From Candidatus Bathyarchaeota archaeon (GTDB lineage: Archaea; Thermoproteota; Bathyarchaeia; Bathyarchaeales; Bathycorpusculaceae): DNA of 64,000 bases. Below the pieces are notes generated by a model that saw only the letters and a program-made list of their open reading frames with translations, did no database searches and was not told where the DNA came from. The stretch is taken from positions 355,677 through 419,676 of the forward strand of contig JAOZIA010000002.1 in assembly GCA_026014585.1 (NCBI GenBank), read 5' to 3'. Position numbers and translations under genes: made by a program. Below are positions 1 to 64,000 of this stretch, piece after piece (the stretch's first letter is position 1; each line of letters begins with the position of its first letter).

Positions 1-615
1 TGCCATGTCTTTCCAGTTTTCCATTGTTGCAGCGTACAGTAATGGTCTTGCTTTCGGTATTGCCATAACACCTGCTTCAAGAACAGAAGGGTTCAAAGCA
101 CAGAGAATTAAGGGCAATTTGGTTGTTTCTGAAACTTTTTTGACACAAGCCTTGAATTTCTCAGCGTCACCGGAAGTTGAACGAACAGCAATCATGTCAA
201 GTTTCAAAGCGTTTCCGATGTATTCGTAGCTGAAACTTTCTGTACTTTTTATGCGGCTGTCAACTTCTGCGTCAGGCATTTCGTCTGTTACATCAACTGC
301 GATTGCGGTTGGGTTAAAGTATGTGAATTCGTGTCGGTACATGACAAGTTTGCCACCGATTTTACGGGCATTGTCACCAGCACCGATTACTACTTCTTTA
401 ACTGGAGGTTTGAGCATATCTTGTAGTTTTTTGTAGTTCTTTGCGTGTTCTGGTTTCTACAAGGGTTTGCATTGTTCAATGCTTGCTTCACGTGCAACAA
501 CTTTGGTGGCAAAAGCCATACAGTTTTCTTGACCGCATTCTTTACAGTTAGTTTTTGGAAGCAACTTGTAAATGTCTATTGGGCTTAATTCTTTCTTTGT
601 AGCTTTTTCACTCAT
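1..615 (-). CDS. cdhE: CODH/ACS gamma subunit, corrinoid Fe-S protein large subunit (partial, in-frame TAG)
   Basis: This is the N-terminal 205 codons of the large corrinoid iron-sulfur subunit, which passes the methyl group from tetrahydromethanopterin to the ACS A-cluster. The gene leaves the window at its left edge. It starts at ATG 615, and an AGGAGG-like Shine-Dalgarno lies just upstream. The four-cysteine [4Fe-4S] motif is complete near residues 22-50 (TNCKECGQENC, then a further Cys in the EQCKP segment). Codon 53 is TAG (457-459). The same frame then continues without any other stop to the window edge with clear family features (VIGAGDNARKIGGKLVMYRH, then DVTDEMPD and RPLLYAATMENW). 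It is the last gene seen in the cdhABCDE operon. Family assignment is firm. Whether the TAG is read through, decoded as pyrrolysine, a real nonsense mutation or a base error cannot be decided here. Confidence 0.9.
457..459 (-). other. In-frame amber codon (codon 53) in cdhE
   Basis: On the minus strand the context reads CPL-like: Cys-Lys-Pro-Leu-TAG-Lys-Pro-Glu-His. Both sides align with the corrinoid protein family and no frame change is needed, so a single codon interrupts the gene. By my recollection of the family this position lies in a variable polar linker just after the Fe-S motif, where Glu or Lys is common, and one base change from GAG or AAG would give TAG. TAG also serves as an ordinary stop for at least eleven other genes in the window. 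Confidence 0.85.
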
Positions 616-632
616 ACATTTTTCCTCCGAGT

Positions 633-1850
633 TTACATTTTGGCTGAAACCCAGTCTAAGTATTTGCTGGGGTCAGCTTTTTTACCGCTGGATAAGTTGT
701 TGATAACGTCTTTTAGGGTCTTGACTGCTGCTGGGTGAATCATCATAAACATGTCTACACCTGCTAGCAGTAGGGTTAATGTAGTGTTTACTTCCCAAAG
801 TGGACCTCTGAGTTCGCGTGGTTCCCATCTGTCCTCCAATTTTAGCCAAGCTTCACGTGCAGCCCAAGCATTGGTTGTTCCAGAGGACATTGGATGTGCA
901 AGTTCACCGTCTCCCATTAAGCCTGCGAGTCTACCGCGTTCCATGTTTGTGAAAGCGTAGTCTAGACCGTAACCTAAAGCAGCTGTGGATAAGTCCATAA
1001 CGATGTCATCTTTACCTAAGTAATCATAAAGGTTTCTGTTCAATTCTCGTGCCATGTTTAAGTCCATTGAAGTGAAGGCTAATACGGCATGGTTGTTTTG
1101 TTTTGCAAGTTTTGAAATTTTCTCTATTTTCATGTCGCGTGTAAATGAGCTTAGAAGGAATCTTTCACCTGGAAAAGCTTGAGTTACTTCTTCGAATAAG
1201 GCTGTGTCTTTTTCTGGGTCACCGCATCCACCGATTACAAGGGGAACATCAACTGCTTGCAACACGTTTTCGATTGTTTTTAGTGTTGATTTTGGTGTTG
1301 CGTCTTTGAGTAAGGGGTCAATGCTGATTAAGTGAACGGTAATCATGTCTGCACCGAATTTCTCAACTGCAAGTTTTGCCCAAGCCGCAGGGTCGTCCAG
1401 GACTTCTTTAACGTGCATCTTGACAGCTTTAGACAAGGGCACAGCCATGTCGAAAACGTCCATGGTGACAACTGGCTTGTTTATGATGGAGCTTTCAAAA
1501 GTGTAGAAGGCAGGTGCTTTTTCGCCACCTATGGTTATGCTTCTTCCACGGGTGCCGCCTTCACTTTTTGTTGCACCAAGTTTTACTGTTGCTATTTCAC
1601 CAGAGTATTTTTCGATTGGCGGTGTGAAAGTTTGTTGCATTAAAGCAGCTGGTTTTGTTGGCATAGAAATAGGCAGTTTGACATTAGGCATCATTGGAGC
1701 AGCTACGCCAGGCTCAACTCTGAATTCTAGATTGCTTGCGCTCATTTCAAAGTCGTGGAGTTCGAGGTGTTGAAACTTCGCAAGAAGCTTCAACAGGTCG
1801 TTTGCGTCGATTCCACCGTGTTTGTCTTCGTCTTTTTTATTGTCCGCCAA
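633..1850 (-). CDS. cdhD: CODH/ACS delta subunit, corrinoid Fe-S protein small subunit
   Basis: The 405-residue protein is the TIM-barrel partner of CdhE in the corrinoid iron-sulfur protein that carries the methyl group to acetyl-CoA synthase. Family features include the ITIGGEKAPAFYTFE region, MDVFDMAVPLSKAVK, the barrel strand VIGGCGDPEKD and the C-terminal MFMMIHPAAVKTLK. Length fits archaeal delta subunits (about 400-430). The start is TTG at 1850, six bases downstream of the cdhC stop, so translation is tightly coupled. It is the fourth gene of the leftward operon cdhA-B-C-D-E. Assignment is firm. Confidence 0.95.
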   Translation of the reverse strand: MADNKKDEDKHGGIDANDLLKLLAKFQHLELHDFEMSASNLEFRVEPGVAAPMMPNVKLPISMPTKPAALMQQTFTPPIEKYSGEIATVKLGATKSEGGTRGRSITIGGEKAPAFYTFESSIINKPVVTMDVFDMAVPLSKAVKMHVKEVLDDPAAWAKLAVEKFGADMITVHLISIDPLLKDATPKSTLKTIENVLQAVDVPLVIGGCGDPEKDTALFEEVTQAFPGERFLLSSFTRDMKIEKISKLAKQNNHAVLAFTSMDLNMARELNRNLYDYLGKDDIVMDLSTAALGYGLDYAFTNMERGRLAGLMGDGELAHPMSSGTTNAWAAREAWLKLEDRWEPRELRGPLWEVNTTLTLLLAGVDMFMMIHPAAVKTLKDVINNLSSGKKADPSKYLDWVSAKM

Positions 1851-1856
1851 GTTAAC

Positions 1857-3263
1857 TCACCGTTTCTCTGCTTTTTCTTCTTTTAAGGGTTTAACGATAA
1901 CTTTGGAAGCATAGATTTTTGCATCTTTAAGAATTATTCTAAAGCCGCCAGCATTTATTGGTAAAGATGAAGTTGTCATCACGGGCATGCCCTCAAATGC
2001 TTGTGCTTCAGGAGCTGCTTCTGCTTCTTCGGCAGTTTCTTCTGTTGTCCATCTTTCGACGACTGGATGGCTCTTTTCCTTTAGGAATGCTTGAAGGTCC
2101 TCAATGTTCTTTGCGTCGTCTTCGGTTGCAATCTTGTCAACGACATCTTGTGGAATATATTGTTTGACTTTTTCTTTGATTTCCTTTGGCAACCAAACGA
2201 TTCGGTTCCATCCACCGTCTGCTGCGAAGAATTTGCTGCTACGCATGTACTCAAGTGCCATACCGTGGAATCCGTCAATTTGACGTCCGCCGGCTGTTGA
2301 GTCTGCTAGAGTGCTGAAAGGTAAACCGTTTACTGTTGCACCTTTAAAGCCTCTGTGTACTACTGCTAAGCCGTCAACTTCTGGAATGTAGAATGCTACT
2401 GCTTCGAAGCATCCGCATGAAGTGTGTGGATGGTCAAATGCTGTGTAAAGCCAGACTTTGGTGACCTCGCCCATGCTGTGTTTCTTTACTGCTTCGTTAG
2501 CGCCGCTGAATTCACCTTTCTCTGCGTTGATAACTTCGCCTCTTGGAATTGCAAAGATTGGACCTTTCGGGTCAATGCTTGCTGAGGCTTTTCCGTCAAA
2601 CCAGCTGATGGCACCACAGTTACTGTATCTTTGTGGTGTGATAACACAGACGTGGCTTGGAGCAAATGATTGACATAGGACACAACCGTAGAAGGTGTCG
2701 ACTTCACTGTCTTTGAGTCCTCTTGCTTTTGCGTCACGTGCTTCATATGCTTGGAGTGCTTGTGGGTATACTTCGGCGAGTTTGTCAGCGTCTGTTATGA
2801 AGGTTATTTGTAGTTTTTCAACGATTGGTAGTTCGCTCTTGAAGAGTCTGTAGAGAACTTTGCCCATTATTTCAAAGCTGTTTAGGCCTTTCTGGAATGA
2901 TTTTTTGCCTAAACGCATCCAGACGTCATAGCGCTGGTTTAAGTGCATGAAACCTTCGACGTAGTTTAGATAGCCGTGAATACGTCTTTCAAGGACACCT
3001 TCAAGGCCTGCATCGAGTTTTGCGCCTGCTGCTTCAATGAGGATGCCGAGTTGGTGTGCGCCGCCTTCTTTGAGGTCTTTTAGGTCTGGTCCGATAATGG
3101 TGATTTTGCCATCATCGATTTCATTCATGGGTTTTACTTTTGCCAGTTCAAACTTTTGTTTGACTGTTGGACCGCCGAGTTCGACTTGCATGTCGTTTCG
3201 TCGGATACGTTCTCCTTCATAGATTACGCCTACTTCGACTGGTATATCTTTAAACATTGACAT
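1857..3263 (-). CDS. cdhC: CODH/ACS beta subunit, acetyl-CoA synthase
   Basis: The 468-residue protein is the acetyl-CoA synthase that joins a methyl group, CO and CoA at the nickel-containing A-cluster. A-cluster cysteines are visible in TFYGCVLCQSFAPSHVC (about residues 189-205), in QRYSNCGAISWFDG and in HPHTSCGCFEAV (about residue 278). As in other archaeal CdhC proteins, the N-terminal CO-channel domain of bacterial AcsB is absent. A Glu/Ala-rich linker near residues 400-420 precedes a short C-terminal segment ending in Lys/Glu. The gene sits four bases after the cdhB stop. Function is well supported by motifs and operon position. Confidence 0.96.
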   Translation of the reverse strand: MSMFKDIPVEVGVIYEGERIRRNDMQVELGGPTVKQKFELAKVKPMNEIDDGKITIIGPDLKDLKEGGAHQLGILIEAAGAKLDAGLEGVLERRIHGYLNYVEGFMHLNQRYDVWMRLGKKSFQKGLNSFEIMGKVLYRLFKSELPIVEKLQITFITDADKLAEVYPQALQAYEARDAKARGLKDSEVDTFYGCVLCQSFAPSHVCVITPQRYSNCGAISWFDGKASASIDPKGPIFAIPRGEVINAEKGEFSGANEAVKKHSMGEVTKVWLYTAFDHPHTSCGCFEAVAFYIPEVDGLAVVHRGFKGATVNGLPFSTLADSTAGGRQIDGFHGMALEYMRSSKFFAADGGWNRIVWLPKEIKEKVKQYIPQDVVDKIATEDDAKNIEDLQAFLKEKSHPVVERWTTEETAEEAEAAPEAQAFEGMPVMTTSSLPINAGGFRIILKDAKIYASKVIVKPLKEEKAEKR

Positions 3264-3267
3264 TTTC

Positions 3268-3813
3268 TTAGTTTCCTCCTTGGTTGAATTGTGAGGTCAT
3301 GACTTTGAGGTTTGATGCCCATGTGTCTAGACGTGCGTTGGGGAATGACCAGCTTGCATGTGGATGATACAAGTTGTCAAGGGTCATGGTTTTCTGGTCT
3401 GGTGCAAAGTGTTTGAGTCCTGATAGGATAAGTGCTTCCATATAGTAGGGTAAACCAACAAACATTACTAGGTCTGGGTGGCCTTTGCCGTCTATACCTT
3501 GCCATGTTGGGTCAACCACTCTTTGGCCGATGTCCATTGCAGTCATGAAACCTGCAGGGGTGTATCCTCGTTTGAGGAATTCACCGACCATGTGGGCTGT
3601 TGCGACTACTTGAACTTTGGACGCGTTTGCGAAGTCAATTATGTAGTCAATGAGTAGTTTGCCTTCCATACACCTTTGAGTGGCATTGCTGCCGACAACT
3701 AAAAGGGGTCTGGCGGCTCTTTTGATCATTGCTACTGCGATCTCGGGTTTTTGGATTGGGTTTGCTTTTTTAGTTGCAGCTATTTCTGCACATTGCCATG
3801 GTTCACAGGACAT
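3268..3813 (-). CDS. cdhB: CODH/ACS epsilon subunit
   Basis: The 181-residue protein matches the epsilon subunit that binds the alpha CODH subunit in the archaeal alpha2-epsilon2 component. It is a Rossmann-like protein of the DHS/FAD-NAD-binding type fold. Visible features are RAARPLLVVGSNA near the N-terminus, MVGEFLKRGYTPAG in the middle and a hydrophobic LVMFVGLPYYMEALILSGLKHF near residues 115-135. It lies six bases after the cdhA stop and four bases before cdhC, as expected for the cdhABC gene order. The exact role of epsilon (electron transfer or stabilisation) is not settled for the family. Confidence 0.93.
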   Translation of the reverse strand: MSCEPWQCAEIAATKKANPIQKPEIAVAMIKRAARPLLVVGSNATQRCMEGKLLIDYIIDFANASKVQVVATAHMVGEFLKRGYTPAGFMTAMDIGQRVVDPTWQGIDGKGHPDLVMFVGLPYYMEALILSGLKHFAPDQKTMTLDNLYHPHASWSFPNARLDTWASNLKVMTSQFNQGGN

Positions 3814-3819
3814 TCATGA

Positions 3820-6168
3820 TCACTCCTTAACTTTCCTTACCATTCTCTGAAGCATTGTTGGGTCTGGAATTATTGATTCCTTCCAATCTTTTGCTTTCAG
3901 GATCTCGGTTATTTCATCTTTCATTGTGATTGGTATGTCAGCTGGTGTTCGGATGAACTGGTGGATGTCTGGGGGCATTATGCCGTAGTGACGTTTGTGT
4001 AGGTCGATGTAGTGGGTTAGTTTGCCCATACGTCCTTTCCATGTGTCGTTTGGTCTTAGGCAGAGTTTTGCGATTTGCACCATTGCTTCTTGTGGTGTTT
4101 CGACTGTTTGGAAGAGGTGTTCGGGGCATGGACCAACGTTTACTTTGTTGCCTGTTCGGGCATCGTAAACTTCCCAGTTTTCTGGTTTGTCTGATCTACC
4201 CATAAGCATTCTGCGGTATTTGCTGCCGTGTGGACCTACAAGGACTGGTACACCTAAGCTCCAGAAGCCTGATGCAATTGATGCTGCTTTCTGGGAGTAT
4301 GCACCCCAAGCTAAACCGACTGCGCCTACACGGTTGTGTATGTAATCGGCGATTTCCTCGTAGTTACCTCGTAAGTTTCGTTTGGCAAAGATGTTTGCTA
4401 CTTTGATTGCTGCACCTGCAATGTGTGGATTTGAAACGCATGAACCATTGTTGAGTACTCCTCCAGCTTCGAATCCGCCTGGGAATTCCTCGTAGAGGGT
4501 CTTGCCGTCCTCATTCTTGTAGCTGCCTGCAGACATTGCTGAGCAACCAGTAAGGCACACTATGTATCGGCGTAAAGCGAATTCTCTGGCGATATCATAA
4601 ACGTCTTTTCCACCGTTGGGGTAGTTAGCGCAACCTACTAATGCGACAATTCCTGGAATTTCGCCGAGTACGATTGGACCACCGACGCTTCTGATTTCGA
4701 CGTCTGAGACTGCACCTCTGCCTGAGCGACAGAAGTTTTTCTCTTCAAGCATGTTCTTTTCGCCGACTTTGAGTATGAAGCTGTGGATTTCTAGTTTAAC
4801 TGGGCAGGCTTCTTCGCACCTTCCGCAACCGATGCATGCTTCGTATAGAGCTGCAAGTTTGGAATAGTCACCTTCAGCTGCAGCGCGTACTGCTGGTTCA
4901 ATTGAAAGGTCTTGTGGGCAACTTCTCTGGCATAGGTTGCAGTGGCGGCATTTCTTTGCGAGTTCTTTAATTTGGTCTAGCTCTGGCAGAGATTTCATCT
5001 TTTTGCGAAGAGGCGCAACTTTTTGAGCTACTCTAACAGCGACTTCACCGACTTTTTCTGGGTCAAGGATCAGAACACCAGATACTCTGTAGCTGACTAG
5101 ATCATCTACGATTTGGTCTACTGGATCATTTGTACGGTCTTTGTAGCCGATACAGTTCTTTTCAGATGCTGCAATAACTGGAGCTTTGACACGTTCAGCT
5201 TCTAAGTTGCAGTCAGTTCGAACACATTGTTCGTCTAAGACGACTACGTCTGCGAAACCGCCGCGTATGTAGCGGAGTTCCCAAGAGATTGGACCAACAA
5301 TTTTTGCACGTTCGTAGTACCTTGTGTTGTCAATGGCAGTGCAACATAGACCGACGACTTCCATTTTATCGTCGAGTTTGTGATCTTTCATGTAATCGAT
5401 AATTCCAACGGAAGGCACGACGTTGTGACCGATGCACATGATAACTGGTTTTGTGTTATCAACTGTTCCGATGCCCATTTGTATAAGTGGTGCTTCTGGG
5501 TCTGCTTTTGGGAAGCCTAAGGTTGAAATTTGACAGAGGTCTGCGATTTCCATACCCACTTGGTCCATTCTGCCTGCGTGGAATGCTTTGGATTCAAAAT
5601 CTAAATTGTTAGATTCTTGACCTGTGTGTGCTGCAGAAACTAGATGGGTAATTTGTGATTCTGTGTATGATAAAATATCATCCAAGTCGCCAAGGGTTTC
5701 AGGTTTTACGCCTGTGACAAGTCTGGTTACTGGCGCTTCAACTTTCACGTTTAAGCCGCCTACGTTGAGCGGGAATTTGCGACCATATACCTCGATTAAG
5801 TGGTCAACAACGTGCCTAGCATGACCGTTGTGGGTTGCAGCTCCAATACAACATGCAATAAGCACGATACGAGAAGACTGGTCGGCAATGTTAAGCCCGC
5901 ATGCACCGCGTTTTCCAGCTGTCAAGTCACATTTTCCGTATGTGCAAAGACAGCAGAGGTCGCAGTCAGGCATGTAAAAGGGCTTGTATTTGTTTAGCAG
6001 TTTCATGTCCCAGTCTCGTAGGGTGGTTATATGAGGCATTGGGGTTGGACCCATTGGCTCATTCCAGTTGTCGGTGACAACTTTGCCAAAGGATAATTCC
6101 AAGTTTTTAATTTGACCCATATTGGTCTTCATTTCGTCTATTTTAACACGGACGTTTTTACTAGTCAA
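3820..6168 (-). CDS. cdhA: CODH/ACS alpha subunit, Ni-Fe carbon monoxide dehydrogenase
   Basis: The 782-residue catalytic CODH subunit interconverts CO2 and CO at the Ni-Fe-S C-cluster and feeds CO to CdhC. An N-terminal cysteine group (CDLCCLCTYGKC, near residue 69) binds the bridging clusters. The archaeal-specific insert carries two extra ferredoxin motifs, CRHCNLCQRSCP (about residue 405) and CIGCGRCEEACP (about residue 444). C-cluster ligands fit CCIGAATHNGHARH, GCANYPNGG, LTGCSAMSAG and NGSCVSNPHI. Length is normal for archaeal CdhA (about 780-800). It is the first gene of the operon, behind a TATA/BRE promoter at 6215-6229. CooC-type maturases lie just upstream. Confidence 0.97.
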   Translation of the reverse strand: MTSKNVRVKIDEMKTNMGQIKNLELSFGKVVTDNWNEPMGPTPMPHITTLRDWDMKLLNKYKPFYMPDCDLCCLCTYGKCDLTAGKRGACGLNIADQSSRIVLIACCIGAATHNGHARHVVDHLIEVYGRKFPLNVGGLNVKVEAPVTRLVTGVKPETLGDLDDILSYTESQITHLVSAAHTGQESNNLDFESKAFHAGRMDQVGMEIADLCQISTLGFPKADPEAPLIQMGIGTVDNTKPVIMCIGHNVVPSVGIIDYMKDHKLDDKMEVVGLCCTAIDNTRYYERAKIVGPISWELRYIRGGFADVVVLDEQCVRTDCNLEAERVKAPVIAASEKNCIGYKDRTNDPVDQIVDDLVSYRVSGVLILDPEKVGEVAVRVAQKVAPLRKKMKSLPELDQIKELAKKCRHCNLCQRSCPQDLSIEPAVRAAAEGDYSKLAALYEACIGCGRCEEACPVKLEIHSFILKVGEKNMLEEKNFCRSGRGAVSDVEIRSVGGPIVLGEIPGIVALVGCANYPNGGKDVYDIAREFALRRYIVCLTGCSAMSAGSYKNEDGKTLYEEFPGGFEAGGVLNNGSCVSNPHIAGAAIKVANIFAKRNLRGNYEEIADYIHNRVGAVGLAWGAYSQKAASIASGFWSLGVPVLVGPHGSKYRRMLMGRSDKPENWEVYDARTGNKVNVGPCPEHLFQTVETPQEAMVQIAKLCLRPNDTWKGRMGKLTHYIDLHKRHYGIMPPDIHQFIRTPADIPITMKDEITEILKAKDWKESIIPDPTMLQRMVRKVKE

Positions 6169-6214
6169 AGTGAGAACCTCTGTAAAGGTTTTAATAAAAT
6201 GCGATTGTCACAAA

Positions 6215-6229
6215 GTTTTTAAACCTTTC
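6215..6229 (-). promoter_or_regulatory. Promoter of the cdh operon (BRE/TATA)
   Basis: On the minus strand GAAAGG directly precedes TTTAAAAAC, a BRE plus TATA pair about 50 bases upstream of the cdhA ATG at 6168. This places transcription start near 6190 and leaves a leader of roughly 20 bases. No operator palindrome was recognised with confidence, although TGTGACAATCGCA lies just downstream of the TATA box. Confidence 0.65.
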
Positions 6230-6308
6230 CAGATTGCCCAGATAAAAATCACGTCAAATTATACAGGAAATAAAACCGTAAATCAAAAGATATTAAAAAA
6301 AAAGTTGA

Positions 6309-7073
6309 TTATATGTAGCCTAAAGTTTTCAGAATTGCTTTTACCGACAAGTATGCTTCATTATCACTAGGTAAATCAAGCAAAGATTCACCCGCCAAAA
6401 CACAATCATCTAATGCCTCGTCTGGAGCAATTTTTCCAAGATACTTAAATTTAAGCTCTTGCTCAGCTAGGGCACCCCGTTCTTCTGGGAATCGGTAACC
6501 GCCAACTAAGTAAAAGTTTTCATATTTCATGTCAACTTCTTTGATGATTCTAACTGCCCGGCGCACGTGGTCAAGAGATTTTTTGGAGTGGTCAAGCACC
6601 TCAAAAATGTCGTTAACTGTTGATGTGATTCTGCGGTTGAGGTTTTCAAGCCCAGCAGGGGAGTCAATGAGCACGAATTTGTAGGTTTTTGTTAAAGATT
6701 CCAAAGCACCTTTCAAGGCTGAGTTTGGCATGCAATAGCAGCCTTCAACCCATTTGGTACCAACCGCCATAAAATCAAAATGGTTACCCTCATAGAGCCC
6801 GTTTTCCCAAATCCTGCTCTCAATACGCTGAGTTGGAGGAACACCAACAGTTGTACCACCATGCTCAATAAATGTGCTAACAATGAGGTCTGCAATTGTG
6901 GATTTTCCAGCTTCTTTTAGCTCTACACCCAGCATTTCGCCGAGGTTTTGGTCAGGGTCAGCATCAACTAGAAGAATAGGGGATACGCCTGCTTCAATAA
7001 GACATTTAGCCATTAACGCTGTAAAACTGGATTTTCCGGTTCCTCCGCGACCAACAGTAACAAGAGTTTTCAA
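6309..7073 (-). CDS. cooC: CooC-like nickel-insertion ATPase (variant P-loop)
   Basis: The 254-residue MinD/SIMIBI-class ATPase is likely to load nickel into CODH/ACS. The deviant Walker A is GRGGTGKS (residues 8-15) with a second lysine-free variation at residue 9 (Arg instead of Lys). LLVDADPDQNLGEMLGV follows as the switch I region, a CYC motif near residue 114 matches the CxC metal site of CooC dimers, and FVLIDSPAGLENLNR is Walker B. It sits upstream of cdhA in the same direction, separated by 140 bases that hold the cdh promoter. A second CooC paralogue lies at 8538-9314. One may serve CODH and the other ACS (AcsF-like), which is inference. Confidence 0.88.
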   Translation of the reverse strand: MKTLVTVGRGGTGKSSFTALMAKCLIEAGVSPILLVDADPDQNLGEMLGVELKEAGKSTIADLIVSTFIEHGGTTVGVPPTQRIESRIWENGLYEGNHFDFMAVGTKWVEGCYCMPNSALKGALESLTKTYKFVLIDSPAGLENLNRRITSTVNDIFEVLDHSKKSLDHVRRAVRIIKEVDMKYENFYLVGGYRFPEERGALAEQELKFKYLGKIAPDEALDDCVLAGESLLDLPSDNEAYLSVKAILKTLGYI

Positions 7074-7165
7074 TATTAAAACCTCAAATTGTTATTGCGG
7101 TTTTCTTAGCTTAAACTCGCATATATTGTATATGGTTAAGCCAACAAGGTTTCTACGTTTAAAGG

Positions 7166-7651
7166 TTACTTGCAGAATCTGCCGTCATCCCGCGTTTCAG
7201 GCAGCTTGTTGATTTTGCTGCTAAACCAGCCAATTTCAACTGTTTCTCGATGGTCAAATTTTGGAACATAAGGTTTAATATCCAACAAGGGAGTGCCATC
7301 AACAATATCAAGATTCTCAACAAACAGCACATTTTGCTCTATTTTTTTAAGTTTCACTACGGAGAAACCGATTTTATTTGGTCGAGCAGGCGCGCGGGTT
7401 GCAAAAATCCCGTGAAGTTTATCGTCAAGGAAGGGTTTAACCATCAAAGAACAGTCAGTTACCAGATGAAAATGATACAGCAAGATGATATGGGAGAAAC
7501 CGTCAAGGTCTTTTAAACCCTCCACATATTGAGGGCATATTTCGATTGTCCCCGAAGTATCTTTGGATGCTGCGGCTTGTATGGGAACATTTTTTGGTTC
7601 CTTAAACGGCGTGCGAATAACGCCTATAGGTATGTAGGTTATTTTATTCAG
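7166..7651 (-). CDS. trmO: TrmO family tRNA t6A37 methyltransferase (TsaA/UPF0066), CTG start
   Basis: The protein resembles TrmO, which methylates N6-threonylcarbamoyladenosine at tRNA position 37 using S-adenosylmethionine. The N-terminal signature IPIGVIRTPFK is followed by EGLKDLDGFSHIILLYHFH and by GIFATRAPARPNKIGFSVV, the family hallmark. No ATG, GTG or TTG covers the N-terminus. The frame is open back to CTG at 7651, nine bases after a good GAGGAG Shine-Dalgarno, and an in-frame TAG immediately precedes this CTG. I therefore place the start at CTG, giving about 161 residues, a usual family length. Starting at the internal GTG (7525) would lose the conserved N-terminus. Confidence 0.82.
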   Translation of the reverse strand: MNKITYIPIGVIRTPFKEPKNVPIQAAASKDTSGTIEICPQYVEGLKDLDGFSHIILLYHFHLVTDCSLMVKPFLDDKLHGIFATRAPARPNKIGFSVVKLKKIEQNVLFVENLDIVDGTPLLDIKPYVPKFDHRETVEIGWFSSKINKLPETRDDGRFCK

Positions 7652-7804
7652 CTACAGTCACTCCTCAAGCTAACTCAGCAATAACAGTTGTAACCCTTAA
7701 AATTTTCCTGCGTTTTTCCGACTTTAACAAGTTTTAAATTCACGATTAATTTAACACAGTAAGGAAAATAGTTCCGTTTTTTATGGTTGTAGGAGGTGAA
7801 GTTT

Positions 7805-8089
7805 TTGCTGTATGAAGCTACACATACACATCCCGCCGCGCAGTGTCCTTTAAACACTTCAGAAGGAAAAGCAATGGTTAAACAACTCTTTTCAGAACAA
7901 AACATCAAAAACGCAGGGATCAACTTGACAGCGGCCTACATGAGTTGCCCTCAAGACACCGCTATGGATCATAAGGGCTTTTTTACAATAGAAGCAGCAA
8001 ATCCAGAGGCAATCACAAAATTCTTTGGACTAATGAAAACAGAAATACGACCAGTGAAACCATTAAGTGAAGTGGCAAAAACACTATAA
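7805..8089 (+). CDS. Conserved small protein of unknown function
   Basis: This about 94-residue soluble protein is not recognised. I chose TTG 7805 because a strong AGGAGGT lies seven bases upstream; the in-frame GTG at 7796 overlaps that site. The sequence starts YEATHTHPAAQCP and contains NLTAAYMSCPQDT and GFFTIEAANPEAI, giving two conserved-looking Cys-Pro pairs and an alpha/beta ferredoxin-like pattern. It is followed after 70 bases by the zinc-ribbon gene at 8160 and sits between the two CooC genes. No function is assigned. Confidence 0.7.
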   Translation: MLYEATHTHPAAQCPLNTSEGKAMVKQLFSEQNIKNAGINLTAAYMSCPQDTAMDHKGFFTIEAANPEAITKFFGLMKTEIRPVKPLSEVAKTL

Positions 8090-8159
8090 ATATACAAAAA
8101 GTGAAAAAACAGGCAAATACATAAACCAGAAAAAATCCAATAGTTCTATGTGGTAAAAG

Positions 8160-8534
8160 ATGGAATGCCAAAGATGCAACACACCCCTAAAAGAAGACGA
8201 AGCCTACAATTTACACGGCAAAATCCTATGCGAAGACTGTTACATGTATGAAACGAACCCACCCAGAGCTTGTGACCCTCTAGCGGTGGCATCAGCTCTA
8301 TCCGTTAGGAAACAGTTAGGACAAACAGGAAGCACTGGTTTGACGGAGTTGCAGCAGAAAATTTACAGCGCTATAGAAGACCACGGCAAAATAACAAGAG
8401 ACGAACTGCTTAAAATTGTGAACATTAAACCTGAGCAACTGGAGCAGGAATTCGCGTTTTTTAGACATTGCGAATTAATCAGGGCATTTAGAGGCGAAAA
8501 CGGCAAAGTATACGTTACAAAATGGGAAAAATAG
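8160..8534 (+). CDS. Zinc-ribbon plus winged-helix protein
   Basis: The 124-residue protein has an N-terminal LIM-like zinc ribbon with CQRCNTPL and CEDCYMYE (residues 3-6 and 25-28). A helical winged-helix segment follows (about residues 60-120: LQQKIYSAIEDHGKITRDELLKIV then a wing ending in VYVTKWEK). It looks like a DNA- or protein-binding regulator. It ends in TAG and converges with the CooC gene, leaving three bases between stops. Its place between two CODH maturation ATPases suggests a link to CODH/ACS, but that is context only. Confidence 0.75.
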   Translation: MECQRCNTPLKEDEAYNLHGKILCEDCYMYETNPPRACDPLAVASALSVRKQLGQTGSTGLTELQQKIYSAIEDHGKITRDELLKIVNIKPEQLEQEFAFFRHCELIRAFRGENGKVYVTKWEK

Positions 8535-8537
8535 TGG

Positions 8538-9314
8538 CTATGGCTTCTTTAACAAAAGCTCACAAATATCATCTATTGCTTTAACTGCGGCAATTTCCTT
8601 GTTTTTTAGCGGGGTTTGCCCCATCATATCAGCTTCGATTACCGCTTGGTCCCAAGGCACAAACGCAAGCATAGCAATGCCGTTTTGGTCAGCAAAGTTC
8701 TGAATAGCTTCTTTTTGGACATCATTCATCACACGGTTACCCACCAAAAATAGCTGTTTCATACCCGCAGCCAACGCCATATCATTGATGTGCTTGGCGA
8801 TTTCTAATGACTTCAAGTTTGAGTCAGCAACAATTATCAGAGCATCAACCTGTTCTGCGGTTCCTCTACCGATGTGTTCCACGCCGGCTTCAAGATCTAA
8901 AATCACTGCTTCACCCCGTTCAACAACAAGATGACGCAAAAGTGCGCGGATAACGGCTGTTGGAGCACACATACAACCCGCACCCATAGAATGAACAGTG
9001 CCCATTACAATCAAGTTTGCACCCAATGGGGTAGGTACAGCGTACTGTTTTACTATATCGTCAACTCGAAAGTTAAGGTTGTATACGCCTGAGTAGCCAG
9101 TGTCAGTTTTTGAATCTACTAGCGGTTTGTTTTCGGAAATTGGAACAATTTTTCGGGTTTCCTCAGGTGTTAACCCCAATGTTAAGCCTAAATTGGGAGA
9201 AGAATCTGCATCAATAGCTATCGTTTTTAATCCACGGTCTGTGAAACCCTTAGCTAAACCCCCCGCGATAAGGGTTTTACCAACGCCGCCTTTACCAGAA
9301 ACAGCAATTTTCAT
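8538..9314 (-). CDS. cooC: CooC-type CODH nickel-insertion ATPase
   Basis: From ATG 9314 the protein is about 258 residues and begins KIAVSGKGGVGKT, a canonical deviant Walker A of the MinD/CooC class. Switch I is AIDADSSPNLGLTLGL, a CxC motif is in MGAGCMCAPT (the nickel/zinc site that bridges the CooC dimer), and VILDLEAGVEHIGRG is Walker B plus switch II, very typical of CooC. It should use ATP to insert nickel into the C-cluster of CdhA. An extended start at 9350 adds only twelve unconvincing residues. It stops with TAG and is divergent from hsp20. Confidence 0.92.
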   Translation of the reverse strand: MKIAVSGKGGVGKTLIAGGLAKGFTDRGLKTIAIDADSSPNLGLTLGLTPEETRKIVPISENKPLVDSKTDTGYSGVYNLNFRVDDIVKQYAVPTPLGANLIVMGTVHSMGAGCMCAPTAVIRALLRHLVVERGEAVILDLEAGVEHIGRGTAEQVDALIIVADSNLKSLEIAKHINDMALAAGMKQLFLVGNRVMNDVQKEAIQNFADQNGIAMLAFVPWDQAVIEADMMGQTPLKNKEIAAVKAIDDICELLLKKP

Positions 9315-9570
9315 AACAATCACAAACTCTAAAAGGTAATCACTTAACAAATTAATTTACATTTTCCCTGAAAATCCTATTAAATAGGAGGGAGCCTGCT
9401 AATCCCGCTTCTTTATGATAACTTGATTTTTCAGAGGCGATTTCGCTTGTTGCACTATTGATGCCAATTTGAAAACACCAGCATGGGTTAATGTTGGTTA
9501 TCTGAGTATTTTTACATAAAATTTATTGGATACTGAAAGGTTAGTTTGTTGTTCATAGGGTGAATGCAAT

Positions 9571-10167
9571 TTGTCAACGGATGAAGATTACCCTGAAGGG
9601 TATCGTAAACGCAAAAGTCCATCAAAAGACCCATTTTTCAGCGACATCGACAAAATGTTTCACGAAATGGAAAAGATGATGGAAGAAGAATTCAAAGATT
9701 TCAGCCAGAAAATCCCAAAAGAGTACGTTAAAGAACGCAAACTGCCTGACGGCAGCACAGAAAAAGAGTTTGGACCCTTTGTTTATGGTTACAGCATGAA
9801 GATTGGTTCTGACGGCAAACCAGAAATTCAGGAGTTTGGCAACCTAAAGAAAAACCAGAAAGGGCTGCCTCAGGTTAAAGAAGAACGTGAACCGCTTGTC
9901 GACATAATTGATACTTCAAGCGAAATTCGTGTGGTTGTAGAGTTGCCAGGTGTGGATAAAAGCGATATTGAACTTCACGGAACAGAAAAATCCTTAACCA
10001 TTTCAGTTGACACAGTCCAGTACAAATACTATAAAGATGTAGCATTGCCCGCTAAAGTGAAAGCTAAAGAGGCAACCTCAACATACAAAAATGGTGTCTT
10101 AGAAGTGGTTTTGCCTAAAAACGAAACAGAAAACAAGCCTAAAGGCGAACCAATCGACATAAAATAG
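9571..10167 (+). CDS. Small heat shock protein, HSP20/alpha-crystallin family
   Basis: The 198-residue protein has an acidic, charged N-terminal half rich in Lys and Glu (about residues 1-105) and a C-terminal alpha-crystallin domain (about 108-190). That domain shows EPLVDIIDTSSEIRVVVELPG, VDKSDIELHGTEKSL and the terminal strand YKNGVLEVVLPK. The N-terminal region includes FGPFVYGYSMKIGSDGKP, which is shared by archaeal HSP20 homologues. TTG 9571 is chosen because AGGGTGA lies nine bases upstream. It likely acts as an ATP-independent chaperone. The stop is TAG, followed after 35 bases by the SWIM protein gene. Confidence 0.9.
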   Translation: MSTDEDYPEGYRKRKSPSKDPFFSDIDKMFHEMEKMMEEEFKDFSQKIPKEYVKERKLPDGSTEKEFGPFVYGYSMKIGSDGKPEIQEFGNLKKNQKGLPQVKEEREPLVDIIDTSSEIRVVVELPGVDKSDIELHGTEKSLTISVDTVQYKYYKDVALPAKVKAKEATSTYKNGVLEVVLPKNETENKPKGEPIDIK

Positions 10168-10202
10168 GTCACTACCATCATCCCGTTATCCGCGTGCAAA
10201 CA

Positions 10203-10610
10203 ATGAATGATTCCGAACTTGACAAGCTAAACGCTATATGCAGAGAAGCAAAAGCAGCAGGCAAACTGTCAGGAACCAATCTGACTGATTTGTACGAGAT
10301 TTTTGGGCAACGCTTCACCAAAGCGTTGGATGCGCTTAAAGAAAGTCGTGTGAAAAAATATATGTTCCAGCCGAGCCAAAGAGTAGTTTGGATTGTAATT
10401 GGCAAGGAACGCGACTACCTTATCATGCCTGAAGCCGAGTTTTGCCCTTGTGATGATTTTTATTTTAGGGTTTTGGATAAGAAAGCTCACATGTGTTATC
10501 ATTTATTGGCGCAGAAAATTGCTCAGAATCTGGGGTGGTTTGAAAACATTGAAACTGATGACAGCAATTATGACATGTTGATGAATGAATGGAAAAAAGC
10601 TACTGCTTAA
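10203..10610 (+). CDS. SWIM-type zinc finger protein
   Basis: The about 135-residue protein carries a SWIM zinc motif: CPC in AEFCPCDDFYF followed by a spacer and CYH in KKAHMCYHLLA, fitting CxC...CxH. The N-terminal half is helical (LDKLNAICREAKAAGKLSG), then a strand segment SQRVVWIVIGKERDYLIMP leads into the zinc site. SWIM domains bind DNA or proteins; archaeal stand-alone SWIM proteins have been linked to recombination with RadA paralogues, which is family knowledge and not shown here. ATG 10203 is preferred over the in-frame GTG 10194. Confidence 0.78.
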   Translation: MNDSELDKLNAICREAKAAGKLSGTNLTDLYEIFGQRFTKALDALKESRVKKYMFQPSQRVVWIVIGKERDYLIMPEAEFCPCDDFYFRVLDKKAHMCYHLLAQKIAQNLGWFENIETDDSNYDMLMNEWKKATA

Positions 10611-10656
10611 ATATGAAGACTAGTATTGATATGATAAACTTACAGGAGAACCAAAC

Positions 10657-10779
10657 TTGGACTTAAACTCGTACTTCGGTAACATAATTTATGTCCTCAT
10701 GGGCACATCTTTTATTACCATAGTTTTGATGTTACTTTATGCGTACTATGGTAAAGATGAAGAAGAGGAAAACGAGTAA
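10657..10779 (+). CDS. Small single-span membrane protein (40 residues)
   Basis: A TTG at 10657, eight bases after AGGAG (10644-10648), opens a 40-codon frame ending TAA at 10777-10779. The product starts with MDLNSYFGN, has one hydrophobic helix (IIYVLMGTSFITIVLMLLYA) and ends in a very acidic tail (KDEEEENE). The clear Shine-Dalgarno and the clean membrane-helix pattern make it a plausible gene. Function is unknown. It converges with the DUF131 gene two bases downstream. Confidence 0.65.
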   Translation: MDLNSYFGNIIYVLMGTSFITIVLMLLYAYYGKDEEEENE

Positions 10780-10781
10780 CC

Positions 10782-11075
10782 TTAACCAATAATTTTTCTT
10801 CGTCTATTCAGCAACAAAAAAGACACTAAACTCAAAATTGTAATAACAACCCCGATTAAAACAAGCCAACCAGCATCAGGACCCGAACCAAAAACAATCG
10901 GTATTGGACCAATAAGAATCACACCGCCCACACTACCCGAACCAGCACTGGACAACAGAGAAGAAATAATCACAACTGCAAACCCCACAAAAATCAAAAT
11001 TAATCCCGCAGAAAGCAACCAAAACCCTCTGCCAAAAAATGTGCCCTCACCATTTTCCTCATAATTTTCCGTCAT
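10782..11075 (-). CDS. DUF131 (TIGR00304) family membrane protein, copy 1
   Basis: The 97-residue protein has two hydrophobic helices (about residues 17-40 and 68-90) around a conserved loop GGVILIGPIPIVFGS, the signature of the archaeal DUF131/TIGR00304 family. Function is unknown. The second copy at 11082-11336 lies immediately upstream in the same operon and shares the GPIPI(V/I)FG loop. The tail is basic (LNRRRKIIG), so the C-terminus is probably cytoplasmic. Confidence 0.8.
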   Translation of the reverse strand: MTENYEENGEGTFFGRGFWLLSAGLILIFVGFAVVIISSLLSSAGSGSVGGVILIGPIPIVFGSGPDAGWLVLIGVVITILSLVSFLLLNRRRKIIG

Positions 11076-11081
11076 TTCCAG

Positions 11082-11336
11082 TTACCTCACAAGCAAATAA
11101 TACACAATCAAAATAATTGTTAACGCTAAAGCAAGTGCCACAACAGTTGTTGCTGATTTTTTGTCTGTTCCAAAAATAATTGGGATAGGACCAATCATCA
11201 CTACTCCTGCACCCTTAACTTTGGCTTTTTCCCTGTCCCCACGGCTTGTTGATGATAAAATAACAGCTAAAATAACCACGATTACTCCAACTATAATCAG
11301 CAGGGTGCCCAAAGAAAAAAAGGCAGATGTATCCAT
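11082..11336 (-). CDS. DUF131 (TIGR00304) family membrane protein, copy 2
   Basis: This 84-residue paralogue of the neighbouring gene has two membrane helices (about residues 9-27 and 64-82) and the family loop GAGVVMIGPIPIIFGTD. The six-base gap to copy 1 suggests co-transcription and possibly a hetero-oligomer. No function is known for the family. It is divergent from the OB-fold gene at 11450. Confidence 0.8.
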   Translation of the reverse strand: MDTSAFFSLGTLLIIVGVIVVILAVILSSTSRGDREKAKVKGAGVVMIGPIPIIFGTDKKSATTVVALALALTIILIVYYLLVR

Positions 11337-11449
11337 TTGCTCTCAACCGCAGGTGTACTAGAAAGCAGCGTTTTAATAAAGGTAATCAAAAGGCAAACAA
11401 ACCAAAAACTTAAAGCAACTCAAACTCCTAACGGTTGACAGCGCCCAAA

Positions 11450-12289
11450 ATGACCCCAAACGAAATAATCCAGCAAATACAAGCAAAAAAGCCCGAAATA
11501 ACTCAGCAGCAAATCATGGAAAACTTGGAAACAGAAAAAAAACGGTCAGGCGGACTGCTGGGCGATGAAACCCTGCTGCGGTTGATTGCTGCGAGATTTG
11601 GCATAGAAATCCCCTACAACAGATTTTACCCGTCTAACCTATCTAGTAAGCATTTGTTTGCTGGCTTAAACGATGTAACTGTTGAGGGGCGTTTGCTGGC
11701 GGTTTTTCCATCGAAAACTTTTAGCAAGGGAGATAAATCAGGTAAATTTGCTACCTTGTTTTTAGCTGATGGTGATGGACTTTTACGTGTGGTGCTTTGG
11801 GACAAAAAAGCAGACATGGTTGACAACGGGCAACTCAAAACAAATCAGGTCATTTGCCTGCGCCACGGCTACACAAAAGCAGACCGATCAGGTAAAGCCG
11901 AGATGCACATGGGAACCAAAAGCAAAATTGAAATCCAAGACTCGACATCATGCCAGTACCCTACCTCTGAAAAGTTCGCCATTAAAATCAGCCAGTTAAG
12001 CAGGGATAATCAGCCTGTTTTTCTTTTGGGAACTGTCAAGGAGGTTTCTGGGTTGAGCAGGTTTTCAAGAAATGACCAGTCGGATGGCTCATTTTTGCGG
12101 TTTATTCTTGTAGATGATTCTGGGCAAGTTAATGTGGTTGCTTGGAATGAGACAGCAGAGGAGCTACAAAAAGTGCTTAAGGCAGGGGTTATGTTGCAGT
12201 TGGTGAATGCCAGAGTTAGGGAGGCCCAGAATGGCGGTTTGGAGCTTCATGTGGACTCAAATGTGCTGGCTAATATTTTGGAACCTTAA
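11450..12289 (+). CDS. OB-fold single-stranded nucleic acid binding protein (RPA-like)
   Basis: The about 279-residue protein has a helical N-terminus (residues 1-60: IQQIQAKKPEITQQQIMENL) followed by two OB folds. The first runs about residues 70-165 (VEGRLLAVFPSKTF, then LLRVVLWDKKADMV). The second runs about 185-275 (VFLLGTVKEVSGL, then GQVNVVAWNETAEEL). This is the archaeal RPA/ssDNA-binding pattern, without the C-terminal zinc finger of larger RPA subunits. ATG 11450 is preferred over TTG 11435. A weak TATA (ACTTAAAG near 11408) would give a very short leader. It probably protects ssDNA in replication or repair. Confidence 0.82.
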   Translation: MTPNEIIQQIQAKKPEITQQQIMENLETEKKRSGGLLGDETLLRLIAARFGIEIPYNRFYPSNLSSKHLFAGLNDVTVEGRLLAVFPSKTFSKGDKSGKFATLFLADGDGLLRVVLWDKKADMVDNGQLKTNQVICLRHGYTKADRSGKAEMHMGTKSKIEIQDSTSCQYPTSEKFAIKISQLSRDNQPVFLLGTVKEVSGLSRFSRNDQSDGSFLRFILVDDSGQVNVVAWNETAEELQKVLKAGVMLQLVNARVREAQNGGLELHVDSNVLANILEP

Positions 12290-12496
12290 GCCTACACTAA
12301 AGAATCTGAGTAGTTGACGGGTATCAAAGAAGTGATGTTTACATTAGCCTTTTGAAGATAAGGAGTGTTAAAATAACTGGTTTTTGATGTTGCAGAACCA
12401 CTTTTATCATCAAAAAAAAAGATTTTTTAAGTAAGGGTTAAAAGTAAATGATTGCACACAACTGTGTAAGATAACAATAAACAGGTTGATAATGAA
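12290..12496 (+). promoter_or_regulatory. Intergenic region with probable ferredoxin promoter
   Basis: This 207-base gap has no convincing gene. A run of nine A followed by six T near 12412-12428 could form a weak hairpin or act as a termination signal for the OB-fold gene. GGTTAAAAGTAAA near 12436-12447 is a candidate TATA box for the ferredoxin gene that starts at 12497. Confidence 0.4.
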
Positions 12497-13120
12497 ATGC
12501 AATCAGCCAATAACGAGCAAAGAAAATTTGTATCAGTTGACCCCAGCAAATGTACTGGATGCGGACTGTGCGAATACTCCTGTACCATGGAAAAAGGCGA
12601 AAAAGTTTGGAATCCCACCCTCTCCAGAATACGAGTCGTCCGCATGAAGCCCGTGCTAAATTTCGCGTTATCCTGCCGTTTCTGTGACGATGCAAGATGC
12701 GTTAAAGCATGCCCAGAAAAAGCAATCATGCAAGCCGAAGGTACAGGAATACTAGTTATTGATGAAGCTAAATGCAAAGGCTGTGATTGGTGTGTTCAAG
12801 CTTGTGAACATGGTGGAATAACAATCCATCCTGAAACTGGAAAAGCCATCGCATGCAACCTGTGCGGAGGCGAACCAAAATGTATCGAAAACTGCCCAGA
12901 AGAAGCACTCACACTAGTAAGCACAGATGAGGAAGCTGACAAACGATTCAATGATGCATTAACAAATATGCCTGAACAAATTGCAAAACTGGAAACCATT
13001 GTTAAAAACAAAGACTGGAAACCATTGCTTGCCGAAGCTGAGAAGCGGTCAATGAAAATCTCAGAAAATCTTGAGAAAATGAACAGGAAAAAGAAAGAAG
13101 AAGCCGAAAAAAGCGAATAA
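12497..13120 (+). CDS. Four-cluster ferredoxin subunit (CooF/HycB-like)
   Basis: The 207-residue protein has sixteen cysteines in four [4Fe-4S] motifs: CTGCGLCEYSC (about residues 18-28), CRFCDDARCVKAC (about 60-72), CKGCDWCVQAC (about 93-103) and CNLCGGEPKCIENC (about 120-133). This arrangement matches the electron-transfer subunits of the DmsB/HycB/CooF group. The last 60 residues form a highly charged helix (KISENLEKMNRKKKEE). No catalytic partner is next to it, so the redox enzyme it serves is unknown. It may carry electrons for CODH, by analogy with CooF, but this is inference. Confidence 0.88.
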   Translation: MQSANNEQRKFVSVDPSKCTGCGLCEYSCTMEKGEKVWNPTLSRIRVVRMKPVLNFALSCRFCDDARCVKACPEKAIMQAEGTGILVIDEAKCKGCDWCVQACEHGGITIHPETGKAIACNLCGGEPKCIENCPEEALTLVSTDEEADKRFNDALTNMPEQIAKLETIVKNKDWKPLLAEAEKRSMKISENLEKMNRKKKEEAEKSE

Positions 13121-13136
13121 TCTTTTTTATTTTCCT

Positions 13137-13985
13137 TTAAAGATTTTCTTCATACCCTTTTAAGAAAGCATCTAAATCGTAACCGTTTTGTTCACCAATA
13201 TAGCCACCTTCAAAAACAAAAAAGGTGGGTTTTTTCAGTTGAGCAATGATTTTTCCAATCTTTCCAAAACTGTTTGTTTCTAAACCCAACGATGCCAAAT
13301 CCCCCATGTGTGTATCGAACCCTACGGAAACAGCAAGTGACTCAAACTTGCTTAAGTCAACCTCGCTTAAGGCTTTCTGCAATGCATTTAGAAACATTTC
13401 TTCCCCGCAGTCAACTGGTAAAGGATAGTTTATTGCGTTGCCCTCTGAAGTTAAGCCTGTTCCAGGGTAATGTGGTGAACGGTGAAGTGACACATAAACC
13501 ACAGATTTGTCACCTTCAAAAATCTCCTGTGTGCCATTGCCGTGATGCCCATCAATATCCAAAATTAACGTTGATTTACCCTGAGCTTTCACTGCAACAG
13601 CAATATTGTTTAGATAACAAAAACCACGTGAATAATTTCCCATGGCAGCACCAGACGCTCCAGCATGGTGCCCAGGTGGACGCATAAACGAGAAACCCCC
13701 AATTTTTGCAGCAAGTAACGCTCCCCCCACGGAAAGTCTGGCAAACTCGTAAATGTTATCGTAAGCTGGCGTGTCGGAATCTTCAACTAAACCTTTTTTC
13801 AGGTTCCACAAGTAGTCCATATCATGCACCAGCATCAAGTCATCCTCAGTTGCAGGTTCTGGTTCCACAAACTCGTAGCCTTTTTCTTTAAGAATTTCTT
13901 GGGCGACCCGTATTCTTTGAGGACCTTCGATATGCCATGTTCCGTAGCACAAGCTTTTTTCTGCAAAGACAATTTTTGTTTTCAT
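13137..13985 (-). CDS. Histone deacetylase superfamily protein (AcuC/HDAC fold)
   Basis: The 282-residue zinc hydrolase shows the HDAC active site: MRPPGHHAGASGA (charge-relay histidines), GFCYLNNIAVAVK and ILDIDGHHGNGTQEIF, with the zinc-binding Asp-x-His. VSVGFDTHMGDLASLGL holds the third zinc ligand Asp, and FVFEGGYI carries the glycine-rich loop near the catalytic tyrosine region. Substrates of archaeal members (acetylated proteins such as Alba, or acetylpolyamines) are unproven. It converges with the ferredoxin gene across a 16-base T-rich gap and is divergent from argS. Confidence 0.9.
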   Translation of the reverse strand: MKTKIVFAEKSLCYGTWHIEGPQRIRVAQEILKEKGYEFVEPEPATEDDLMLVHDMDYLWNLKKGLVEDSDTPAYDNIYEFARLSVGGALLAAKIGGFSFMRPPGHHAGASGAAMGNYSRGFCYLNNIAVAVKAQGKSTLILDIDGHHGNGTQEIFEGDKSVVYVSLHRSPHYPGTGLTSEGNAINYPLPVDCGEEMFLNALQKALSEVDLSKFESLAVSVGFDTHMGDLASLGLETNSFGKIGKIIAQLKKPTFFVFEGGYIGEQNGYDLDAFLKGYEENL

Positions 13986-14064
13986 TTAGCCTGCCCCACA
14001 CAGAAGAGCTTCTACATTAAAATATATCCATTACCCTTAAGTTTACCGCCTAAGTGAAAAAAGC

Positions 14065-16017
14065 ATGGTTTCCCAAAATCCCTTTGCAGAGTTCCGAGCA
14101 GAAGCACAATCCATACTAGCCCAAGCAATAAAAACGGCTTTCCCAGAAACACCCATCGAAGCCGCAAGCACACTTAAAAAAACGCCCAACATCGAGTATG
14201 GACAACTGGCTTCATCACTTTGCTTTGAACTGGCTAAAAACCTAAAACGTAAACCATTGGAATTAGCAGAGCAAATAGTAAAGGCTGCAGATTTATCCAA
14301 CGCTGTTTTGGTTGAAAAAGTCACCTCTGCAGGAGCGGGATACATCAATTTTCATCTAAACTTCGCCAAATTCTCCGAGTTAACACTTCAATCCATTAAT
14401 CAGCTAAAATCCGAATACGGATTTGTAAAAACAGAGCAGCCCAAAAAAATTATTGTGGAACACACCAGCGTCAACCCCCTGCACCCCATCCACATTGGGC
14501 AAGCCCGAAACCCCATGCTTGGCGATGCACTGGCAAGGATCCTAAAATTCCGCGGGCACAACGTGTCCAGTCACTATTACATTGACGATGTGGGCAGGCA
14601 ATCCTCTGTGGTTGCTTATGGTTACCAGAAACTGGGCAAACCCGTGCCAACCAAGAAATCTGACCTGTTTGTTGGCGAAATTTACACCGTCACATCATGC
14701 CTAGTCGAAATAAACAGGCTCAAAAGAGCATCCAAAGCAGCTTCCGAAGCAGGAAACGACGCAGAAGTGGCAAAGTTTAACGGGGAACTCTCGGAATGGA
14801 CGGGAATCGCCGCTGAACTCAAAGAAAAACAGCCCCAGCTGTTTGATGCTCTCTCCGAAAAAATCAGCAAAGAAGAAAACCCTGAACAAGAAATCGGCAA
14901 ACTAAACTTGGCTTATGAGCAGGGTGAACCAGCAGCTAAGGCTCTTATTCGGGAAGTTAGCGATTTGTGCTTGGATGGTTTTCGCAAGACTCAGGCGCGT
15001 GTGGGTGTTTATTATGATTCGTGGGATTGGGAAAGTGATTTTGTGTGGAGCAGCCAAGTTAATGAGGCAATGAAGCAGTTGGAGCAGTCAGGGTTTGTTT
15101 TTGATAAAGAAGGGGTACTTGCGTTTGGCGCGGAAAAAGTGGCTAAAACCTTCAATTTGAAACCGAAATTGGGGTTAAACCAGAAATCAGAAGTTCCATC
15201 CTTAACTTTGGTGCGAGCAGACGGCACAACACTCTACACCACCCGTGACGTAGCCTACACGCTTTGGAAGTTTGCCCAAGCAGAAAAAGTCATCAACGTA
15301 ATTGGCATGGAACAATCCCTTGCACAACTGCAACTAAAACTTGCACTTTACGCACTTGGGAAGAGCAAGTTTGCGGAGAATTTTGTTCATTTCGCCTACA
15401 ATCTGGTTACGCTGCCGGGTTATAAGATGAGTAGTAGACGTGGACACTACATCACCTTTGACGAAGTATTAGACGAAGCAGTCAGCCGTGCCTACGAAGA
15501 AGTTTCGAAGCGTTCTCCCATGCTGTCTGAGGAAGAAAAACACAAAATCGCTGATTTCGTTGGCATCGGCGCAGTTCGGTATTCGTTGGTTGATGTTGAC
15601 CCAACTAAACCTGTGGTTTTCACTTGGGAACGCGTGCTCAATTTTGAAACCAACAGCGCCCCATACGTGCAGTACACTCATGCCCGTGCATGCAGCATCC
15701 TGCGTAAAGCCACAAAAGAGGAGCATAATCCTGATTTTGGATTGCTCACAGAGAAGCTGGAGAGGGAACTAGTGCTAAATCTTGCAAGTTTTCCAGACAT
15801 GTTCATTGAAGCCACAGAATACTTAAAACCCAGCATGATTGCAGACTATGCAAATGCCCTCGCGGATAAGTTTAACACGTTTTATAATGCGTTACCTGTG
15901 ATTAAAGCTGATTCACCCCAGCTTAGTGATGCACGGATTGCGTTGACGCAAGCTATCAGAATTGTGATGGGGAACGCGTTGAATTTGATTGGCGTAGTTG
16001 CACCTGAAAAAATGTAA
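14065..16017 (+). CDS. argS: Arginyl-tRNA synthetase
   Basis: The 650-residue class I synthetase charges tRNA-Arg. The N-terminal additional domain (residues 1-110) is followed by the HIGH-type motif in SVNPLHPIHIGQARNPMLGD (about residues 136-155), where the last position is Gln. SHYYIDDVGRQ binds the adenylate region. The signature loop is GYKMSSRRGHYITFDE (about residue 453), and an all-helical anticodon-binding domain closes the protein, with APYVQYTHARACSILRK at its start. Length fits archaeal ArgRS, with an insert around residues 215-275 rich in Glu and Lys. TTAAAATATATCC near 14016 is a probable TATA. Confidence 0.96.
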   Translation: MVSQNPFAEFRAEAQSILAQAIKTAFPETPIEAASTLKKTPNIEYGQLASSLCFELAKNLKRKPLELAEQIVKAADLSNAVLVEKVTSAGAGYINFHLNFAKFSELTLQSINQLKSEYGFVKTEQPKKIIVEHTSVNPLHPIHIGQARNPMLGDALARILKFRGHNVSSHYYIDDVGRQSSVVAYGYQKLGKPVPTKKSDLFVGEIYTVTSCLVEINRLKRASKAASEAGNDAEVAKFNGELSEWTGIAAELKEKQPQLFDALSEKISKEENPEQEIGKLNLAYEQGEPAAKALIREVSDLCLDGFRKTQARVGVYYDSWDWESDFVWSSQVNEAMKQLEQSGFVFDKEGVLAFGAEKVAKTFNLKPKLGLNQKSEVPSLTLVRADGTTLYTTRDVAYTLWKFAQAEKVINVIGMEQSLAQLQLKLALYALGKSKFAENFVHFAYNLVTLPGYKMSSRRGHYITFDEVLDEAVSRAYEEVSKRSPMLSEEEKHKIADFVGIGAVRYSLVDVDPTKPVVFTWERVLNFETNSAPYVQYTHARACSILRKATKEEHNPDFGLLTEKLERELVLNLASFPDMFIEATEYLKPSMIADYANALADKFNTFYNALPVIKADSPQLSDARIALTQAIRIVMGNALNLIGVVAPEKM

Positions 16018-16138
16018 CTGAACACTCAATCAATCCATAGTTTTTTGTTTATTACCAGTTGCTCATAATTGGTTGATTTTCCACAAGTTATAAATTCAGA
16101 ACAACCTAACACTGTTAGGCGAGTGGAGCTTACGAGTC

Positions 16139-18478
16139 TTGAAGCACAGCCTTGCCCAAAGCCCATTTAAGCGGCCAAAAAAAACTGCTCTTGCCTTAGC
16201 ATTTATTGCTTTAGTTTTCATTTTTTTAGCACCTTCCTTGACGACTGCAACGGTGACACCTTCTGCTGAATGGAACAAAAATTACGGCGACATCAGAGCG
16301 TCAGTTGTCATTCAGACCTCCGACGGCGGTTACGCCTTGGCAGGTAGTAACCCTTTCGGTTCAGAAGCTGTACTCATTAAAACAAATGAACTGGGCGATG
16401 AGCAGTGGCGAAAGTCTTATGATGATAACGTTTTTGGAAACTATAACAATATTGTTTCAATATTCCAAACTGCGGATTGGGGATTCATATTGTTTGGAGA
16501 AGGGGGCACGATTGTTAAAACCGATTCTGAAGGAAACATTCAGTGGCAAAAGAGTTCAGGCTTTAGTGGAGTCCAGGTTGGTATACAAACAGTTTATGGT
16601 CACTATGTTCTAGTAGGTAACGAGGCGGGTGTTGCGTGGATTCTCAAAACTGATGGTGAAGGCAACACATTATGGACGATGAATTTCACGGGCGGCTATG
16701 CTGTTTACGCTGTAACAGCAACATTCAATGAGGGCAGCATAATAGCAGGGAGCTACAAAGACAAATTTTGGTGTGCTAAGCTCAATCTAAATGGCAACCC
16801 CGAATGGGGCAAAGTGTACTCTTATGGTGCCCCTGATGATGCTGGATATATTACTGATGTTATAGAAACAGGTGATGGCGGGTTTTTGCTTACGGGCATT
16901 GGTGAGTGGCAAGTAAGCGGCGGTGATGTGCCTTGGTTGATAAAAATTGACGCACTTGGAAATGAGAAGTGGTATCACAATTTTGAAGATATGCCTTTCA
17001 AAGGGTTTGTTTCAGCGGTGCAAATGGAAGATGGAAGCTATGTTGTAGCCTTAAATTCCAGCCCTGAACTTGTTAAAGTAAACGATTCGGGTGATTGCTT
17101 ATGGAACAGCACTTACGAGGGACCCATAGGGACCACATCTTCTTTCAAAGCAACTACTGATGGGGGCTTTGTGATTGTCTGTTTTTCTGGACAGAACAGT
17201 TGGTTACTCAAAATTTCATCAGAAGCTAGCATGTACCCAATTACTCTCTCAATTCTTAGTCCCGAAGGTAAAACTTATTCCTCTGATGAAGTGCCTATAA
17301 CTTTTAAAATCAGTAAACCTGCTTCATGGATGGGTTACAGTCTCAACGGACAAGCAAGTGCAACCATCACTGGAAACACGACGTTGACTGGGCTAGATGA
17401 TGGCTCGTATAGAATAACAGTTTATGCAAATGACACCGACGGAAATTGTGCTTCAAAAACTATCTACTTCTCTGTAGCAAAAAACCAGCTATCCATGTGG
17501 CTTGTTATTCCTGCAGTGCTAGGTATAGTATTAGTGACATTATTAGTGTGTTTCAAGAAATTTGGGTTTACCAAACAAAGCATAATCAAAGTCATGGATA
17601 ATAAAATGGTGCGGAGTTTGTTTATAATGGGTTTATGTGTAGTTTTGGGGTTAACCCAGATTTTTCTCCCATATTACTTTCATGCTTCATCCTCATCCAA
17701 TCAGGCAAACTCGCCTTTTCAGGTAGGTGTATCTTATGCTTACGAGTATGACCGAGTCGGGCAAATCTACAATGAAGTATCCAATATTCAATCTTTAGGT
17801 TTTGAAGTGGTCCGAGTGAATTTAGTCTGCGACCCCTCTGACCCCAGTCATATCTCTAACAGTTTAACCGACGAATTCATCATGGCAACTCAACGATTTA
17901 ACTTGAGTGTTGCTTTGATACTCAATCAACGCGATAAAGTTGAGGAGGTAAACTATTATCTCAATCGCTGGGGAGACCGCATCTCTTACATTCAAATGCT
18001 TAACGAACCTGAATTATCTCCATCATGGGCTGCTGGCGCGCTATACACAGATGACGAATTGTTCACCAAGTTTCAACAATTTTACACATTAGTGGAACCT
18101 TACCGTTCTTCGGCTAAGCTTTACACGAACTTTGAAACAGGCATCCTTCTCAGACCCAACGTTCCCGTGCAATTAAGTAAACAACTTGACTTTGTTGGGT
18201 ATGACGTTTTTATGGAGTCATTTCTAACGCTTTCTCCGAGAATGATTCAGTTCCTTCAAAAAATAACCGACAAAGAAGTGGTCATCTCAGAGTTCGGTAT
18301 GTCCACAAATAATGATGTGGCACAAGCCGATTTTATAATAAAAGGCTTAAACCTCTTCAAGAGTATGGGGCTCAACGGTTGCTGGATAGCCTATTGGAAC
18401 AGTGTTGAAAACGATTATGGAATACGCGGCAGACTCGCGGAAGAAAGAGTAGGTGAATGGATTGCACAAAACTCCTAA
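16139..18478 (+). CDS. Membrane-anchored beta-propeller protein fused to a glycosidase-like barrel
   Basis: The 779-residue protein starts at TTG 16139, about ten bases after GGAG. A signal or anchor helix (residues 16-37) leads into a propeller of repeated blades (about 45-365) with motifs such as QTSDGGYALAG, VIETGDGGFLLTG and KATTDGGFVIV. An Ig-like domain follows (about 370-445), then two membrane helices (about 452-473 and 490-512). The final 260 residues resemble a clan-A glycoside hydrolase, with IQMLNEPE (Glu623) and VVISEFGM (Glu718) placed like acid/base and nucleophile. The last 26 bases overlap the next gene. Substrate is unknown, and the barrel assignment rests on motifs only. 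Confidence 0.72.
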   Translation: MKHSLAQSPFKRPKKTALALAFIALVFIFLAPSLTTATVTPSAEWNKNYGDIRASVVIQTSDGGYALAGSNPFGSEAVLIKTNELGDEQWRKSYDDNVFGNYNNIVSIFQTADWGFILFGEGGTIVKTDSEGNIQWQKSSGFSGVQVGIQTVYGHYVLVGNEAGVAWILKTDGEGNTLWTMNFTGGYAVYAVTATFNEGSIIAGSYKDKFWCAKLNLNGNPEWGKVYSYGAPDDAGYITDVIETGDGGFLLTGIGEWQVSGGDVPWLIKIDALGNEKWYHNFEDMPFKGFVSAVQMEDGSYVVALNSSPELVKVNDSGDCLWNSTYEGPIGTTSSFKATTDGGFVIVCFSGQNSWLLKISSEASMYPITLSILSPEGKTYSSDEVPITFKISKPASWMGYSLNGQASATITGNTTLTGLDDGSYRITVYANDTDGNCASKTIYFSVAKNQLSMWLVIPAVLGIVLVTLLVCFKKFGFTKQSIIKVMDNKMVRSLFIMGLCVVLGLTQIFLPYYFHASSSSNQANSPFQVGVSYAYEYDRVGQIYNEVSNIQSLGFEVVRVNLVCDPSDPSHISNSLTDEFIMATQRFNLSVALILNQRDKVEEVNYYLNRWGDRISYIQMLNEPELSPSWAAGALYTDDELFTKFQQFYTLVEPYRSSAKLYTNFETGILLRPNVPVQLSKQLDFVGYDVFMESFLTLSPRMIQFLQKITDKEVVISEFGMSTNNDVAQADFIIKGLNLFKSMGLNGCWIAYWNSVENDYGIRGRLAEERVGEWIAQNS

Positions 18479-18917
18479 ATTTTCTAAACAGGTTTTCATT
18501 CATGGATTTATGATAGTGATTGCGCTAGTTGTTATTCAGGCGTTTTTAGATTTTTCCCGAAGCGCCTTTTTGCTTTTCATGCCCCCAGTGGGGTTTGCGC
18601 TTTTCCTTTTTACTATGTTTGGTATTCAACCAATAATTTTGGGGGTGCTAAACATTATTGTTATTCATCGGTTGTATAATTGTGAAGGATGGGAAATTGG
18701 ATTTTGGCTCAACGGCATTTTTCTGTTGCTGGTTTTCTCCACAATCAATTTAGTTATAGAAACGGTTGTAGGTGTGCCTTTTTCGTGGATTCTTGGTGTG
18801 CTTGAAATCTTTTTGTTGTCTTATCCGTTTGGCTATCTATCTCAATTCAACAATCGAGGGTGCAAAAAACTGCAATTTAAAACAAATACAACGACGCAAA
18901 CTAGCATGCACCAGTGA
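18453..18917 (+). CDS. Multi-span membrane protein
   Basis: The about 154-residue protein has four hydrophobic segments (about residues 15-32, 38-64, 85-105 and 108-128) and a polar, Thr-rich C-terminal tail. The annotated ATG overlaps the end of the propeller/glycosidase gene by 26 bases; an internal ATG at 18510 is possible. The overlap implies translational coupling and joint action at the membrane. No family was recognised. Confidence 0.65.
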   Translation: MNGLHKTPKFSKQVFIHGFMIVIALVVIQAFLDFSRSAFLLFMPPVGFALFLFTMFGIQPIILGVLNIIVIHRLYNCEGWEIGFWLNGIFLLLVFSTINLVIETVVGVPFSWILGVLEIFLLSYPFGYLSQFNNRGCKKLQFKTNTTTQTSMHQ

Positions 18918-18962
18918 GGGACTGCACGTAAGAAATCACACATCCAACATAGTGTTACTTTT

Positions 18963-18987
18963 TTTATAAATCGTAATACTTATATTT
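18963..18987 (+). promoter_or_regulatory. Promoter of the structured intergenic transcript
   Basis: TTTATAAA (18963-18970) and ACTTATATTT (18978-18987) are two TATA-like boxes in an otherwise less AT-rich gap. The second lies about 25 bases before the 5' end of the folded element beginning near 19008, the usual archaeal TATA-to-start distance. Confidence 0.5.
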
Positions 18988-19007
18988 GTCTAGTACATCC
19001 TATACAA

Positions 19008-19212
19008 ACGTACCACTCAAACTGGGGAACAAACTTTAACCCACAACCGGGCTAAAAACGTCCCTCCCCCAGTAGTGTGCAAGCTAAACCTTCCAGTTGG
19101 CTGTAAACAACTGGAACCCTCCATGGGCAATTAGGGCAACCCCCTGTTTTTCAACTGCCCTATTTGGGTTTAACTTCACACAACCCCTACTTTTCAAACA
19201 CACTACAGGGCA
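19008..19212 (+). ncRNA. Candidate structured RNA, multibranched fold
   Basis: The 430-base gap before the DHS-like gene contains nested complementary blocks. A long-range helix pairs GTAGTGTG (19072-19079) with CACACTAC (19199-19206). It encloses three hairpins: TTCCAGTTG/CAACTGGAA (19091-19099 with 19108-19116), TAGGGCA/TGCCCTA (19132-19138 with 19156-19162) and GGGTT/AACCC (19166-19170 with 19182-19186). Upstream, ACTGGGG/CCCCAGT (19021-19027 with 19067-19073) extends to CACT/AGTG across a CAA bulge and competes with the long helix. No open reading frame fits. It lacks RNase P and SRP RNA signatures that I could recognise. It may be a free RNA or a long leader of 19348-20421. Confidence 0.6.
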
Positions 19213-19216
19213 CCTA

Positions 19217-19247
19217 AAAATGATTAACTATGGCTCCAAAATAGGCA
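19217..19247 (-). repeat. Partial copy of dispersed intergenic repeat (copy D)
   Basis: AATGATTAACTAT followed closely by GGCTCCAAAATA matches pieces of the repeat found at 26581-26707 and 52722-52834, although the second block is inverted relative to the first. It looks like a rearranged remnant of the same element. The match is short and confidence is low. Confidence 0.4.
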
Positions 19248-19347
19248 TAATGGGAACCTGATTTATCACTTGAATGTACGTGTTGACTGTTTTTGCAATA
19301 ACAAATTTCAAATATCAGCTCATTAACTATCATCGAGGTGCATTTAC

Positions 19348-20421
19348 ATGAGTAATGACTACTTCCAAAAGAAACTTAAAGCAATAAAGGTCACCAAGCA
19401 GAAACCAATCTCACAATTACTAAAAGAAATGAGCAAAACCGCCTATCAAGGACGCAAACTAGGCGAAGCAGTTGACGTATGGGAAAACATGATAAAAGAA
19501 AAAGACACCGTCATCGCGTTGGGCTTTGCAGGCAGCATGAGCACCGCGGGACAATGGACCATAATCAACTGGCTAATGGAAAACCGTTTCATTGACGTGC
19601 TCGTTTCCACAGGCGCAAACGTGTCTGAGGACATCGTTGACGCCATGGGATTAGGCTACTACCAAGGCAACCACATGGTTGACGACTCACAACTCCTCAA
19701 CGACGACGTAAACCGCTACTATGACGTTTACGGCAAAGAAACAGACTACCGCGAAATGGAAACACTCGTAACCGACTACGTCATGACTTGCAGCCAAGAA
19801 TACCAGTACACCAGCGCCGAATTTCTCCACGGCCTTGGCAAGTACCTTGGCAAAAAGAACATTCCAGCAATCACAGCTGTTGCAGCAGCTAATGGCGTGC
19901 CCATTTTCAGCCCAGCCATGGTTGACAGCGCGTATGGCGAAACCTTCCTCTTAGCAAAGAACCAAGGTCACAGTGTCCACATTGACAGTGTTAAAGAGTT
20001 TGACCAGTTCGTGCAGATAGGCACAAAAACCAAAGAAGTAGGCGTTGTCTACATCGGCGGAGGCGTCCCCAAAGACCTAACCCAACTCATCGCCATCAGC
20101 GTCAGCCCAATGACTGAGGACAAAGGCGTCCAAGGAAGACAAGGCGGACTACGCAAATCCCTGCAAGAATACTACTACCCCCACAAATACGCAATCCAAC
20201 TCACCACCGACTCACCCCAATGGGGCGGCCTGAGCGGATGCACCCTGGAAGAGGCGATATCTTGGGGCAAAATCAACAGCGCCACAGGCACACGTGCAGT
20301 CTGCTACTGTGACGCAACCATTGCATTGCCTCTGATTTGCCACGCACTATCAGAGCGCGTAACTGAGAAACGCAAAGGTCCAGACATGAGCTGGATCTTC
20401 AAAGACATGCCACAAGCATAA
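19348..20421 (+). CDS. Deoxyhypusine synthase family protein, paralogue 1
   Basis: The 357-residue protein belongs to the DHS superfamily, NAD-dependent enzymes that move the aminobutyl group of spermidine to a lysine of aIF5A or to small amines. Family features are LGFAGSMSTAGQW, VLVSTGANVSEDI, the NAD-site pieces VVYIGGGVPKDLT and DSPQWGGLSGC, and EEAISWGKIN, which carries the catalytic lysine region. It is longer than paralogue 2 and has the ENRFIDVLVSTGANVSED pattern common in the DHS-like group, which may make homospermidine or another polyamine. GAGGTG lies nine bases before the ATG. Which paralogue modifies aIF5A is unresolved. Confidence 0.85.
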   Translation: MSNDYFQKKLKAIKVTKQKPISQLLKEMSKTAYQGRKLGEAVDVWENMIKEKDTVIALGFAGSMSTAGQWTIINWLMENRFIDVLVSTGANVSEDIVDAMGLGYYQGNHMVDDSQLLNDDVNRYYDVYGKETDYREMETLVTDYVMTCSQEYQYTSAEFLHGLGKYLGKKNIPAITAVAAANGVPIFSPAMVDSAYGETFLLAKNQGHSVHIDSVKEFDQFVQIGTKTKEVGVVYIGGGVPKDLTQLIAISVSPMTEDKGVQGRQGGLRKSLQEYYYPHKYAIQLTTDSPQWGGLSGCTLEEAISWGKINSATGTRAVCYCDATIALPLICHALSERVTEKRKGPDMSWIFKDMPQA

Positions 20422-20493
20422 AAAGCCCTTTCTTTTCATTTTTCTTTTTGTAAACCCTAACTCCTAAATTCTCCTTGGCAATTAGGTGTTTTC

Positions 20494-20958
20494 ATGAAAC
20501 TAGTTAGTGCATGCCTCATAGGGATAAACTGTAATTTTGAGGGAAAAAACTGGAAACAACTCGAACTGCTTGAAGAATTCAAAAAAGGCAATCTGTTCCC
20601 AATTTGTCCTGAGGTTATGGGTGGCTTGCCGATTCCAAGGGTTCCCGCGGAAATCGTTGGCGGTACAGGCGCGGACGTATTGGATGGGAAAGCCAAAGTG
20701 ATCAACATGGATGGCGTTGATGTGACTGAGCAGTTTCTCAGGGGTGCCAATGAGGCTTTAAGGCTTGTAAAAATTGTTGGTGCCAGTGAGGTGTTGTTGA
20801 CTGAGAAAAGCCCCTCTTGTGGGTGTGGCAGAATTTTTGACGGCACCTTCACGGAGAAATTCAAGAATGGCGATGGCGTAACCTGTGCGTTACTAAAGAG
20901 AAATAGCATTAAGGTTACCAAAATAGTTACAAAATCTCAGAATCAAAACCATACCTAA
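20494..20958 (+). CDS. DUF523/TudS-like Fe-S desulfidase
   Basis: The 154-residue protein is a stand-alone DUF523 domain, the family that includes 2-thiouracil desulfidase TudS. Conserved cysteines appear in VSACLIGINC (Cys7, with an extra Cys13), ICPEVMGG (Cys38) and SPSCGCG (near residue 110), which together would hold a [4Fe-4S] cluster. VLDGKAKVINMDGVDVTEQF and FLRGANEALRL are further family segments. The substrate could be a thiolated nucleobase. It lies between the two DHS-family genes; a functional link is not evident. Confidence 0.85.
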   Translation: MKLVSACLIGINCNFEGKNWKQLELLEEFKKGNLFPICPEVMGGLPIPRVPAEIVGGTGADVLDGKAKVINMDGVDVTEQFLRGANEALRLVKIVGASEVLLTEKSPSCGCGRIFDGTFTEKFKNGDGVTCALLKRNSIKVTKIVTKSQNQNHT

Positions 20959-20984
20959 AAAATTTGGGAAAGGCTATTATGAGG

Positions 20985-21551
20985 TTATGGAGTTGCCAGA
21001 AACCTCTTTTCTAGTCGTCTGAGCCATGCTGGCGCGTTACGGAGTGCATAAATCAAAGTTGCAAACACTGCAACTTCAATCATTATACCTGGAATAAACA
21101 CTGCAAGCATTAATGTTGGAAGTTCACCTTGCACCAAAAGCAGCAAGCAAAGACCTGTTGTTAGGAAAATCACTGTTAATGATGCTATTATACCTATGAT
21201 TAAGAATGATTTTAAAGTGGGTTCTAGGCTGGTTTTTTGGCTTTTTTGGGCAAGGTTTAGGTATTTTTCGTCTTCTGTGGTGAGTTCGACTTTTAGTTGT
21301 TTGAGTTGGTTTAGTGCTTTTTTGCCCAAGGGAGTTAGTATATAGTGGTGTTGTTCGTTTTTCTCTATTAGCCCTGCTAACTGTTCAAGGTGATAATTTA
21401 TTTTTCCAGTTGGCAAACTCAAGTCAGTGATTAACTCTGTGTATGCTGTGCCCGTGGGGTTTGCGTTTATGAGTTCAATTATGGCACGCCGCATGGGATG
21501 AGAAAGTGCTTGAAATATGATTGTTTCAGCTTCATCATTGTGTTTGGTCAT
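20985..21551 (-). CDS. ArsR-type winged-helix regulator with two membrane helices
   Basis: The 188-residue protein has an N-terminal winged helix (about residues 8-75: IIFQALSHPMRRAIIELIN, LPTGKINYHLEQLAGLIEK, YILTPLGKKAL). A charged linker follows, then two hydrophobic helices (about 113-137 and 145-168) and a basic tail. The layout matches archaeal membrane-bound ArsR/DUF7347-type regulators that could sense a membrane or extracellular signal. Target genes are unknown. It converges with the TudS-like gene and lies downstream of DHS paralogue 2. Confidence 0.8.
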   Translation of the reverse strand: MTKHNDEAETIIFQALSHPMRRAIIELINANPTGTAYTELITDLSLPTGKINYHLEQLAGLIEKNEQHHYILTPLGKKALNQLKQLKVELTTEDEKYLNLAQKSQKTSLEPTLKSFLIIGIIASLTVIFLTTGLCLLLLVQGELPTLMLAVFIPGIMIEVAVFATLIYALRNAPAWLRRLEKRFLATP

Positions 21552-21624
21552 TTTTAGCCCTGAATTTGATTAGGACTAATGTTGTTTAAATTACTTCTTG
21601 ACAAAGCTTCCTTGACAAGAAATC

Positions 21625-22602
21625 TTACAGCTTCTTGCTTTGCCTTTGTATTAATGCTGCAGCCATTATAGGCAACACTACGGTGGCATCGCCCTCTATC
21701 ATGACTTTTTTTGCCTTCTGATTAATCTTACCCCAACTGACGGCTTCGCGTGGTCGGGCTCCGCTTAGGCTTCCGTCCCACTCCACTGCAGTAGAAACAT
21801 AAATGACGTAATCGAGTCCGTCTTTGAATTGGTTCCACCATATCGTGTGGTGTTTGCTGATTCCGCCGCCTACGATGAGTGCGCCAGTTTTGGGGGAGTC
21901 AAACATTAGGTCGCTTAATTGTCCCTCATCTTTGAGCAGGTTGATGTGGAAGTCTTTGTGGTCTTGACTAAACATCCATAATTGATACCCAACTGAACCG
22001 TCAGTAATACCTGGTACGTGAATGGGAATGTTGTTTTTTGCTGCCCAGTACAAAATTGAGGATTCATTGCAACATCGCAATCCGATTTCGCGGACTAACT
22101 CCGTGGTGCCAAGATCGCGTTTGCCCTCATTGTAGAGGTCAGTAAGGAGTTCTTGGATTTTCTTTTCCAGAATTATGCCGTAGCTGTCATTTGGCACAAG
22201 CACGTTTCCGAGGCGGTTGACGCCTTCTTGGTAGAGTTTGGAATCGTTCATCATGAAGTCGCCCTTGTAGTAGTCTTTCCAGCATCGGGCAACGTCATGG
22301 TCAAGGGTTCCGCAGGTGGTTATGATGACGTCGCACATTTTGCGTTTAACCATTTCGCGGATTACGCCGCGTGTGCCTGTGGCGATGATGTCAGCGGTGA
22401 ATGAGAGGAATTTGACACATTTTTTGTCAGAAATCATATCCTGCATGATTGACACGCCGGTTGCGAGGTTACCCGCTGTAAAGCCCCATGCTTCGTCCAT
22501 TTGTTCCACAAGCTCATTAACGGTCATTTCTTTGGTGAACTGGTAGTCTTTGACTGGGATTTTGTGTGCTTCATGCTTTGCCATAATTCTTGCCTCTATC
22601 AT
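21625..22602 (-). CDS. dys: Deoxyhypusine synthase, paralogue 2
   Basis: The 325-residue protein is closest in pattern to archaeal deoxyhypusine synthase, which builds deoxyhypusine on aIF5A from spermidine and NAD. Visible features are DVIITTCGTLDHDVARC, PIHVPGITDGSVGYQLWMF, TGALIVGGGISKHH and REAVSWGKINQKAKKV, where the active-site lysine lies in SWGKI. A second ATG at 22584 is a possible start. It is the better candidate for true DHS because its histidine and glycine motifs match the eukaryotic/archaeal enzyme, while 19348-20421 is the DHS-like form. This division is inference. Confidence 0.85.
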   Translation of the reverse strand: MIEARIMAKHEAHKIPVKDYQFTKEMTVNELVEQMDEAWGFTAGNLATGVSIMQDMISDKKCVKFLSFTADIIATGTRGVIREMVKRKMCDVIITTCGTLDHDVARCWKDYYKGDFMMNDSKLYQEGVNRLGNVLVPNDSYGIILEKKIQELLTDLYNEGKRDLGTTELVREIGLRCCNESSILYWAAKNNIPIHVPGITDGSVGYQLWMFSQDHKDFHINLLKDEGQLSDLMFDSPKTGALIVGGGISKHHTIWWNQFKDGLDYVIYVSTAVEWDGSLSGARPREAVSWGKINQKAKKVMIEGDATVVLPIMAAALIQRQSKKL

Positions 22603-22898
22603 CTTGCAAAGAAGAAAACCAAGATAAAAGGCTTCGCACAGCCTAATTGACTATGCAATTGATGATTTTGCTGTAAATCTCAGGTGCCTTGCGACCTTTG
22701 TAGCCTGTGCAGCAGACGAGTTTATGGAGCAGTAACACCCACGTAAACATCAGATAAACAAGATAGACCATAAGACATAGTTAATAAACTGACACCAAAA
22801 AACCTCATTTAAGTGCTTATTTGGGCAAAAAGCCCTTTTCTGGTTACTTCTTACTTTTACTGCTAAAAGTTTATTATCCCTAAATTTTCAGTATATTT
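22603..22898. other. Gene-free divergent region with small inverted repeats
   Basis: This 296-base gap separates divergent DHS and antiporter genes. Inverted pairs include AGGCT/AGCCT (22629-22633 with 22640-22644), GCACAG/CTGTGC (22636-22641 with 22705-22710) and AGGT/ACCT (22682-22685 with 22694-22697). GGGC-AAAAA-GCCC followed by TTTT lies near 22825-22842. These may fold in a leader of the DHS gene on the minus strand, but the helices are short. No gene or known riboswitch was recognised. Confidence 0.35.
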
Positions 22899-24062
22899 GT
22901 GAGATTTGAGATACAAATTATCACTGACCTTGCTGTCCTACTAGTTATTGCATCAGTTGTAACCCTGATTTTCTACAAACTCAAACAGCCCCTAATCATC
23001 GGATACCTAATTGCAGGCATAATCATCGGACCATACACACCACCCTTTAGCCTCATCTCCAACATCGACTTCCTCAACGTCTTCGCAGAAATCGGCGTCA
23101 TTCTGCTCCTTTTCACTATTGGATTAGAATTTCCCATAGCCAAACTGCGCTCAATTGGACGCGTAGTAATAGGGGTTTCCGCGTTAGAAATCACTCTAAT
23201 GCTTGTTGTTAGTTGGGCTTTGGGCACATTTCTGAATTGGGGATTTTATGACACACTCTTTCTGGGCGCAGCGCTTGCCAGCAGTAGCACCACAATAATC
23301 GCGAAAGTTCTAGGCGACCTTGGAAAAATGAAAGAAATCTCGTCAAGCATAATGTTGGGTGTGCTTGTTGTAGAGGACGTGGTGGTTGTGATACTTTTGG
23401 CGATGCTTCAAAACCTCGCCGTTTTACACGTTATCTCTGTAGCAGATTCTCTTTGGCTGGTGGCCAAATTAATAATTTTCATCGGTGGAACACTGATTGT
23501 AGGCGGATTTTTTATTCCCAAAATCATTGACCGCGTTGCGAAAACAGAAAAAACAGAAATCGTCTACATCCTAATGCTTGGAGTCTGCTTTGTTTTTGCC
23601 ATAATCGCTACCCAGATTGGGTTTTCAGCAGCTATCGGCGCATTCATCATCGGAGTTGTGGTTGCCCGCTCAAAGGTCCGTGAAGAAATAAACCGTAAAA
23701 TTGAGCCGTTTCAGCTTGTTTTTGGAGCCATATTTTTTGTTTCAATGGGTGCATTAATGGATATCTCAAAAATGGGCATGTACTGGCTTCCTGCAGTCAT
23801 TATAACCTTGGCTGTTTTAGGAACCAAACTTGTTAGCTGTGGGTTTGGGACACGACTCTTTGGTTACGAGAAGACTATTGCTCTAAGAGTTGGGTTGGGA
23901 ATGGCGCAAATTGGAGAGTTCGCCTTTATCGTTGTGAAAACTGGAAAGGACCTTGGGGTGTTAAGCGATTTCCTGTTACCTATAATTGGAGTTGCAACTA
24001 TCATAACTTCATTTTTGACGCCATATTTGATACGGTTCTCTTACAAAAAAGATACAGGATAA
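22899..24062 (+). CDS. Kef-type cation/proton antiporter (CPA2 family)
   Basis: The 387-residue integral membrane protein starts at GTG 22899 and shows about twelve hydrophobic segments. CPA2 motifs include LKQPLIIGYLIAGIIIGP (helix 2), FAEIGVILLLFTIGLEF, ALASSSTTIIAKVLGDLG and LGVLVVEDVVVVILLAML, whose Glu-Asp pair fits the ion-binding site. IGFSAAIGAFIIGVVVA and GMAQIGEFAFIVV follow near the C-terminus. It ends after the transport domain and lacks the cytoplasmic TrkA-N regulatory part of KefB/C. It probably exchanges Na+ or K+ for H+. Confidence 0.92.
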   Translation: MRFEIQIITDLAVLLVIASVVTLIFYKLKQPLIIGYLIAGIIIGPYTPPFSLISNIDFLNVFAEIGVILLLFTIGLEFPIAKLRSIGRVVIGVSALEITLMLVVSWALGTFLNWGFYDTLFLGAALASSSTTIIAKVLGDLGKMKEISSSIMLGVLVVEDVVVVILLAMLQNLAVLHVISVADSLWLVAKLIIFIGGTLIVGGFFIPKIIDRVAKTEKTEIVYILMLGVCFVFAIIATQIGFSAAIGAFIIGVVVARSKVREEINRKIEPFQLVFGAIFFVSMGALMDISKMGMYWLPAVIITLAVLGTKLVSCGFGTRLFGYEKTIALRVGLGMAQIGEFAFIVVKTGKDLGVLSDFLLPIIGVATIITSFLTPYLIRFSYKKDTG

Positions 24063-24126
24063 GCATGCCCCGATATGGAGCTTGTGCAGTCTGCATAGGG
24101 ATTGTCCGATAGTTTAAAGGAGGAGT

Positions 24127-24456
24127 TTATAGGAAACCTGCTTCCCGCAGCTTAAGCGCTAAGGAGATGCTTCCTTTGAATTTTACTCTGCCAGTGAAAA
24201 AAGCTTTTTCCGCGCTTAGCCTGTCGTGGACTAAATCCATGAAGTCGTCATCGTCCATCTCCAACGTAAGCGCCGCCTCTGGATTAACACCCTCAGTTAC
24301 ATCTATTTTCTGGTTTCTCACAGTGACGACCCAGTTGCCGCTGTTTTCACCGTTTATGTTTATTTGAGCAACCACGTCTATGTCTGCTGCTTTTTCAGGG
24401 TTAAATCTTGATGGCAATTCGTTGTCGAAGAATTCTTTTGGGGTTTTTGCGTCCAT
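24127..24456 (-). CDS. SCP2 sterol-carrier-type domain protein
   Basis: The 109-residue protein is a single SCP2-like domain. FNPEKAADIDVVAQININGENSG and the terminal FKGSISLALKLREAGFL region resemble the lipid-pocket strands and closing helix, and LEMDDDDFMDLVHDRL is the typical middle helix. Stand-alone archaeal members probably bind a hydrophobic ligand; none is known. It lies 49 bases downstream of cofE in the same direction and may share its transcript. Confidence 0.8.
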   Translation of the reverse strand: MDAKTPKEFFDNELPSRFNPEKAADIDVVAQININGENSGNWVVTVRNQKIDVTEGVNPEAALTLEMDDDDFMDLVHDRLSAEKAFFTGRVKFKGSISLALKLREAGFL

Positions 24457-24505
24457 TTCCTTTCACTTCAACATTTTTAGGGGCGTTTTGGTTTTTGAAC
24501 CTTTG

Positions 24506-25297
24506 CTATTTCCTAAAGAGGTCTTTTTCTTTGGGCCTGTTAAGGTCAGCGGCAGTCACGTTTTCTTCCACCTCATACTGATAACCCCTAATTATGGCTG
24601 CGGGAATACCCTCACAGGATTGCCCAATAACCAGTTCCGCCGCCGAAGCTAACTCATCAGCCACAGCAGTTTGCTTAATTCTCAGTGAATAACCAAACAG
24701 GTCTTTTTCTCCACGATGGTCCCGTATGGGTTTAATGCCTGAAGCACCCACTGCCACATTGATTTCTCCCATTCTAAACGGTCGCCCATGCGTGTCAGAA
24801 ACGATAACAGCCACATTGATGCCTAAGATTTGTTTGATGTTTTTGCGGATTTTTTTAGCGGATAAGTTGGGATCTTTGGGAAGGGGAACAGCGTTTCGGT
24901 CACCTAAAACGTTTGAGCGGTCAACACCCGCGTTAGCACAAACAATCCCACTTTTTGTCTCAGTTATTATGCTGTTTGGTCCTACGCGTACAAGGTCTTT
25001 TGATTCATCTAAAACCAATTGAACCATCACAGGGTCTTTGCCAGTTTTCTGAGCTATCTCTATTGCCTGCTCTGTCGGCGTGATAGTATCAAGGTTTACA
25101 ATGGTTCCTTCAGATTTGGAAACAACCACATGAGTGATTACTACCACATCATTTTCCTGGAGAGGTGTGCCTTTTTTGTTTGTGGCATCCGCAATTAACT
25201 GTGCAAGGTCATCGCCGGGTTCTATTAGGGGCAAGCCTTCAACTGGGATTACTTGTACGGGGTTCAACGTCTGTTTTTCTCCTGAATTGCTTGGCAA
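24506..25297 (-). CDS. cofE: Coenzyme F420:L-glutamate ligase
   Basis: The 263-residue enzyme adds one or more L-glutamates to F420-0 with GTP. Recognised segments are EGLPLIEPGDDLAQLIAD near the N-terminus, ENDVVVITHVVVSKSEG, GIVCANAGVDRSNV and VAVIVSDTHGRPFRMGE, plus GVAVGASGIKP-like INVAVGASGIKPIRDHRG. The archaeal CofE length is about 250. TTG 25297 is the only start that keeps the N-terminal extension; the Shine-Dalgarno is weak. Stop is TAG. It stands near mer, cofC and the F420:NADPH oxidoreductase, which form a loose F420 neighbourhood. Confidence 0.93.
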   Translation of the reverse strand: MPSNSGEKQTLNPVQVIPVEGLPLIEPGDDLAQLIADATNKKGTPLQENDVVVITHVVVSKSEGTIVNLDTITPTEQAIEIAQKTGKDPVMVQLVLDESKDLVRVGPNSIITETKSGIVCANAGVDRSNVLGDRNAVPLPKDPNLSAKKIRKNIKQILGINVAVIVSDTHGRPFRMGEINVAVGASGIKPIRDHRGEKDLFGYSLRIKQTAVADELASAAELVIGQSCEGIPAAIIRGYQYEVEENVTAADLNRPKEKDLFRK

Positions 25298-25417
25298 AAA
25301 AACACGTTCAACCTTATCTATATTGCTTTTCCCCAGAAAAAGCGTTAAACGCCTTAAAGGAGTAATTCCTGAAGAAAACAGTCTCTAGAAAAGCAGAATA
25401 CCCCTTATTTTAGAAAG

Positions 25418-25427
25418 TATTATAAAA
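25418..25427 (+). promoter_or_regulatory. TATA box of the Kelch protein gene
   Basis: TATTATAAAA lies about 35-40 bases before the ATG at 25461. It predicts a transcription start near 25447 and a short leader with the TTGAGG Shine-Dalgarno. Confidence 0.55.
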
Positions 25428-25460
25428 AAAGCATTACAAACTTTTTTTGAGGAAACAGAA

Positions 25461-26573
25461 ATGGATAAGGTTCACTCGATTCTCCTTTGTTTAATGCTCA
25501 TCACTTGTCTTGCTATATCAACCAGTTACACGCAAGCATCAACTCAAGACAGCTGGGAAACAAAGGCAGCTATGCCGACAGGCAGAAGCCAGTTGGGCGT
25601 AGCTGTAGTTCAAGACAAAATATATGCCATCGGCGGAGAAATAAAAAAGACAAACCTTGAATCACACAGCAATGAAATGTATGATCCATCTACAAACACG
25701 TGGACAACAAAACAGCCAATGCCCACTGTAAGAGGCGCTTTTGGAATAGCCGCGTATAACAACAAAATTTACTGTATAAGCGGATGCATAATTGGTAAAA
25801 TTTCTGTGGAGATAGGCAGTTGGGAAATAACCGGAGTAAACGAAGTTTATGACCCCCAAACAAACACCTGGAGCACCAAAGCTTCAATGCCTAATCCCAG
25901 ATACGGGTTAAACGCACATGTCATTAACGGGAAAATCTATCTGATAGGAGGACATAATGGCACAGACACTGTTAACTTGAATTCTGTATACGATATAGCA
26001 ACCGATACGTGGTCTACCAAAACCCCTGTGCCTCACGCAGTCCAAAATTATGCTTCCGCTGTTGTGGGAGACAAAATATACCTAATAGGCGGATTTATTG
26101 CTCATCCCGTAACACCCATTGTTAGCGATAAAACTCAAGTTTATGACCCAAAAACCGACACATGGAGCAATGAATCGTCAGCAATTCCCACTTCTTTGCG
26201 GTCAGGAAAGGCAGTAGCTGTACAAGAGGAGTCACAAAATAAAATCTATGTCATTGGCGGAAGCGTCTTGGGCACTTGGGTTTATACTGTTGAATCAGAC
26301 TCTTGGGTTCAGGCATCTGCAATGTCAACTGACCGAGACTATTTCGGGATTGGGGTGGCAAATGATGCTTTATATGTTATTGGAGGAGCCAACTCACTAA
26401 TAGAGCAGTACATGACCATAAATGAAAGCTACAAACTGGACATCACTGAAAGCAAACCCTTCATAACTGAAACCATCGCCATAATCCTTGGTGTAGCAGT
26501 TGCAAGCATAGTTATTGCAGCCTCAGCCATAATAGTGTACCACTACAAACGCAAATCAGCAAAACCCACATAG
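25461..26573 (+). CDS. Secreted, membrane-anchored Kelch-repeat protein
   Basis: The 370-residue protein has a signal peptide (residues 7-27, ending near STSYTQAS), about six Kelch blades (residues 30-325) and a C-terminal membrane helix (about 338-360) with a basic tail YHYKRKSAKPT. Each blade shows the pattern xxKIYxIGG followed by VYDPxTNTWSTKxxMP. It should display an outward-facing beta-propeller on the cell surface. Ligand or enzymatic activity is unknown. The stop is TAG, and a dispersed repeat begins right after the gene. Confidence 0.88.
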   Translation: MDKVHSILLCLMLITCLAISTSYTQASTQDSWETKAAMPTGRSQLGVAVVQDKIYAIGGEIKKTNLESHSNEMYDPSTNTWTTKQPMPTVRGAFGIAAYNNKIYCISGCIIGKISVEIGSWEITGVNEVYDPQTNTWSTKASMPNPRYGLNAHVINGKIYLIGGHNGTDTVNLNSVYDIATDTWSTKTPVPHAVQNYASAVVGDKIYLIGGFIAHPVTPIVSDKTQVYDPKTDTWSNESSAIPTSLRSGKAVAVQEESQNKIYVIGGSVLGTWVYTVESDSWVQASAMSTDRDYFGIGVANDALYVIGGANSLIEQYMTINESYKLDITESKPFITETIAIILGVAVASIVIAASAIIVYHYKRKSAKPT

Positions 26574-26580
26574 CCAACCT

Positions 26581-26707
26581 ATTTGGCGTCTATTAGGCTC
26601 CAAATAGTTAATCATTGCAGAAACGATAGAGGGGAGGTCGGTAACGGCTGATTTCTGACCCAAAAAAAAACTGTTTTTGTATACAAAAGCATCGACCAAA
26701 CACAAAA
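26581..26707 (+). repeat. Dispersed intergenic repeat, copy A
   Basis: This copy starts near ATTTGGCGTCTATTAGG and contains the core TTGCAGAAACGATAGAGGGG. It ends near GTATACAAAAGCATCGACC followed by AAACAC. Core and tail recur in the same order at 43820-43983, and the left half recurs inverted at 52722-52834. An internal CTATT...AATAG inverted pair is present. No open reading frame or transposase is associated. Confidence 0.75.
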
Positions 26708-26790
26708 GAACTGAGTAATGTCGGGTATAGTGAGCGGTTTTTGTGTTGACGACACGTTTTTAAGCGGTCACTCCCATAGCCTTTCTAAAA

Positions 26791-27102
26791 ATGGAGGCAA
26801 TCTTTACGGATTACTCAAAACTTATCGAAACAGTTCCCGCTGAAAAGTGGGGTCCACTATCTGAACAGTTAATCGGCGTTATTTTAAGCGCAAAAAATGA
26901 CTCAAAAATGCCCAATAATCTGGCACAAGCTATCCTTCTAGGCATGAAAAACGGCACCTCAGCCACCAAAAACGGCTTAATCTGCCTGTTTGAAGCTGCC
27001 GTGTTGCTTGATGCAGAAAAAACTGTGGCTGCATTGAGTAAAATGGAGATGCTTAGTTTAGCTGAACAGATAGTTCAAACGATGTATAAGGGAGGAAATT
27101 AA
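26791..27102 (+). CDS. Small helical protein coupled to mer, unknown function
   Basis: The 103-residue protein is predicted to be nearly all helical (LIETVPAEKWGPLSEQLIGV, NNLAQAILLGMKNGTSA, LFEAAVLLDAEKTVAALSK). No metal site or known domain was recognised. Its TAA ends one base before the TTG start of mer, and its last codons contain the GGAGG that serves mer, so the two are translationally coupled. GTTTTTAAGCG near 26756-26766 is a candidate TATA. It may regulate or assist Mer, which is inference from position. Confidence 0.7.
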   Translation: MEAIFTDYSKLIETVPAEKWGPLSEQLIGVILSAKNDSKMPNNLAQAILLGMKNGTSATKNGLICLFEAAVLLDAEKTVAALSKMEMLSLAEQIVQTMYKGGN

Positions 27103-27103
27103 G

Positions 27104-28099
27104 TTGGCACTTAAATTCGGAATAGAGTTTGTTCCCAAAGATGCATACTGGAAATTAGCAGCATACGCCCTGCAAGCTGAAAAGCAAGGATTTGACAACC
27201 TATGGGTAACCGACCACTACGGCAACCGCAACGTATATGTCTCCTTAGCAGCAGCGGCACTCTACACAAACAAAATCACCTTCGGAACAGGCGTCACCAA
27301 CCCATGGATGGTTAACCCAGTCATAACCGCACAAGCAATAGCCACCCTAAACGAACTCGCCCCAGGACGCGTCGTTTTAGGTATAGGTGCAGGAGACAAA
27401 ACCACTCTTGAAGCCGTCGGCATAGAAATGGGCAAACCAATGGCGGCAGTCAGGGAATCCATTGAAATGTTCCGCAAACTAACCGCAGGCGAGAAAGTAG
27501 AGTTCCAAGGTGACATCTTCAAAGCCTCAGGAGCCAAACTGAACTTTAAAGTTGCAAACAAAATCCCCGTGTACGTGGGTGCTCAGGGTCCAAAAATGCT
27601 GGAAATGGCAGGAAAAATCGGTGACGGTGTCCTAGTCAATGCAAGCCACCCAAGCGACATCCAATTCGCAGTTCAAATGGCAAACCAAGGCCTCGAACAA
27701 GCAGGTAAATCACCCGCAGACTTTGACATAACCGCATACACATCATTTTCAGTTAACGAAGACCCAAAGAAAGCAGTCAAAGCAGCCGCGCCAGTAGTTG
27801 CCTTTATCGTTGCAGGTAGCCCCGCAGCAGTTCTTGAAAAACACAAAATCGACGTTGCAAAAGCAGATGAACTACGCACGGCACTAAAAGCAGGAGACTT
27901 CCCCAAAGCCATCGGAGCTGTAACACCTGAAATGCTTAACGCTTTTTCAATCTGTGGCACACCAGACATGTGTATCGAGAAAATCGCGGCACTACAGAAA
28001 ATAGGCATTGGCCAGTTTGTTGTAGGCTCACCGATTGGCTCAAACGTTAAAGCATCAATTGACTTGATTGGTCAAAAAATCATTCCACACTTTAAATAA
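27104..28099 (+). CDS. mer: 5,10-methylenetetrahydromethanopterin reductase (F420-dependent)
   Basis: The 331-residue luciferase-like flavin-fold enzyme reduces methylene-H4MPT to methyl-H4MPT with F420H2, the last step of the methyl branch before the corrinoid protein. Features are KFGIEFVPKDAYWKLAAYA, NLWVTDHYGNRNVY (substrate/F420 pocket), FGTGVTNPWMVNPVITAQ, the characteristic LGIGAGDKTTLEAVG and PVYVGAQGPKMLEMAGKIG. It ends in a helix typical of Mer. The start is TTG 27104 with GGAGG seven bases upstream. Together with CODH/ACS in this window it supports an archaeal Wood-Ljungdahl pathway. Confidence 0.93.
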   Translation: MALKFGIEFVPKDAYWKLAAYALQAEKQGFDNLWVTDHYGNRNVYVSLAAAALYTNKITFGTGVTNPWMVNPVITAQAIATLNELAPGRVVLGIGAGDKTTLEAVGIEMGKPMAAVRESIEMFRKLTAGEKVEFQGDIFKASGAKLNFKVANKIPVYVGAQGPKMLEMAGKIGDGVLVNASHPSDIQFAVQMANQGLEQAGKSPADFDITAYTSFSVNEDPKKAVKAAAPVVAFIVAGSPAAVLEKHKIDVAKADELRTALKAGDFPKAIGAVTPEMLNAFSICGTPDMCIEKIAALQKIGIGQFVVGSPIGSNVKASIDLIGQKIIPHFK

Positions 28100-28109
28100 A
28101 CCCAACATT

Positions 28110-28133
28110 TTTGCCCCTTTTTCTTTTGGGGCA
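28110..28133 (+). terminator. Hairpin/T-tract terminator after mer
   Basis: TGCCCC and GGGGCA flank the T-rich loop TTTTTCTTTT just after mer. The combination of a six-pair stem and T runs suits transcription termination before cofC. Confidence 0.55.
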
Positions 28134-28188
28134 TCTAAATATTTTTAGGCAACCATCCCAAACAAACTAAAGCTAATGATGGCTCGGG

Positions 28189-28845
28189 GTGTCGAATGTG
28201 GTTGTCTACGCCATTGTGCCTGTCAAAAAAATAACAGCTTCTAAGAGGCGACTCTCTCAAAACTTAAACACCCAACAACGCAAAACCCTAACCATCACAA
28301 TGCTACAAGACGTCCTGTATGCCCTCAAAGCATCAACAGTCACAAACATTTTAGTTGTCAGCAACGACTCAAATGTTAAAGCAATAGCACAACGATTTAA
28401 CGTAGACTTTTTTGCCCCAACCCACAGAGGCTTAAACTTTGCCATTGAAGAAGCCTTTGCATGGTGCCTTAAAAACAAGGCAGACGCGGTGCTTGTTTTA
28501 CCTGCAGACTTACCGCTTATAACATCTAAAGACATTAACGTGCTTGCAGAGTTAGGTTCTGTTGGGCAATGTGTGGTTTTGGTGCCTTCCAAAGATTGGG
28601 GAACTAACGCTCTTTTCCAGAGACCACCTGATTTGGTGCATGCCAGTTTCGGTCCTGAAAGTTTCCATAAACACATGCAAGAAGCCACAAGTAGAGATGT
28701 CCGTGTTAGATTCTATTATTCTTTGGGTGCAGGGTTAGATATTGATTCAGTTGATGATTTGCAGTTGCTACTGAAAATTGACAATAACACTGCAAGTAGG
28801 CAGGTTTTAGAAAAATTCAAAGCCGCAAAGAATGCGGATAAATGA
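28189..28845 (+). CDS. cofC: 2-phospho-L-lactate (or phosphoenolpyruvate) guanylyltransferase
   Basis: The 218-residue nucleotidyltransferase activates 2-phospholactate or PEP with GTP for F420 synthesis. It begins VVVYAIVPVKKITASKRRLS, the G-loop signature of CofC, followed by ILVVSNDSNVKAIA and VLVLPADLPLITSKDI (metal-binding aspartates). LVPSKDWGTNALFQRPP is the conserved family motif. Start is GTG 28189. It converges with the F420:NADPH oxidoreductase gene three bases downstream. Confidence 0.93.
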   Translation: MSNVVVYAIVPVKKITASKRRLSQNLNTQQRKTLTITMLQDVLYALKASTVTNILVVSNDSNVKAIAQRFNVDFFAPTHRGLNFAIEEAFAWCLKNKADAVLVLPADLPLITSKDINVLAELGSVGQCVVLVPSKDWGTNALFQRPPDLVHASFGPESFHKHMQEATSRDVRVRFYYSLGAGLDIDSVDDLQLLLKIDNNTASRQVLEKFKAAKNADK

Positions 28846-28848
28846 AAG

Positions 28849-29538
28849 TTATTGTTTCTCGTTAGGGTGAGGTAAACCGCTTATGTGGATGCCTGCACCG
28901 ACAATCTTGTAGCGTACGTTGATGTAGATGAGTGCTGCGGTTAAGGTTTCAACAGCAACAGCGTTCTGTATTGGACCCGCATCATACGCAGTGATTCCAG
29001 TTCGGTTAATGAGGTTAATGACTATGTCGCGGGTTGCTCTGTCGCCGCCAACAACTAGCACGTCGGTTTTGATGTCTCCTGTGTAATTTAGAAGTTGCTC
29101 AGGGCAAATGTTTTGAAAAGCATCAATAACTTTGGCTTCAGGACCTAGGAAGGTTTGGATTTCTTGGGCGATTGAGCCTGTGGGGTTGATGAAGGCGCGG
29201 GTTTTTTTCTCCATGTCAAGTGATGATGCAATGTTTATCACTATTTTTCCAGCAGTACAATCTTTTATTTCTGCAATTGAACGATTTATTGCAGTATATG
29301 GAACCGCCAAAATGATTATGTCTGCTTTCTGTGCTGCTTCACAATTGGTGCACCCTGTGACACCGTCTAATTTACACTCTAAGTTAACCATAGTTGCAAA
29401 GGATTTTGCTTTTGCGGGGTCACGTGAACCTATAATTACGGGTAATCCGGCTTTTGCGAATCTGCCTGCGATTGCGCTCCCTTCTCTACCGGTTCCACCT
29501 ATTATGGCAATTGTTGGATTAGGATTTGGGTTCGACAT
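28849..29538 (-). CDS. npdG: F420H2:NADP oxidoreductase
   Basis: The 229-residue Rossmann protein moves hydride between F420H2 and NADP. TIAIIGGTGREGSAIAGRFA (about residues 9-28) is the dinucleotide motif, followed by VIIGSRDPAKA, where Ser/Arg select NADP. ADIIILAVPYTAINRSI, VINIASSLD, QNICPEQLLNY and VLVVGGDRATRDIV match the family, with a C-terminal YKIVGAGIHISGL near the F420 pocket. It likely supplies NADPH or reduced F420 and fits the nearby mer/cofE/cofC genes. Confidence 0.92.
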   Translation of the reverse strand: MSNPNPNPTIAIIGGTGREGSAIAGRFAKAGLPVIIGSRDPAKAKSFATMVNLECKLDGVTGCTNCEAAQKADIIILAVPYTAINRSIAEIKDCTAGKIVINIASSLDMEKKTRAFINPTGSIAQEIQTFLGPEAKVIDAFQNICPEQLLNYTGDIKTDVLVVGGDRATRDIVINLINRTGITAYDAGPIQNAVAVETLTAALIYINVRYKIVGAGIHISGLPHPNEKQ

Positions 29539-29673
29539 TTGAGTATCTCTGTAGGTAATTGGCAGGTGGCTTTTTAAGCTCTTCGGAGGTTTACAAAATT
29601 AAATGAAAAGGTTATCTTCCCGTAAAAAATAAGCATTCACTACTAAAAGGAAAACAATACAGTAGTTGATGAT
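29539..29673. other. Short gene-free region before the decayed acetyltransferase
   Basis: This AT-rich stretch is the upstream region of the leftward F420:NADP oxidoreductase gene and the rightward remnant at 29674. No strong repeat or RNA fold was seen. Confidence 0.3.
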
Positions 29674-29910
29674 TTGCAAAAGAAAAAGTCCCCCATATAC
29701 TATGTCTTTGGAAATGAGGAATTACTTGACCAAATTGCGCCGCTACAGACACTTTTGAATAGGCAGCTTTTACATTTGTCCAAATATTTCAAAGAACACC
29801 ACCAAACTATGACCTTTGAAAAAAGCAACTTCTACAAAAATCAAAAGCTGCAAAATACATAGGAATAGCCTTGGTTTGGGGTTTTTATGGACTTTTGGGT
29901 TAGGAAGTAG
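29674..29910 (+). pseudogene. Truncated, frameshifted GNAT acetyltransferase N-terminus
   Basis: A TTG-started frame (29674-29862) encodes an N-terminus of the form ELLDQIAPLQTLLNRQLLHL...YFKEHHQTMTFEK, which I recognise as the start of a GNAT subfamily (usual form: PLWEKLN...YFKEHF...MTFEKRK). Near 29819 the homologous frame shifts: a second frame reads KKQLLQKSKAAKYIGIALV and stops by 29910. The catalytic GNAT core is missing. Both the frameshift and the truncation point to decay. The recognition rests on memory of the family pattern. Confidence 0.6.
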
Positions 29911-29916
29911 GCGCTG

Positions 29917-30399
29917 TCAAGGCCAAATTTTAGTGGCATTTTTACCAGTAGGCTTACGTACTCGGTATATCGCCACCGCTAAAGAGACAATCAAGATAAC
30001 AATTACCGCAACAATTATGATAACAACAAAGTCCACGGGGAAGGACACAAAATTACGTGTAGCTGATGCTGACGCGGTTTGGTTGGCGCTGTCGTAGGCG
30101 ACAACTTCTATTGTATGCTCACCCAGCGGGTAATCTTCAGTGTTAAACGACCAACTAAATGGAGCAGTAAGGTCGTTTTGTTGTAGTTCGTCATCAAGGT
30201 AAAATTCTACGCGAATCACATCTTCGGAAACAGCGGCGTTAGCAGTAAAGTACCCGTTAATGTCACCGCCCATGCCGTAACCATTATCCTTGTAGAAGCT
30301 GATGCTAACTGTAGGAGTGGCTTGTGTAACTATTACAAAAGACAGCATGACTGCTAAAATAACGATGAAAAGACAAAAACAGCTTCTTTTTTTACCCAT
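29917..30399 (-). CDS. Secreted Ig-like domain protein with C-terminal membrane anchor
   Basis: The 160-residue protein has a signal peptide (residues 7-27, ending VIVTQAT), a single Ig-like beta sandwich (about 29-118) and a membrane helix (about 124-147) followed by a basic tail. The Ig part contains VIRVEFYLDDELQQNDL, PFSWSFNTEDYPLGEHTIEV and VVAYDSANQTASA, the typical bacterial Ig_17-like pattern used in surface proteins. Binding partner is unknown. Confidence 0.8.
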   Translation of the reverse strand: MGKKRSCFCLFIVILAVMLSFVIVTQATPTVSISFYKDNGYGMGGDINGYFTANAAVSEDVIRVEFYLDDELQQNDLTAPFSWSFNTEDYPLGEHTIEVVAYDSANQTASASATRNFVSFPVDFVVIIIVAVIVILIVSLAVAIYRVRKPTGKNATKIWP

Positions 30400-30543
30400 A
30401 ACGCTAACACTCTGTTTACGTTAACTATGAAGTTGCCTAATAATATTTTGTAATCACCCGTATAATAGTCTCAAGCAGTGCCCAGATAAGAAATTGTTAT
30501 CATTACAAAAAAGGGTCAATACTTTTTTATTTTCACACCAACT

Positions 30544-30948
30544 ATGATTAGCATGTCGTCATCAACAATGATAGCTAATGAAAATCAAGAATCACCTGAC
30601 ATCAAAAAGGCAATAATTATTGTCCTTTTAGTAAGCATAGCAATCTTCGCCATCATCCTTGTAGGCATGACATTAACCAAACCCGCTCAGGACGGAAACC
30701 CCACCACCCTAACCTTTGCCCTATACCAATCAGTCACCTACAACCACAACGACACAAACTACGAACTCAAATACGAACCCGCAGGGCAAGCAAACCTGCT
30801 CATTGTCAATTCACAAGGACAATCATTTAACTATCCCGCGGTTGCAGGTGCAGCATACGACACGCTGGGAATAAGAGTAACGATAATTTCAGCCACACAA
30901 GAATTAATTGTCGTACATGTAGCTCCTTTAGAAAATGAAACTACTTAG
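30544..30948 (+). CDS. Single-span membrane protein with extracellular domain
   Basis: The 134-residue protein has one hydrophobic helix (about residues 24-45: IIIVLLVSIAIFAIILVGMT) and an outward beta-rich domain of about 85 residues (TLTFALYQSVTYNHNDTNYE, GIRVTIISATQELIVVHV). No family was recognised. A start at ATG 30553 is also possible. It converges with the UPF0280 gene; the stop is TAG. Confidence 0.7.
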   Translation: MISMSSSTMIANENQESPDIKKAIIIVLLVSIAIFAIILVGMTLTKPAQDGNPTTLTFALYQSVTYNHNDTNYELKYEPAGQANLLIVNSQGQSFNYPAVAGAAYDTLGIRVTIISATQELIVVHVAPLENETT

Positions 30949-30952
30949 CTTG

Positions 30953-31654
30953 TTAAGGCTCTATTTTGATTATTTGCGGTATCTTTCCCGCGGTTCCCAC
31001 TTGTCCTTGAAAAATTATCATAACACCCTCCACACCCTCAATTGCTAAAGCCCATTCGATTCCAGCCTTAATCGCCGTCGCCACGTCGCCTTTCACCACG
31101 TTACCAACCGCTGTTGCCGCAGCATCCGCCAAACCTGCATCCTTGCAGAAAATGATTGCCGCTTCAGCATCCCCAAAACTCAACGCATGACTAAAACGTC
31201 CAGAACTCGTCGCAAGACCAAAAGGAAACTCTGTTAACCTAAAACCAAACCGCCGCGATAGGGGTTCATTGCCCATTGCAACCGCGACGTCCACGGGTAT
31301 GTTAGATTGCGCTGAGATTTCTCCGCCGTCCTCAACAACCGCCACGCCGCAACCAGCCTGTATCATGTCGTGCACGGCTAAATCGGCGATTACACCTGCA
31401 ACTGCCGCCATGGGTCCAACGTCGGCTTTTTGGGCTGCCTGTGCCATCAGCCTAGCAACAAGAGGGGCTTTAGGGATGGGTAGGGGTTTTAGGGTGTGTT
31501 GAAATTTCGGGTGGGATTTAACGTAGTTTTCGAGTTCTTGATAGTTGCGTTTTATGGATTCTTTGGCTATGTCTATCGCGTTTTGCTGGTCAGAAATTAT
31601 GGTACATTGGGATTCTTTATAGGTAAAGCTTTCTTTAATCAGGTTCCCCGTCAA
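30953..31654 (-). CDS. UPF0280/COG2122 ApbE-like protein, homocysteine synthesis accessory
   Basis: The 233-residue protein belongs to UPF0280 (COG2122), distantly related to ApbE. Family segments are RNYQELENYVKSHPKF, PLVARLMAQAAQKADVGPMAAVAG, GCGVAVVEDGGEIS and the PFGLATSSGRFSHALSFGDA core. In Methanosarcina the homologous gene works with the DUF39 and NIL-ferredoxin proteins in sulfide-dependent homocysteine formation. Here it is the third gene of exactly that operon and overlaps the ferredoxin gene by 20 bases, implying tight coupling. Confidence 0.88.
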   Translation of the reverse strand: MTGNLIKESFTYKESQCTIISDQQNAIDIAKESIKRNYQELENYVKSHPKFQHTLKPLPIPKAPLVARLMAQAAQKADVGPMAAVAGVIADLAVHDMIQAGCGVAVVEDGGEISAQSNIPVDVAVAMGNEPLSRRFGFRLTEFPFGLATSSGRFSHALSFGDAEAAIIFCKDAGLADAAATAVGNVVKGDVATAIKAGIEWALAIEGVEGVMIIFQGQVGTAGKIPQIIKIEP

Positions 31655-32084
31655 GTTTTTTTACCTTAACCACGTGGGTACCGTTGTTATTTGGTTTGAT
31701 AGATTTAATTGCTCTAGCAGGGCAAGCGTCAACACAAATACTGCAGCTACTGCCAACACAGCGTTCCTTATCAAACTCTACAGTTCCGTCTTTTCCAAAG
31801 CTGATAGCTTCGACAGGGCACAGGGCAATGCAGCTTCCGCAGCTAAAGCATTTTTCTTTGTCTACCTCGATGAGTTTTGGCACGGTTACGGTTACGCCTC
31901 TTTTTCGGAAGGCATCTACGATTTTTTGCATTGATTCATCGGGGACTTCAGCGAGGATTTCTCCGCCTTTAGTGCTAATGTGGGCTGAGAGAATCACTAT
32001 TGGAACTTTGTATTGTATTATTATTTCTGAGGCAATGGGTTCAGAAAACTGTTCTTCGTTAAATCGGATAAGTATTCTTCCCAC
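31635..32084 (-). CDS. NIL-domain ferredoxin, homocysteine synthesis
   Basis: The 149-residue protein joins an N-terminal NIL domain (about residues 1-75: GRILIRFNEEQFSEPIASEI, VTVTVPKLIEVD) to two [4Fe-4S] motifs, CFSCGSCIALCP (about 78-89) and CVGSSCSICVDACP (about 107-120). It should supply electrons to the DUF39 protein when aspartate semialdehyde and sulfide are turned into homocysteine, as shown genetically for the Methanosarcina pair. It lies two bases after the DUF39-CBS gene. Confidence 0.9.
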   Translation of the reverse strand: MGRILIRFNEEQFSEPIASEIIIQYKVPIVILSAHISTKGGEILAEVPDESMQKIVDAFRKRGVTVTVPKLIEVDKEKCFSCGSCIALCPVEAISFGKDGTVEFDKERCVGSSCSICVDACPARAIKSIKPNNNGTHVVKVKKLDGEPD

Positions 32085-32086
32085 AT

Positions 32087-33595
32087 CTATTTCCTCCCAA
32101 GCAGTTTAGCTACATCTTCAGAGGTTACAATACCCAACACTTTATTCTCAATATCAAGTACAGGTAAAGCTGAAATGCTATGCTGCGCCATCCGTTTTGA
32201 AGCAACTTCTAAGGGCTCATCAGGTTTAGCAGTGAACACACGGCGAGTTTCGATGTCAGCGAGCGCTTTTTTGCCTTCTGCCATAGCACGTGTAACGTCC
32301 CATGATGTAACGATGCCAAGCAGTTTGTTTTGCTCATCCACAACAACTATGTGGTTAACTGATTGGGTAATCATACGTTCGGCAATTGCCTGAATAGCTT
32401 CAGCTTCAGTACATGTAACCGCTGATTGCATGACACTAACCACGAAGGGGATTTCTTCAGTTTGTCTCATGGGCTTAACAGTAGCTTCAGTTGGTAAACG
32501 CTCTATAGGAGCAGTCAAATAGAAGCTTCCTTCCTGAATCCATTCCTTGAGAGTTTGCGCAACCTTTCGTGCCATCTTCAAACTTGACAGCGAGCTAACA
32601 CGAACTCTTTTGTCGTTGATTGTGATTGAGCCTGACTTGAGTTCTTTGTAGCTTACCTTACCAAAAGTGGGGCGATTGCGTCTTGGTACACTGTAATCCA
32701 CGATGTCAGTGAAGATTTGGCTGTCACGTATCGCAGTTTTCTTTGCCAACCCCAAATTCAGAAGTGGAATTGGAACTCCTAAACCAACGTACATGGAGGT
32801 GCCATACTTGGTGAAACTGGCTCCCTGCAAAAACTCTGGATTCATTTGTTTTGCATCTCCTTTGACCATCAGGGTGCCGTTTTGGTTTTGGGGGCTATGC
32901 TGGGTGCCCTCACCGATAACGTAGCCTTGTCCGCCGCCAAGAAAAATGCGGGTGCCAAACCCGATTGTTTCGTAGTCGGGGTCGTTCATTAATGGGTTGA
33001 GTTCGCCTGCGCCTGAGAAGGTGGCGTTGCGGAATCTTGGCAGGAGCTTGTTCATGTAGGTGTAGATGATTTCGTTGCTGCTGTTTACTGCGCAGTTGTA
33101 ACGTTGGTAGCAGTTTCGGAAGTTAAGCAGGTAGAATTGGTTGAGGTCGTCTTTGGTAAGGGTTGTTTTTACCGATGTGCGTGGGTAGCAGTCTGTACCG
33201 TAGGCAGTGGCTCTAAACTCGACTTCTTTACCAGCCACCAAATCTTGAATAACGTGACCGCCACCATACTCAGAAGAATGCTTCTCATCCATGTTTGATG
33301 CGCCAATATACAGGTCCACTGCGGCTCCGGGGTGACAAACTTCCACGTCATTAAACCATGCACGGTCAATTTTGATTGGAGGGTCAGAATGACCAAGATT
33401 AACTAGTGCGCCTGAGCTGCACATTGCGCCAAAGGTACCTGTTGTAACCACATCTACTTCTTTATAGGCAACTTCCACGCCGCTGCTTTCAACAAGTTTT
33501 TTCATTTCCTCAGCGGTAAGAACTTGGACGTCGCCTTTTTTGATTTTGGCATTTATTTCTTCGATAGTGCGTCCTTGAGTATTTGGGTTTGACAA
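32087..33595 (-). CDS. DUF39 homocysteine biosynthesis protein with CBS pair
   Basis: The 502-residue protein has an N-terminal DUF39 domain (about residues 1-365) and a CBS pair (about 385-500). DUF39 features are VVTTGTFGAMCSSGALVNLG, RATAYGTDCYPRTS (conserved Cys), FLGGGQGYVIGEGTQHSP and GLGVPIPLLN. The CBS part shows HIVVVDEQNKLLGIVTSWD and ISALPVLDIENKVLGIVTS. DUF39 proteins are required for homocysteine synthesis from aspartate semialdehyde and sulfide; the CBS pair may sense an adenosyl ligand such as SAM. It starts at TTG 33595 and leads the three-gene operon. Confidence 0.92.
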   Translation of the reverse strand: MSNPNTQGRTIEEINAKIKKGDVQVLTAEEMKKLVESSGVEVAYKEVDVVTTGTFGAMCSSGALVNLGHSDPPIKIDRAWFNDVEVCHPGAAVDLYIGASNMDEKHSSEYGGGHVIQDLVAGKEVEFRATAYGTDCYPRTSVKTTLTKDDLNQFYLLNFRNCYQRYNCAVNSSNEIIYTYMNKLLPRFRNATFSGAGELNPLMNDPDYETIGFGTRIFLGGGQGYVIGEGTQHSPQNQNGTLMVKGDAKQMNPEFLQGASFTKYGTSMYVGLGVPIPLLNLGLAKKTAIRDSQIFTDIVDYSVPRRNRPTFGKVSYKELKSGSITINDKRVRVSSLSSLKMARKVAQTLKEWIQEGSFYLTAPIERLPTEATVKPMRQTEEIPFVVSVMQSAVTCTEAEAIQAIAERMITQSVNHIVVVDEQNKLLGIVTSWDVTRAMAEGKKALADIETRRVFTAKPDEPLEVASKRMAQHSISALPVLDIENKVLGIVTSEDVAKLLGRK

Positions 33596-33762
33596 TTAGC
33601 CTTACCTTTAGTGAACAATCGAGAAGGTGGTGCAGCAATATAATATTTTCCCGATAAAACCTAATAGGATTAGTTGGAAAAAAAGCCCAGTTGGGCTTGA
33701 TTAATTGGAGTGTGTAAAAGCTTTTAAGAAAAAACAAAACAAATTAGTCACTGTTGTAAAAT

Positions 33763-34122
33763 ATGCTTCAATTCATCAGGGTATATTCAACGCAGGCAGG
33801 AATCCACGTCGTATATTATCCTGTAATTTCGGTTATTATGCTTGGTTTGCTGTTGGGTGGAATTGGAGTTTCAATAAAAAGTAAGCGTTTCCGCAGACCT
33901 GCGGGCGCTGTCTTATTTTTGACAGGTATACTAACGGCTATTCCGTATTATCTAATTTTAGCAAGCTTATTTTACCCAGACTGTACAGCCGATTATGAAG
34001 TCGCCTTCATGTGGGGATGCCTAAATTTTATAGTTGGAGGAGCAATCCTCGTCTATACCCGTTTAAAAAATTGGATTGATGCTACCAGACTTTCCACGGT
34101 AGCTTGTCCATGTACTCGTTGA
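33763..34122 (+). CDS. Small multi-span membrane protein
   Basis: The 119-residue protein has three hydrophobic segments (about residues 18-38, 47-70 and 80-97). Its last 41 bases overlap the carB 3' end on the opposite strand, so the C-terminal dozen residues (STVACPCTR) are of doubtful relevance. A TATA-like TTTTAAGAAAA lies upstream near 33720. No family was recognised. Confidence 0.6.
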   Translation: MLQFIRVYSTQAGIHVVYYPVISVIMLGLLLGGIGVSIKSKRFRRPAGAVLFLTGILTAIPYYLILASLFYPDCTADYEVAFMWGCLNFIVGGAILVYTRLKNWIDATRLSTVACPCTR

Positions 34123-37100
34123 GGCTGCGTATTGTGTTGCCATTTTGGTCTTTCTGTTTAAGCACATCCACTAGCGCTGCGGCGAGCTGCAGGTTAGTGA
34201 TTACAGGTATGTTAAATTCTACTGCTTGACGCCGAATTACATAACCATCAGTGATTATGTCAGATATGTTTGAGCGTTTGTTTGCCATGGGCACGTTGAT
34301 GACTAAGTCGATTTTGTGTTCCTGCAGATAATCTAGTATGTTGGGGTCGTTTCCCTCGTTGACTTTATAGAGCACCTTGGTCTGTATGCCTGCCTCGTTA
34401 AGAACACCTGCAGTGTGCGCGGTTGCGTAGAGTCTAAAGCCTAAATCGGCAAAAGCCTGAGCAAGCGGGATTACACGTTGTTTGCGTGTTTTGTCCCCAC
34501 CAACGCTGAGTAAGACGGCTCCGTCTTTGGGAGGCAATGTGAACTCTGCTGCCTGCATCGCTTTAGAGAAGGCATCCGCAAAGTTTTCGCCAAGACAAGC
34601 CACCTCGCCTGTGCTAAGCATTTCCACACCCAAAACTGGGTCAGCTCCACTAAGACGCATAAAGCTGAATTGGGGAACCTTAACGCCCACGTGAGGCGCA
34701 ATTTTCATGGGTGAGAGGTTTACGGTGATTTTTTTACCCAACATAGCCAAGGTTGCCTGCTCAATCATGTTTACGCCGCGGGTTTTGCTTACAAACGGCA
34801 TAGAACGTGACGCGCGTAGGTTGCATTCGATAACGTTGACTACGTCGTCCTTGACGAGATATTGTATGTTGTATGGTCCGTGGATTTTGAGGGCTCGTAC
34901 GATGCTTATGGTGTCTTCTTCGATTTTCTTTTGAACTTCAGGTTTGAGTGCTTGGGGTGGAATGGTCATGGTTGCATCGCCGCTGTGGACGCCTGCGTTT
35001 TCCACGTGTTCCATGATAGCGCCAATCAGCACACTTTCGCCGTCTGAGACTCCGTCAACTTCGACTTCTTTGGCGCGGTTGATGAATTTGCTGATAACCA
35101 CTGGGTGGTCTCGGGAAACTTTTGCCGCAAGCTTTAGGAAGTTCTCCAGCGCTGCCTCATTATAAGCCACACGCATAGCTGAACCTGACAGTACATAGCT
35201 TGGACGTACGATAACTGGGTACCCGATTTTCTCAGCGAACCGTTTAGCTTCGGTAATGGAGAGCAGTTTGCTCCAGCCAGGCTGTTTTATGCCAAGTTGG
35301 TCAAGCAGCGCACTGAATTTTGAGCGGTCCTCGGCTAGGTCCACGTTTTGCGCTGAGGTTCCCAAAATGTTTATGCCCGCATCTGAGAGGGGCATTGAGA
35401 GGTTGTTTGGAATTTGTCCGCCTACACTGGTGATTACTCCGAGCGGGTTTTCTTTGTCGCAGATGTCTAAAATGCGTTCTTTGGTGAGTTCTTCAAAGTA
35501 GAGTTTGTCTGATATGTCATAGTCTGTGCTGACGGTTTCAGGGTTATAGTTTACCATGATGGCTTCTTTTATGCCATTCTTTTTGAGCGCCCAAATCGTG
35601 TTAACACCGCACCAGTCAAACTCAACACTAGAACCGATACGGAAAACGCCTGCACCAAGCACGACAACTTTGCTTTGGTTGTTGCTAAAATCTACGTCAT
35701 CTTCGTCTCCGCCGTAGGTCATGTAGAGATAGTTGGTTTTGGCTGGCCATTCCGCTGCTAATGTGTCAATCTGCTTAACCACTGGAAGTATGCCGTTGCT
35801 TTTGCGGTAGGTGCGGATTGTGTCTTCCTTGGTTTCTTGGCATACTGCAATTTGTTCATCGGAGAAGCCGATGCGTTTGGCTTCGCGGACGATTTCTGCG
35901 GCTGATGGGTCGGCGAGGTTTATTTCGGTGAGTTTGGTTTCCATGTCAAGGATGTTTTGGATTTTGTGAAGGAAGAAGGGGTCTATGCCGCTGATGCGGT
36001 AGAGTTCGGGTATGCTAATGCCCATGCGGAGGGCTTTGCTTATTTTGTATAGGCGCTCGTCGGTGGGGTTTGCCATTGCATCACGGATTTTGGCTTCCGA
36101 CTCGGGCTCTGAATCTTCAGGGTTACAGACAAGTCCAATCTTGCCCGTGTCCAGCATACGAACCGCTTTCTGAAGTGCCTCCTCAAAACACCTACCAATA
36201 GCCATTACCTCCCCCACACTACGCATCTGTGGACCAACATGACGGTCAGCATTCTTGAACTTCTGGAGGTCCCAACGTGGAATCTTCACGGTGATGTAGT
36301 CAAGGGCTGGCTCGAAACAAGCGGTTGTAACTTCAGTGACTTTGTTTACCAGTTCAGGCAAAAGATAGCCCAAAGTGAGTTTCGTTGCGATATAAGCCAG
36401 TGGGTAACCTGTAACTTTGCTTGCCAACGCGGAGCTACGAGACATTCTGGAGTTTACTTCGATGACGCGGTACTCCTCAGACTTAGGGTGCAGTGCCCAT
36501 TGAATGTTGCATTCGCCCACGATACCTAAGCTTCGAATTGCATTTAGTGAAGTGGAACGTATTAGGTGGTATTCGCGGTTGCTCATTGTTTGAGATGGTG
36601 CAACAACGATTGAGTCGCCTGTGTGTACGCCCATGGGGTCAAAGTTTTCCATGTTACACACTGTTAAGCAGTTGCCCGCGTAATCCCGCATAACCTCGTA
36701 CTCGACTTCTTTCCAGTGACCCACATACTCCTCAATTAAAACTTGAGTGATACGACTCTGAGCTAAACCACGAGTTGCAATTTCTTTGAGTTCTCGCTCA
36801 TCATGCGCTACGCCTGAGCCTTTACCGCCCAAAGTGTAAGCAACACGAACAATAACAGGATAACCAATCTCCTCTGCAACATCCAAAGCCGCCTGCACAC
36901 TGGTTGCGGATTTGCTTTTCAGTGGTGTAACGTTAGCTTTGAGCATTGCCTGACGGAATCTTTCGCGGTCACCCGTGTCTTCTATGGCTGAAACGGGGGT
37001 TCCCAGCACTTTCACGTTGTATTTGTCAAGCACACCTGTTTTTGCTAGTTCAATGCCGCAGTTAAGTGCAGTTTGTCCGCCAAATCCCAGCAGTATGCCA

Positions 37101-37351
37101 TCTGGGCGTTCTTTAACGATGACTTTCTCAACAAATTCAGGCGTTACTGGAAGAAGGTACACTTTGCCTGATAATCTGGGGTCGGTTTGGATGGTTGCAA
37201 TGTTGGGGTTAATTAATACGGTTTCTATGCCTTCTTCGGTTAGGGCTTTTAGACATTGGCTACCGCTGTAGTCGAACTCGGCGGCTTCACCGATTTTGAT
37301 GGCTCCACTGCCCAGAACCAACACTTTTTTGATCCATTCAAACTTGGGCAT
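34082..37351 (-). CDS. carB: Carbamoyl phosphate synthase, large subunit
   Basis: The 1089-residue synthetase makes carbamoyl phosphate for arginine and pyrimidines. Two homologous ATP-grasp halves are visible: KVLVLGSGAIKIGEAAEFDYSG at the start with VRVAYTLGGKGSGVAHDE, and a second half from about residue 555 with VVVLGAGVFRIGSSVEFDWCG and VRPSYVLSGSAMRVAYNE. The C-terminal allosteric MGS-like domain runs about 940-1080 (LYATAHTAGVLNEAGI, NVPMANKRSNISD). Its ATG overlaps the carA TAA by one base, so the subunits are made together. Length is normal. Stop is TAG. Confidence 0.97.
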   Translation of the reverse strand: MPKFEWIKKVLVLGSGAIKIGEAAEFDYSGSQCLKALTEEGIETVLINPNIATIQTDPRLSGKVYLLPVTPEFVEKVIVKERPDGILLGFGGQTALNCGIELAKTGVLDKYNVKVLGTPVSAIEDTGDRERFRQAMLKANVTPLKSKSATSVQAALDVAEEIGYPVIVRVAYTLGGKGSGVAHDERELKEIATRGLAQSRITQVLIEEYVGHWKEVEYEVMRDYAGNCLTVCNMENFDPMGVHTGDSIVVAPSQTMSNREYHLIRSTSLNAIRSLGIVGECNIQWALHPKSEEYRVIEVNSRMSRSSALASKVTGYPLAYIATKLTLGYLLPELVNKVTEVTTACFEPALDYITVKIPRWDLQKFKNADRHVGPQMRSVGEVMAIGRCFEEALQKAVRMLDTGKIGLVCNPEDSEPESEAKIRDAMANPTDERLYKISKALRMGISIPELYRISGIDPFFLHKIQNILDMETKLTEINLADPSAAEIVREAKRIGFSDEQIAVCQETKEDTIRTYRKSNGILPVVKQIDTLAAEWPAKTNYLYMTYGGDEDDVDFSNNQSKVVVLGAGVFRIGSSVEFDWCGVNTIWALKKNGIKEAIMVNYNPETVSTDYDISDKLYFEELTKERILDICDKENPLGVITSVGGQIPNNLSMPLSDAGINILGTSAQNVDLAEDRSKFSALLDQLGIKQPGWSKLLSITEAKRFAEKIGYPVIVRPSYVLSGSAMRVAYNEAALENFLKLAAKVSRDHPVVISKFINRAKEVEVDGVSDGESVLIGAIMEHVENAGVHSGDATMTIPPQALKPEVQKKIEEDTISIVRALKIHGPYNIQYLVKDDVVNVIECNLRASRSMPFVSKTRGVNMIEQATLAMLGKKITVNLSPMKIAPHVGVKVPQFSFMRLSGADPVLGVEMLSTGEVACLGENFADAFSKAMQAAEFTLPPKDGAVLLSVGGDKTRKQRVIPLAQAFADLGFRLYATAHTAGVLNEAGIQTKVLYKVNEGNDPNILDYLQEHKIDLVINVPMANKRSNISDIITDGYVIRRQAVEFNIPVITNLQLAAALVDVLKQKDQNGNTIRSLNEYMDKLPWKVW

Positions 37352-38511
37352 TAAGCTCTTGCCTCCAAGGTTTTTGCGAACTTGTCAAACAACAGTTCGG
37401 TATCGTAGGGTCCTGGAGATGCCTCGGGATGCCATTGCACAGCAAAAATGGGCTTATTTTTGTGCTTAATACCCTCGGCGGTTTTGTCGTTAGGGTTAAT
37501 AAACCATGGTTCCAAGGGTGTGCTCTTTAGGGAATCCATATCTATTGCGTACCCGTGATTTTGAGTGGTTATGTAGCAGCGGTTATTGTTTAGGTCAAGT
37601 GCGGGCTGGTTTTGTGCACGGTGACCGAACTTGAGCTTGTAAGTGTCAGCACCTAAGGCTAAAGCCAAAATTTGTGCACCTAAACAAATTCCCATCAAAG
37701 GAAGCTTATCGGCAACTTCTCGGATGGTTTCGATTGTTTTTACACATTTCTTAGGGTTACCAGGTCCGTTACTGAGAAATACACCGTCGGGGTTGTAGCT
37801 TAAAACTTCCTCAACTGAGGTGTCATAGGGAACACGGACAACGTTTATTCCCCGCTTGAGCAGGTTACGGATTATGTTGTATTTTACTCCGCAGTCGATT
37901 AGGACAACGGTTTTTTTTGCGCCATCTACAGTGTATTTGCAGGGTTTCTTGACGGAGACCTCTTTTACTAGGTCGGTTTGGTTGGGGTCAGCGATGTTTT
38001 TGCCGTTATTTAGAAGCGCTTCCAAATCGGGTTTTTCGCCTGCATCAAAAGTTTGAAGTATACCCAGCATTACACCGTGCGTTCGCAGTTTCTTGGTTAA
38101 GCGTCTGGTGTCCACACCGTAAATGTCCGGCACGCCTTCGTCGCTGAGCCACTTGTCCAGCGTTCGTGCGGATGCCCAATGAAAGGGTTCATGGCAGAGT
38201 TCATGTATGATTAGGCCTTGGACTTGGATGTGGTCGGACTCAAAAAACAGTGGCAGCCCATGGTCCATGTCATTTCTTGGAACACCATAATTGCCAACCA
38301 TTGGATAAGTGAATGTTAAAATCTGCCCTTTATAGGACGGGTCAGTGAGTGCTTCGGGGTAGCCGACCATTTGTGTTGCAAAAACGACTTCCCCGCTGAT
38401 TTTTCCTGTTGCTCCAAAACCTTTCCCGATAAATGACGTTCCGTCTTCAAGTAGCAGAACAGCTTTCTTATTTTTGATGGATGTATTTTGTGGGACCAAA
38501 GCCCTATTCAA
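37351..38511 (-). CDS. carA: Carbamoyl phosphate synthase, small (glutaminase) subunit
   Basis: The 386-residue glutaminase subunit provides ammonia to CarB. The N-terminal CPSase domain shows LLLEDGTSFIGKGFGATGK, VVFATQMVGYPEALTDPSYK and FTYPMVGNYG. The class I glutamine amidotransferase domain carries NGPGNPKKC, GICLGAQILALALG (catalytic Cys) and AVQWHPEASPGP (His-Glu). A leading segment of about 15 residues from TTG 38511 is not conserved, so an internal start is possible. It follows argH by 24 bases, suggesting one argG-argH-carA-carB transcript. Confidence 0.96.
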   Translation of the reverse strand: MNRALVPQNTSIKNKKAVLLLEDGTSFIGKGFGATGKISGEVVFATQMVGYPEALTDPSYKGQILTFTYPMVGNYGVPRNDMDHGLPLFFESDHIQVQGLIIHELCHEPFHWASARTLDKWLSDEGVPDIYGVDTRRLTKKLRTHGVMLGILQTFDAGEKPDLEALLNNGKNIADPNQTDLVKEVSVKKPCKYTVDGAKKTVVLIDCGVKYNIIRNLLKRGINVVRVPYDTSVEEVLSYNPDGVFLSNGPGNPKKCVKTIETIREVADKLPLMGICLGAQILALALGADTYKLKFGHRAQNQPALDLNNNRCYITTQNHGYAIDMDSLKSTPLEPWFINPNDKTAEGIKHKNKPIFAVQWHPEASPGPYDTELLFDKFAKTLEARA

Positions 38512-38535
38512 CCTGCAATTTTAACTTTTTAAGTG

Positions 38536-40014
38536 TTATGTTTTTGAGCTACCCAGCCCAGAATAAGAGGTTACCGTGTCCTGTAGCAGTTTTTGGGATT
38601 GAGCAATGCCTTTTTTGAGTTTGTCTATGCTTGCCTTGGAGGTGTCGATGCGCTTTTGGCTTAGTACTAAGGATTTTTTAACCTCTGCCGTTGAAGGTCC
38701 GCCTTGAACTTTATAGGTTTCTATTAGTTTGATGGGATTTGCGCATTCAACGATATCAGCGTTTTTAACGTTCAATTTTAAATTGGAAGCTTCCAAGGCA
38801 CATTTAGCCAGCAAATCTGGCATTGCACCTGACAGAGTCTTTCCCTGCTCAATAAGCACCTTCACGAGTGCACCCACGATTTTGTGAGCTGTACGGAAGG
38901 GTACATTGTACTTGCGGACAAGCATGTTTGCCAGCTCGGTTGCGCCAACAAACCCTGCTGCCGGGTCGTCCTCTTTGATTTGGGTAACTTTGATGTTTGG
39001 AATTAGCTGGGTTAGGATCGTTAGGGATTTGGAGAGGTTGTCTATTGTTGCCCATAGTTTAGGTGTGACTTCCTGCAAATCCAAATTATAAGTGGTGGGT
39101 AAACTCTTCAAAATCCCAGCGCACACCACGTAATCGCCAAGCGCGTAACTTGCTCGTGCCCGAATTATTTCGAGAACTTCAGGATTCTTCTTTTGAGGCA
39201 TAATGCTGCTGGTGCTGGTGAACTCGTCAGGCAACTCCACCACGCCAAACTCGGGTGAACTCCAAACAATGAAATCTTCAGCTAAACGGCTCAAATTCAC
39301 AGCCATCAACGCCAACGCAGAAACGGTTTCCACAATAAAGTCTCGGCTACCAACTGCATCGAGCGAATTATCCAACACCTCATCAAACCCGAGAAGGTTT
39401 GCGGTGGTTTGGCGGTTAATTGGGAAACTTGTGGTTGCTAGTGCGCCAGCGCCAAGTGGACACAGGTTCACGTGCTGATAAGCCGCTTGGAGCCGTTGGA
39501 GGTCTCGAGTGAGCCCATTAATGTGTAAGAGAAGATAATGCCCAAAGGTGACTGGTTGGGCGGGCTGAAGATGAGTGTACTCTAAGATAACTGTGCTGAC
39601 GTGTTTGTTTGCGGTTTCAATCATTGCTTGCTGCATATTTAATGTGAGGTCCATTAGGCAGAGCAATTCGTTGCGCAGTTCCATGCGTATGGCAGTGGCA
39701 ACTTGGTCATTTCGGCTTTTGGCAATGTGCAAGTTTCCGCCGACTTCAGGACCTGTTTCTGCCAGAACCACTTCTTCAACTGCCATGTGAACGTCTTCTT
39801 TTGAGGGGTCAAGCTGGATTTTCTCGTTTTTGGTCAGCGCTATGAGGAGTTTTGCACCGTCTTGTTGTGGGATGATTTTTTGTTCAATCAACATAGCAAC
39901 ATGTGCCTTGTTTATGGCGACGACAGCGTCTGCTAATCGTGCGTCATCTTTGATAGAGGAGGCAAACTTGGCAACGTCATCACGCACGTTTCCCAAGCGT
40001 CCTCCATGCAGCAT
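38536..40014 (-). CDS. argH: Argininosuccinate lyase
   Basis: The about 492-residue fumarase/aspartase-superfamily enzyme splits argininosuccinate into arginine and fumarate. Conserved pieces are EDVHMAVEEVVL, GGNLHIAKSRNDQVATAIRM, EYTHLQPAQPVTFGHYLL and the catalytic loop TSTSSIMPQKKNPEVLEIIRA. I start at ATG 40014 because MLHGGRLGN aligns with the usual M-LWGGRF beginning and GAGGGAAA lies about ten bases upstream; TTG 40032 adds six residues. The gene follows argG by roughly 20-40 bases. Confidence 0.95.
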   Translation of the reverse strand: MLHGGRLGNVRDDVAKFASSIKDDARLADAVVAINKAHVAMLIEQKIIPQQDGAKLLIALTKNEKIQLDPSKEDVHMAVEEVVLAETGPEVGGNLHIAKSRNDQVATAIRMELRNELLCLMDLTLNMQQAMIETANKHVSTVILEYTHLQPAQPVTFGHYLLLHINGLTRDLQRLQAAYQHVNLCPLGAGALATTSFPINRQTTANLLGFDEVLDNSLDAVGSRDFIVETVSALALMAVNLSRLAEDFIVWSSPEFGVVELPDEFTSTSSIMPQKKNPEVLEIIRARASYALGDYVVCAGILKSLPTTYNLDLQEVTPKLWATIDNLSKSLTILTQLIPNIKVTQIKEDDPAAGFVGATELANMLVRKYNVPFRTAHKIVGALVKVLIEQGKTLSGAMPDLLAKCALEASNLKLNVKNADIVECANPIKLIETYKVQGGPSTAEVKKSLVLSQKRIDTSKASIDKLKKGIAQSQKLLQDTVTSYSGLGSSKT

Positions 40015-40053
40015 CTTTGACGTTTCCCTCAACCTCCCTCAAACATTGTTTGG

Positions 40054-41274
40054 TTACTTGGCGTCCTCGGCAGCTTTCTTTAAGCTGTTGTACATTCGGG
40101 TTTGCAAGCCCCACAGTTCAATGAATCCATGTGAGTATGACTGGTTGAAACTGGTTTTGATGTTATAGTTTGCAAGGTTCTTGTCATAGAGCGAGTATGG
40201 TGAGCTGCGCCCGATAACTATCATGCTGCCCTTGTAGAGTTTCAGTTTAACTTCGCCTGTCACGTTTTCTTGTGACTTGTTAATGTAAGCATCCAAATCA
40301 TCCTTTAAGGGGTCGACCCATAAACCAGCATAAGCCAAAAACACCCATTCAGCATCAACATGCTGTTTGAAAAGAACTTGGTGACGTGTCATGACCATCT
40401 TTTCTAGATCTTTGTGGGCTTCAAGTATAACAAGCGCAGCTGGGCACTCGTAAACTTCACGGGATTTGATGCCAACGAGTCGGTCTTCAATATGGTCGAT
40501 TCGTCCTACACCGTTTCGTCCAGCAATCTTGTTAACTTCCATTACAAGCTCAAGCGGCACCATCTTTTTGCCGTTAACAGAAACGGGAACACCTGCCTCA
40601 AAACCGATGGTGACGATTTCTGGTTTATCAGGTGCCTTCTCGGGCGCGACAGTCCACTCGTAAGCGTCATCTGGGGGAATATTGTTTGCATCCTCAAGTA
40701 AACCGCATTCGATGGCGCGTCCCCAAACACTGGCATCTATACTGTATTTTTTAGCGTTTTCAGAAACGTGGATGCCTTTGGTTTTGGCATATTCCATTTC
40801 TTCTTCGCGGGTCATGCCCCATTCACGAATGGGCGCGAGGACTTTTTTGCCGGGTGCCAAACTGCTAAGAGATATATCAAAGCGAACTTGGTCGTTTCCG
40901 CGTCCAGTACAACCGTGTGCAAGACCCGTTGCGCCTTCGGCTTGGGCGATTTCAACCATTTTCTTGGCGATTAGAGGTCGGGAAAGACTGGTGCTTATGG
41001 GATATTTGCCCTCGTAGAGCGCGTTGGCTTTGATTGCTGGGAAAATGTAGTCTTTGGCAAACTCGTCTTTGGCGTCAATGGAGAAGTGTTTGTAGACGCC
41101 GAGGTTTTGGGCTTTTAATGCTGCACCCTCAAGGTCTTCTTGTTGTCCAACGTCGACAGTTACAGTTATCACATCGGCGTCGTATTTTTCTTGAATGTAC
41201 TTGATTAGCACGGATGTGTCTAATCCGCCACTGTAAGCGAGCACAATTTTTTCTTTTATGGTTAGCTCCCCCAA
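40054..41274 (-). CDS. argG: Argininosuccinate synthase
   Basis: The 406-residue enzyme joins citrulline and aspartate with ATP. The N-type ATP pyrophosphatase P-loop is KIVLAYSGGLDTSVLI (about residues 8-23). YPISTSLSRPLIAKKMV, GCTGRGNDQVRFD and EWTVAPEKAPDKPEIV are substrate-site signatures, with GRNGVGRIDHIEDRLVGIKS further on. It is the first gene of the leftward arginine operon. Promoter and candidate operator lie at 41312-41340, directly shared with the divergent ACT-domain gene. Confidence 0.97.
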   Translation of the reverse strand: MGELTIKEKIVLAYSGGLDTSVLIKYIQEKYDADVITVTVDVGQQEDLEGAALKAQNLGVYKHFSIDAKDEFAKDYIFPAIKANALYEGKYPISTSLSRPLIAKKMVEIAQAEGATGLAHGCTGRGNDQVRFDISLSSLAPGKKVLAPIREWGMTREEEMEYAKTKGIHVSENAKKYSIDASVWGRAIECGLLEDANNIPPDDAYEWTVAPEKAPDKPEIVTIGFEAGVPVSVNGKKMVPLELVMEVNKIAGRNGVGRIDHIEDRLVGIKSREVYECPAALVILEAHKDLEKMVMTRHQVLFKQHVDAEWVFLAYAGLWVDPLKDDLDAYINKSQENVTGEVKLKLYKGSMIVIGRSSPYSLYDKNLANYNIKTSFNQSYSHGFIELWGLQTRMYNSLKKAAEDAK

Positions 41275-41311
41275 TTACGGTTTTGAATCTTCCCCTTACG
41301 TTGAGGGCTGT

Positions 41312-41371
41312 ATTTTTAAAGGTTGTGACTTTTTTGTTACTTAACAAGCTTTAAATGTTTCATTTGGTACA
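41312..41371. promoter_or_regulatory. Divergent argG/ACT-gene promoter with composite operator
   Basis: Leftward TATA TTTAAAAAT (41312-41320, minus strand) serves argG. It abuts GTTGTGACTTTTTTGTTAC (41322-41340), a partial inverted repeat of TGTGAC and GTTAC. Twelve bases on comes AAATGTTTCATTTGGTACA (41353-41371), overlapping the rightward TATA CTTTAAAT (41349-41356), so the ACT gene is nearly leaderless. The same two blocks with the same 12-base spacing occur at 62991-63040 in front of lysW. Confidence 0.75.
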
Positions 41372-41382
41372 CTCAACTTAAG

Positions 41383-41961
41383 ATGACCATAGCACAAAAC
41401 GTCCGCGAACTTCTCAAAAACAAACCATATCTACTCGAAGCCCTAGAGCAGGGCATAGTCAATCTCAGCGAACTATCAAGGCAACTCCAAGGCGAACTAA
41501 AAACCACCAACACCAGCGCAGTAAAAGCAGCCCTGCGCCGCTACTCCGAAGAACTCCAAAAACACAAAAAAAGACGAGAAGAAAAAGTCCGCCACCTACT
41601 CAAAAAAAGCAACATCGCAGTATACGACCGCAAAGCCGTCATGATAACCTCCAAAGAAATCAACCAAAAAAAAGCAATGAAAGTCGACCTACTCGACAAA
41701 TTCGTGTATTTACTTGACAAAAACGAGATGCCCCCACGCATAAGCACCCTTGACCGCCACGACAACTGCACCATGATAGTTGTACACTCCCCCGAAGAAC
41801 TGGAAGCAACACCGGGAGTTGTCGCGTTTTTAGCCAACCGCCTTGCTGAGCAGAATGTGAACATGGTTGAGTTCATCAGTTGCTGGACAGAAACCATCAT
41901 CGTTGTAGAGAAGAAGGACAGCCTAAAAACCTATGAAGTCTTATCAAACCTAGTGAGCTAA
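41383..41961 (+). CDS. Winged-helix-like plus ACT-domain protein, candidate arginine regulator
   Basis: The 192-residue protein has a helical N-terminal region that may bind DNA (about residues 1-75: LLKNKPYLLEALEQGIVNLS, VKAALRRYSEELQKHKKRRE). A C-terminal ACT-like domain follows (about 120-190: CTMIVVHSPEELEATPGVVA, NVNMVEFISCWTETIIVVE). ACT domains bind amino acids. It is divergent from argGH-carAB and shares their promoter region, so it may sense arginine or lysine. The last 38 bases of the gene are duplicated at 43763-43800. Confidence 0.78.
   Translation: MTIAQNVRELLKNKPYLLEALEQGIVNLSELSRQLQGELKTTNTSAVKAALRRYSEELQKHKKRREEKVRHLLKKSNIAVYDRKAVMITSKEINQKKAMKVDLLDKFVYLLDKNEMPPRISTLDRHDNCTMIVVHSPEELEATPGVVAFLANRLAEQNVNMVEFISCWTETIIVVEKKDSLKTYEVLSNLVS
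41924..41961 (+). repeat. 38-bp direct repeat, left copy (3' end of the ACT gene)
   Basis: This segment from TAAAAACCTATGAAG to AGCTAA, including the stop codon, matches 43763-43800 at 33 of 38 positions. The two copies bracket the two-gene membrane cassette. Confidence 0.75.
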
Positions 41962-42000
41962 GGTTTGGACTTGTGGGCATGGGATAAATGTTCATTTGTT

Positions 42001-42531
42001 TTACGTTAAGTCAGTAACTGCTTTTTTACCCCTAATATGATAATCAATTGCTAAGCTGTAGAAAAAAGCGAGAAAAGCCGTAGAGCCAATTGCAAAATAG
42101 AGCGCGGTATAGCTAACCAGATTAGTGAGCGTTAAACCCCAGAAAATAAAATTGCACAGGATTGTTAGTACAGCAACAATGGGAACAGTATCATAAAGAA
42201 AGTGGTTTAAACTGGTCTTTCTTCTAACATAAATATCTAAAATTAAATTAAAATACAGAAGAGAAAGAACTACACCCAATATTGCCGAGCCATAAATACC
42301 AGAAGCAATTAAATCAAGACTTATCAGGTAATAACTCAGCATAAGAAGGATTGCATCAACTATAAAGACAGGAATAATGTATTTTTTGTATAAACGCCTA
42401 CGAATAGACCGATAATCCTGCAACTTCCCAAATTTGTTTTCATCAATGTTAAAAGCACATGCACCCATCGATACAGGATTTTGGGGAAACCAGCCCCTGA
42501 TTCGATTTTTGAGGTTTTCTTTAACTGTCAT
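42001..42531 (-). CDS. Four-span membrane protein with GWFP motif
   Basis: From ATG 42531 (CAGGAG seven bases upstream) the protein has about 176 residues. It begins TVKENLKNRIRGWFPQNP, a motif nearly repeated in the upstream gene (KKSLEHRVKGWFPKGP). A basic segment RSIRRRLYKKY precedes four hydrophobic helices (about residues 50-70, 73-95, 110-130 and 135-155). The two genes look like partners made from one ancestral N-terminal region. No known family was recognised. Confidence 0.75.
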   Translation of the reverse strand: MTVKENLKNRIRGWFPQNPVSMGACAFNIDENKFGKLQDYRSIRRRLYKKYIIPVFIVDAILLMLSYYLISLDLIASGIYGSAILGVVLSLLYFNLILDIYVRRKTSLNHFLYDTVPIVAVLTILCNFIFWGLTLTNLVSYTALYFAIGSTAFLAFFYSLAIDYHIRGKKAVTDLT

Positions 42532-42535
42532 GTCT

Positions 42536-43630
42536 TCAACTCCTGGATGAGTGGGCAGAAAACTTTGGGTGCCCGCGTTCATCTAACTTTCTTAGTATAG
42601 GAATCAATGATGCAGCAACTATAAGCGCAATACCTGAAATTAAGGTTGGAAGCATATACTGGGCGAGTAATGGTGCGTAAACCTGTGTTGGCACCAGTTC
42701 GCTTGAGACCCAATGCTTAGCTATGTAGGTCGTGGCAAAGCCCTCTGCGACAAAATTGTAGTGTAGCAGGAAATAGTATGTTCCGTTCTCTGGAGCAGTC
42801 CACCTTCTATAGAAATCGTTATTAATGGATATTTCATGAAAAAATACCGTGGCTGTTTGATTAGAACCGACTGGTTGATTGCTGATCGTTAAATCAAGAT
42901 TTGACCGACCAGCAGCGCTATTTTTACTAGCCACAATAATAGATATGATAACTTGGTCTTGGTTTGTCAAATTTGCCGATGCCGCTACGTCGGGTAATCC
43001 CTCCGTTAACTTGATGCTATTTCCGAAAATTCGCTCATACTGGTCCAAAGTGGTCAATTTGTCTTCTATATGCCCTGTAACAGTTAATGAGGTACTCAGT
43101 ATAATGATTCCTGCTATGGCCAACAGTATGCAAAGTGTTTTTTTCATGTTAAGACTTTTTTGCTGAGGGGTTTCTTGTGCCCAAGCATACAGCAAACCGA
43201 AAATTGATACATTCACAATTGAGATTACCCAGTAACCGATGAAATCAAGAATGGCAAACCAAAAAAGCAAACCTGCCCCCATCACCATTCCAATAGCACT
43301 TGTAAGCAATAGTCCACTGTACCAATCATGAAGTCCACGCTGGCGCCGTAACCAAAAGATAACCCAACTCATCAAAACAGGGATAAAAAGTAAGCGTATA
43401 TCAAAATCGAAAAAAAGAAAAACATCACCTTTTGAGAGAACGATACTGTAGAGGTAAACAGCAACAGCCATAACACCTGTTATGAATGCAATATTTTTCC
43501 ATATGTTAGATTTAGGCTTACTCGCAAAAGGCTCTACTTGACGGTATTGAAGGTTCATTTTATCAGGCATATTTGGCCCTTTAGGGAACCATCCTTTGAC
43601 ACGGTGCTCTAAACTTTTTTTAATATTCAT
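42536..43630 (-). CDS. Membrane protein with extracytoplasmic domain and GWFP motif
   Basis: The 364-residue protein shows the N-terminal GWFPKGPNMP motif, then several membrane helices (about residues 44-150) and one at about 162-182. An outward beta-rich domain (about 185-315) includes VAASANLTNQDQVIISIIVA and ENGTYYFLLHYNFVAEG, and a final helix lies near 325-350. It resembles archaeal proteins with an exposed jelly-roll-like domain, but no family was named. Its stop overlaps the Shine-Dalgarno region of the downstream partner. A TATATAAT box lies near 43705. Confidence 0.75.
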   Translation of the reverse strand: MNIKKSLEHRVKGWFPKGPNMPDKMNLQYRQVEPFASKPKSNIWKNIAFITGVMAVAVYLYSIVLSKGDVFLFFDFDIRLLFIPVLMSWVIFWLRRQRGLHDWYSGLLLTSAIGMVMGAGLLFWFAILDFIGYWVISIVNVSIFGLLYAWAQETPQQKSLNMKKTLCILLAIAGIIILSTSLTVTGHIEDKLTTLDQYERIFGNSIKLTEGLPDVAASANLTNQDQVIISIIVASKNSAAGRSNLDLTISNQPVGSNQTATVFFHEISINNDFYRRWTAPENGTYYFLLHYNFVAEGFATTYIAKHWVSSELVPTQVYAPLLAQYMLPTLISGIALIVAASLIPILRKLDERGHPKFSAHSSRS

Positions 43631-43762
43631 TCTTTCAGCTCCGGATGTTTTTTGGCTTTACCCAAGCGATGAGGACATAAAACAGCAAGTTTTACCCCGC
43701 GTAAACAATTATATATTTACACATATAAGATTTGGCGGTATCAGCCCTTCCAAGTCACAACA

Positions 43763-43800
43763 TAAAAACCTATGAAGGTCTCTCAAACCTAGTCAGCTAA
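43763..43800 (+). repeat. 38-bp direct repeat, right copy (fragment of the ACT gene end)
   Basis: This fragment repeats the last codons and stop of the gene at 41383-41961. It has no gene body of its own. With the left copy it frames 1.8 kb of sequence, as expected after a duplication or insertion at a gene end. Confidence 0.75.
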
Positions 43801-43819
43801 TACGGAAGCACACAAATCG

Positions 43820-43983
43820 TATTTGGTTCTATTAGAAATTCATTGCAGAAACTATAGAGGGTAGGGGTAACTGCGTTTATATTTGGAGCCTAATAGCCAA
43901 ACTATGCACAAAAGATAGAGAGAGAGGTCTACTGCAAGAGCAAAAGCACAATTCCGTATACAGAAGCATCAACCAAACAAACA
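43820..43983 (+). repeat. Dispersed intergenic repeat, copy B
   Basis: It starts near TATTTGGTTCTATTAG and contains TTGCAGAAACTATAGAGGG. It ends near GTATACAGAAGCATCAACC followed by AAACAAAC. The order of blocks matches copy A, with extra sequence in the middle including ATTTGGAGCCTAATAG. No coding capacity was seen. Confidence 0.7.
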
Positions 43984-44069
43984 GGATTCACTGTAACCAT
44001 CGAAAACAAGCAACATTTTCAATAAACAAACTGAAGTTTTTGGGGAAAACTCGTTTTTTGTCAGCAAGT

Positions 44070-44081
44070 TTTTAATATTTT
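44070..44081 (+). promoter_or_regulatory. TATA box of the queT-queC operon
   Basis: TTTTTAATATTT lies 25-30 bases before TTGGCGGG at 44101, so the transcript should begin almost exactly at the first stem of the pseudoknot leader. Confidence 0.6.
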
Positions 44082-44102
44082 ATTGTAGTGCTTTGCGTTA
44101 TT

Positions 44103-44158
44103 GGCGGGTGAGTGGAATCTCCTACCCGTTCCGCCAACTAAAATAAAACCCGGGAGAT
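44103..44158 (+). promoter_or_regulatory. Candidate preQ1-like pseudoknot riboswitch leader
   Basis: Stem P1 pairs GGCGG (44103-44107) with CCGCC (44131-44135). The P1 loop contains ATCTCC (44117-44122) and ACCCG (44124-44128). After P1 comes the A-rich linker AACTAAAATAAAACC, then CGGGAGAT (44151-44158). GGAGAT can pair with ATCTCC, or CGGG with CCCG, giving an H-type pseudoknot that hides the Shine-Dalgarno region GGGAGATGGAG before the TTG at 44167. The layout copies bacterial preQ1 riboswitches, and the regulated gene is a QueT transporter. The ligand is inferred, not shown. Confidence 0.6.
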
Positions 44159-44166
44159 GGAGAAAC

Positions 44167-44688
44167 TTGCAAAATAGAGTAAAAACCAAAATCATAGCAT
44201 TTATTGCCATGTATGCTGCACTCTACGCAGCGCTTGTTGTCGTTTTAGGGGATTTATCTTTTGGACTAGTAAACATCCGCATTGCCGATGCCATGCTTGC
44301 AGTTGTGCCCTTGGTCGGTTTCGCGGGTGTTTTAGGACACACATTAGGCGTGTTTATAGGAAACGTCTTTTCCACAGTTGGATTAGTGGATTTGCTAAAC
44401 ACAATTCCATCCTTTGTCATGGCCTTTGTAGTCTATTATGTGTACAAACGGACGAGAAATGATTACTCTGTGCTGGCAACATGCATTGCGTATTCACTTG
44501 TGCTAGGCACGACAGTAGGCTGGATGCTATCTGCCGTTTTTGATATGCCGTTGTTGCCGACGATAGGATGGGTTATGGTGGGTAACCTCATTGTAACCAC
44601 GCTTATTGGGTGGCCCATGTTTAAACTTCTAAAAAGAACAGGCATATTTGAAAAATGGTTCCCAATTGAGGAGGAAAAGAAAAAGTGA
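44167..44688 (+). CDS. queT: QueT-family queuosine/archaeosine precursor transporter
   Basis: From TTG 44167 the protein is about 173 residues and begins QNRVKTKIIAFIAMYAALYAAL. The alternative TTG at 44101 would translate through the structured leader, so I reject it. Five to six membrane helices carry the QueT/ECF S-component pattern: FGLVNIRIADAMLAVVPLVG, GHTLGVFIGNVFSTVG, DLLNTIPSFVMAFVVYYVYK and a C-terminal basic/acidic tail. It probably imports a deazaguanine precursor for tRNA archaeosine. It overlaps the queC start by four bases. Confidence 0.9.
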   Translation: MQNRVKTKIIAFIAMYAALYAALVVVLGDLSFGLVNIRIADAMLAVVPLVGFAGVLGHTLGVFIGNVFSTVGLVDLLNTIPSFVMAFVVYYVYKRTRNDYSVLATCIAYSLVLGTTVGWMLSAVFDMPLLPTIGWVMVGNLIVTTLIGWPMFKLLKRTGIFEKWFPIEEEKKK

Positions 44689-45341
44689 GCACACCCAAAA
44701 AATGTGTAATAGTTCTAAGCGGTGGACCAGACTCCGCCACGGTTGCGTACTGGGCAAAAACAAAAGGATACCAGATATACCCGATAACCTTCAAGTATGG
44801 ACAAATAGCTGAAAAAGAAACCCAAGCAGCACAAAAAATCGCCAAAAGCCTAAACACCAACACTAAAATCATTGACCTAAGCAACCTAAAAGACATCTTC
44901 GGCGAAGCAACTTCCCTTGTAAACCGGGAAATCCCCCTAACAGCCGAATTCAGCAGCCCAATCATTGTTCCTTTCAGAAACGCCATTTTCCTCTCTGTTG
45001 CCGTCGCATACGCAGTCACGGTTGGAGCCAAAGAGATTTTTTATGGCGCTCAAGGTTCTGATGAACCATTTTATCCTGATTGCAGACGAGAATTCTACGA
45101 AGCCTTTGAAAAAGCAGCCAAACTGGGAACAGACGAAGACATCACAATAAAGGCGCCCTTTAGCAACATGAAAAAAGCTGAATTACTAAAAGAAGCCGCA
45201 ACTTTAGGTGTTCCCCTGCAACTTACATGGTCATGCTATCTGGACAGGGAAGCTCATTGTGGAAAATGTGAGTCCTGCGTGAACCGCAAAAAAGCATTCA
45301 AAGAAGCAGGCGTCAAAGACCCAACAGATTATGAAGCCTAA
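44685..45341 (+). CDS. queC: 7-cyano-7-deazaguanine (preQ0) synthase
   Basis: The 218-residue ATP-dependent enzyme converts carboxydeazaguanine to preQ0 for archaeosine. The P-loop is VIVLSGGPDSATVAYWA (about residues 8-24). FKYGQIAEKE, VPFRNAIFLSVAVAYA and GAQGSDEPFYPDCR are substrate-site motifs. SCYLDREAHCGKCESCVNR (about 185-203) is the zinc site. The GTG start at 44685 overlaps the queT stop (GTGA), so both are co-translated under the same leader. Confidence 0.95.
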   Translation: MSTPKKCVIVLSGGPDSATVAYWAKTKGYQIYPITFKYGQIAEKETQAAQKIAKSLNTNTKIIDLSNLKDIFGEATSLVNREIPLTAEFSSPIIVPFRNAIFLSVAVAYAVTVGAKEIFYGAQGSDEPFYPDCRREFYEAFEKAAKLGTDEDITIKAPFSNMKKAELLKEAATLGVPLQLTWSCYLDREAHCGKCESCVNRKKAFKEAGVKDPTDYEA

Positions 45342-45427
45342 CTCAGCAGCTTAATTAGCTTATTCTCTTTTTTCTTTCTCTACAGTTAAATAAAACCACT
45401 CTCAATATTGATTAGGAAGTCTTTTTT

Positions 45428-47482
45428 TTGAGCACAACCCCAAAACCCAACAGGCTAATCCACCAAAAAAGCCCCTACCTACAACAGCACGCATACAACC
45501 CCGTTGACTGGTACCCATGGAGTCAAGAAGCTCTTGACAAAGCCAAAGCAGAAGACAAACCAATTTTTCTAAGCATCGGCTACAGCACCTGCCACTGGTG
45601 CCACGTCATGGAACAAGAATGCTTCAACGACCAACAAGTCGCCGACCTACTCAACAACGCGTTTGTGTGCATCAAGGTTGACCGCGAAGAACGCCCCGAT
45701 CTAGACGCCACGTACATGGCAGTTTGCCAAGCGATGGGCAGACGCTGTGGCTGGCCACTTCACATCATAATGACGCCGAGTCTTAACCCGTTTCTTGCCG
45801 CCAGCTACATACCCAAACAGTCCAGACCCGGTGTAATCGGCATGATAGACCTTATACCTCACATTTCGCAGACATGGAAAAATCAGCGGGCGCAACTGGA
45901 AACTGTGGGTGCAGATATTAAATCACGATTTAGTGTTCAAGAAAAACGTGAACCCGAACAATTAGGCAGCCAAATTATGCAAGACACCTTTGACAGGCTA
46001 AAGCTGGATTTTGACCCAGATAATGGCGGATTTGGTTCAGCCCCAAAGTTTCCTACGCCCCACAAACTCCTCTTCCTCCTACGCTACTACAGGCAAACTG
46101 GCGAGCAGAAGGCGTTGGAGATGGCTGAGAAGACGCTACGGCTGATGCGTTTGGGCGGAATCTTTGACCAAGTCGGCTTGGGTTTTCACCGCTACAGCAC
46201 CGATGAGCAGTGGCTGGTGCCCCATTTTGAAAAAATGCTCTACGACCAAGCCTTGCTGGCGTTGGCGTATGTTGAAGCTTATCAAGCTACGGGCGCGGGC
46301 AAATTTATGATAACGGCTAAGGAAGTTTTGGATTACTGCCTAAGAGATATGCAAGATGAACAGGGTGGGTTTTATTCTGCTCAGGATGCAGACAGCGAAG
46401 GAGAAGAAGGAAAGTATTATCTTTGGACAACACAGGAAATCCAAAATGTGCTGTCAGAGGAGGATTTTGCGTTGGCTTCGGAGCTGTTTTGGCTCAAACC
46501 CGAAGGTAACTATTTGGAGCGGGGAAGCTGGACAGGTAAAAACATTCTGCACATGCCTATGCCTCTGGAGGGCATTGCTCAGAATAACAATTTGACTCTT
46601 GAGCAACTGATTTTAAGAATGGGAAAAATCCTCAACCAAATCTATGATGTTAGGAAAAAACGTATCCCGCCAGCAACAGACACCAAGGTTCTCACTGACT
46701 GGAATGGCTTGATGATTGCAGCATTAGCCAAAACCGCCAGCGTACTGAACCAACCCAAATATGTGGAGGCTGCAAAGAAAACCGCTGATTATATCTTAAC
46801 CCAAATGCACAAGGGCAACATGCTTTATCACCGCAGCGTTGAAGGCGAAGTGTCAATTGAAGGATTTTTAGATGATTATGCCTTCTTCATTTTCGGCTTA
46901 ATTGAACTGTATGAGGCAACGTTTGAAGAAAAATACCTCAAAGCAGCAGACGAACTCTCCAAAGAGATGATGAGCAAATTCTGGGACCAAAAAACAGGCG
47001 GCTTTTTCCAAACCACAGAAACCCAAACAGGCATGCCAAAAATCAAACAACTATATGACGGCGCAATCCCCTCAGGCAACTCGGTTGCATTGCATGATTT
47101 GTTGTGGCTTAGCCGACTACTCAATGAACCACTGTATGATTCGTTGGCAAACCAGATGATGCAAACGTTTGCACGTGAACTCGAAACCGCACCCGAAGCC
47201 TACACATACTTCATAGCGAACCTGCCCTTTCTGATTGGGAAATCCTACAGCGTGGTCGTTGTGGGCGACATTAAAGCGGCTGATACACAAGAAATGCTCA
47301 AACAGCTAAGAACACATTACCTACCAGACATTGTCATCCAACTCAAAACTCCAAACATTGATTACCAGCAAGTTGAGGGCAAAGCAACCGCATACGTATG
47401 CCAAAACCAAACCTGCCTACCAGCAACCAACAGCATCGCGGTGATGCTTGAGCTGTTGGGAATAAAAGATATTAAACCATAA
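45428..47482 (+). CDS. DUF255 thioredoxin-like/glucosidase-fold protein (YyaL/SSP411 type)
   Basis: The 684-residue protein starts at TTG 45428. The N-terminal thioredoxin-like domain (about residues 1-165) has the family opening [24 protein letters not shown] trimmed here as [17 protein letters not shown], and the [12 protein letters not shown] redox motif (about 57-68). [15 protein letters not shown] follows. The rest (about 200-650) is an alpha/alpha barrel with [40 protein letters not shown] and [14 protein letters not shown]. The physiological role of this widespread family (spermatogenesis-associated protein 20 type) is not established. Confidence 0.9.
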
Positions 47483-47499
47483 CACCAAACGCTCCCTTG

Positions 47500-47988
47500 A
47501 TGAGCACGTTGAAAGGCATCTACGTCTTGGTAATCGAAATAGACAAACCAATTGAGATAAAGATTGGCAAACTGGGAACACGCACATTCCAAAAGGGCAT
47601 ATACGCATATGTAGGCTCAGCCCAAAACAATCTAGAGCAAAGAGTAAAGCGGCATCTGAGCAAAGAAAAACGCCTCTTCTGGCACATTGACTACCTACTC
47701 AATGATGAAGCAGCAAAAGTAACTAAGGTGCACTATCTGGAAAAAGGCAAAGCCGACGAATGCAAAATCGCCCAGCTAATAAGTGAAAATGCCTTGTCGA
47801 TTGAGGGGTTTGGTTGTTCCGACTGCAACTGCAAAAGCCACCTGTTTCACGCTGAAAGCTTTGATTTTCTGGGAATGTTCATGCAGCAGTGGACTATGCA
47901 AAGCATAGAGTGTGAGTTGGCTGAAGCATTAAGTGAAATGCAGGATGCCTTAGAAGCACTTCAAAAGCAAGGGTTTGACCTGACTTAA
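47500..47988 (+). CDS. DUF123 GIY-YIG-like nuclease domain protein
   Basis: The about 162-residue protein has a DUF123 domain, an archaeal GIY-YIG variant. Features are KGIYVLVIEIDKPIEIKIGK, TFQKGIYAYVGSAQNNLEQR (the YVGSA strand-turn), KRLFWHIDYLL and GFGCSDCNCKSHLFHA, with a conserved Cys/His group. The last 40 residues are a helical extension (LAEALSEMQDALEALQK). In other archaea DUF123 occurs fused or linked to endonuclease III, which suggests DNA repair. It converges with the aspartokinase gene. Confidence 0.85.
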   Translation: MSTLKGIYVLVIEIDKPIEIKIGKLGTRTFQKGIYAYVGSAQNNLEQRVKRHLSKEKRLFWHIDYLLNDEAAKVTKVHYLEKGKADECKIAQLISENALSIEGFGCSDCNCKSHLFHAESFDFLGMFMQQWTMQSIECELAEALSEMQDALEALQKQGFDLT

Positions 47989-48000
47989 AAAAAGAAAAAT

Positions 48001-49410
48001 TTAGAGTTTATCTAAATTAAATTCTTCATGTATTGCGCGGACAACTGCTACACCGTCTTTTTCTTTGACGACAAAGGAAATGTTAAGCTCAGAGCTGCCT
48101 TGCGCTATCATGCGGATGTTTATGCCTTTCTTGGCGGTTGTGCTGAAGATTTTTGAGGCAACGCCCAAGGTGCCTTTCATGTTCGCGCCCATAACGGCAA
48201 TGACTGCAACATCATCTTCCGCAGTGACTTCGCTGACGATTCCGCCACGCTCCAAAAGGGCAATTTCGATGTTACTGATTGCTCTGCCTAAGAGTCCGCG
48301 TTTGATTATCAGGGAGATGTTGGCTTCGGAAACCGCTACGGAGACCATCATGACGTTGATGTTGTTTTTGCCCAGCACATCAAAGACTTTAGCGTAGCTT
48401 CCCGGTGCACCAACCATTCCTGCCCCGTTCACGTTAAGCATTGCAACATCTTTTATCATGGCAACGGCTTTGACAACTTCCTTTGCATCAACAATTGGCT
48501 CTTTAGTGATGAGTGTACCTGTGTTTTGGGGGTTTGCGGTGTTTCGGATTCTAACGGGGATGTTTTCTTTGATTACTGGTCCCAACGCGCGAGGGTGCAT
48601 GGCTTTTGCGCCGAAAATCGCCATTTCCGCCGCTTCTTGATAGCTTAGCTGTGGAATCATTTTTGCGGATGAGACGAGTTTGGGGTCAGTGGTCATGATG
48701 CCGTCCACGTCGGTCCAAATCCAAACCTCATCAGCCTGCAATGCAACACCCAAAATCGTTGCTGTATAATCTGAGCCGCCGCGTCCCACAGTGGTAACCA
48801 CGCCGTTTTGGTCTGCAGCGATAAACCCTGTGACAACCGGAATTACGCCCTTCTCAAAGAGTGGACCGAGCCGCTCACGAATAAGGTGCGTGGTGAAGTT
48901 CATCAGGGGGGTTGCTTCGCCAAAGTTGGAGTCGGTGACGATGCCTGCTTCTTTTCCTGTGAAGCATTGCGTGTCAACTTTGTGGTCTTTTATGGCGCCC
49001 CAAACTATGGGTGCGGATAATCGTTCCCCAAAGGAAACCACGTAATCTTTAGATTTAGGGGTAAGCTCGCCGACGTAGCAGATACCCGTTAGGACCTTTT
49101 CGAGTTCCGCGATGGTTTTTTCGGTGATTTGGGTAACGTCATTTTGAATTTGTTTGCTGGTTATGGCTGTGGTGATGGCATCTGTGTGTTTTTTTAGGAG
49201 TTCTTTTGTGAAGGCTTGGATTCTTTTTTCGTCGTTTTTTTTAGCTTGACAAGCCACCTCAAGCAAGCCATTGGTAACGCCAGCTAACGCTGAAACAACC
49301 ACGGCAACTTTGCAGTCCTTTGCGTTTTGCGTCACCAAGTCAGCTACATGCCGAATGCTTTCGCCAGTGCCAACGCTGGTTCCGCCAAACTTCATCACTA
49401 TCTTATTCAT
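48001..49410 (-). CDS. lysC: Aspartate kinase
   Basis: The 469-residue enzyme phosphorylates aspartate at the head of the threonine, homocysteine and possibly lysine branches. KIVMKFGGTSVGTGESIRHV (residues 3-22) and SFGERLSAPIVWGA are kinase signatures, and GRGGSDYTATILGVALQADE binds the substrates. Two ACT regions follow (about residues 318-465), with MKDVAMLNVNGAGMVGAPG and VAVIAVMGANMKGTLGVAS, which indicate allosteric feedback. It is the last gene of the thrB-thrC-hom-aspartokinase operon, 20 bases after hom. Confidence 0.95.
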   Translation of the reverse strand: MNKIVMKFGGTSVGTGESIRHVADLVTQNAKDCKVAVVVSALAGVTNGLLEVACQAKKNDEKRIQAFTKELLKKHTDAITTAITSKQIQNDVTQITEKTIAELEKVLTGICYVGELTPKSKDYVVSFGERLSAPIVWGAIKDHKVDTQCFTGKEAGIVTDSNFGEATPLMNFTTHLIRERLGPLFEKGVIPVVTGFIAADQNGVVTTVGRGGSDYTATILGVALQADEVWIWTDVDGIMTTDPKLVSSAKMIPQLSYQEAAEMAIFGAKAMHPRALGPVIKENIPVRIRNTANPQNTGTLITKEPIVDAKEVVKAVAMIKDVAMLNVNGAGMVGAPGSYAKVFDVLGKNNINVMMVSVAVSEANISLIIKRGLLGRAISNIEIALLERGGIVSEVTAEDDVAVIAVMGANMKGTLGVASKIFSTTAKKGINIRMIAQGSSELNISFVVKEKDGVAVVRAIHEEFNLDKL

Positions 49411-49430
49411 TGCATTGTCCTCTAAATCGG

Positions 49431-50468
49431 TTAATTTAGCATTTTAGTTGCTAACTTATGTCTAATATCTAAAAGGTCTCTTAAAACTGCACTGGCAGTC
49501 TCAATACCACACGCACCCCTACCAATCAAGGTTTGGTCAGCCGCGTACTCAGTCTGGAAAGTTATCGCGTTCAAAACTCCGCTGACGCACAACGGGTTGG
49601 TTTTAGGAATCTCTGTGGGTTTAACAGAAACGCTGTCGCCTTCAATTGCGCCGATAAGCTTGAGCGTGTTACCTCGTTTAGAAGCATCCTCAAGCATGTC
49701 CAGCGTAACATCACGGATTCCTGTTCGGTCAACATCTTTAAGGGTAACTTTTTTGCCCATAATCCAGTTAGCCAAAATCACAACCTTACAAGCAGTATCA
49801 AACCCATCAATATCCATCGACGGTTCCCGCTCAGCATAACCAAGCTTCTGCGCAGAACTCAACGCATCCTGGAAGGTCACGTGGTTCTGCGCCATCTCGG
49901 TTAGGATGTAATTAGTGGTTCCATTAAGTATGCCGCGGATTCCAAGAATTCGGTCACCTGCTAAGCAACGCTTGGCGAACTCTAGCATCGGGGTTCCACC
50001 GCCCACTGTCCCACTGAAACGCAAAAACACGTTATTGTATTCTGCCAGTTCTGTAAGGGCAGGCATTGCTAATGCTAAGGGTCCCTTGTTGGTTGTGACC
50101 ACGTGTTTGCCTGTTTTGAAGGCTTTGGTGATGTGGCTGAGGGCTGGTTCAGCAGTTTGAATGTTAACTGGAGTTACTTCCACGACAACTTCGGCTTCAA
50201 CAGTTTCAATCACATCTAACGCGGAAAGTTCAGGATGACCAAACTCGGGGTCTGCGGAAATTGGGCGACCACGTTGTTTGATTTGTTCAAGTTTTTCAGC
50301 GCTTAACCCTCGGGAATTAATGACTGCACCGTCTATGTCGGCGATTGCAACAATCTTTGGGTTAAACCCATAATCGTTAGCTCTATCCATTGTTCTTTGC
50401 GCAAGAATCGTGGCGACACCTTTGCCCACGACACCATAGCCAACTAAGATTATCCTCATACTACTCAC
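49431..50468 (-). CDS. hom: Homoserine dehydrogenase
   Basis: The 345-residue NAD(P)-dependent enzyme reduces aspartate semialdehyde to homoserine. RIILVGYGVVGKGVATILA (about residues 5-23) is the nucleotide motif, VVTTNKGPLALAMPALTELA and RFSGTVGGGTPMLEFAKRC lie at the cofactor/substrate interface, and GILNGTTNYILTEMA plus EREPSMDIDGFDTACKVVIL carry catalytic residues. No ACT domain is present, so regulation falls to aspartokinase. Its ATG region overlaps the thrC stop by four bases. Confidence 0.95.
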   Translation of the reverse strand: MSSMRIILVGYGVVGKGVATILAQRTMDRANDYGFNPKIVAIADIDGAVINSRGLSAEKLEQIKQRGRPISADPEFGHPELSALDVIETVEAEVVVEVTPVNIQTAEPALSHITKAFKTGKHVVTTNKGPLALAMPALTELAEYNNVFLRFSGTVGGGTPMLEFAKRCLAGDRILGIRGILNGTTNYILTEMAQNHVTFQDALSSAQKLGYAEREPSMDIDGFDTACKVVILANWIMGKKVTLKDVDRTGIRDVTLDMLEDASKRGNTLKLIGAIEGDSVSVKPTEIPKTNPLCVSGVLNAITFQTEYAADQTLIGRGACGIETASAVLRDLLDIRHKLATKMLN

Positions 50469-51721
50469 TGTCTAACAGTCATGGCATCCTGCACTTTTAA
50501 GCCTAATGCGCCCTCAATAGCAGAAATCTCCGCGTCAACCTCAACGGGCTTCTCACACTGACTAATCGCAGTATCAGGGTCCTTTAAGCCGTGTCCAGTT
50601 GTCACGCAGACAACCCGCTCATCCTTATCGATAACGCCGTTACGCACCAGTTTCATTAAACCAGCAATAGATGAAGCACTGGCAGGTTCAACAAAAATGC
50701 CCTCAACACGCGCCAAGAGCTTTTGCGCAACCAAAATCTCCTCATCAGTCACGGTTTCAGCTGTCCCGTTTGAGTCTCGGATTGCGTTAACTGCTTTTTT
50801 CCAGCTGACGGGTGCACCGATGCGGATTGCGGTTGCGATTGTTTCAGGTTTGGTTACTGGCGTGATTGTTTGGCTGTTGGATTTTATGGCTTGGGCAACT
50901 GGAGCGGAGCCTGAGGCTTGGATGCCCGTCATTTTAGGAAGCGAATCTATGAAGCCTAATTCGTGGAATTCTTTGATACCTTTCCAGATTGCGCTGATGT
51001 TTCCAGCGTTGCCTACGGGCACAATTATTCGGTCAGGGGCTTGATTTTGTAGTTGTTCGCAGATTTCAAAGCCTAAGCTTTTTTGTCCCTCAATACGAAA
51101 CGGATTAATCGAGTTAAGCAGATAGATACTTTTGTGTTTCTCAGCCAACTTTAACACGAAATCTAAGGCTTGGTCAAAATTGCCTCTAACCTGCAACACT
51201 TTTGCACCGTGAATCATCGCCTGAGAAAGTTTGCCATAAGCGATTTTTCCTGAGGGGATAAGAACTGTACATTTTAGTCCTGCACGAGCAGCATAGGCGG
51301 CGAGACTTGCGGATGTGTTACCTGTGGATGCGCAGATGACGTGTTGTGCTCCAAGTTCGGCGGCTTTGGTTACGCCAACGGTCATACCTCGGTCTTTGAA
51401 ACTGCCTGTTGGGTTTTCGCCTTCGTTTTTGATGTAGAGGTTGTTTAAGCCGATTTCTTTGCCTAAGCGTACGCTGTGGTGTAGACCTGTTCCGCCTTCG
51501 CTTAGGGTGACTAATCGTGTGGTTTCGTGGATGGGCAAGAAGTCGCGGTAGCGCCAAACTGACAGAGGAGTGTTTTGCCAGTTGCTGGTTTTGAGGTTTT
51601 CTTTTACTTGGTTTAGGTCAATTTTTATTTCTAAGATGTCGCCGCATTTGGGGCAGAAATAAACAATCTGGTCAATATCGTATTTTGTTCCACAGTTGAT
51701 ACATTGCTGAAAGCTCATCAA
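50465..51721 (-). CDS. thrC: Threonine synthase
   Basis: The 418-residue PLP enzyme makes threonine from O-phosphohomoserine. An N-terminal zinc ribbon (CINCGTKYDIDQIVYFCPKCG) is abbreviated by its CINCG and CPKCG pairs at about residues 7-11 and 24-28. The PLP lysine is in NPTGSFKDRGMTVGVTKA (about residues 101-118), and IVPVGNAGNISAIWKGIKE is the phosphate-binding loop. The start is TTG 51721 or ATG 51718. It follows thrB by nine bases. Confidence 0.95.
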   Translation of the reverse strand: MMSFQQCINCGTKYDIDQIVYFCPKCGDILEIKIDLNQVKENLKTSNWQNTPLSVWRYRDFLPIHETTRLVTLSEGGTGLHHSVRLGKEIGLNNLYIKNEGENPTGSFKDRGMTVGVTKAAELGAQHVICASTGNTSASLAAYAARAGLKCTVLIPSGKIAYGKLSQAMIHGAKVLQVRGNFDQALDFVLKLAEKHKSIYLLNSINPFRIEGQKSLGFEICEQLQNQAPDRIIVPVGNAGNISAIWKGIKEFHELGFIDSLPKMTGIQASGSAPVAQAIKSNSQTITPVTKPETIATAIRIGAPVSWKKAVNAIRDSNGTAETVTDEEILVAQKLLARVEGIFVEPASASSIAGLMKLVRNGVIDKDERVVCVTTGHGLKDPDTAISQCEKPVEVDAEISAIEGALGLKVQDAMTVRQ

Positions 51722-51730
51722 ACATTCCTC

Positions 51731-52672
51731 TTAAACTACACATACTCCTTTTCCGGGCTTAGTTGCAAACGCCGTTGAATCACAACCTGCCGAACCAAAA
51801 CCTTCCTTGAGGGCTTGAGCAACTTTTTGGGCATCCACTTTTTTACTGTTAACAATTGCCAGCATGGAAGGCCCAGCACCGCTGATGGCTACACCACACG
51901 CCCCTGCTGCCAGGGCGTTTTCCCTAATTTTTTGATAACCCGGAATTAGTGATGCCCGTGCAGGCTCAACAATGGCGTCATCCATTGATTGCCCAATCAA
52001 ATCTACATCGCCCACTGCAAACCCAGCAGCGATGGAAGCTACTTTGCTGGTGTTATGAACCAGTTTCTTGAGAGGAACCATTTTTGGTATGACCATGCGG
52101 GCTTTTTTTGTTTTGCTGGCGGGTGTGGTGATGTAGGGGGTTGCAACGGCGAGGTGCAAATTTTCTGGCGCGGTTAGGTTGATGACTTTTATTGGGGTAA
52201 AGTTTTTGATGATGGTAAAGTTTCCGCATATTGCGGGGGAAACGTTGTCTGCATGTGCGCTGCCTGCAGATGCCACTTCACCCTTTGCCGCAAACGCGAT
52301 TAACTCATCATTATCTAATCCTAATTTGTAGAGCTGGTTGAGTCCGTATGCGACGGCTGCTGCTGATGCAGCGCTGCTGCCTAATCCTTTACCGGGCATG
52401 ATGCCCTTGTGGACTTTAATGTCTAAGCCATTCTCTATGTTATATTGGGTAAGTATAGCTTTAGCTACGATTCCCGCGGTGTTTTTTTCAGGCAACACCG
52501 AGATAGTGTTTGACAGGAGCCCTGTTACTGAAATCTTTATGGTTGATGCGGAGGTTGGCGTGAGCATTACAATATCGCATGGGGAATCTAGTGCTAACCC
52601 GAAAATGTCAAACCCGGGACCCAGATTCGCCGTGGTTGCAGGTGCCCTAACAGTTACTGGCTTAGGCAACAT
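51731..52672 (-). CDS. thrB: Homoserine kinase (GHMP family)
   Basis: The about 313-residue GHMP kinase phosphorylates homoserine. VTVRAPATTANLGPGFDIFG (about residues 6-25) opens the fold, GKGLGSSAASAAAVAYGLNQ is the ATP-binding motif 2 and CGVAISGAGPSMLAIVN is motif 3. It is the first gene of the leftward threonine operon. ATG 52672 is chosen. The TATA-like CCTTAAAATT near 52714-52723 lies at the edge of repeat copy C. Confidence 0.95.
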   Translation of the reverse strand: MLPKPVTVRAPATTANLGPGFDIFGLALDSPCDIVMLTPTSASTIKISVTGLLSNTISVLPEKNTAGIVAKAILTQYNIENGLDIKVHKGIMPGKGLGSSAASAAAVAYGLNQLYKLGLDNDELIAFAAKGEVASAGSAHADNVSPAICGNFTIIKNFTPIKVINLTAPENLHLAVATPYITTPASKTKKARMVIPKMVPLKKLVHNTSKVASIAAGFAVGDVDLIGQSMDDAIVEPARASLIPGYQKIRENALAAGACGVAISGAGPSMLAIVNSKKVDAQKVAQALKEGFGSAGCDSTAFATKPGKGVCVV

Positions 52673-52721
52673 CAAACATCACATACTCTAAGTCACTGCT
52701 AAGTGAACCGTATCAATTTTA

Positions 52722-52834
52722 AGGTTGCTATACAAAAACCCGCCAATACGACGCCCCTTCTTAGGCGAAAGTAGACCCCTCTATCGTTTCTGCAATGATT
52801 AACTAATAGGCGCCTAATAGACTGCAAATATGAA
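52722..52834 (-). repeat. Dispersed intergenic repeat, copy C (inverted)
   Basis: On the minus strand it reads ATTTGCAGTCTATTAGG, then GTTAATCATTGCAGAAACG followed by ATAGAGGGG, and it ends with GTTTTTGTATAGCAACC. Blocks and order match copy A. The palindrome TAGGCGCCTA is within it. The element fills most of the 184-base gap between thrB and the helicase gene and touches the presumed thrB promoter. Confidence 0.75.
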
Positions 52835-52856
52835 GGCGTACAATATGGAAACGAAA

Positions 52857-55800
52857 TTATTGCGCCTTAACGTAAACCTCTACCTTAGCATTACAAGCTA
52901 CTTTACCAAGTAACTCGCTTAGAGCCCCCGTCCATTGAGGATTTTTGTCAGCAGTATAACCCACTGTTTGCGCGATACCCCGCCACAAAATCGCCTTATC
53001 ATAATCTTTGGCTTCCTGAGGCATAAACTCAAAAATGCTACGGCTGGCAACCACGACGAGTTTTTGTTTCATGCGACTAATCGCCACGTTGATACGGTTA
53101 AGGTTTAGGAGGAAGTCGCTTTCGCTTCTGACATAGTCAGGGTCACTCACAGTTGAGCTGATAATTATGAAGTCGGCTTCTCCGCCTTGGTAACGTTCCA
53201 CTGTATCCACCCTTGCTTTTACACCTGCATCTGCAAACATGTTTTTTAGCAAGCCTTTCTGTGCGTTATGTGGGGTAACTACGCCCACGGTGCCTTCGGG
53301 AACGCTGCGGACAAGGGCTTCAACGATTTGGGCTTCGACAAGGTTTGATTGGAAGCTTTCGGCTTCATCATGCACAATTAGGACAAACACGTTCTCAGGT
53401 GAGAGCGCTACGGTTAATCCTTCGGTTTTAGGCTCTTGAACCGTTAAGGTTTGGTGCTGGTCTGAATGGAAATTAATGCCGTCTTTCTCATACACCCATT
53501 CCCGCAAAAACTCAGAAACTATGCTGTGGCATCGATGACTCTCACATAGGCGCACGGCAGTGATGTCGGCGGGGTTTTGGCATTTGATGCGTTCCAAGCC
53601 AAGGTCCTCGTTTCGTAGTAAACGCAGGAAGTCCATGGCGGAGAGGAAGGAGGCGGTTTCTTCGAGTGTGCGGCGGTCTTCTTTTTCCCAGTTATGCGAA
53701 ACAATTGGGGGGAGCTGGCGGTGGTCTCCTGCAACGAGAATTTGGCTGCCTTTGGTAAGGAAGGAACCCGAAAGGATGAGTTCGGGTAGTCGCATCATAC
53801 TTGCTTCATCCACGACTAGCAAGTCAAAGAATGCTTCACCCCATGGTGGTTCCTGCTCCCCGATTTTCTTCATAAGACCATACAAACCCGGCGGCGTGAG
53901 ACACAGTATCATTGGGTAAGCCTCGGCGGGACTAGCGTTAAGAGTGGATTGATTCATGAGACAATCCGTGAGTTCCTTGACGGCGTTTTTGTCCTCGTTA
54001 TAGTTAACGTAAGTTACGCCTTCAAGAGGCTCCACCAAAGACGAGCTACTACTGAGCACACGGTAAATGTGGAGATCTTTGAGGTCCGCTCCGCCAGCAT
54101 CACGATAATCTTTGAGGCATCGTGCCAGTTTAGCCACAAACTCTGCAATTGCCTTATGCGTAGGCGCAACCATCAACACCCTGCATCGTCCCCTTGCCTG
54201 ATGTGCAGCCACATGCGAGAGCACCGCAAGTTGCAGTGTTTCGGTTTTGCCTGTGCCTGGGGGACCTTGAAGCATAACAACCTGTTCAGCTCCAAAAATG
54301 CGGTCTATGAATCGGGCTTGTTCGGGTTTGGGTTTTAAAAGGCGACTGTTTACCCATTTCAAGAAGGGTTCTGCACCTGCTCGGGGTAGGGCAATGTGGG
54401 CTGATGTTCCAGTTTTCCCGGCAAGATACTGAGATAGAAGCAAATAGAGAACGTTGTTAGCAGCATAGTCAAGACCTTTGGCGGCGCGGTCAGAAACGAT
54501 GTCATCAGCTAAGGCATCCAAAATATAGTATCTGCCTGCTTCGAAGAGTTGCAGGTAACCTTTTTTGGCTTTCTCAGGGTCACTTGTGGGCAGGTTGTGC
54601 CAGGCACTGTATTTGCCGCCTCTACCGCTTGGCCAAGTAACCAAGTTAATCACGACTTCAAGGGTTTTAACGTCAACTTTTTGCACAATAGCCCGCGCAG
54701 ACTTCTCAACTTCTGAGGGCCCACGCTTGGTAACTTCCTCAAACTGTCCCTGCCCATTAAGCTGCAACTCGGTAGCAACCATCCAGTCTCCACTGCTTGA
54801 ACCCTCCGAACCCGTGATGCGACAAGCATTAGCAACACAATCCGCCTTAGGCAAACCCAAACCAGCATAAACCAGTTTACCGTAAACCTTGAACTCGCGG
54901 TCAGACTCAAACACGTCTGTGCACTCAAAAATTAGGGAACGACCCGACGCCACCCGCTGATAAGGCAGCAACGCGTAGTATTGGTACATTTCTTGACGCT
55001 TAGAGAAATATTCTAAATCTAAAAATTCTCGGCAACTACGCTCTAAAGTAGAGTCACCCAAAGTGAACTCGGAAATTTTTGGGATAGGAATTGGTTTTTT
55101 GCCCAGCCTTCGGTTACGGATGGTGAGCGAACGTTCGATGCATTCAAGTGCTAAACAGATTTTCTCCCCCATCAAACCGAGTTCTTCATCAGTTATGCGC
55201 CGAGTACGAATGGGATAATCACACCATTTGTGTTTTTCCAGCAAAACCTTATGCTCAATCTTGTCCTGGTACATGTCTAGGCGGTTTTTGGCACCCCAAA
55301 TGTACTCGATAGGTAACTGGTCACCGAACATTGCACGGGCAGGGTAGAAGCCGTCTTTGTGCTCCAGTTTTTTGCCGGGAAAACTTAGGGCACCATTGGG
55401 TTTTCTTAGGAAAGGAAGCATATAGTTGAAAAATCCGTCATTAAAAATCTGGCGCAGATTCACCGTTGTGCCGTCTTGACGTTTAGCCATCCAGTTCTCA
55501 TGCCCAAAATAGCAAGCTTGCTCAAGCACAGGCAGCAAACCGTAACTATGGAAGCGCAGAGCTTTGCGGTGCACGACTTCGTCTTGAAGTATGGAGAACA
55601 TTGGTTGGTCAATGGCTTGCCGCAGACCCAGTAGGTCGCGCACGGCGGGTGCGCTCATGACAGATTGTTGGCGGCATACGGCCTTCATTAGTTGGTCGCG
55701 TTCTTGGCGGCTGAAAAAGTACAAGTGAATGGGGGCTTCGTCTGGGCTGCCAGTTTCAGCGGCAACCTTGTTTATTGAAGCGGTTAATTCGATAAAGAAG

Positions 55801-57209
55801 GTTTCAAGCAGTTTCTTTTCTTCATCGAGGCAGTCTTGATGTGATTCGGGCAGGCTGCTGATGACTTTGGAGATGCTTGGGGCTTCGCCTTTGAGTTTTG
55901 TGCAGTCTACGCGGGCGCTGATAAGAGAGATAACGTCAAGCATGTAATCCCATTCCACGAAAAGGTACACACGAATCATGCCATCTGGACTGGAGAGCAG
56001 ATTGGTGTCTGAGCCGGGAATTGGGCTGTCCTCGGGGAGGCTGCCATAGCCTGTGCCTGTTAACCATGGCATGTAGCGGGTTTTGCTCGCGTTTGGGCTA
56101 CCAGAACGGATTCCTCCAAGCATGAACTGGGCACGTTGGATTAGCCAGTCAAGTTTTGTGCCGACCACGGGGTCAGTTGAGAGTTCTTGCACTTTTTGTT
56201 TATCTTTTGCAGGGATAGCTTTGAACTCGTAGGGTCGCAGGTCGGTTTGTTGTAGCACAGGCTTGAGCTTGGCTAAATCTTCAAGGGCGGTGATGCTGTA
56301 GTGTTTTAGAGCGTTTTGTTCACCACGGCTCAGATTAAGTAGGGATATGCTTTCGCGTTCAACCGCGTCGATTATGCAGCATTCGTTGTAGCCGCAGTTG
56401 TCGCATCGCCAGCAAAGCTGATACTCAACCTCGTCTATGGAGGTTTTGTGGAGACGATTTAACTCGCCATTCTCAGATAGTAGTCGCTCAACATCTTGAA
56501 CCAGAGGACCAAGCTTGAATTTGGGCAAATGCTCAGGCGTGAGGTTTTCTAAGTCGGTTTCTTTGTTGATAACGCCGCCTTCAAGCTCAACTTTTGAAAT
56601 TAGGTCAGCTAACTGTTTTGAAAGAAGCAAGTAGTAAATTGCGACTTGGATGCGATGTGCAGTCTGCTCTTTCCAAGAAGACTTTAACTCAAAAATTCTA
56701 ACCTTGACCTTACCGTCTTTAATGGGCCAAACTGCAATCAGGTCAGAGATGCCTTTAACCGTCCAAACACCAATCTGCCCCATCATAGGAACCTGATAGA
56801 GCAAAACGGGTTTGTCATCGGCGCCTTCACTAGCATAGACCTGCTGCTCAATAACATAACGCAGATTATCCATAGAATCCTGAGTTGTCCCCCACCCATG
56901 AAGGTGCGGGTCGTATTTGTTAAAATCAATATAATGGGCAGCTTTGGTTTGGATTTCAGCTACTTTTTTCTCTTCAAGGGCTTTTCCTGCAGTGAAAAGT
57001 AGGGGGTTGATGGGTTTGAACTGGTTTTTCCAGCGGTTGTTTTTGTCTTTGCTGTCAAGTTTTAGTTTGAAGAATCTGGGGCAACAGTTGAAGCGGATGT
57101 ACTCGGCGATTCCTGAAGCTGGAAGAGTAGGCAACCCGTTTGGCTGCACATGTTCCTCAGAATCGCCCATGTCAAAGTAATCATCACTCAACCATAGCCA
57201 CCCCTTCAC
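52857..57209 (-). CDS. Dna2-like RecB/Cas4-type nuclease fused to SF1B helicase
   Basis: The 1450-residue protein joins an N-terminal PD-(D/E)XK nuclease to a C-terminal DNA2/NAM7-type helicase. The nuclease shows GISDLIAVW and RIFELKSSW (about residues 152-177). It is framed by cysteines in FNCCPRFF (about 41) and CWRCDNCGYNECC (about 266-278), which fit the Fe-S clip of Cas4/AddB/Dna2. About 600 residues of unclear fold follow. Helicase motifs are MLQGPPGTGKTETLQ (about 978), LLVVDEASMM (about 1128), VAGDHRQLPPIV, RVDTVERYQGGEADFIIISS and NRINVAISRMKQKLVV. It probably processes DNA ends in repair or defence. It stands alone, next to repeat C. GTG 57209 is the start. Confidence 0.88.
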   Translation of the reverse strand: MKGWLWLSDDYFDMGDSEEHVQPNGLPTLPASGIAEYIRFNCCPRFFKLKLDSKDKNNRWKNQFKPINPLLFTAGKALEEKKVAEIQTKAAHYIDFNKYDPHLHGWGTTQDSMDNLRYVIEQQVYASEGADDKPVLLYQVPMMGQIGVWTVKGISDLIAVWPIKDGKVKVRIFELKSSWKEQTAHRIQVAIYYLLLSKQLADLISKVELEGGVINKETDLENLTPEHLPKFKLGPLVQDVERLLSENGELNRLHKTSIDEVEYQLCWRCDNCGYNECCIIDAVERESISLLNLSRGEQNALKHYSITALEDLAKLKPVLQQTDLRPYEFKAIPAKDKQKVQELSTDPVVGTKLDWLIQRAQFMLGGIRSGSPNASKTRYMPWLTGTGYGSLPEDSPIPGSDTNLLSSPDGMIRVYLFVEWDYMLDVISLISARVDCTKLKGEAPSISKVISSLPESHQDCLDEEKKLLETFFIELTASINKVAAETGSPDEAPIHLYFFSRQERDQLMKAVCRQQSVMSAPAVRDLLGLRQAIDQPMFSILQDEVVHRKALRFHSYGLLPVLEQACYFGHENWMAKRQDGTTVNLRQIFNDGFFNYMLPFLRKPNGALSFPGKKLEHKDGFYPARAMFGDQLPIEYIWGAKNRLDMYQDKIEHKVLLEKHKWCDYPIRTRRITDEELGLMGEKICLALECIERSLTIRNRRLGKKPIPIPKISEFTLGDSTLERSCREFLDLEYFSKRQEMYQYYALLPYQRVASGRSLIFECTDVFESDREFKVYGKLVYAGLGLPKADCVANACRITGSEGSSSGDWMVATELQLNGQGQFEEVTKRGPSEVEKSARAIVQKVDVKTLEVVINLVTWPSGRGGKYSAWHNLPTSDPEKAKKGYLQLFEAGRYYILDALADDIVSDRAAKGLDYAANNVLYLLLSQYLAGKTGTSAHIALPRAGAEPFLKWVNSRLLKPKPEQARFIDRIFGAEQVVMLQGPPGTGKTETLQLAVLSHVAAHQARGRCRVLMVAPTHKAIAEFVAKLARCLKDYRDAGGADLKDLHIYRVLSSSSSLVEPLEGVTYVNYNEDKNAVKELTDCLMNQSTLNASPAEAYPMILCLTPPGLYGLMKKIGEQEPPWGEAFFDLLVVDEASMMRLPELILSGSFLTKGSQILVAGDHRQLPPIVSHNWEKEDRRTLEETASFLSAMDFLRLLRNEDLGLERIKCQNPADITAVRLCESHRCHSIVSEFLREWVYEKDGINFHSDQHQTLTVQEPKTEGLTVALSPENVFVLIVHDEAESFQSNLVEAQIVEALVRSVPEGTVGVVTPHNAQKGLLKNMFADAGVKARVDTVERYQGGEADFIIISSTVSDPDYVRSESDFLLNLNRINVAISRMKQKLVVVASRSIFEFMPQEAKDYDKAILWRGIAQTVGYTADKNPQWTGALSELLGKVACNAKVEVYVKAQ

Positions 57210-57279
57210 GTTAGTTAAATAATTTTGAATACGAAAGTAACAGCTAAGCCTTAAAAGGCATTTCTAAAAAATTGGGAAA

Positions 57280-58413
57280 TCATTTCTTACGCGCTTTTTT
57301 GCTGTTATGCAACTCTGAGAGACGTAGCAACATTTCTTTGTAGATTGCGATGGCATCTAGGTAGTCTTGGATTTTTATGTGCTCATCAGGTGTGTGGTCA
57401 AGATGCCCATCGCCTGGTCCGTAAGTTACGATTGGCAAGTTCATGGCTTTTCCAAGTAGGTTCATGTCACCGGTTCCTGTTTTGCGCAGAAGCGTAGCAG
57501 GTTTACATAGAACCTTGCGCACTGACGCAGACAACATGTGTACCAGCGGGGAGGCTTTGTTAGCTTCAAAGGGTTCTACTGTGTCTTGAACGCTGGGTTT
57601 TATGCTGACTGTGGGGTTTGCTGTTTGGTAGTTGGCGATGATTTTTATCATTTTATCGTAAACTTGCGTTGTCGTGAACTGTATAGGTACACGTACGTCA
57701 AGAATCATTTCTGCCTCAAAAGGAATCACCGAGTCACCCTGACCACCCTCCATTTTAACCAAACAAACGGTGATTGAGGTAAATGGTGTCTCCTGAGGGT
57801 CAATGGACGGGAAAGAGCAGGCAGATTTGATTTGACCCCATAATTCATAGGCTTTATCCAAAGCGTTATCAAAGAGCCACGGTGTTGAAGCATGTCCTGT
57901 TTCGGTTTTTACTATGATTTTGAGTTGGATTTGTCCTTTGTAGCCGATGGTGATGTTTTCTACGCCGCTGGGTTCACCGAAAATGGCGTAGTCAGCCTTG
58001 ATGCCCTGTGTGATTAGGTGGCGAACACCTTTACTTGTTGCTTCCTCTTCCACGACGCTGGCGACCAGAATTTTGCCTTTGAAGCTGGGTTCTTTTGATG
58101 CCTCAATTGCACCCATAATCATGGCAGCCAATGGTCCTTTGGCATCGACTGCACCGCGTGCATAGAGTTTTCCTTCCTCGATGCGAAGGGGCATGTGTCC
58201 AGCAACCGTGTCCATATGACCACATAGCAGAATTACGGGTTCGCCGTCTCCGACGACACCGATAACGTTACCTATTGTGTCTAAGCCGACTTCAAAACCC
58301 AGACGCTTCATTCGATTAACTAGAAAGTTAGCTATATCTTGTTCTTTACCTGAAGGGCTATAGATACCCAGCAGGTTAGTTAGAAACCGTACGGCTACTG
58401 TTTGCTCGCTCAT
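57280..58413 (-). CDS. lysK: LysW-amino acid hydrolase (LysK type, M20)
   Basis: The about 377-residue M20 metallopeptidase releases lysine or ornithine from the LysW carrier. GIYSPSGKEQDIANFLVNR is near the N-terminus, VILLCGHMDTVAGH (His-x-Asp) and YARGAVDAKGPLAAMIMGA hold zinc ligands, and SVVEEEATSKGVRHLI has the catalytic Glu-Glu pair. RKTGTGDMNLLG and YGPGDGHLDHTPDEHI close the site. ATG 58413 gives MSEQTVAVRFL; ATG 58437 would deepen the overlap with lysJ. It is the last gene of the LysW operon. Confidence 0.92.
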   Translation of the reverse strand: MSEQTVAVRFLTNLLGIYSPSGKEQDIANFLVNRMKRLGFEVGLDTIGNVIGVVGDGEPVILLCGHMDTVAGHMPLRIEEGKLYARGAVDAKGPLAAMIMGAIEASKEPSFKGKILVASVVEEEATSKGVRHLITQGIKADYAIFGEPSGVENITIGYKGQIQLKIIVKTETGHASTPWLFDNALDKAYELWGQIKSACSFPSIDPQETPFTSITVCLVKMEGGQGDSVIPFEAEMILDVRVPIQFTTTQVYDKMIKIIANYQTANPTVSIKPSVQDTVEPFEANKASPLVHMLSASVRKVLCKPATLLRKTGTGDMNLLGKAMNLPIVTYGPGDGHLDHTPDEHIKIQDYLDAIAIYKEMLLRLSELHNSKKARKK

Positions 58414-59593
58414 TTTCTTCTTCTCCAAGTACCTCATCTAAAACTGTTAATACACAATCAATCTGTTCTTTGGAAATAACCAGCGGCGGAAGCAGTCGAA
58501 CAACAGTTCTGCCAGCATCCAACACCAACACACCCTTAGATAACGCCTTTAAGATAACGCCAAGCACGTCATAGCGCAGTTCCATGCCAAGCATCAAGCC
58601 TTTACCGCGGACTTCCTTGATTATTTTGTGTTTAGCCTGCAACTGTTCTAAGCCAGCCTTAAAGTAAGCGCCCAACTCTGCTGCGCGGTCAACCAATTTC
58701 TCCTGCACAAGAGCATCTATCGCGGCGCATCCTGCAGCGCAAACAAGTGGACTGCCACTGAAAGTGGTTGAATGTTCACCTATCCGCAGAGACGCCATTA
58801 TTTCTTCTTTGGCTACGGTTATGCCGATGGGTAAGCCGCCAGCAAAAGGTTTTGCAAGGCACATAATGTCAGGTGTAACATTCCAGTTTTGGCAACCAAA
58901 CAGTTTACCTGTGCGTCCAAAACTGGTTTGAACCTCATCAAAGATTAGTAAGACACCTTTTTGGTTGCAAAGTTCCCGCACTTCCTGCAGATACCCGTCA
59001 GAGGGAATACGAACTCCGCCTTCACCGCGGATGGGCTCCATGAGGACTGCTGCGGTTTTTTCGGTGATTGCTTCTCGGAGTTTGTCGATGTTGTCTGCTG
59101 GGACATGTTTCATGTCAGGAACAAGAGGCATGAAGGGTTCACGGTATTTCTTGTCCCAAGTTAAAGATACTGCACCCATTGTTTTGCCGTGAAATGCACC
59201 CATTAAGCCGATGAGTTCGGTTTTTCCTGTAAATTTACGTGCAACCTTTATAGCGCATTCAATAGATTCGGCACCGCTGTTTGACAAAAATGCCTTGTCT
59301 AAGCCGCTTGGGGTTATAGATATCAGTTTTTGAATGAATTCGGCGCGTTTGTCATTGTAGTAGCAGCTGTGACAGGTGATGAGTTGTTCAACCTGTGCCT
59401 TGACAGCTTCTACGACTTTTGGGTGACAATGACCCAGTAGCGCAACGCCGTAGCTGGTTCCACAATCAATGTATTGTCGCCCGTTAATATCCCACAGTAA
59501 TGCACCTTTGCCTTTTGTGAATACCACTGGTTTTTTGCTAAACACGTTAGCTAAGTAACGAGTTTCAATATCCATTATTTCTTTGTCATTCAC
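58376..59593 (-). CDS. lysJ: LysW-semialdehyde aminotransferase (LysJ/ArgD type)
   Basis: The 405-residue class III PLP aminotransferase transfers an amino group from glutamate to the LysW-bound semialdehyde. GKGALLWDINGRQYIDCGTSYGVAL is represented by LLWDINGRQYIDCG near residue 32. FLSNSGAESIECAIKVARKF, LIFDEVQTSFGRTGKLFG and MCLAKPFAGGLPIG (PLP lysine) follow, then GEHSTTFSGSPLVCAAG. It overlaps lysZ by eight bases and lysK by 38, indicating strong coupling. Confidence 0.93.
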   Translation of the reverse strand: MNDKEIMDIETRYLANVFSKKPVVFTKGKGALLWDINGRQYIDCGTSYGVALLGHCHPKVVEAVKAQVEQLITCHSCYYNDKRAEFIQKLISITPSGLDKAFLSNSGAESIECAIKVARKFTGKTELIGLMGAFHGKTMGAVSLTWDKKYREPFMPLVPDMKHVPADNIDKLREAITEKTAAVLMEPIRGEGGVRIPSDGYLQEVRELCNQKGVLLIFDEVQTSFGRTGKLFGCQNWNVTPDIMCLAKPFAGGLPIGITVAKEEIMASLRIGEHSTTFSGSPLVCAAGCAAIDALVQEKLVDRAAELGAYFKAGLEQLQAKHKIIKEVRGKGLMLGMELRYDVLGVILKALSKGVLVLDAGRTVVRLLPPLVISKEQIDCVLTVLDEVLGEEENERANSSRTVSN

Positions 59594-60404
59594 TGGTTAT
59601 CACTGTACCAACTTGATGATTAAGAACCGAAGATATAGGAGCAGAAGCCGTGCCCGAAGTTACCAAAACCTCACCGACACCCTGATTAAGCGCTTCTAAT
59701 CCCGCGTGAACCTTAGTGCTCATGCCGCCGCCGATTTTGGATAGAACTTCCTTGACTTCGGTTGCAGCAATTTTTGGTACACGCTCGCCTTTGAGGATTA
59801 AGCCTTCAACATCGGTTAGCAGAATGAGCTTGTCAGCCTTTAGGGCTCCTGCAACGATGGCTGCGGTTCGGTCGCCATCCACATTAAGTGACTCAAAATC
59901 CTGACTAAGCGCAATCGGTGTGACAATGGGCACGTAGCCTTTCTCCAAGAGCAACTTGAGCAGTTCCGTGTTAACTTGAGTAATTTTACCTGTGTAACCA
60001 CCATCAATGACTTTTTTGCGTCCGCGTTCGTCAACGACGATGAGGCGGGTTTTGCGTTCAGCCTGCAAAATTGCTGCGTCAAGTCCGCTTAAACCAACCG
60101 CTGGTATGCCTTGGGCTTGCAGAGCAAGAACGATTTGTTTGTTCATTTTGCCCGCCATAACCATGGTGTAGATTCCGATGGTTTCTTTGTCAGTGTATCG
60201 GCTGCGGAATCCTTCGGGGCTCATGATGAATTTTTGTTCTTTACCCAGTTTGCTGGCGATTTCGGTGACCTCTGCGCCGCCGCCGTGGACTATAACGACG
60301 TGGTGGGTTTTGGCGATTTCTTTAAGGTCGGCTACGAGGTCGCTTGATGCGCCTTCTTTGAGGATGCTTCCGCCCATTTTGATAACAAGCAACATTTTGT
60401 TCAC
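59586..60404 (-). CDS. lysZ: LysW-aminoadipate/glutamate kinase (LysZ, AAK family)
   Basis: The 272-residue amino acid kinase phosphorylates the carboxylate of the LysW-bound substrate. VIKMGGSILKEGASSDLVAD and VVIVHGGGAEVTEIASKLG bind ATP and substrate. FRSRYTDKETIGIYTMVMAG fits the LysZ recognition region rather than ArgB. LNVDGDRTAAIVAGALKADK and LLTDVEGLI are C-terminal ATP-site motifs. Start GTG 60404 or ATG 60395. It directly follows lysY, whose TAG ends at 60405. Confidence 0.93.
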   Translation of the reverse strand: MNKMLLVIKMGGSILKEGASSDLVADLKEIAKTHHVVIVHGGGAEVTEIASKLGKEQKFIMSPEGFRSRYTDKETIGIYTMVMAGKMNKQIVLALQAQGIPAVGLSGLDAAILQAERKTRLIVVDERGRKKVIDGGYTGKITQVNTELLKLLLEKGYVPIVTPIALSQDFESLNVDGDRTAAIVAGALKADKLILLTDVEGLILKGERVPKIAATEVKEVLSKIGGGMSTKVHAGLEALNQGVGEVLVTSGTASAPISSVLNHQVGTVITSE

Positions 60405-61454
60405 CTATATTGGGTGGAATCCTGTGCTTTTAAGGCCCGTGGTTTCATCAATTCCCATCATTAAGTTAAGACACTGTACGCCCTGCCCCGCTGCGCCTTT
60501 AACCATGTTGTCAACGGCTGAGAACATTATGAGACGATTAGCGTGCTCATCAATTTCAAAGCCGACATCGCAAAAGTTTGTGCCCGTAGTGATTTTAGGG
60601 TCAGGCAACTGGTATGGTCCTTTGATGTATTTGACTAAGCGTATGAAGGGTTCAGTGCCATACATGCCGCGTAGCGCTTTCCAAAGGTCTTTGCTTGCAA
60701 TGGGCTGCGTTGGGAACGTGTGTATGGTTGCTAAAATGCCGCGGACCATGTTTACAGCGTGGGGTGTGAATGAGATTTTTACTGGTCCACCAAGAGGCGC
60801 AAGTTCTTGTTCGACCTCGGCGATGTGACGGTGCCCAACGACCTTGTATGGGCGTGCTCCGTTTTCACGTTCGGGGTGATGGCTGGCAACGTTGGGTTTG
60901 CTGCCTCCACCTGAGGAACCCACTTTGAGGTCAACCACAATTTTTTCTTTGTCAACTAATCCAGCTTTAATTATTGGGGCTAATCCCAAGATTGCAGCTG
61001 TTGCCTCGCAACCCGCACAGGCTACAAGGTTGGCTTTTTTGATTTCTTCCCGATGTAGCTCGGGTAAGCCGTAGGCGGCGTCTTTGAGCATTTCAGGGTG
61101 AGCATGTTTCCAGCCGTAGTAAGTTTCGTAGTCAACGGGGTTTTTGAGGCGGAAGTCGGCGCTCATGTCGATGACTTTTAGTCCTGCTTCTAAGAGTTTG
61201 GGGACGAGGTTTACTGAGCCGCCATGTGGGGTGGCTGTGAAGATTAAGTCGCAGTTTTTCTGCAACTCCGCCATGTCTTGAGGAACAAATTTGAGTTGTG
61301 TTAATCCGCGAAGGTTAGGGTGCATGTTGAAGATGAACTCGCCTGCGCTTTGACGTGAAGTCACCATAGTCACTTCTACTTGAGGGTGCATTAGCAATAT
61401 GCGCAGCAGTTCACTGCCAACGTATCCTGAACCACCAATTATTCCAATTCTCAC
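60405..61454 (-). CDS. lysY: LysW-phosphate reductase (LysY/ArgC type)
   Basis: The 349-residue NADPH-dependent reductase converts the LysW-bound acyl phosphate to a semialdehyde. RIGIIGGSGYVGSELLRILL (residues 2-21) is the nucleotide motif. FTATPHGGSVNLVPKLLEAG, YGLPELHREEIKKANLVACAG with the catalytic cysteine in CAGCEATA, and VVDLKVGSSGGGSKPNVAS are typical. The TAG stop is immediately followed by the lysZ GTG start. Confidence 0.94.
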   Translation of the reverse strand: MRIGIIGGSGYVGSELLRILLMHPQVEVTMVTSRQSAGEFIFNMHPNLRGLTQLKFVPQDMAELQKNCDLIFTATPHGGSVNLVPKLLEAGLKVIDMSADFRLKNPVDYETYYGWKHAHPEMLKDAAYGLPELHREEIKKANLVACAGCEATAAILGLAPIIKAGLVDKEKIVVDLKVGSSGGGSKPNVASHHPERENGARPYKVVGHRHIAEVEQELAPLGGPVKISFTPHAVNMVRGILATIHTFPTQPIASKDLWKALRGMYGTEPFIRLVKYIKGPYQLPDPKITTGTNFCDVGFEIDEHANRLIMFSAVDNMVKGAAGQGVQCLNLMMGIDETTGLKSTGFHPI

Positions 61455-61482
61455 TGTTTTTTTCTCCTATGATTTGGTTATT

Positions 61483-62661
61483 TTAAGTTAAGCTTTGTGC
61501 GGCTTTCAGCAGAGGCTCAGCCACGTTTAGCCCTGTTGCCAACCGTGTGTTCTCCCAGAACTCGGGACATGAGTTGGATTCATGAAACACCAAGGCGCTC
61601 TTATTTTTTTCTATGCTGTTTTCAATCACTTTTGTGATTTTCTGGTAGCTTTCACTGCCCGAGTACGATTGGAAAGCAGTCTCTAAACGGGTATTCCATG
61701 CCTCAAAATCGGTTAAGCGCGTCTCATCCTGCTTAACTTTCTGGACAGGAACAAAAGCTTGCCCAGCCTTCTCTAACTCACCTTTAAGGCAAGCATCATC
61801 AACTTGCTTGTTTTCTTTCACGTTAACCATAGCGTCTAACGCAAAAATCCATGCCTCACTACTCACACCAAGAGTTTTTCCAGCTTTAACAGCTAAATCT
61901 TGAATGCCACTGGGTAGTTTAGCTCCAAAAACCAAATTGCCTAAGAAGGTATTTGTGCGAAAATCCTTAAAGCCCGCACGAGCCATCGCCAAAGGATAGC
62001 AAACAGGCTGCTTGCCTTTTTCTTGATAAACAATAATGCGTAGGTCGTAGAACCATTTCTGAATGACTTCCTGCGCAACAACTCCGAGTGGGTTTATGAT
62101 TGTTGGTTTGGTTTCGCCAATGTTGGCGATTAGTTGCTCATTGGTTTGAGCAAGCGTTATCATTTTGCCGTGTGTTCCAGCGTCCGCTTTTAGCACGATG
62201 CCTTCGCTAAGGGGAATTTGCTGCTCAAAAAGCTCGGCTAGGTCTTTTTCGTTATGGATTTCTTTGCCGTTCTTTAAGGTGTCGTATGCGTCGCAGGGAA
62301 CAAAAACGGTTTGGGGAATTGGGACACCTGCCTTCCAGAGGTTGAGCAGGGTGCGTAGTTTGCTGTAGCAGACAAATTCTGATTGGCTGGTGTTTAGGGT
62401 TTTTTTGCCCAGTTGCTCCATGAAGTAGCTGGCTTGTAAACGGCGGTTTTTGCTCTGCGCACGGTTTAGCACGACGGCGGGGTTGTTGATTGTTTCTGTG
62501 TAGTCTTTGCCTTTGGTTTTTGCACAAAATCCATCTTTTCCGATTGAGAGCGCGATTTTGCGGAAGGGCAGAAAAGTGAGGTCTATGCCCATTTGACGTG
62601 CAGTTTGTTTTATGCCGTTTTCGTCGTTTTCGGAGCGCTCGTAGAGTAAGGCAATGCTCAT
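61483..62661 (-). CDS. lysX: LysW-aminoadipate/glutamate ligase (LysX/ArgX) with active-site insertion
   Basis: The 392-residue ATP-grasp ligase attaches glutamate or aminoadipate to the C-terminal Glu of LysW. Typical members have about 280 residues. Recognisable segments are VVLNRAQSKNRRLQASYFME, SEGIVLKADAGTHGKM, VVAQEVIQKWFYDLRIIVY and GFKDFRTNTFLGNL. Metal-site pieces are FALDAM (Asp276) and FHESNSCPEFWENTRLATG (near Asn363). About 84 residues separate these, against roughly 15 in usual LysX, so a charged helical insert lies at about 283-352. GTHGK also replaces the usual GSWGR type loop, so specificity cannot be read off. Confidence 0.88.
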   Translation of the reverse strand: MSIALLYERSENDENGIKQTARQMGIDLTFLPFRKIALSIGKDGFCAKTKGKDYTETINNPAVVLNRAQSKNRRLQASYFMEQLGKKTLNTSQSEFVCYSKLRTLLNLWKAGVPIPQTVFVPCDAYDTLKNGKEIHNEKDLAELFEQQIPLSEGIVLKADAGTHGKMITLAQTNEQLIANIGETKPTIINPLGVVAQEVIQKWFYDLRIIVYQEKGKQPVCYPLAMARAGFKDFRTNTFLGNLVFGAKLPSGIQDLAVKAGKTLGVSSEAWIFALDAMVNVKENKQVDDACLKGELEKAGQAFVPVQKVKQDETRLTDFEAWNTRLETAFQSYSGSESYQKITKVIENSIEKNKSALVFHESNSCPEFWENTRLATGLNVAEPLLKAAQSLT

Positions 62662-62734
62662 CGCTGCAGGCTCCTTGATTAAAAAATATTGTTTAAAAAT
62701 TGAGAATTAACCATTTTAGGTGAATAGAATACTC

Positions 62735-62932
62735 TTATTCGCCCCAGTCTTCGCCTTCAATGGTTAGCTCTTGAAGGTCAACGCAGCCGCATTTTACCTG
62801 TTTGACTTCAAGTTCGAGTCCGCATCCGGGGCAACTTACGATTTCTCCTTTCTCAGTGTCGGCTGGCACGTCTAGGTCAGCGTCGCAGTCAGGACATTTT
62901 GCTTTGAGGCTTGTGTTTGCTTGTTTTATCAT
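62735..62932 (-). CDS. lysW: LysW amino-group carrier protein
   Basis: From ATG 62932 the carrier has 65 residues. A zinc ribbon uses CPDCDADLDVP and CPGCGLELEV (about residues 14-42). The extreme C-terminus is GEDWGE, the invariant LysW tail whose terminal Glu side chain carries the growing substrate. An extra KCGCVDLQ between ribbon and tail is unusual. GTG 62944 is an alternative start. It is the first gene of the operon, with TATA and operator at 62981-63009. Confidence 0.95.
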   Translation of the reverse strand: MIKQANTSLKAKCPDCDADLDVPADTEKGEIVSCPGCGLELEVKQVKCGCVDLQELTIEGEDWGE

Positions 62933-62980
62933 TTTATTCGCCACTTTTTTTGGAAATGACTTCTGTAATAAAGTTGGCTA

Positions 62981-63040
62981 ACTTTTAAAGGTTGTGACTT
63001 ATTTGTTACAGCTTGGTTTTAAAATGTTCTATTTAGGACA
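62981..63040. promoter_or_regulatory. Divergent lysW/Lrp-gene promoter with composite operator
   Basis: Leftward TATA CTTTAAAAGT (62981-62990, minus strand) serves lysW and abuts GTTGTGACTTATTTGTTAC (62991-63009). This contains the inverted pair TGTGAC and GTTACA. Twelve bases later AAATGTTCTATTTAGGACA (63022-63040) overlaps the rightward TATA GTTTTAAAAT. Block 1 differs from the argG copy at one of 19 positions, block 2 at four of 19, with identical spacing. Confidence 0.75.
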
Positions 63041-63133
63041 AGCCGCCAAGCCACCGAATCCATGTTCAAATAAGCAATTACAGAGCGGATTTCGAACCAA
63101 CCATCCAAGGGCAAGAATAGAAATCGTTAAATT

Positions 63134-63143
63134 TTTTAAATAT
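63134..63143 (+). promoter_or_regulatory. Proximal TATA box of the Lrp-type gene
   Basis: TTTAAATATA lies 25-32 bases before ATG 63166, which would make the regulator transcript leaderless. It is separate from the distal TATA that overlaps the operator. Confidence 0.5.
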
Positions 63144-63165
63144 ACAACAGTTAGTGGCGAACCTC

Positions 63166-63576
63166 ATGGATGAAGTGGATAAAAAAATAATAAAAATCCT
63201 CAAAGACGATGGAAGAGCAGGGTTTGGAGAAATAGGCAGCAAAGTTGGCTTATCTGAAGGAGCCATCAGAAAAAGAATCAAAACCCTAAACGATGAAGGA
63301 ATTATCCGAAAATTCACTGTGAAAATTGGAGTAACCGAAGGCGCAGAAGCCATAATCCTGCTTGCAACAAACCCAGTTTATCCAACTCATGAAGTTTCAA
63401 AGCTTATTCAAGCTGTTCCTAATGTAGAAACAATTTACGAGGTCACTGGAGAGTATGATATTGTAGCAGTAATTGGAGGCATGAACGTTGCAGAAGTTAA
63501 TGAATGTATCGAGAGAATCCGTCGCGTGGAGGGAATCATGAAAACCAACACTATGATAATACTACGCAGTTGGTAG
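63166..63576 (+). CDS. Lrp/AsnC-family transcription regulator (LysM-like)
   Basis: The about 136-residue regulator has an N-terminal helix-turn-helix (DEVDKKIIKILKDDGRAGFG, VGLSEGAIRKRIKTLNDEG) and a C-terminal RAM/ACT-like ligand domain (about residues 60-135: AIILLATNPVYPTHEVSKLI, YEVTGEYDIVAVIGG). It is divergent from the LysW operon, the position of LysM in Sulfolobus, which activates lysWXJK when lysine is scarce. It is the best candidate to bind the composite element found before lysW and argG. ATG 63166 is preferred to GTG 63154. Confidence 0.9.
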   Translation: MDEVDKKIIKILKDDGRAGFGEIGSKVGLSEGAIRKRIKTLNDEGIIRKFTVKIGVTEGAEAIILLATNPVYPTHEVSKLIQAVPNVETIYEVTGEYDIVAVIGGMNVAEVNECIERIRRVEGIMKTNTMIILRSW

Positions 63577-63682
63577 CTCCGTAAAAAATTAAATATTACA
63601 ATCAATTTTAATTCAAAAAACATCACTTTTTTATCATTTTTGAGTCAGCATAAATTTAATTCTGAGAACAACTAACAAGTTA

Positions 63683-63940
63683 ATGGTGAATTTTTTGAAA
63701 AGATCTGACGCTGTAACAATGCTCAGAGAACTTAATTCTGTTTGCAGGAGCCTAAATGAAGTCGCCATAACATTAATTGCAGACTCAGAAGACGAAACTT
63801 CAAGCTACCAGCTTCGGATAAAAGCAAACCTTGACACCTCAGACAAGCAAGTGCTGAAAGAAATTTTGCAAAAAAGCAATTTATCTTTTAAGGAAGAAGA
63901 AGGAACTCTGACTATTTATAAAGCAAAAAATTTGACTTAG
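63683..63940 (+). CDS. Small protein of unknown function
   Basis: The 85-residue protein is soluble, with a helical first half (SDAVTMLRELNSVCRSLNEV), a strand-rich middle (TSSYQLRIKANLD) and the terminal hairpin LSFKEEEGTLTIYK. An upstream AAATTTAA near 63652 may be a TATA box. No family was recognised. It follows the regulator gene by 106 bases. Confidence 0.6.
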   Translation: MVNFLKRSDAVTMLRELNSVCRSLNEVAITLIADSEDETSSYQLRIKANLDTSDKQVLKEILQKSNLSFKEEEGTLTIYKAKNLT

Positions 63941-64000
63941 ATATTTTAAAGTAAGAGGAAAATAAAAGAAAACAGGGTTTTACTTTACTATCTCACGTTT

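Follow-up and report, generated by a model that had tools for sequence, protein, structure and literature searches.

A conserved pseudoknot leader that pairs with the Shine-Dalgarno sequence before archaeal queT genes, a probable translational switch for 7-deazaguanine import and synthesis

Introduction

SAM-II riboswitches are compact H-type pseudoknots that hold the Shine-Dalgarno (SD) sequence in their second helix. Among preQ1 riboswitches, classes II and III are HLout pseudoknots; in class I, the P1 3' strand follows immediately on a specificity C, itself preceded by A or U, U6 is the first position of L1, and the ligand is contacted by A30 of L3, located just before the P2 3' strand (PMC11625349). 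For archaea, the Thermococcus fluoride riboswitch (Speed et al. 2018) is presented, as cited in PMC8241225 and PMC11549558, as native and thought to act translationally, and according to PMC8241225 no other natural riboswitch of archaea has been established by experiment. Our literature search found no description of a preQ0 riboswitch or of an archaeal preQ1-type riboswitch.

Here we analyze the leader of a queT-queC operon in a 64,000-nt stretch of bathyarchaeal DNA (the window), which is part of a 2.3-Mb genome (G000, contig C2). A preliminary description of this DNA had proposed a pseudoknot resembling preQ1 class I riboswitches. Comparative analysis suggests that the leader is probably a translational OFF switch that acts in cis on 7-deazaguanine genes and belongs to a class absent from Rfam.

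Results

The leader comprises 63 nt (44101-44163, plus strand; covariance-model match G000:C2:399777-399839) and forms a conserved pseudoknot whose parts are listed in Table 1. The sequence is as first described, with a stem GGCGG/CCGCC, an A-rich linker, and a block, CGGGAGAUGGAGA (44151-44163), immediately 5' of the queT TTG codon at 44167. Covariation in P1 and P3, together with the A-rich L3, bears out the proposed H-type pseudoknot with an A-rich third strand. The proposed back-pairing held in part: the block does pair into the loop, SD included, not as a single helix but as two, P2 and P3. The back-pairing is likewise bipartite in relatives, P2 joining CCG or CCCG to CGG or CGGG, and P3 joining CUCC(C) to a downstream SD, GG(G)AG; the corresponding P3 strands in the window are UCUCC and GGAGA. 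The single helix ATCTCC:GGAGAT was rejected, having an energy of -5.2 kcal/mol versus -10.6 for P2 plus P3 in the same evaluation and a pairing that is not kept in relatives. The base of P1 is often longer or shorter among relatives. Single-sequence folding lends no support to an unusual stability of the leader (z = -0.48, nested fold); the evidence for its structure is comparative.

Table 1. Features of the queT leader and operon (positions in the window)
Feature	Position	Strand	Evidence
TATA-like box TTTTTAATA	44069-44077	+	sequence; A+T peak in aligned loci
P1 5' strand, UUGGCGG	44101-44107	+	covariance-model match; double-sided changes in 5 of 7 P1 pairs
Loop L1 with conserved GURAG, across the P2/P3 groove	44108-44117	+	GUGA/GUAA/GUAGG in nearly all copies
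P3 5' strand, UCUCC (anti-SD)	44118-44122	+	partner-swap test; length change coordinated with SD
P2 5' strand, CCCG	44125-44128	+	CCG:CGG near-constant; adjoining position covaries
L2, UU	44129-44130	+	UU in 120 of 123 distinct copies
P1 3' strand, CCGCCAA	44131-44137	+	P1 covariation
L3, A-rich, 3' end the conserved AAANCC	44138-44150	+	aligned copies
P2 3' strand, CGGG	44151-44154	+	aligned copies
P3 3' strand and SD, GGAGA	44159-44163	+	sequence, aligned copies
queT, ECF-type transporter S component, TTG start	44167-44688	+	Pfam PF06177, 82 bits, 6e-23
queC, 7-cyano-7-deazaguanine (preQ0) synthase, GTG start overlapping queT stop	44685-45341	+	TIGR00364, 197 bits against cut-off 150; Pfam, 2e-64

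The TATA-like box lies about 29 nt upstream of P1 in the window, and across 99 aligned loci A+T content peaks at -32 to -26 from the first P1 base, reaching 96% A/T. Such a distance is the ordinary spacing between TATA box and transcription start in archaeal promoters, so the transcript would begin at P1, as had been predicted, and the RNA would be essentially the whole leader. The downstream genes overlap and match the PF06177 and TIGR00364 models, in agreement with the queT-queC operon named in the preliminary description.

From 25 distinct leaders we built a covariance model and searched with it the order, the class, and a phylum-wide sample. At 27 of the 30 nearest queT loci of the order the leader lies directly 5' of queT, and at the remaining three it precedes queC, with queT behind queC. 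The window's order gave matches in 124 of 163 genomes, its class in 179 of 257, and the phylum-wide sample in 76 of 398, 17 of these 76 being outside the class; in a second class searched, 14 of 200 genomes have the leader. Genomes with the leader usually have a single copy. With best matches at E values of about 1e-14 per genome, and no covariance-model match in 322 of the 398 sampled genomes, the leader is beyond chance. In viral contigs the pattern matched twice, each time with the motif's 3' half missing. Two divergent leaders were noted: that at L148 (G001) keeps P1 and a P3 of CUCCCU:AGGGAG and has lost P2, and that at L157 (G006) keeps the 3' half only.

The leader is tightly linked to one pathway. 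Within the order, 125 of 129 copies are 5' of queT, 122 of them at a distance of ≤150 nt and three via a queC-queT operon; the remaining four lie either at the end of a contig or upstream of a QueT-like frame. At one locus (L095, G034:C37) a QueT-like start comes after the motif but no long open frame does, which probably marks a second queT that has decayed. Among the first downstream proteins scanned outside the class, all but one score as QueT; the exception is in genome G535, where the leader is followed by an unknown 239-residue membrane protein (L217:5067-5786) and then by queC. This protein has no Pfam or NCBIfam match and is a candidate alternative 7-deazaguanine transporter. In two genomes of one genus queE is 3' of the leader, its best NCBIfam matches being to QueE models at about 1e-33, below the cut-offs. 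Apart from the G535 membrane protein, itself a neighbor of queC, all leader-linked genes are 7-deazaguanine genes.

Five of the seven P1 pairs have changed on both sides, most clearly where GGCGC/GCGCC replaces GGCGG/CCGCC; none of 500 shuffles came up to the real alignment in either paired percentage or covariation score, and the signal disappears when the partner is slid by 1-3 columns. The three pairs of the P2 core, CCG:CGG, are formed in 98/98, 97/98, and 98/98 distinct rows, and the adjoining pair covaries (C-G, U-A, A-U). Being nearly invariant, P2 shows little covariation of its own and, taken alone, is little evidence.

For P3, a partner-swap test gave 17.4 for the leaders' own strands versus 15.4 (sd 0.15) for permuted ones, a value reached in 0 of 5,000 permutations both here and with the 81 distinct P3 pairs, and its length varies in a coordinated way, CUCCC going with GGGAG in 53 of 59 cases and CUCC with GGAG in 42 of 45 (Fisher p 8e-19); the sequences being related, such tests are inflated and the permutation p-values are not true probabilities, and the anti-SD side is partly constrained by the SD. 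P3 is also wholly replaced in some distant copies, such as L200 (UUUCCGAC:GUCGGAAA), L237 (ACAUCUC:GAGAUGU), L132 (CCUCU:AGAGG), and L100 (CCACC:GGUGG), and independent replacements of this kind would be hard to obtain without base pairing. A nested hairpin in L1, proposed by RNAalifold and considered as an ON state, was rejected (partner-swap 512 of 2,000, no covariation support), a null result indicating that the partner-swap approach is not indiscriminate.

The 3' strand of P3 is the SD in most copies and stands shortly 5' of the start codon, so in the pseudoknot conformation the ribosome binding site is covered, as originally proposed. The proposal had also been tied to compensatory changes among related queT leaders, and P1 and P3 both have them. 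The loops GURAG, UU, and AAANCC are conserved as much as the helices or more.

No Rfam family matched in the window at the gathering score, and searches of the window and of the relatives' loci at E values up to 10 returned nothing credible; the Rfam models for preQ1 classes I, II, and III were silent up to the same limit on the window leader and on the relatives' loci.

QueF, the enzyme that makes preQ1, was found in none of 35 genomes (the window's own and 34 relatives), so preQ1 synthesis is not expected and preQ1 is unlikely to be the native ligand. TGT is present in 31 of the 33 genomes tested (30 of 32 relatives plus the window's). The relatives' enzyme is mostly one of 520-560 residues, and that of the window genome is arcTGT (TIGR00432, 562 bits), which inserts preQ0 into tRNA. 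Given the absence of QueF and the presence of TGT, preQ0 would be the expected free product of the pathway and the likelier ligand, which accords with the earlier suggestion that preQ0 might be sensed.

A second, compact leader, motif B, precedes queT in seven relatives that have no window-type leader there (L146, L147, L149, L150, L151, L154, and L155). Its sequence is GGUAG-UUU-CCG-UANAUAAC-CUACC-UUAAAAAACC-CGG. It has the pocket signature of preQ1 class I (AAC before the P1 3' strand, UUU after the P1 5' strand, a G-C floor), an A-rich L3, and a CGG overlapping the SD. Rfam does not call it, and in the phylum sample only four of 398 were true matches, the rest being noise, with weak matches (L212-L214) that are not 5' of queT. 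From its sequence, motif B is a candidate archaeal preQ1-I-like riboswitch. It is closer to the idea of the preliminary description, but it lies outside the window. Genome G062 has two queT paralogues, one (L166) and another (L057), of which one carries a window-type leader and the other a preQ1-I-like leader.

Further leader types occur before queT, both without an Rfam match. The third, a longer one located about 120 nt upstream of queT (L152 and L153, in G134 and G128), consists of a hairpin GGCGGG(A/U)UGAG(U/C)UCCGCC, a conserved CCGAAGGGGAAAUCAACCAGCC, and a terminal hairpin containing the SD. The fourth, also conserved (L156, L158, and L159, in G138, G129, and G130), has GUAAGC.../GCUUAC-like arms and is known from few, closely related sequences.

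Discussion

The general traits of a riboswitch are present in this 5' leader, whose structure and loops are conserved and which is attached to one pathway. We favor, at a probability of roughly 0.55, a riboswitch class that is new and native to archaea (in the sense that it has so far been found in Thermoproteota, the phylum searched by covariance model, and above all in Bathyarchaeia) and that senses preQ0, from which archaeosine is made, instead of preQ1. In this reading it would repress preQ0 import and synthesis translationally, and in some of these lineages a preQ1-I-like RNA would have the same role before queT. The mRNA would start at P1. At low ligand the SD would be free and queT-queC translated. 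The pseudoknot would be stabilized by a 7-deazaguanine base, preQ0 being the likeliest, bound between P1 and P2; in the bound state P1 would be formed, CCG would pair with CGG across P1, and the anti-SD of L1 would pair with the SD as P3. With the SD buried in P3, preQ0 import and synthesis would stop. An SD-pairing leader in Thermoproteota is also consistent with the archaeal translational element that had been suggested at the outset.

A riboswitch for another ligand, such as archaeosine base, guanine, or preQ1 or queuine salvaged from neighbors, seems unlikely, if still worth weighing. For QueT, transport of preQ1 is a prediction rather than a demonstrated activity (PMC5372724), which leaves room for such a ligand. 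Control of queC and queE, with TGT present and QueF absent, favors preQ0 instead.

Recognition of the pseudoknot as an operator by an RNA-binding protein, such as a pathway enzyme regulating its own synthesis or a dedicated repressor, with no direct metabolite binding by the RNA, is rather improbable. Protein-bound leaders, too, typically have conserved structure at the ribosome binding site, and a protein might instead be the partner of an SD-hiding pseudoknot. However, the strict conservation of the loops and the variety of genes served (queT, queC, queE) point to a common metabolite, and the operon has no evident regulator gene.

Sequestering the SD would suffice by itself for constitutive attenuation, an RNA thermometer, or an mRNA stabilizer, and the ordinary folding energy in the window would suit such a ligand-free element. 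A mere sequestering helix, however, has no need of conserved GURAG, UU, and AAANCC, nor would it explain the tight linkage to one pathway, and we regard this explanation as quite improbable.

Membership in the bacterial preQ1 class I family, the kinship originally proposed, now appears very improbable. The resemblance is real: like class I (RF00522; types I-III), the window leader is an H-type pseudoknot with an A-rich L3 and the SD in the second helix, found before queT or queuosine genes. But the ligand-contacting positions differ, since UU replaces the specificity C, GU follows the P1 5' strand in aligned copies where class I has U6, and CC stands before CGG where class I has A30. The P1 closing pair, a G-C floor in class I, is G-C in 115 of 123 distinct copies and C-G in eight. 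The silence of the Rfam models, the reversed order of loop lengths, and the absence of QueF also speak against it. A DNA operator, suggested by the inverted repeat of the P1 arms (GGCGG/CCGCC), or mere chance, is hardly credible for a leader that lies downstream of the TATA box, abuts the SD, and bears the RNA signatures of P3 covariation and coordinated length changes.

If the preQ0 riboswitch reading is correct, metabolite sensing by RNA would be part of archaeal regulation, through a widespread archaeal class linked to archaeosine. The leader would possibly be the first preQ0 sensor, and regulation of the modification of archaeal tRNA at G15 would become directly testable. Linkage to the leader also gives a pathway context to the still unproven QueT transporter and to the unknown membrane protein.

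Among known systems, the fluoride riboswitch class is common to archaea and bacteria, and the Thermococcus member differs from the window leader in its ion ligand and unrelated structure. SAM-II has the same compact pseudoknot with the SD in its second helix and differs in sequence, gene set, and loops, with no Rfam match here. Classes II (RF01054) and III (RF02680) of preQ1 riboswitch likewise regulate queT-type genes through pseudoknot formation, but with HLout folds. Motif B shares with the window leader an H-type pseudoknot before queT and a similar AAAACC-CGG third strand; unlike the window leader, it has the preQ1-I pocket signature and lacks P3. Compared with preQ1 class I itself, of about 34 nt, the window-type leader is archaeal and larger (about 55-65 nt), combines a long L1 with a 2-nt L2, and adds a helix, P3, that pairs with the SD.
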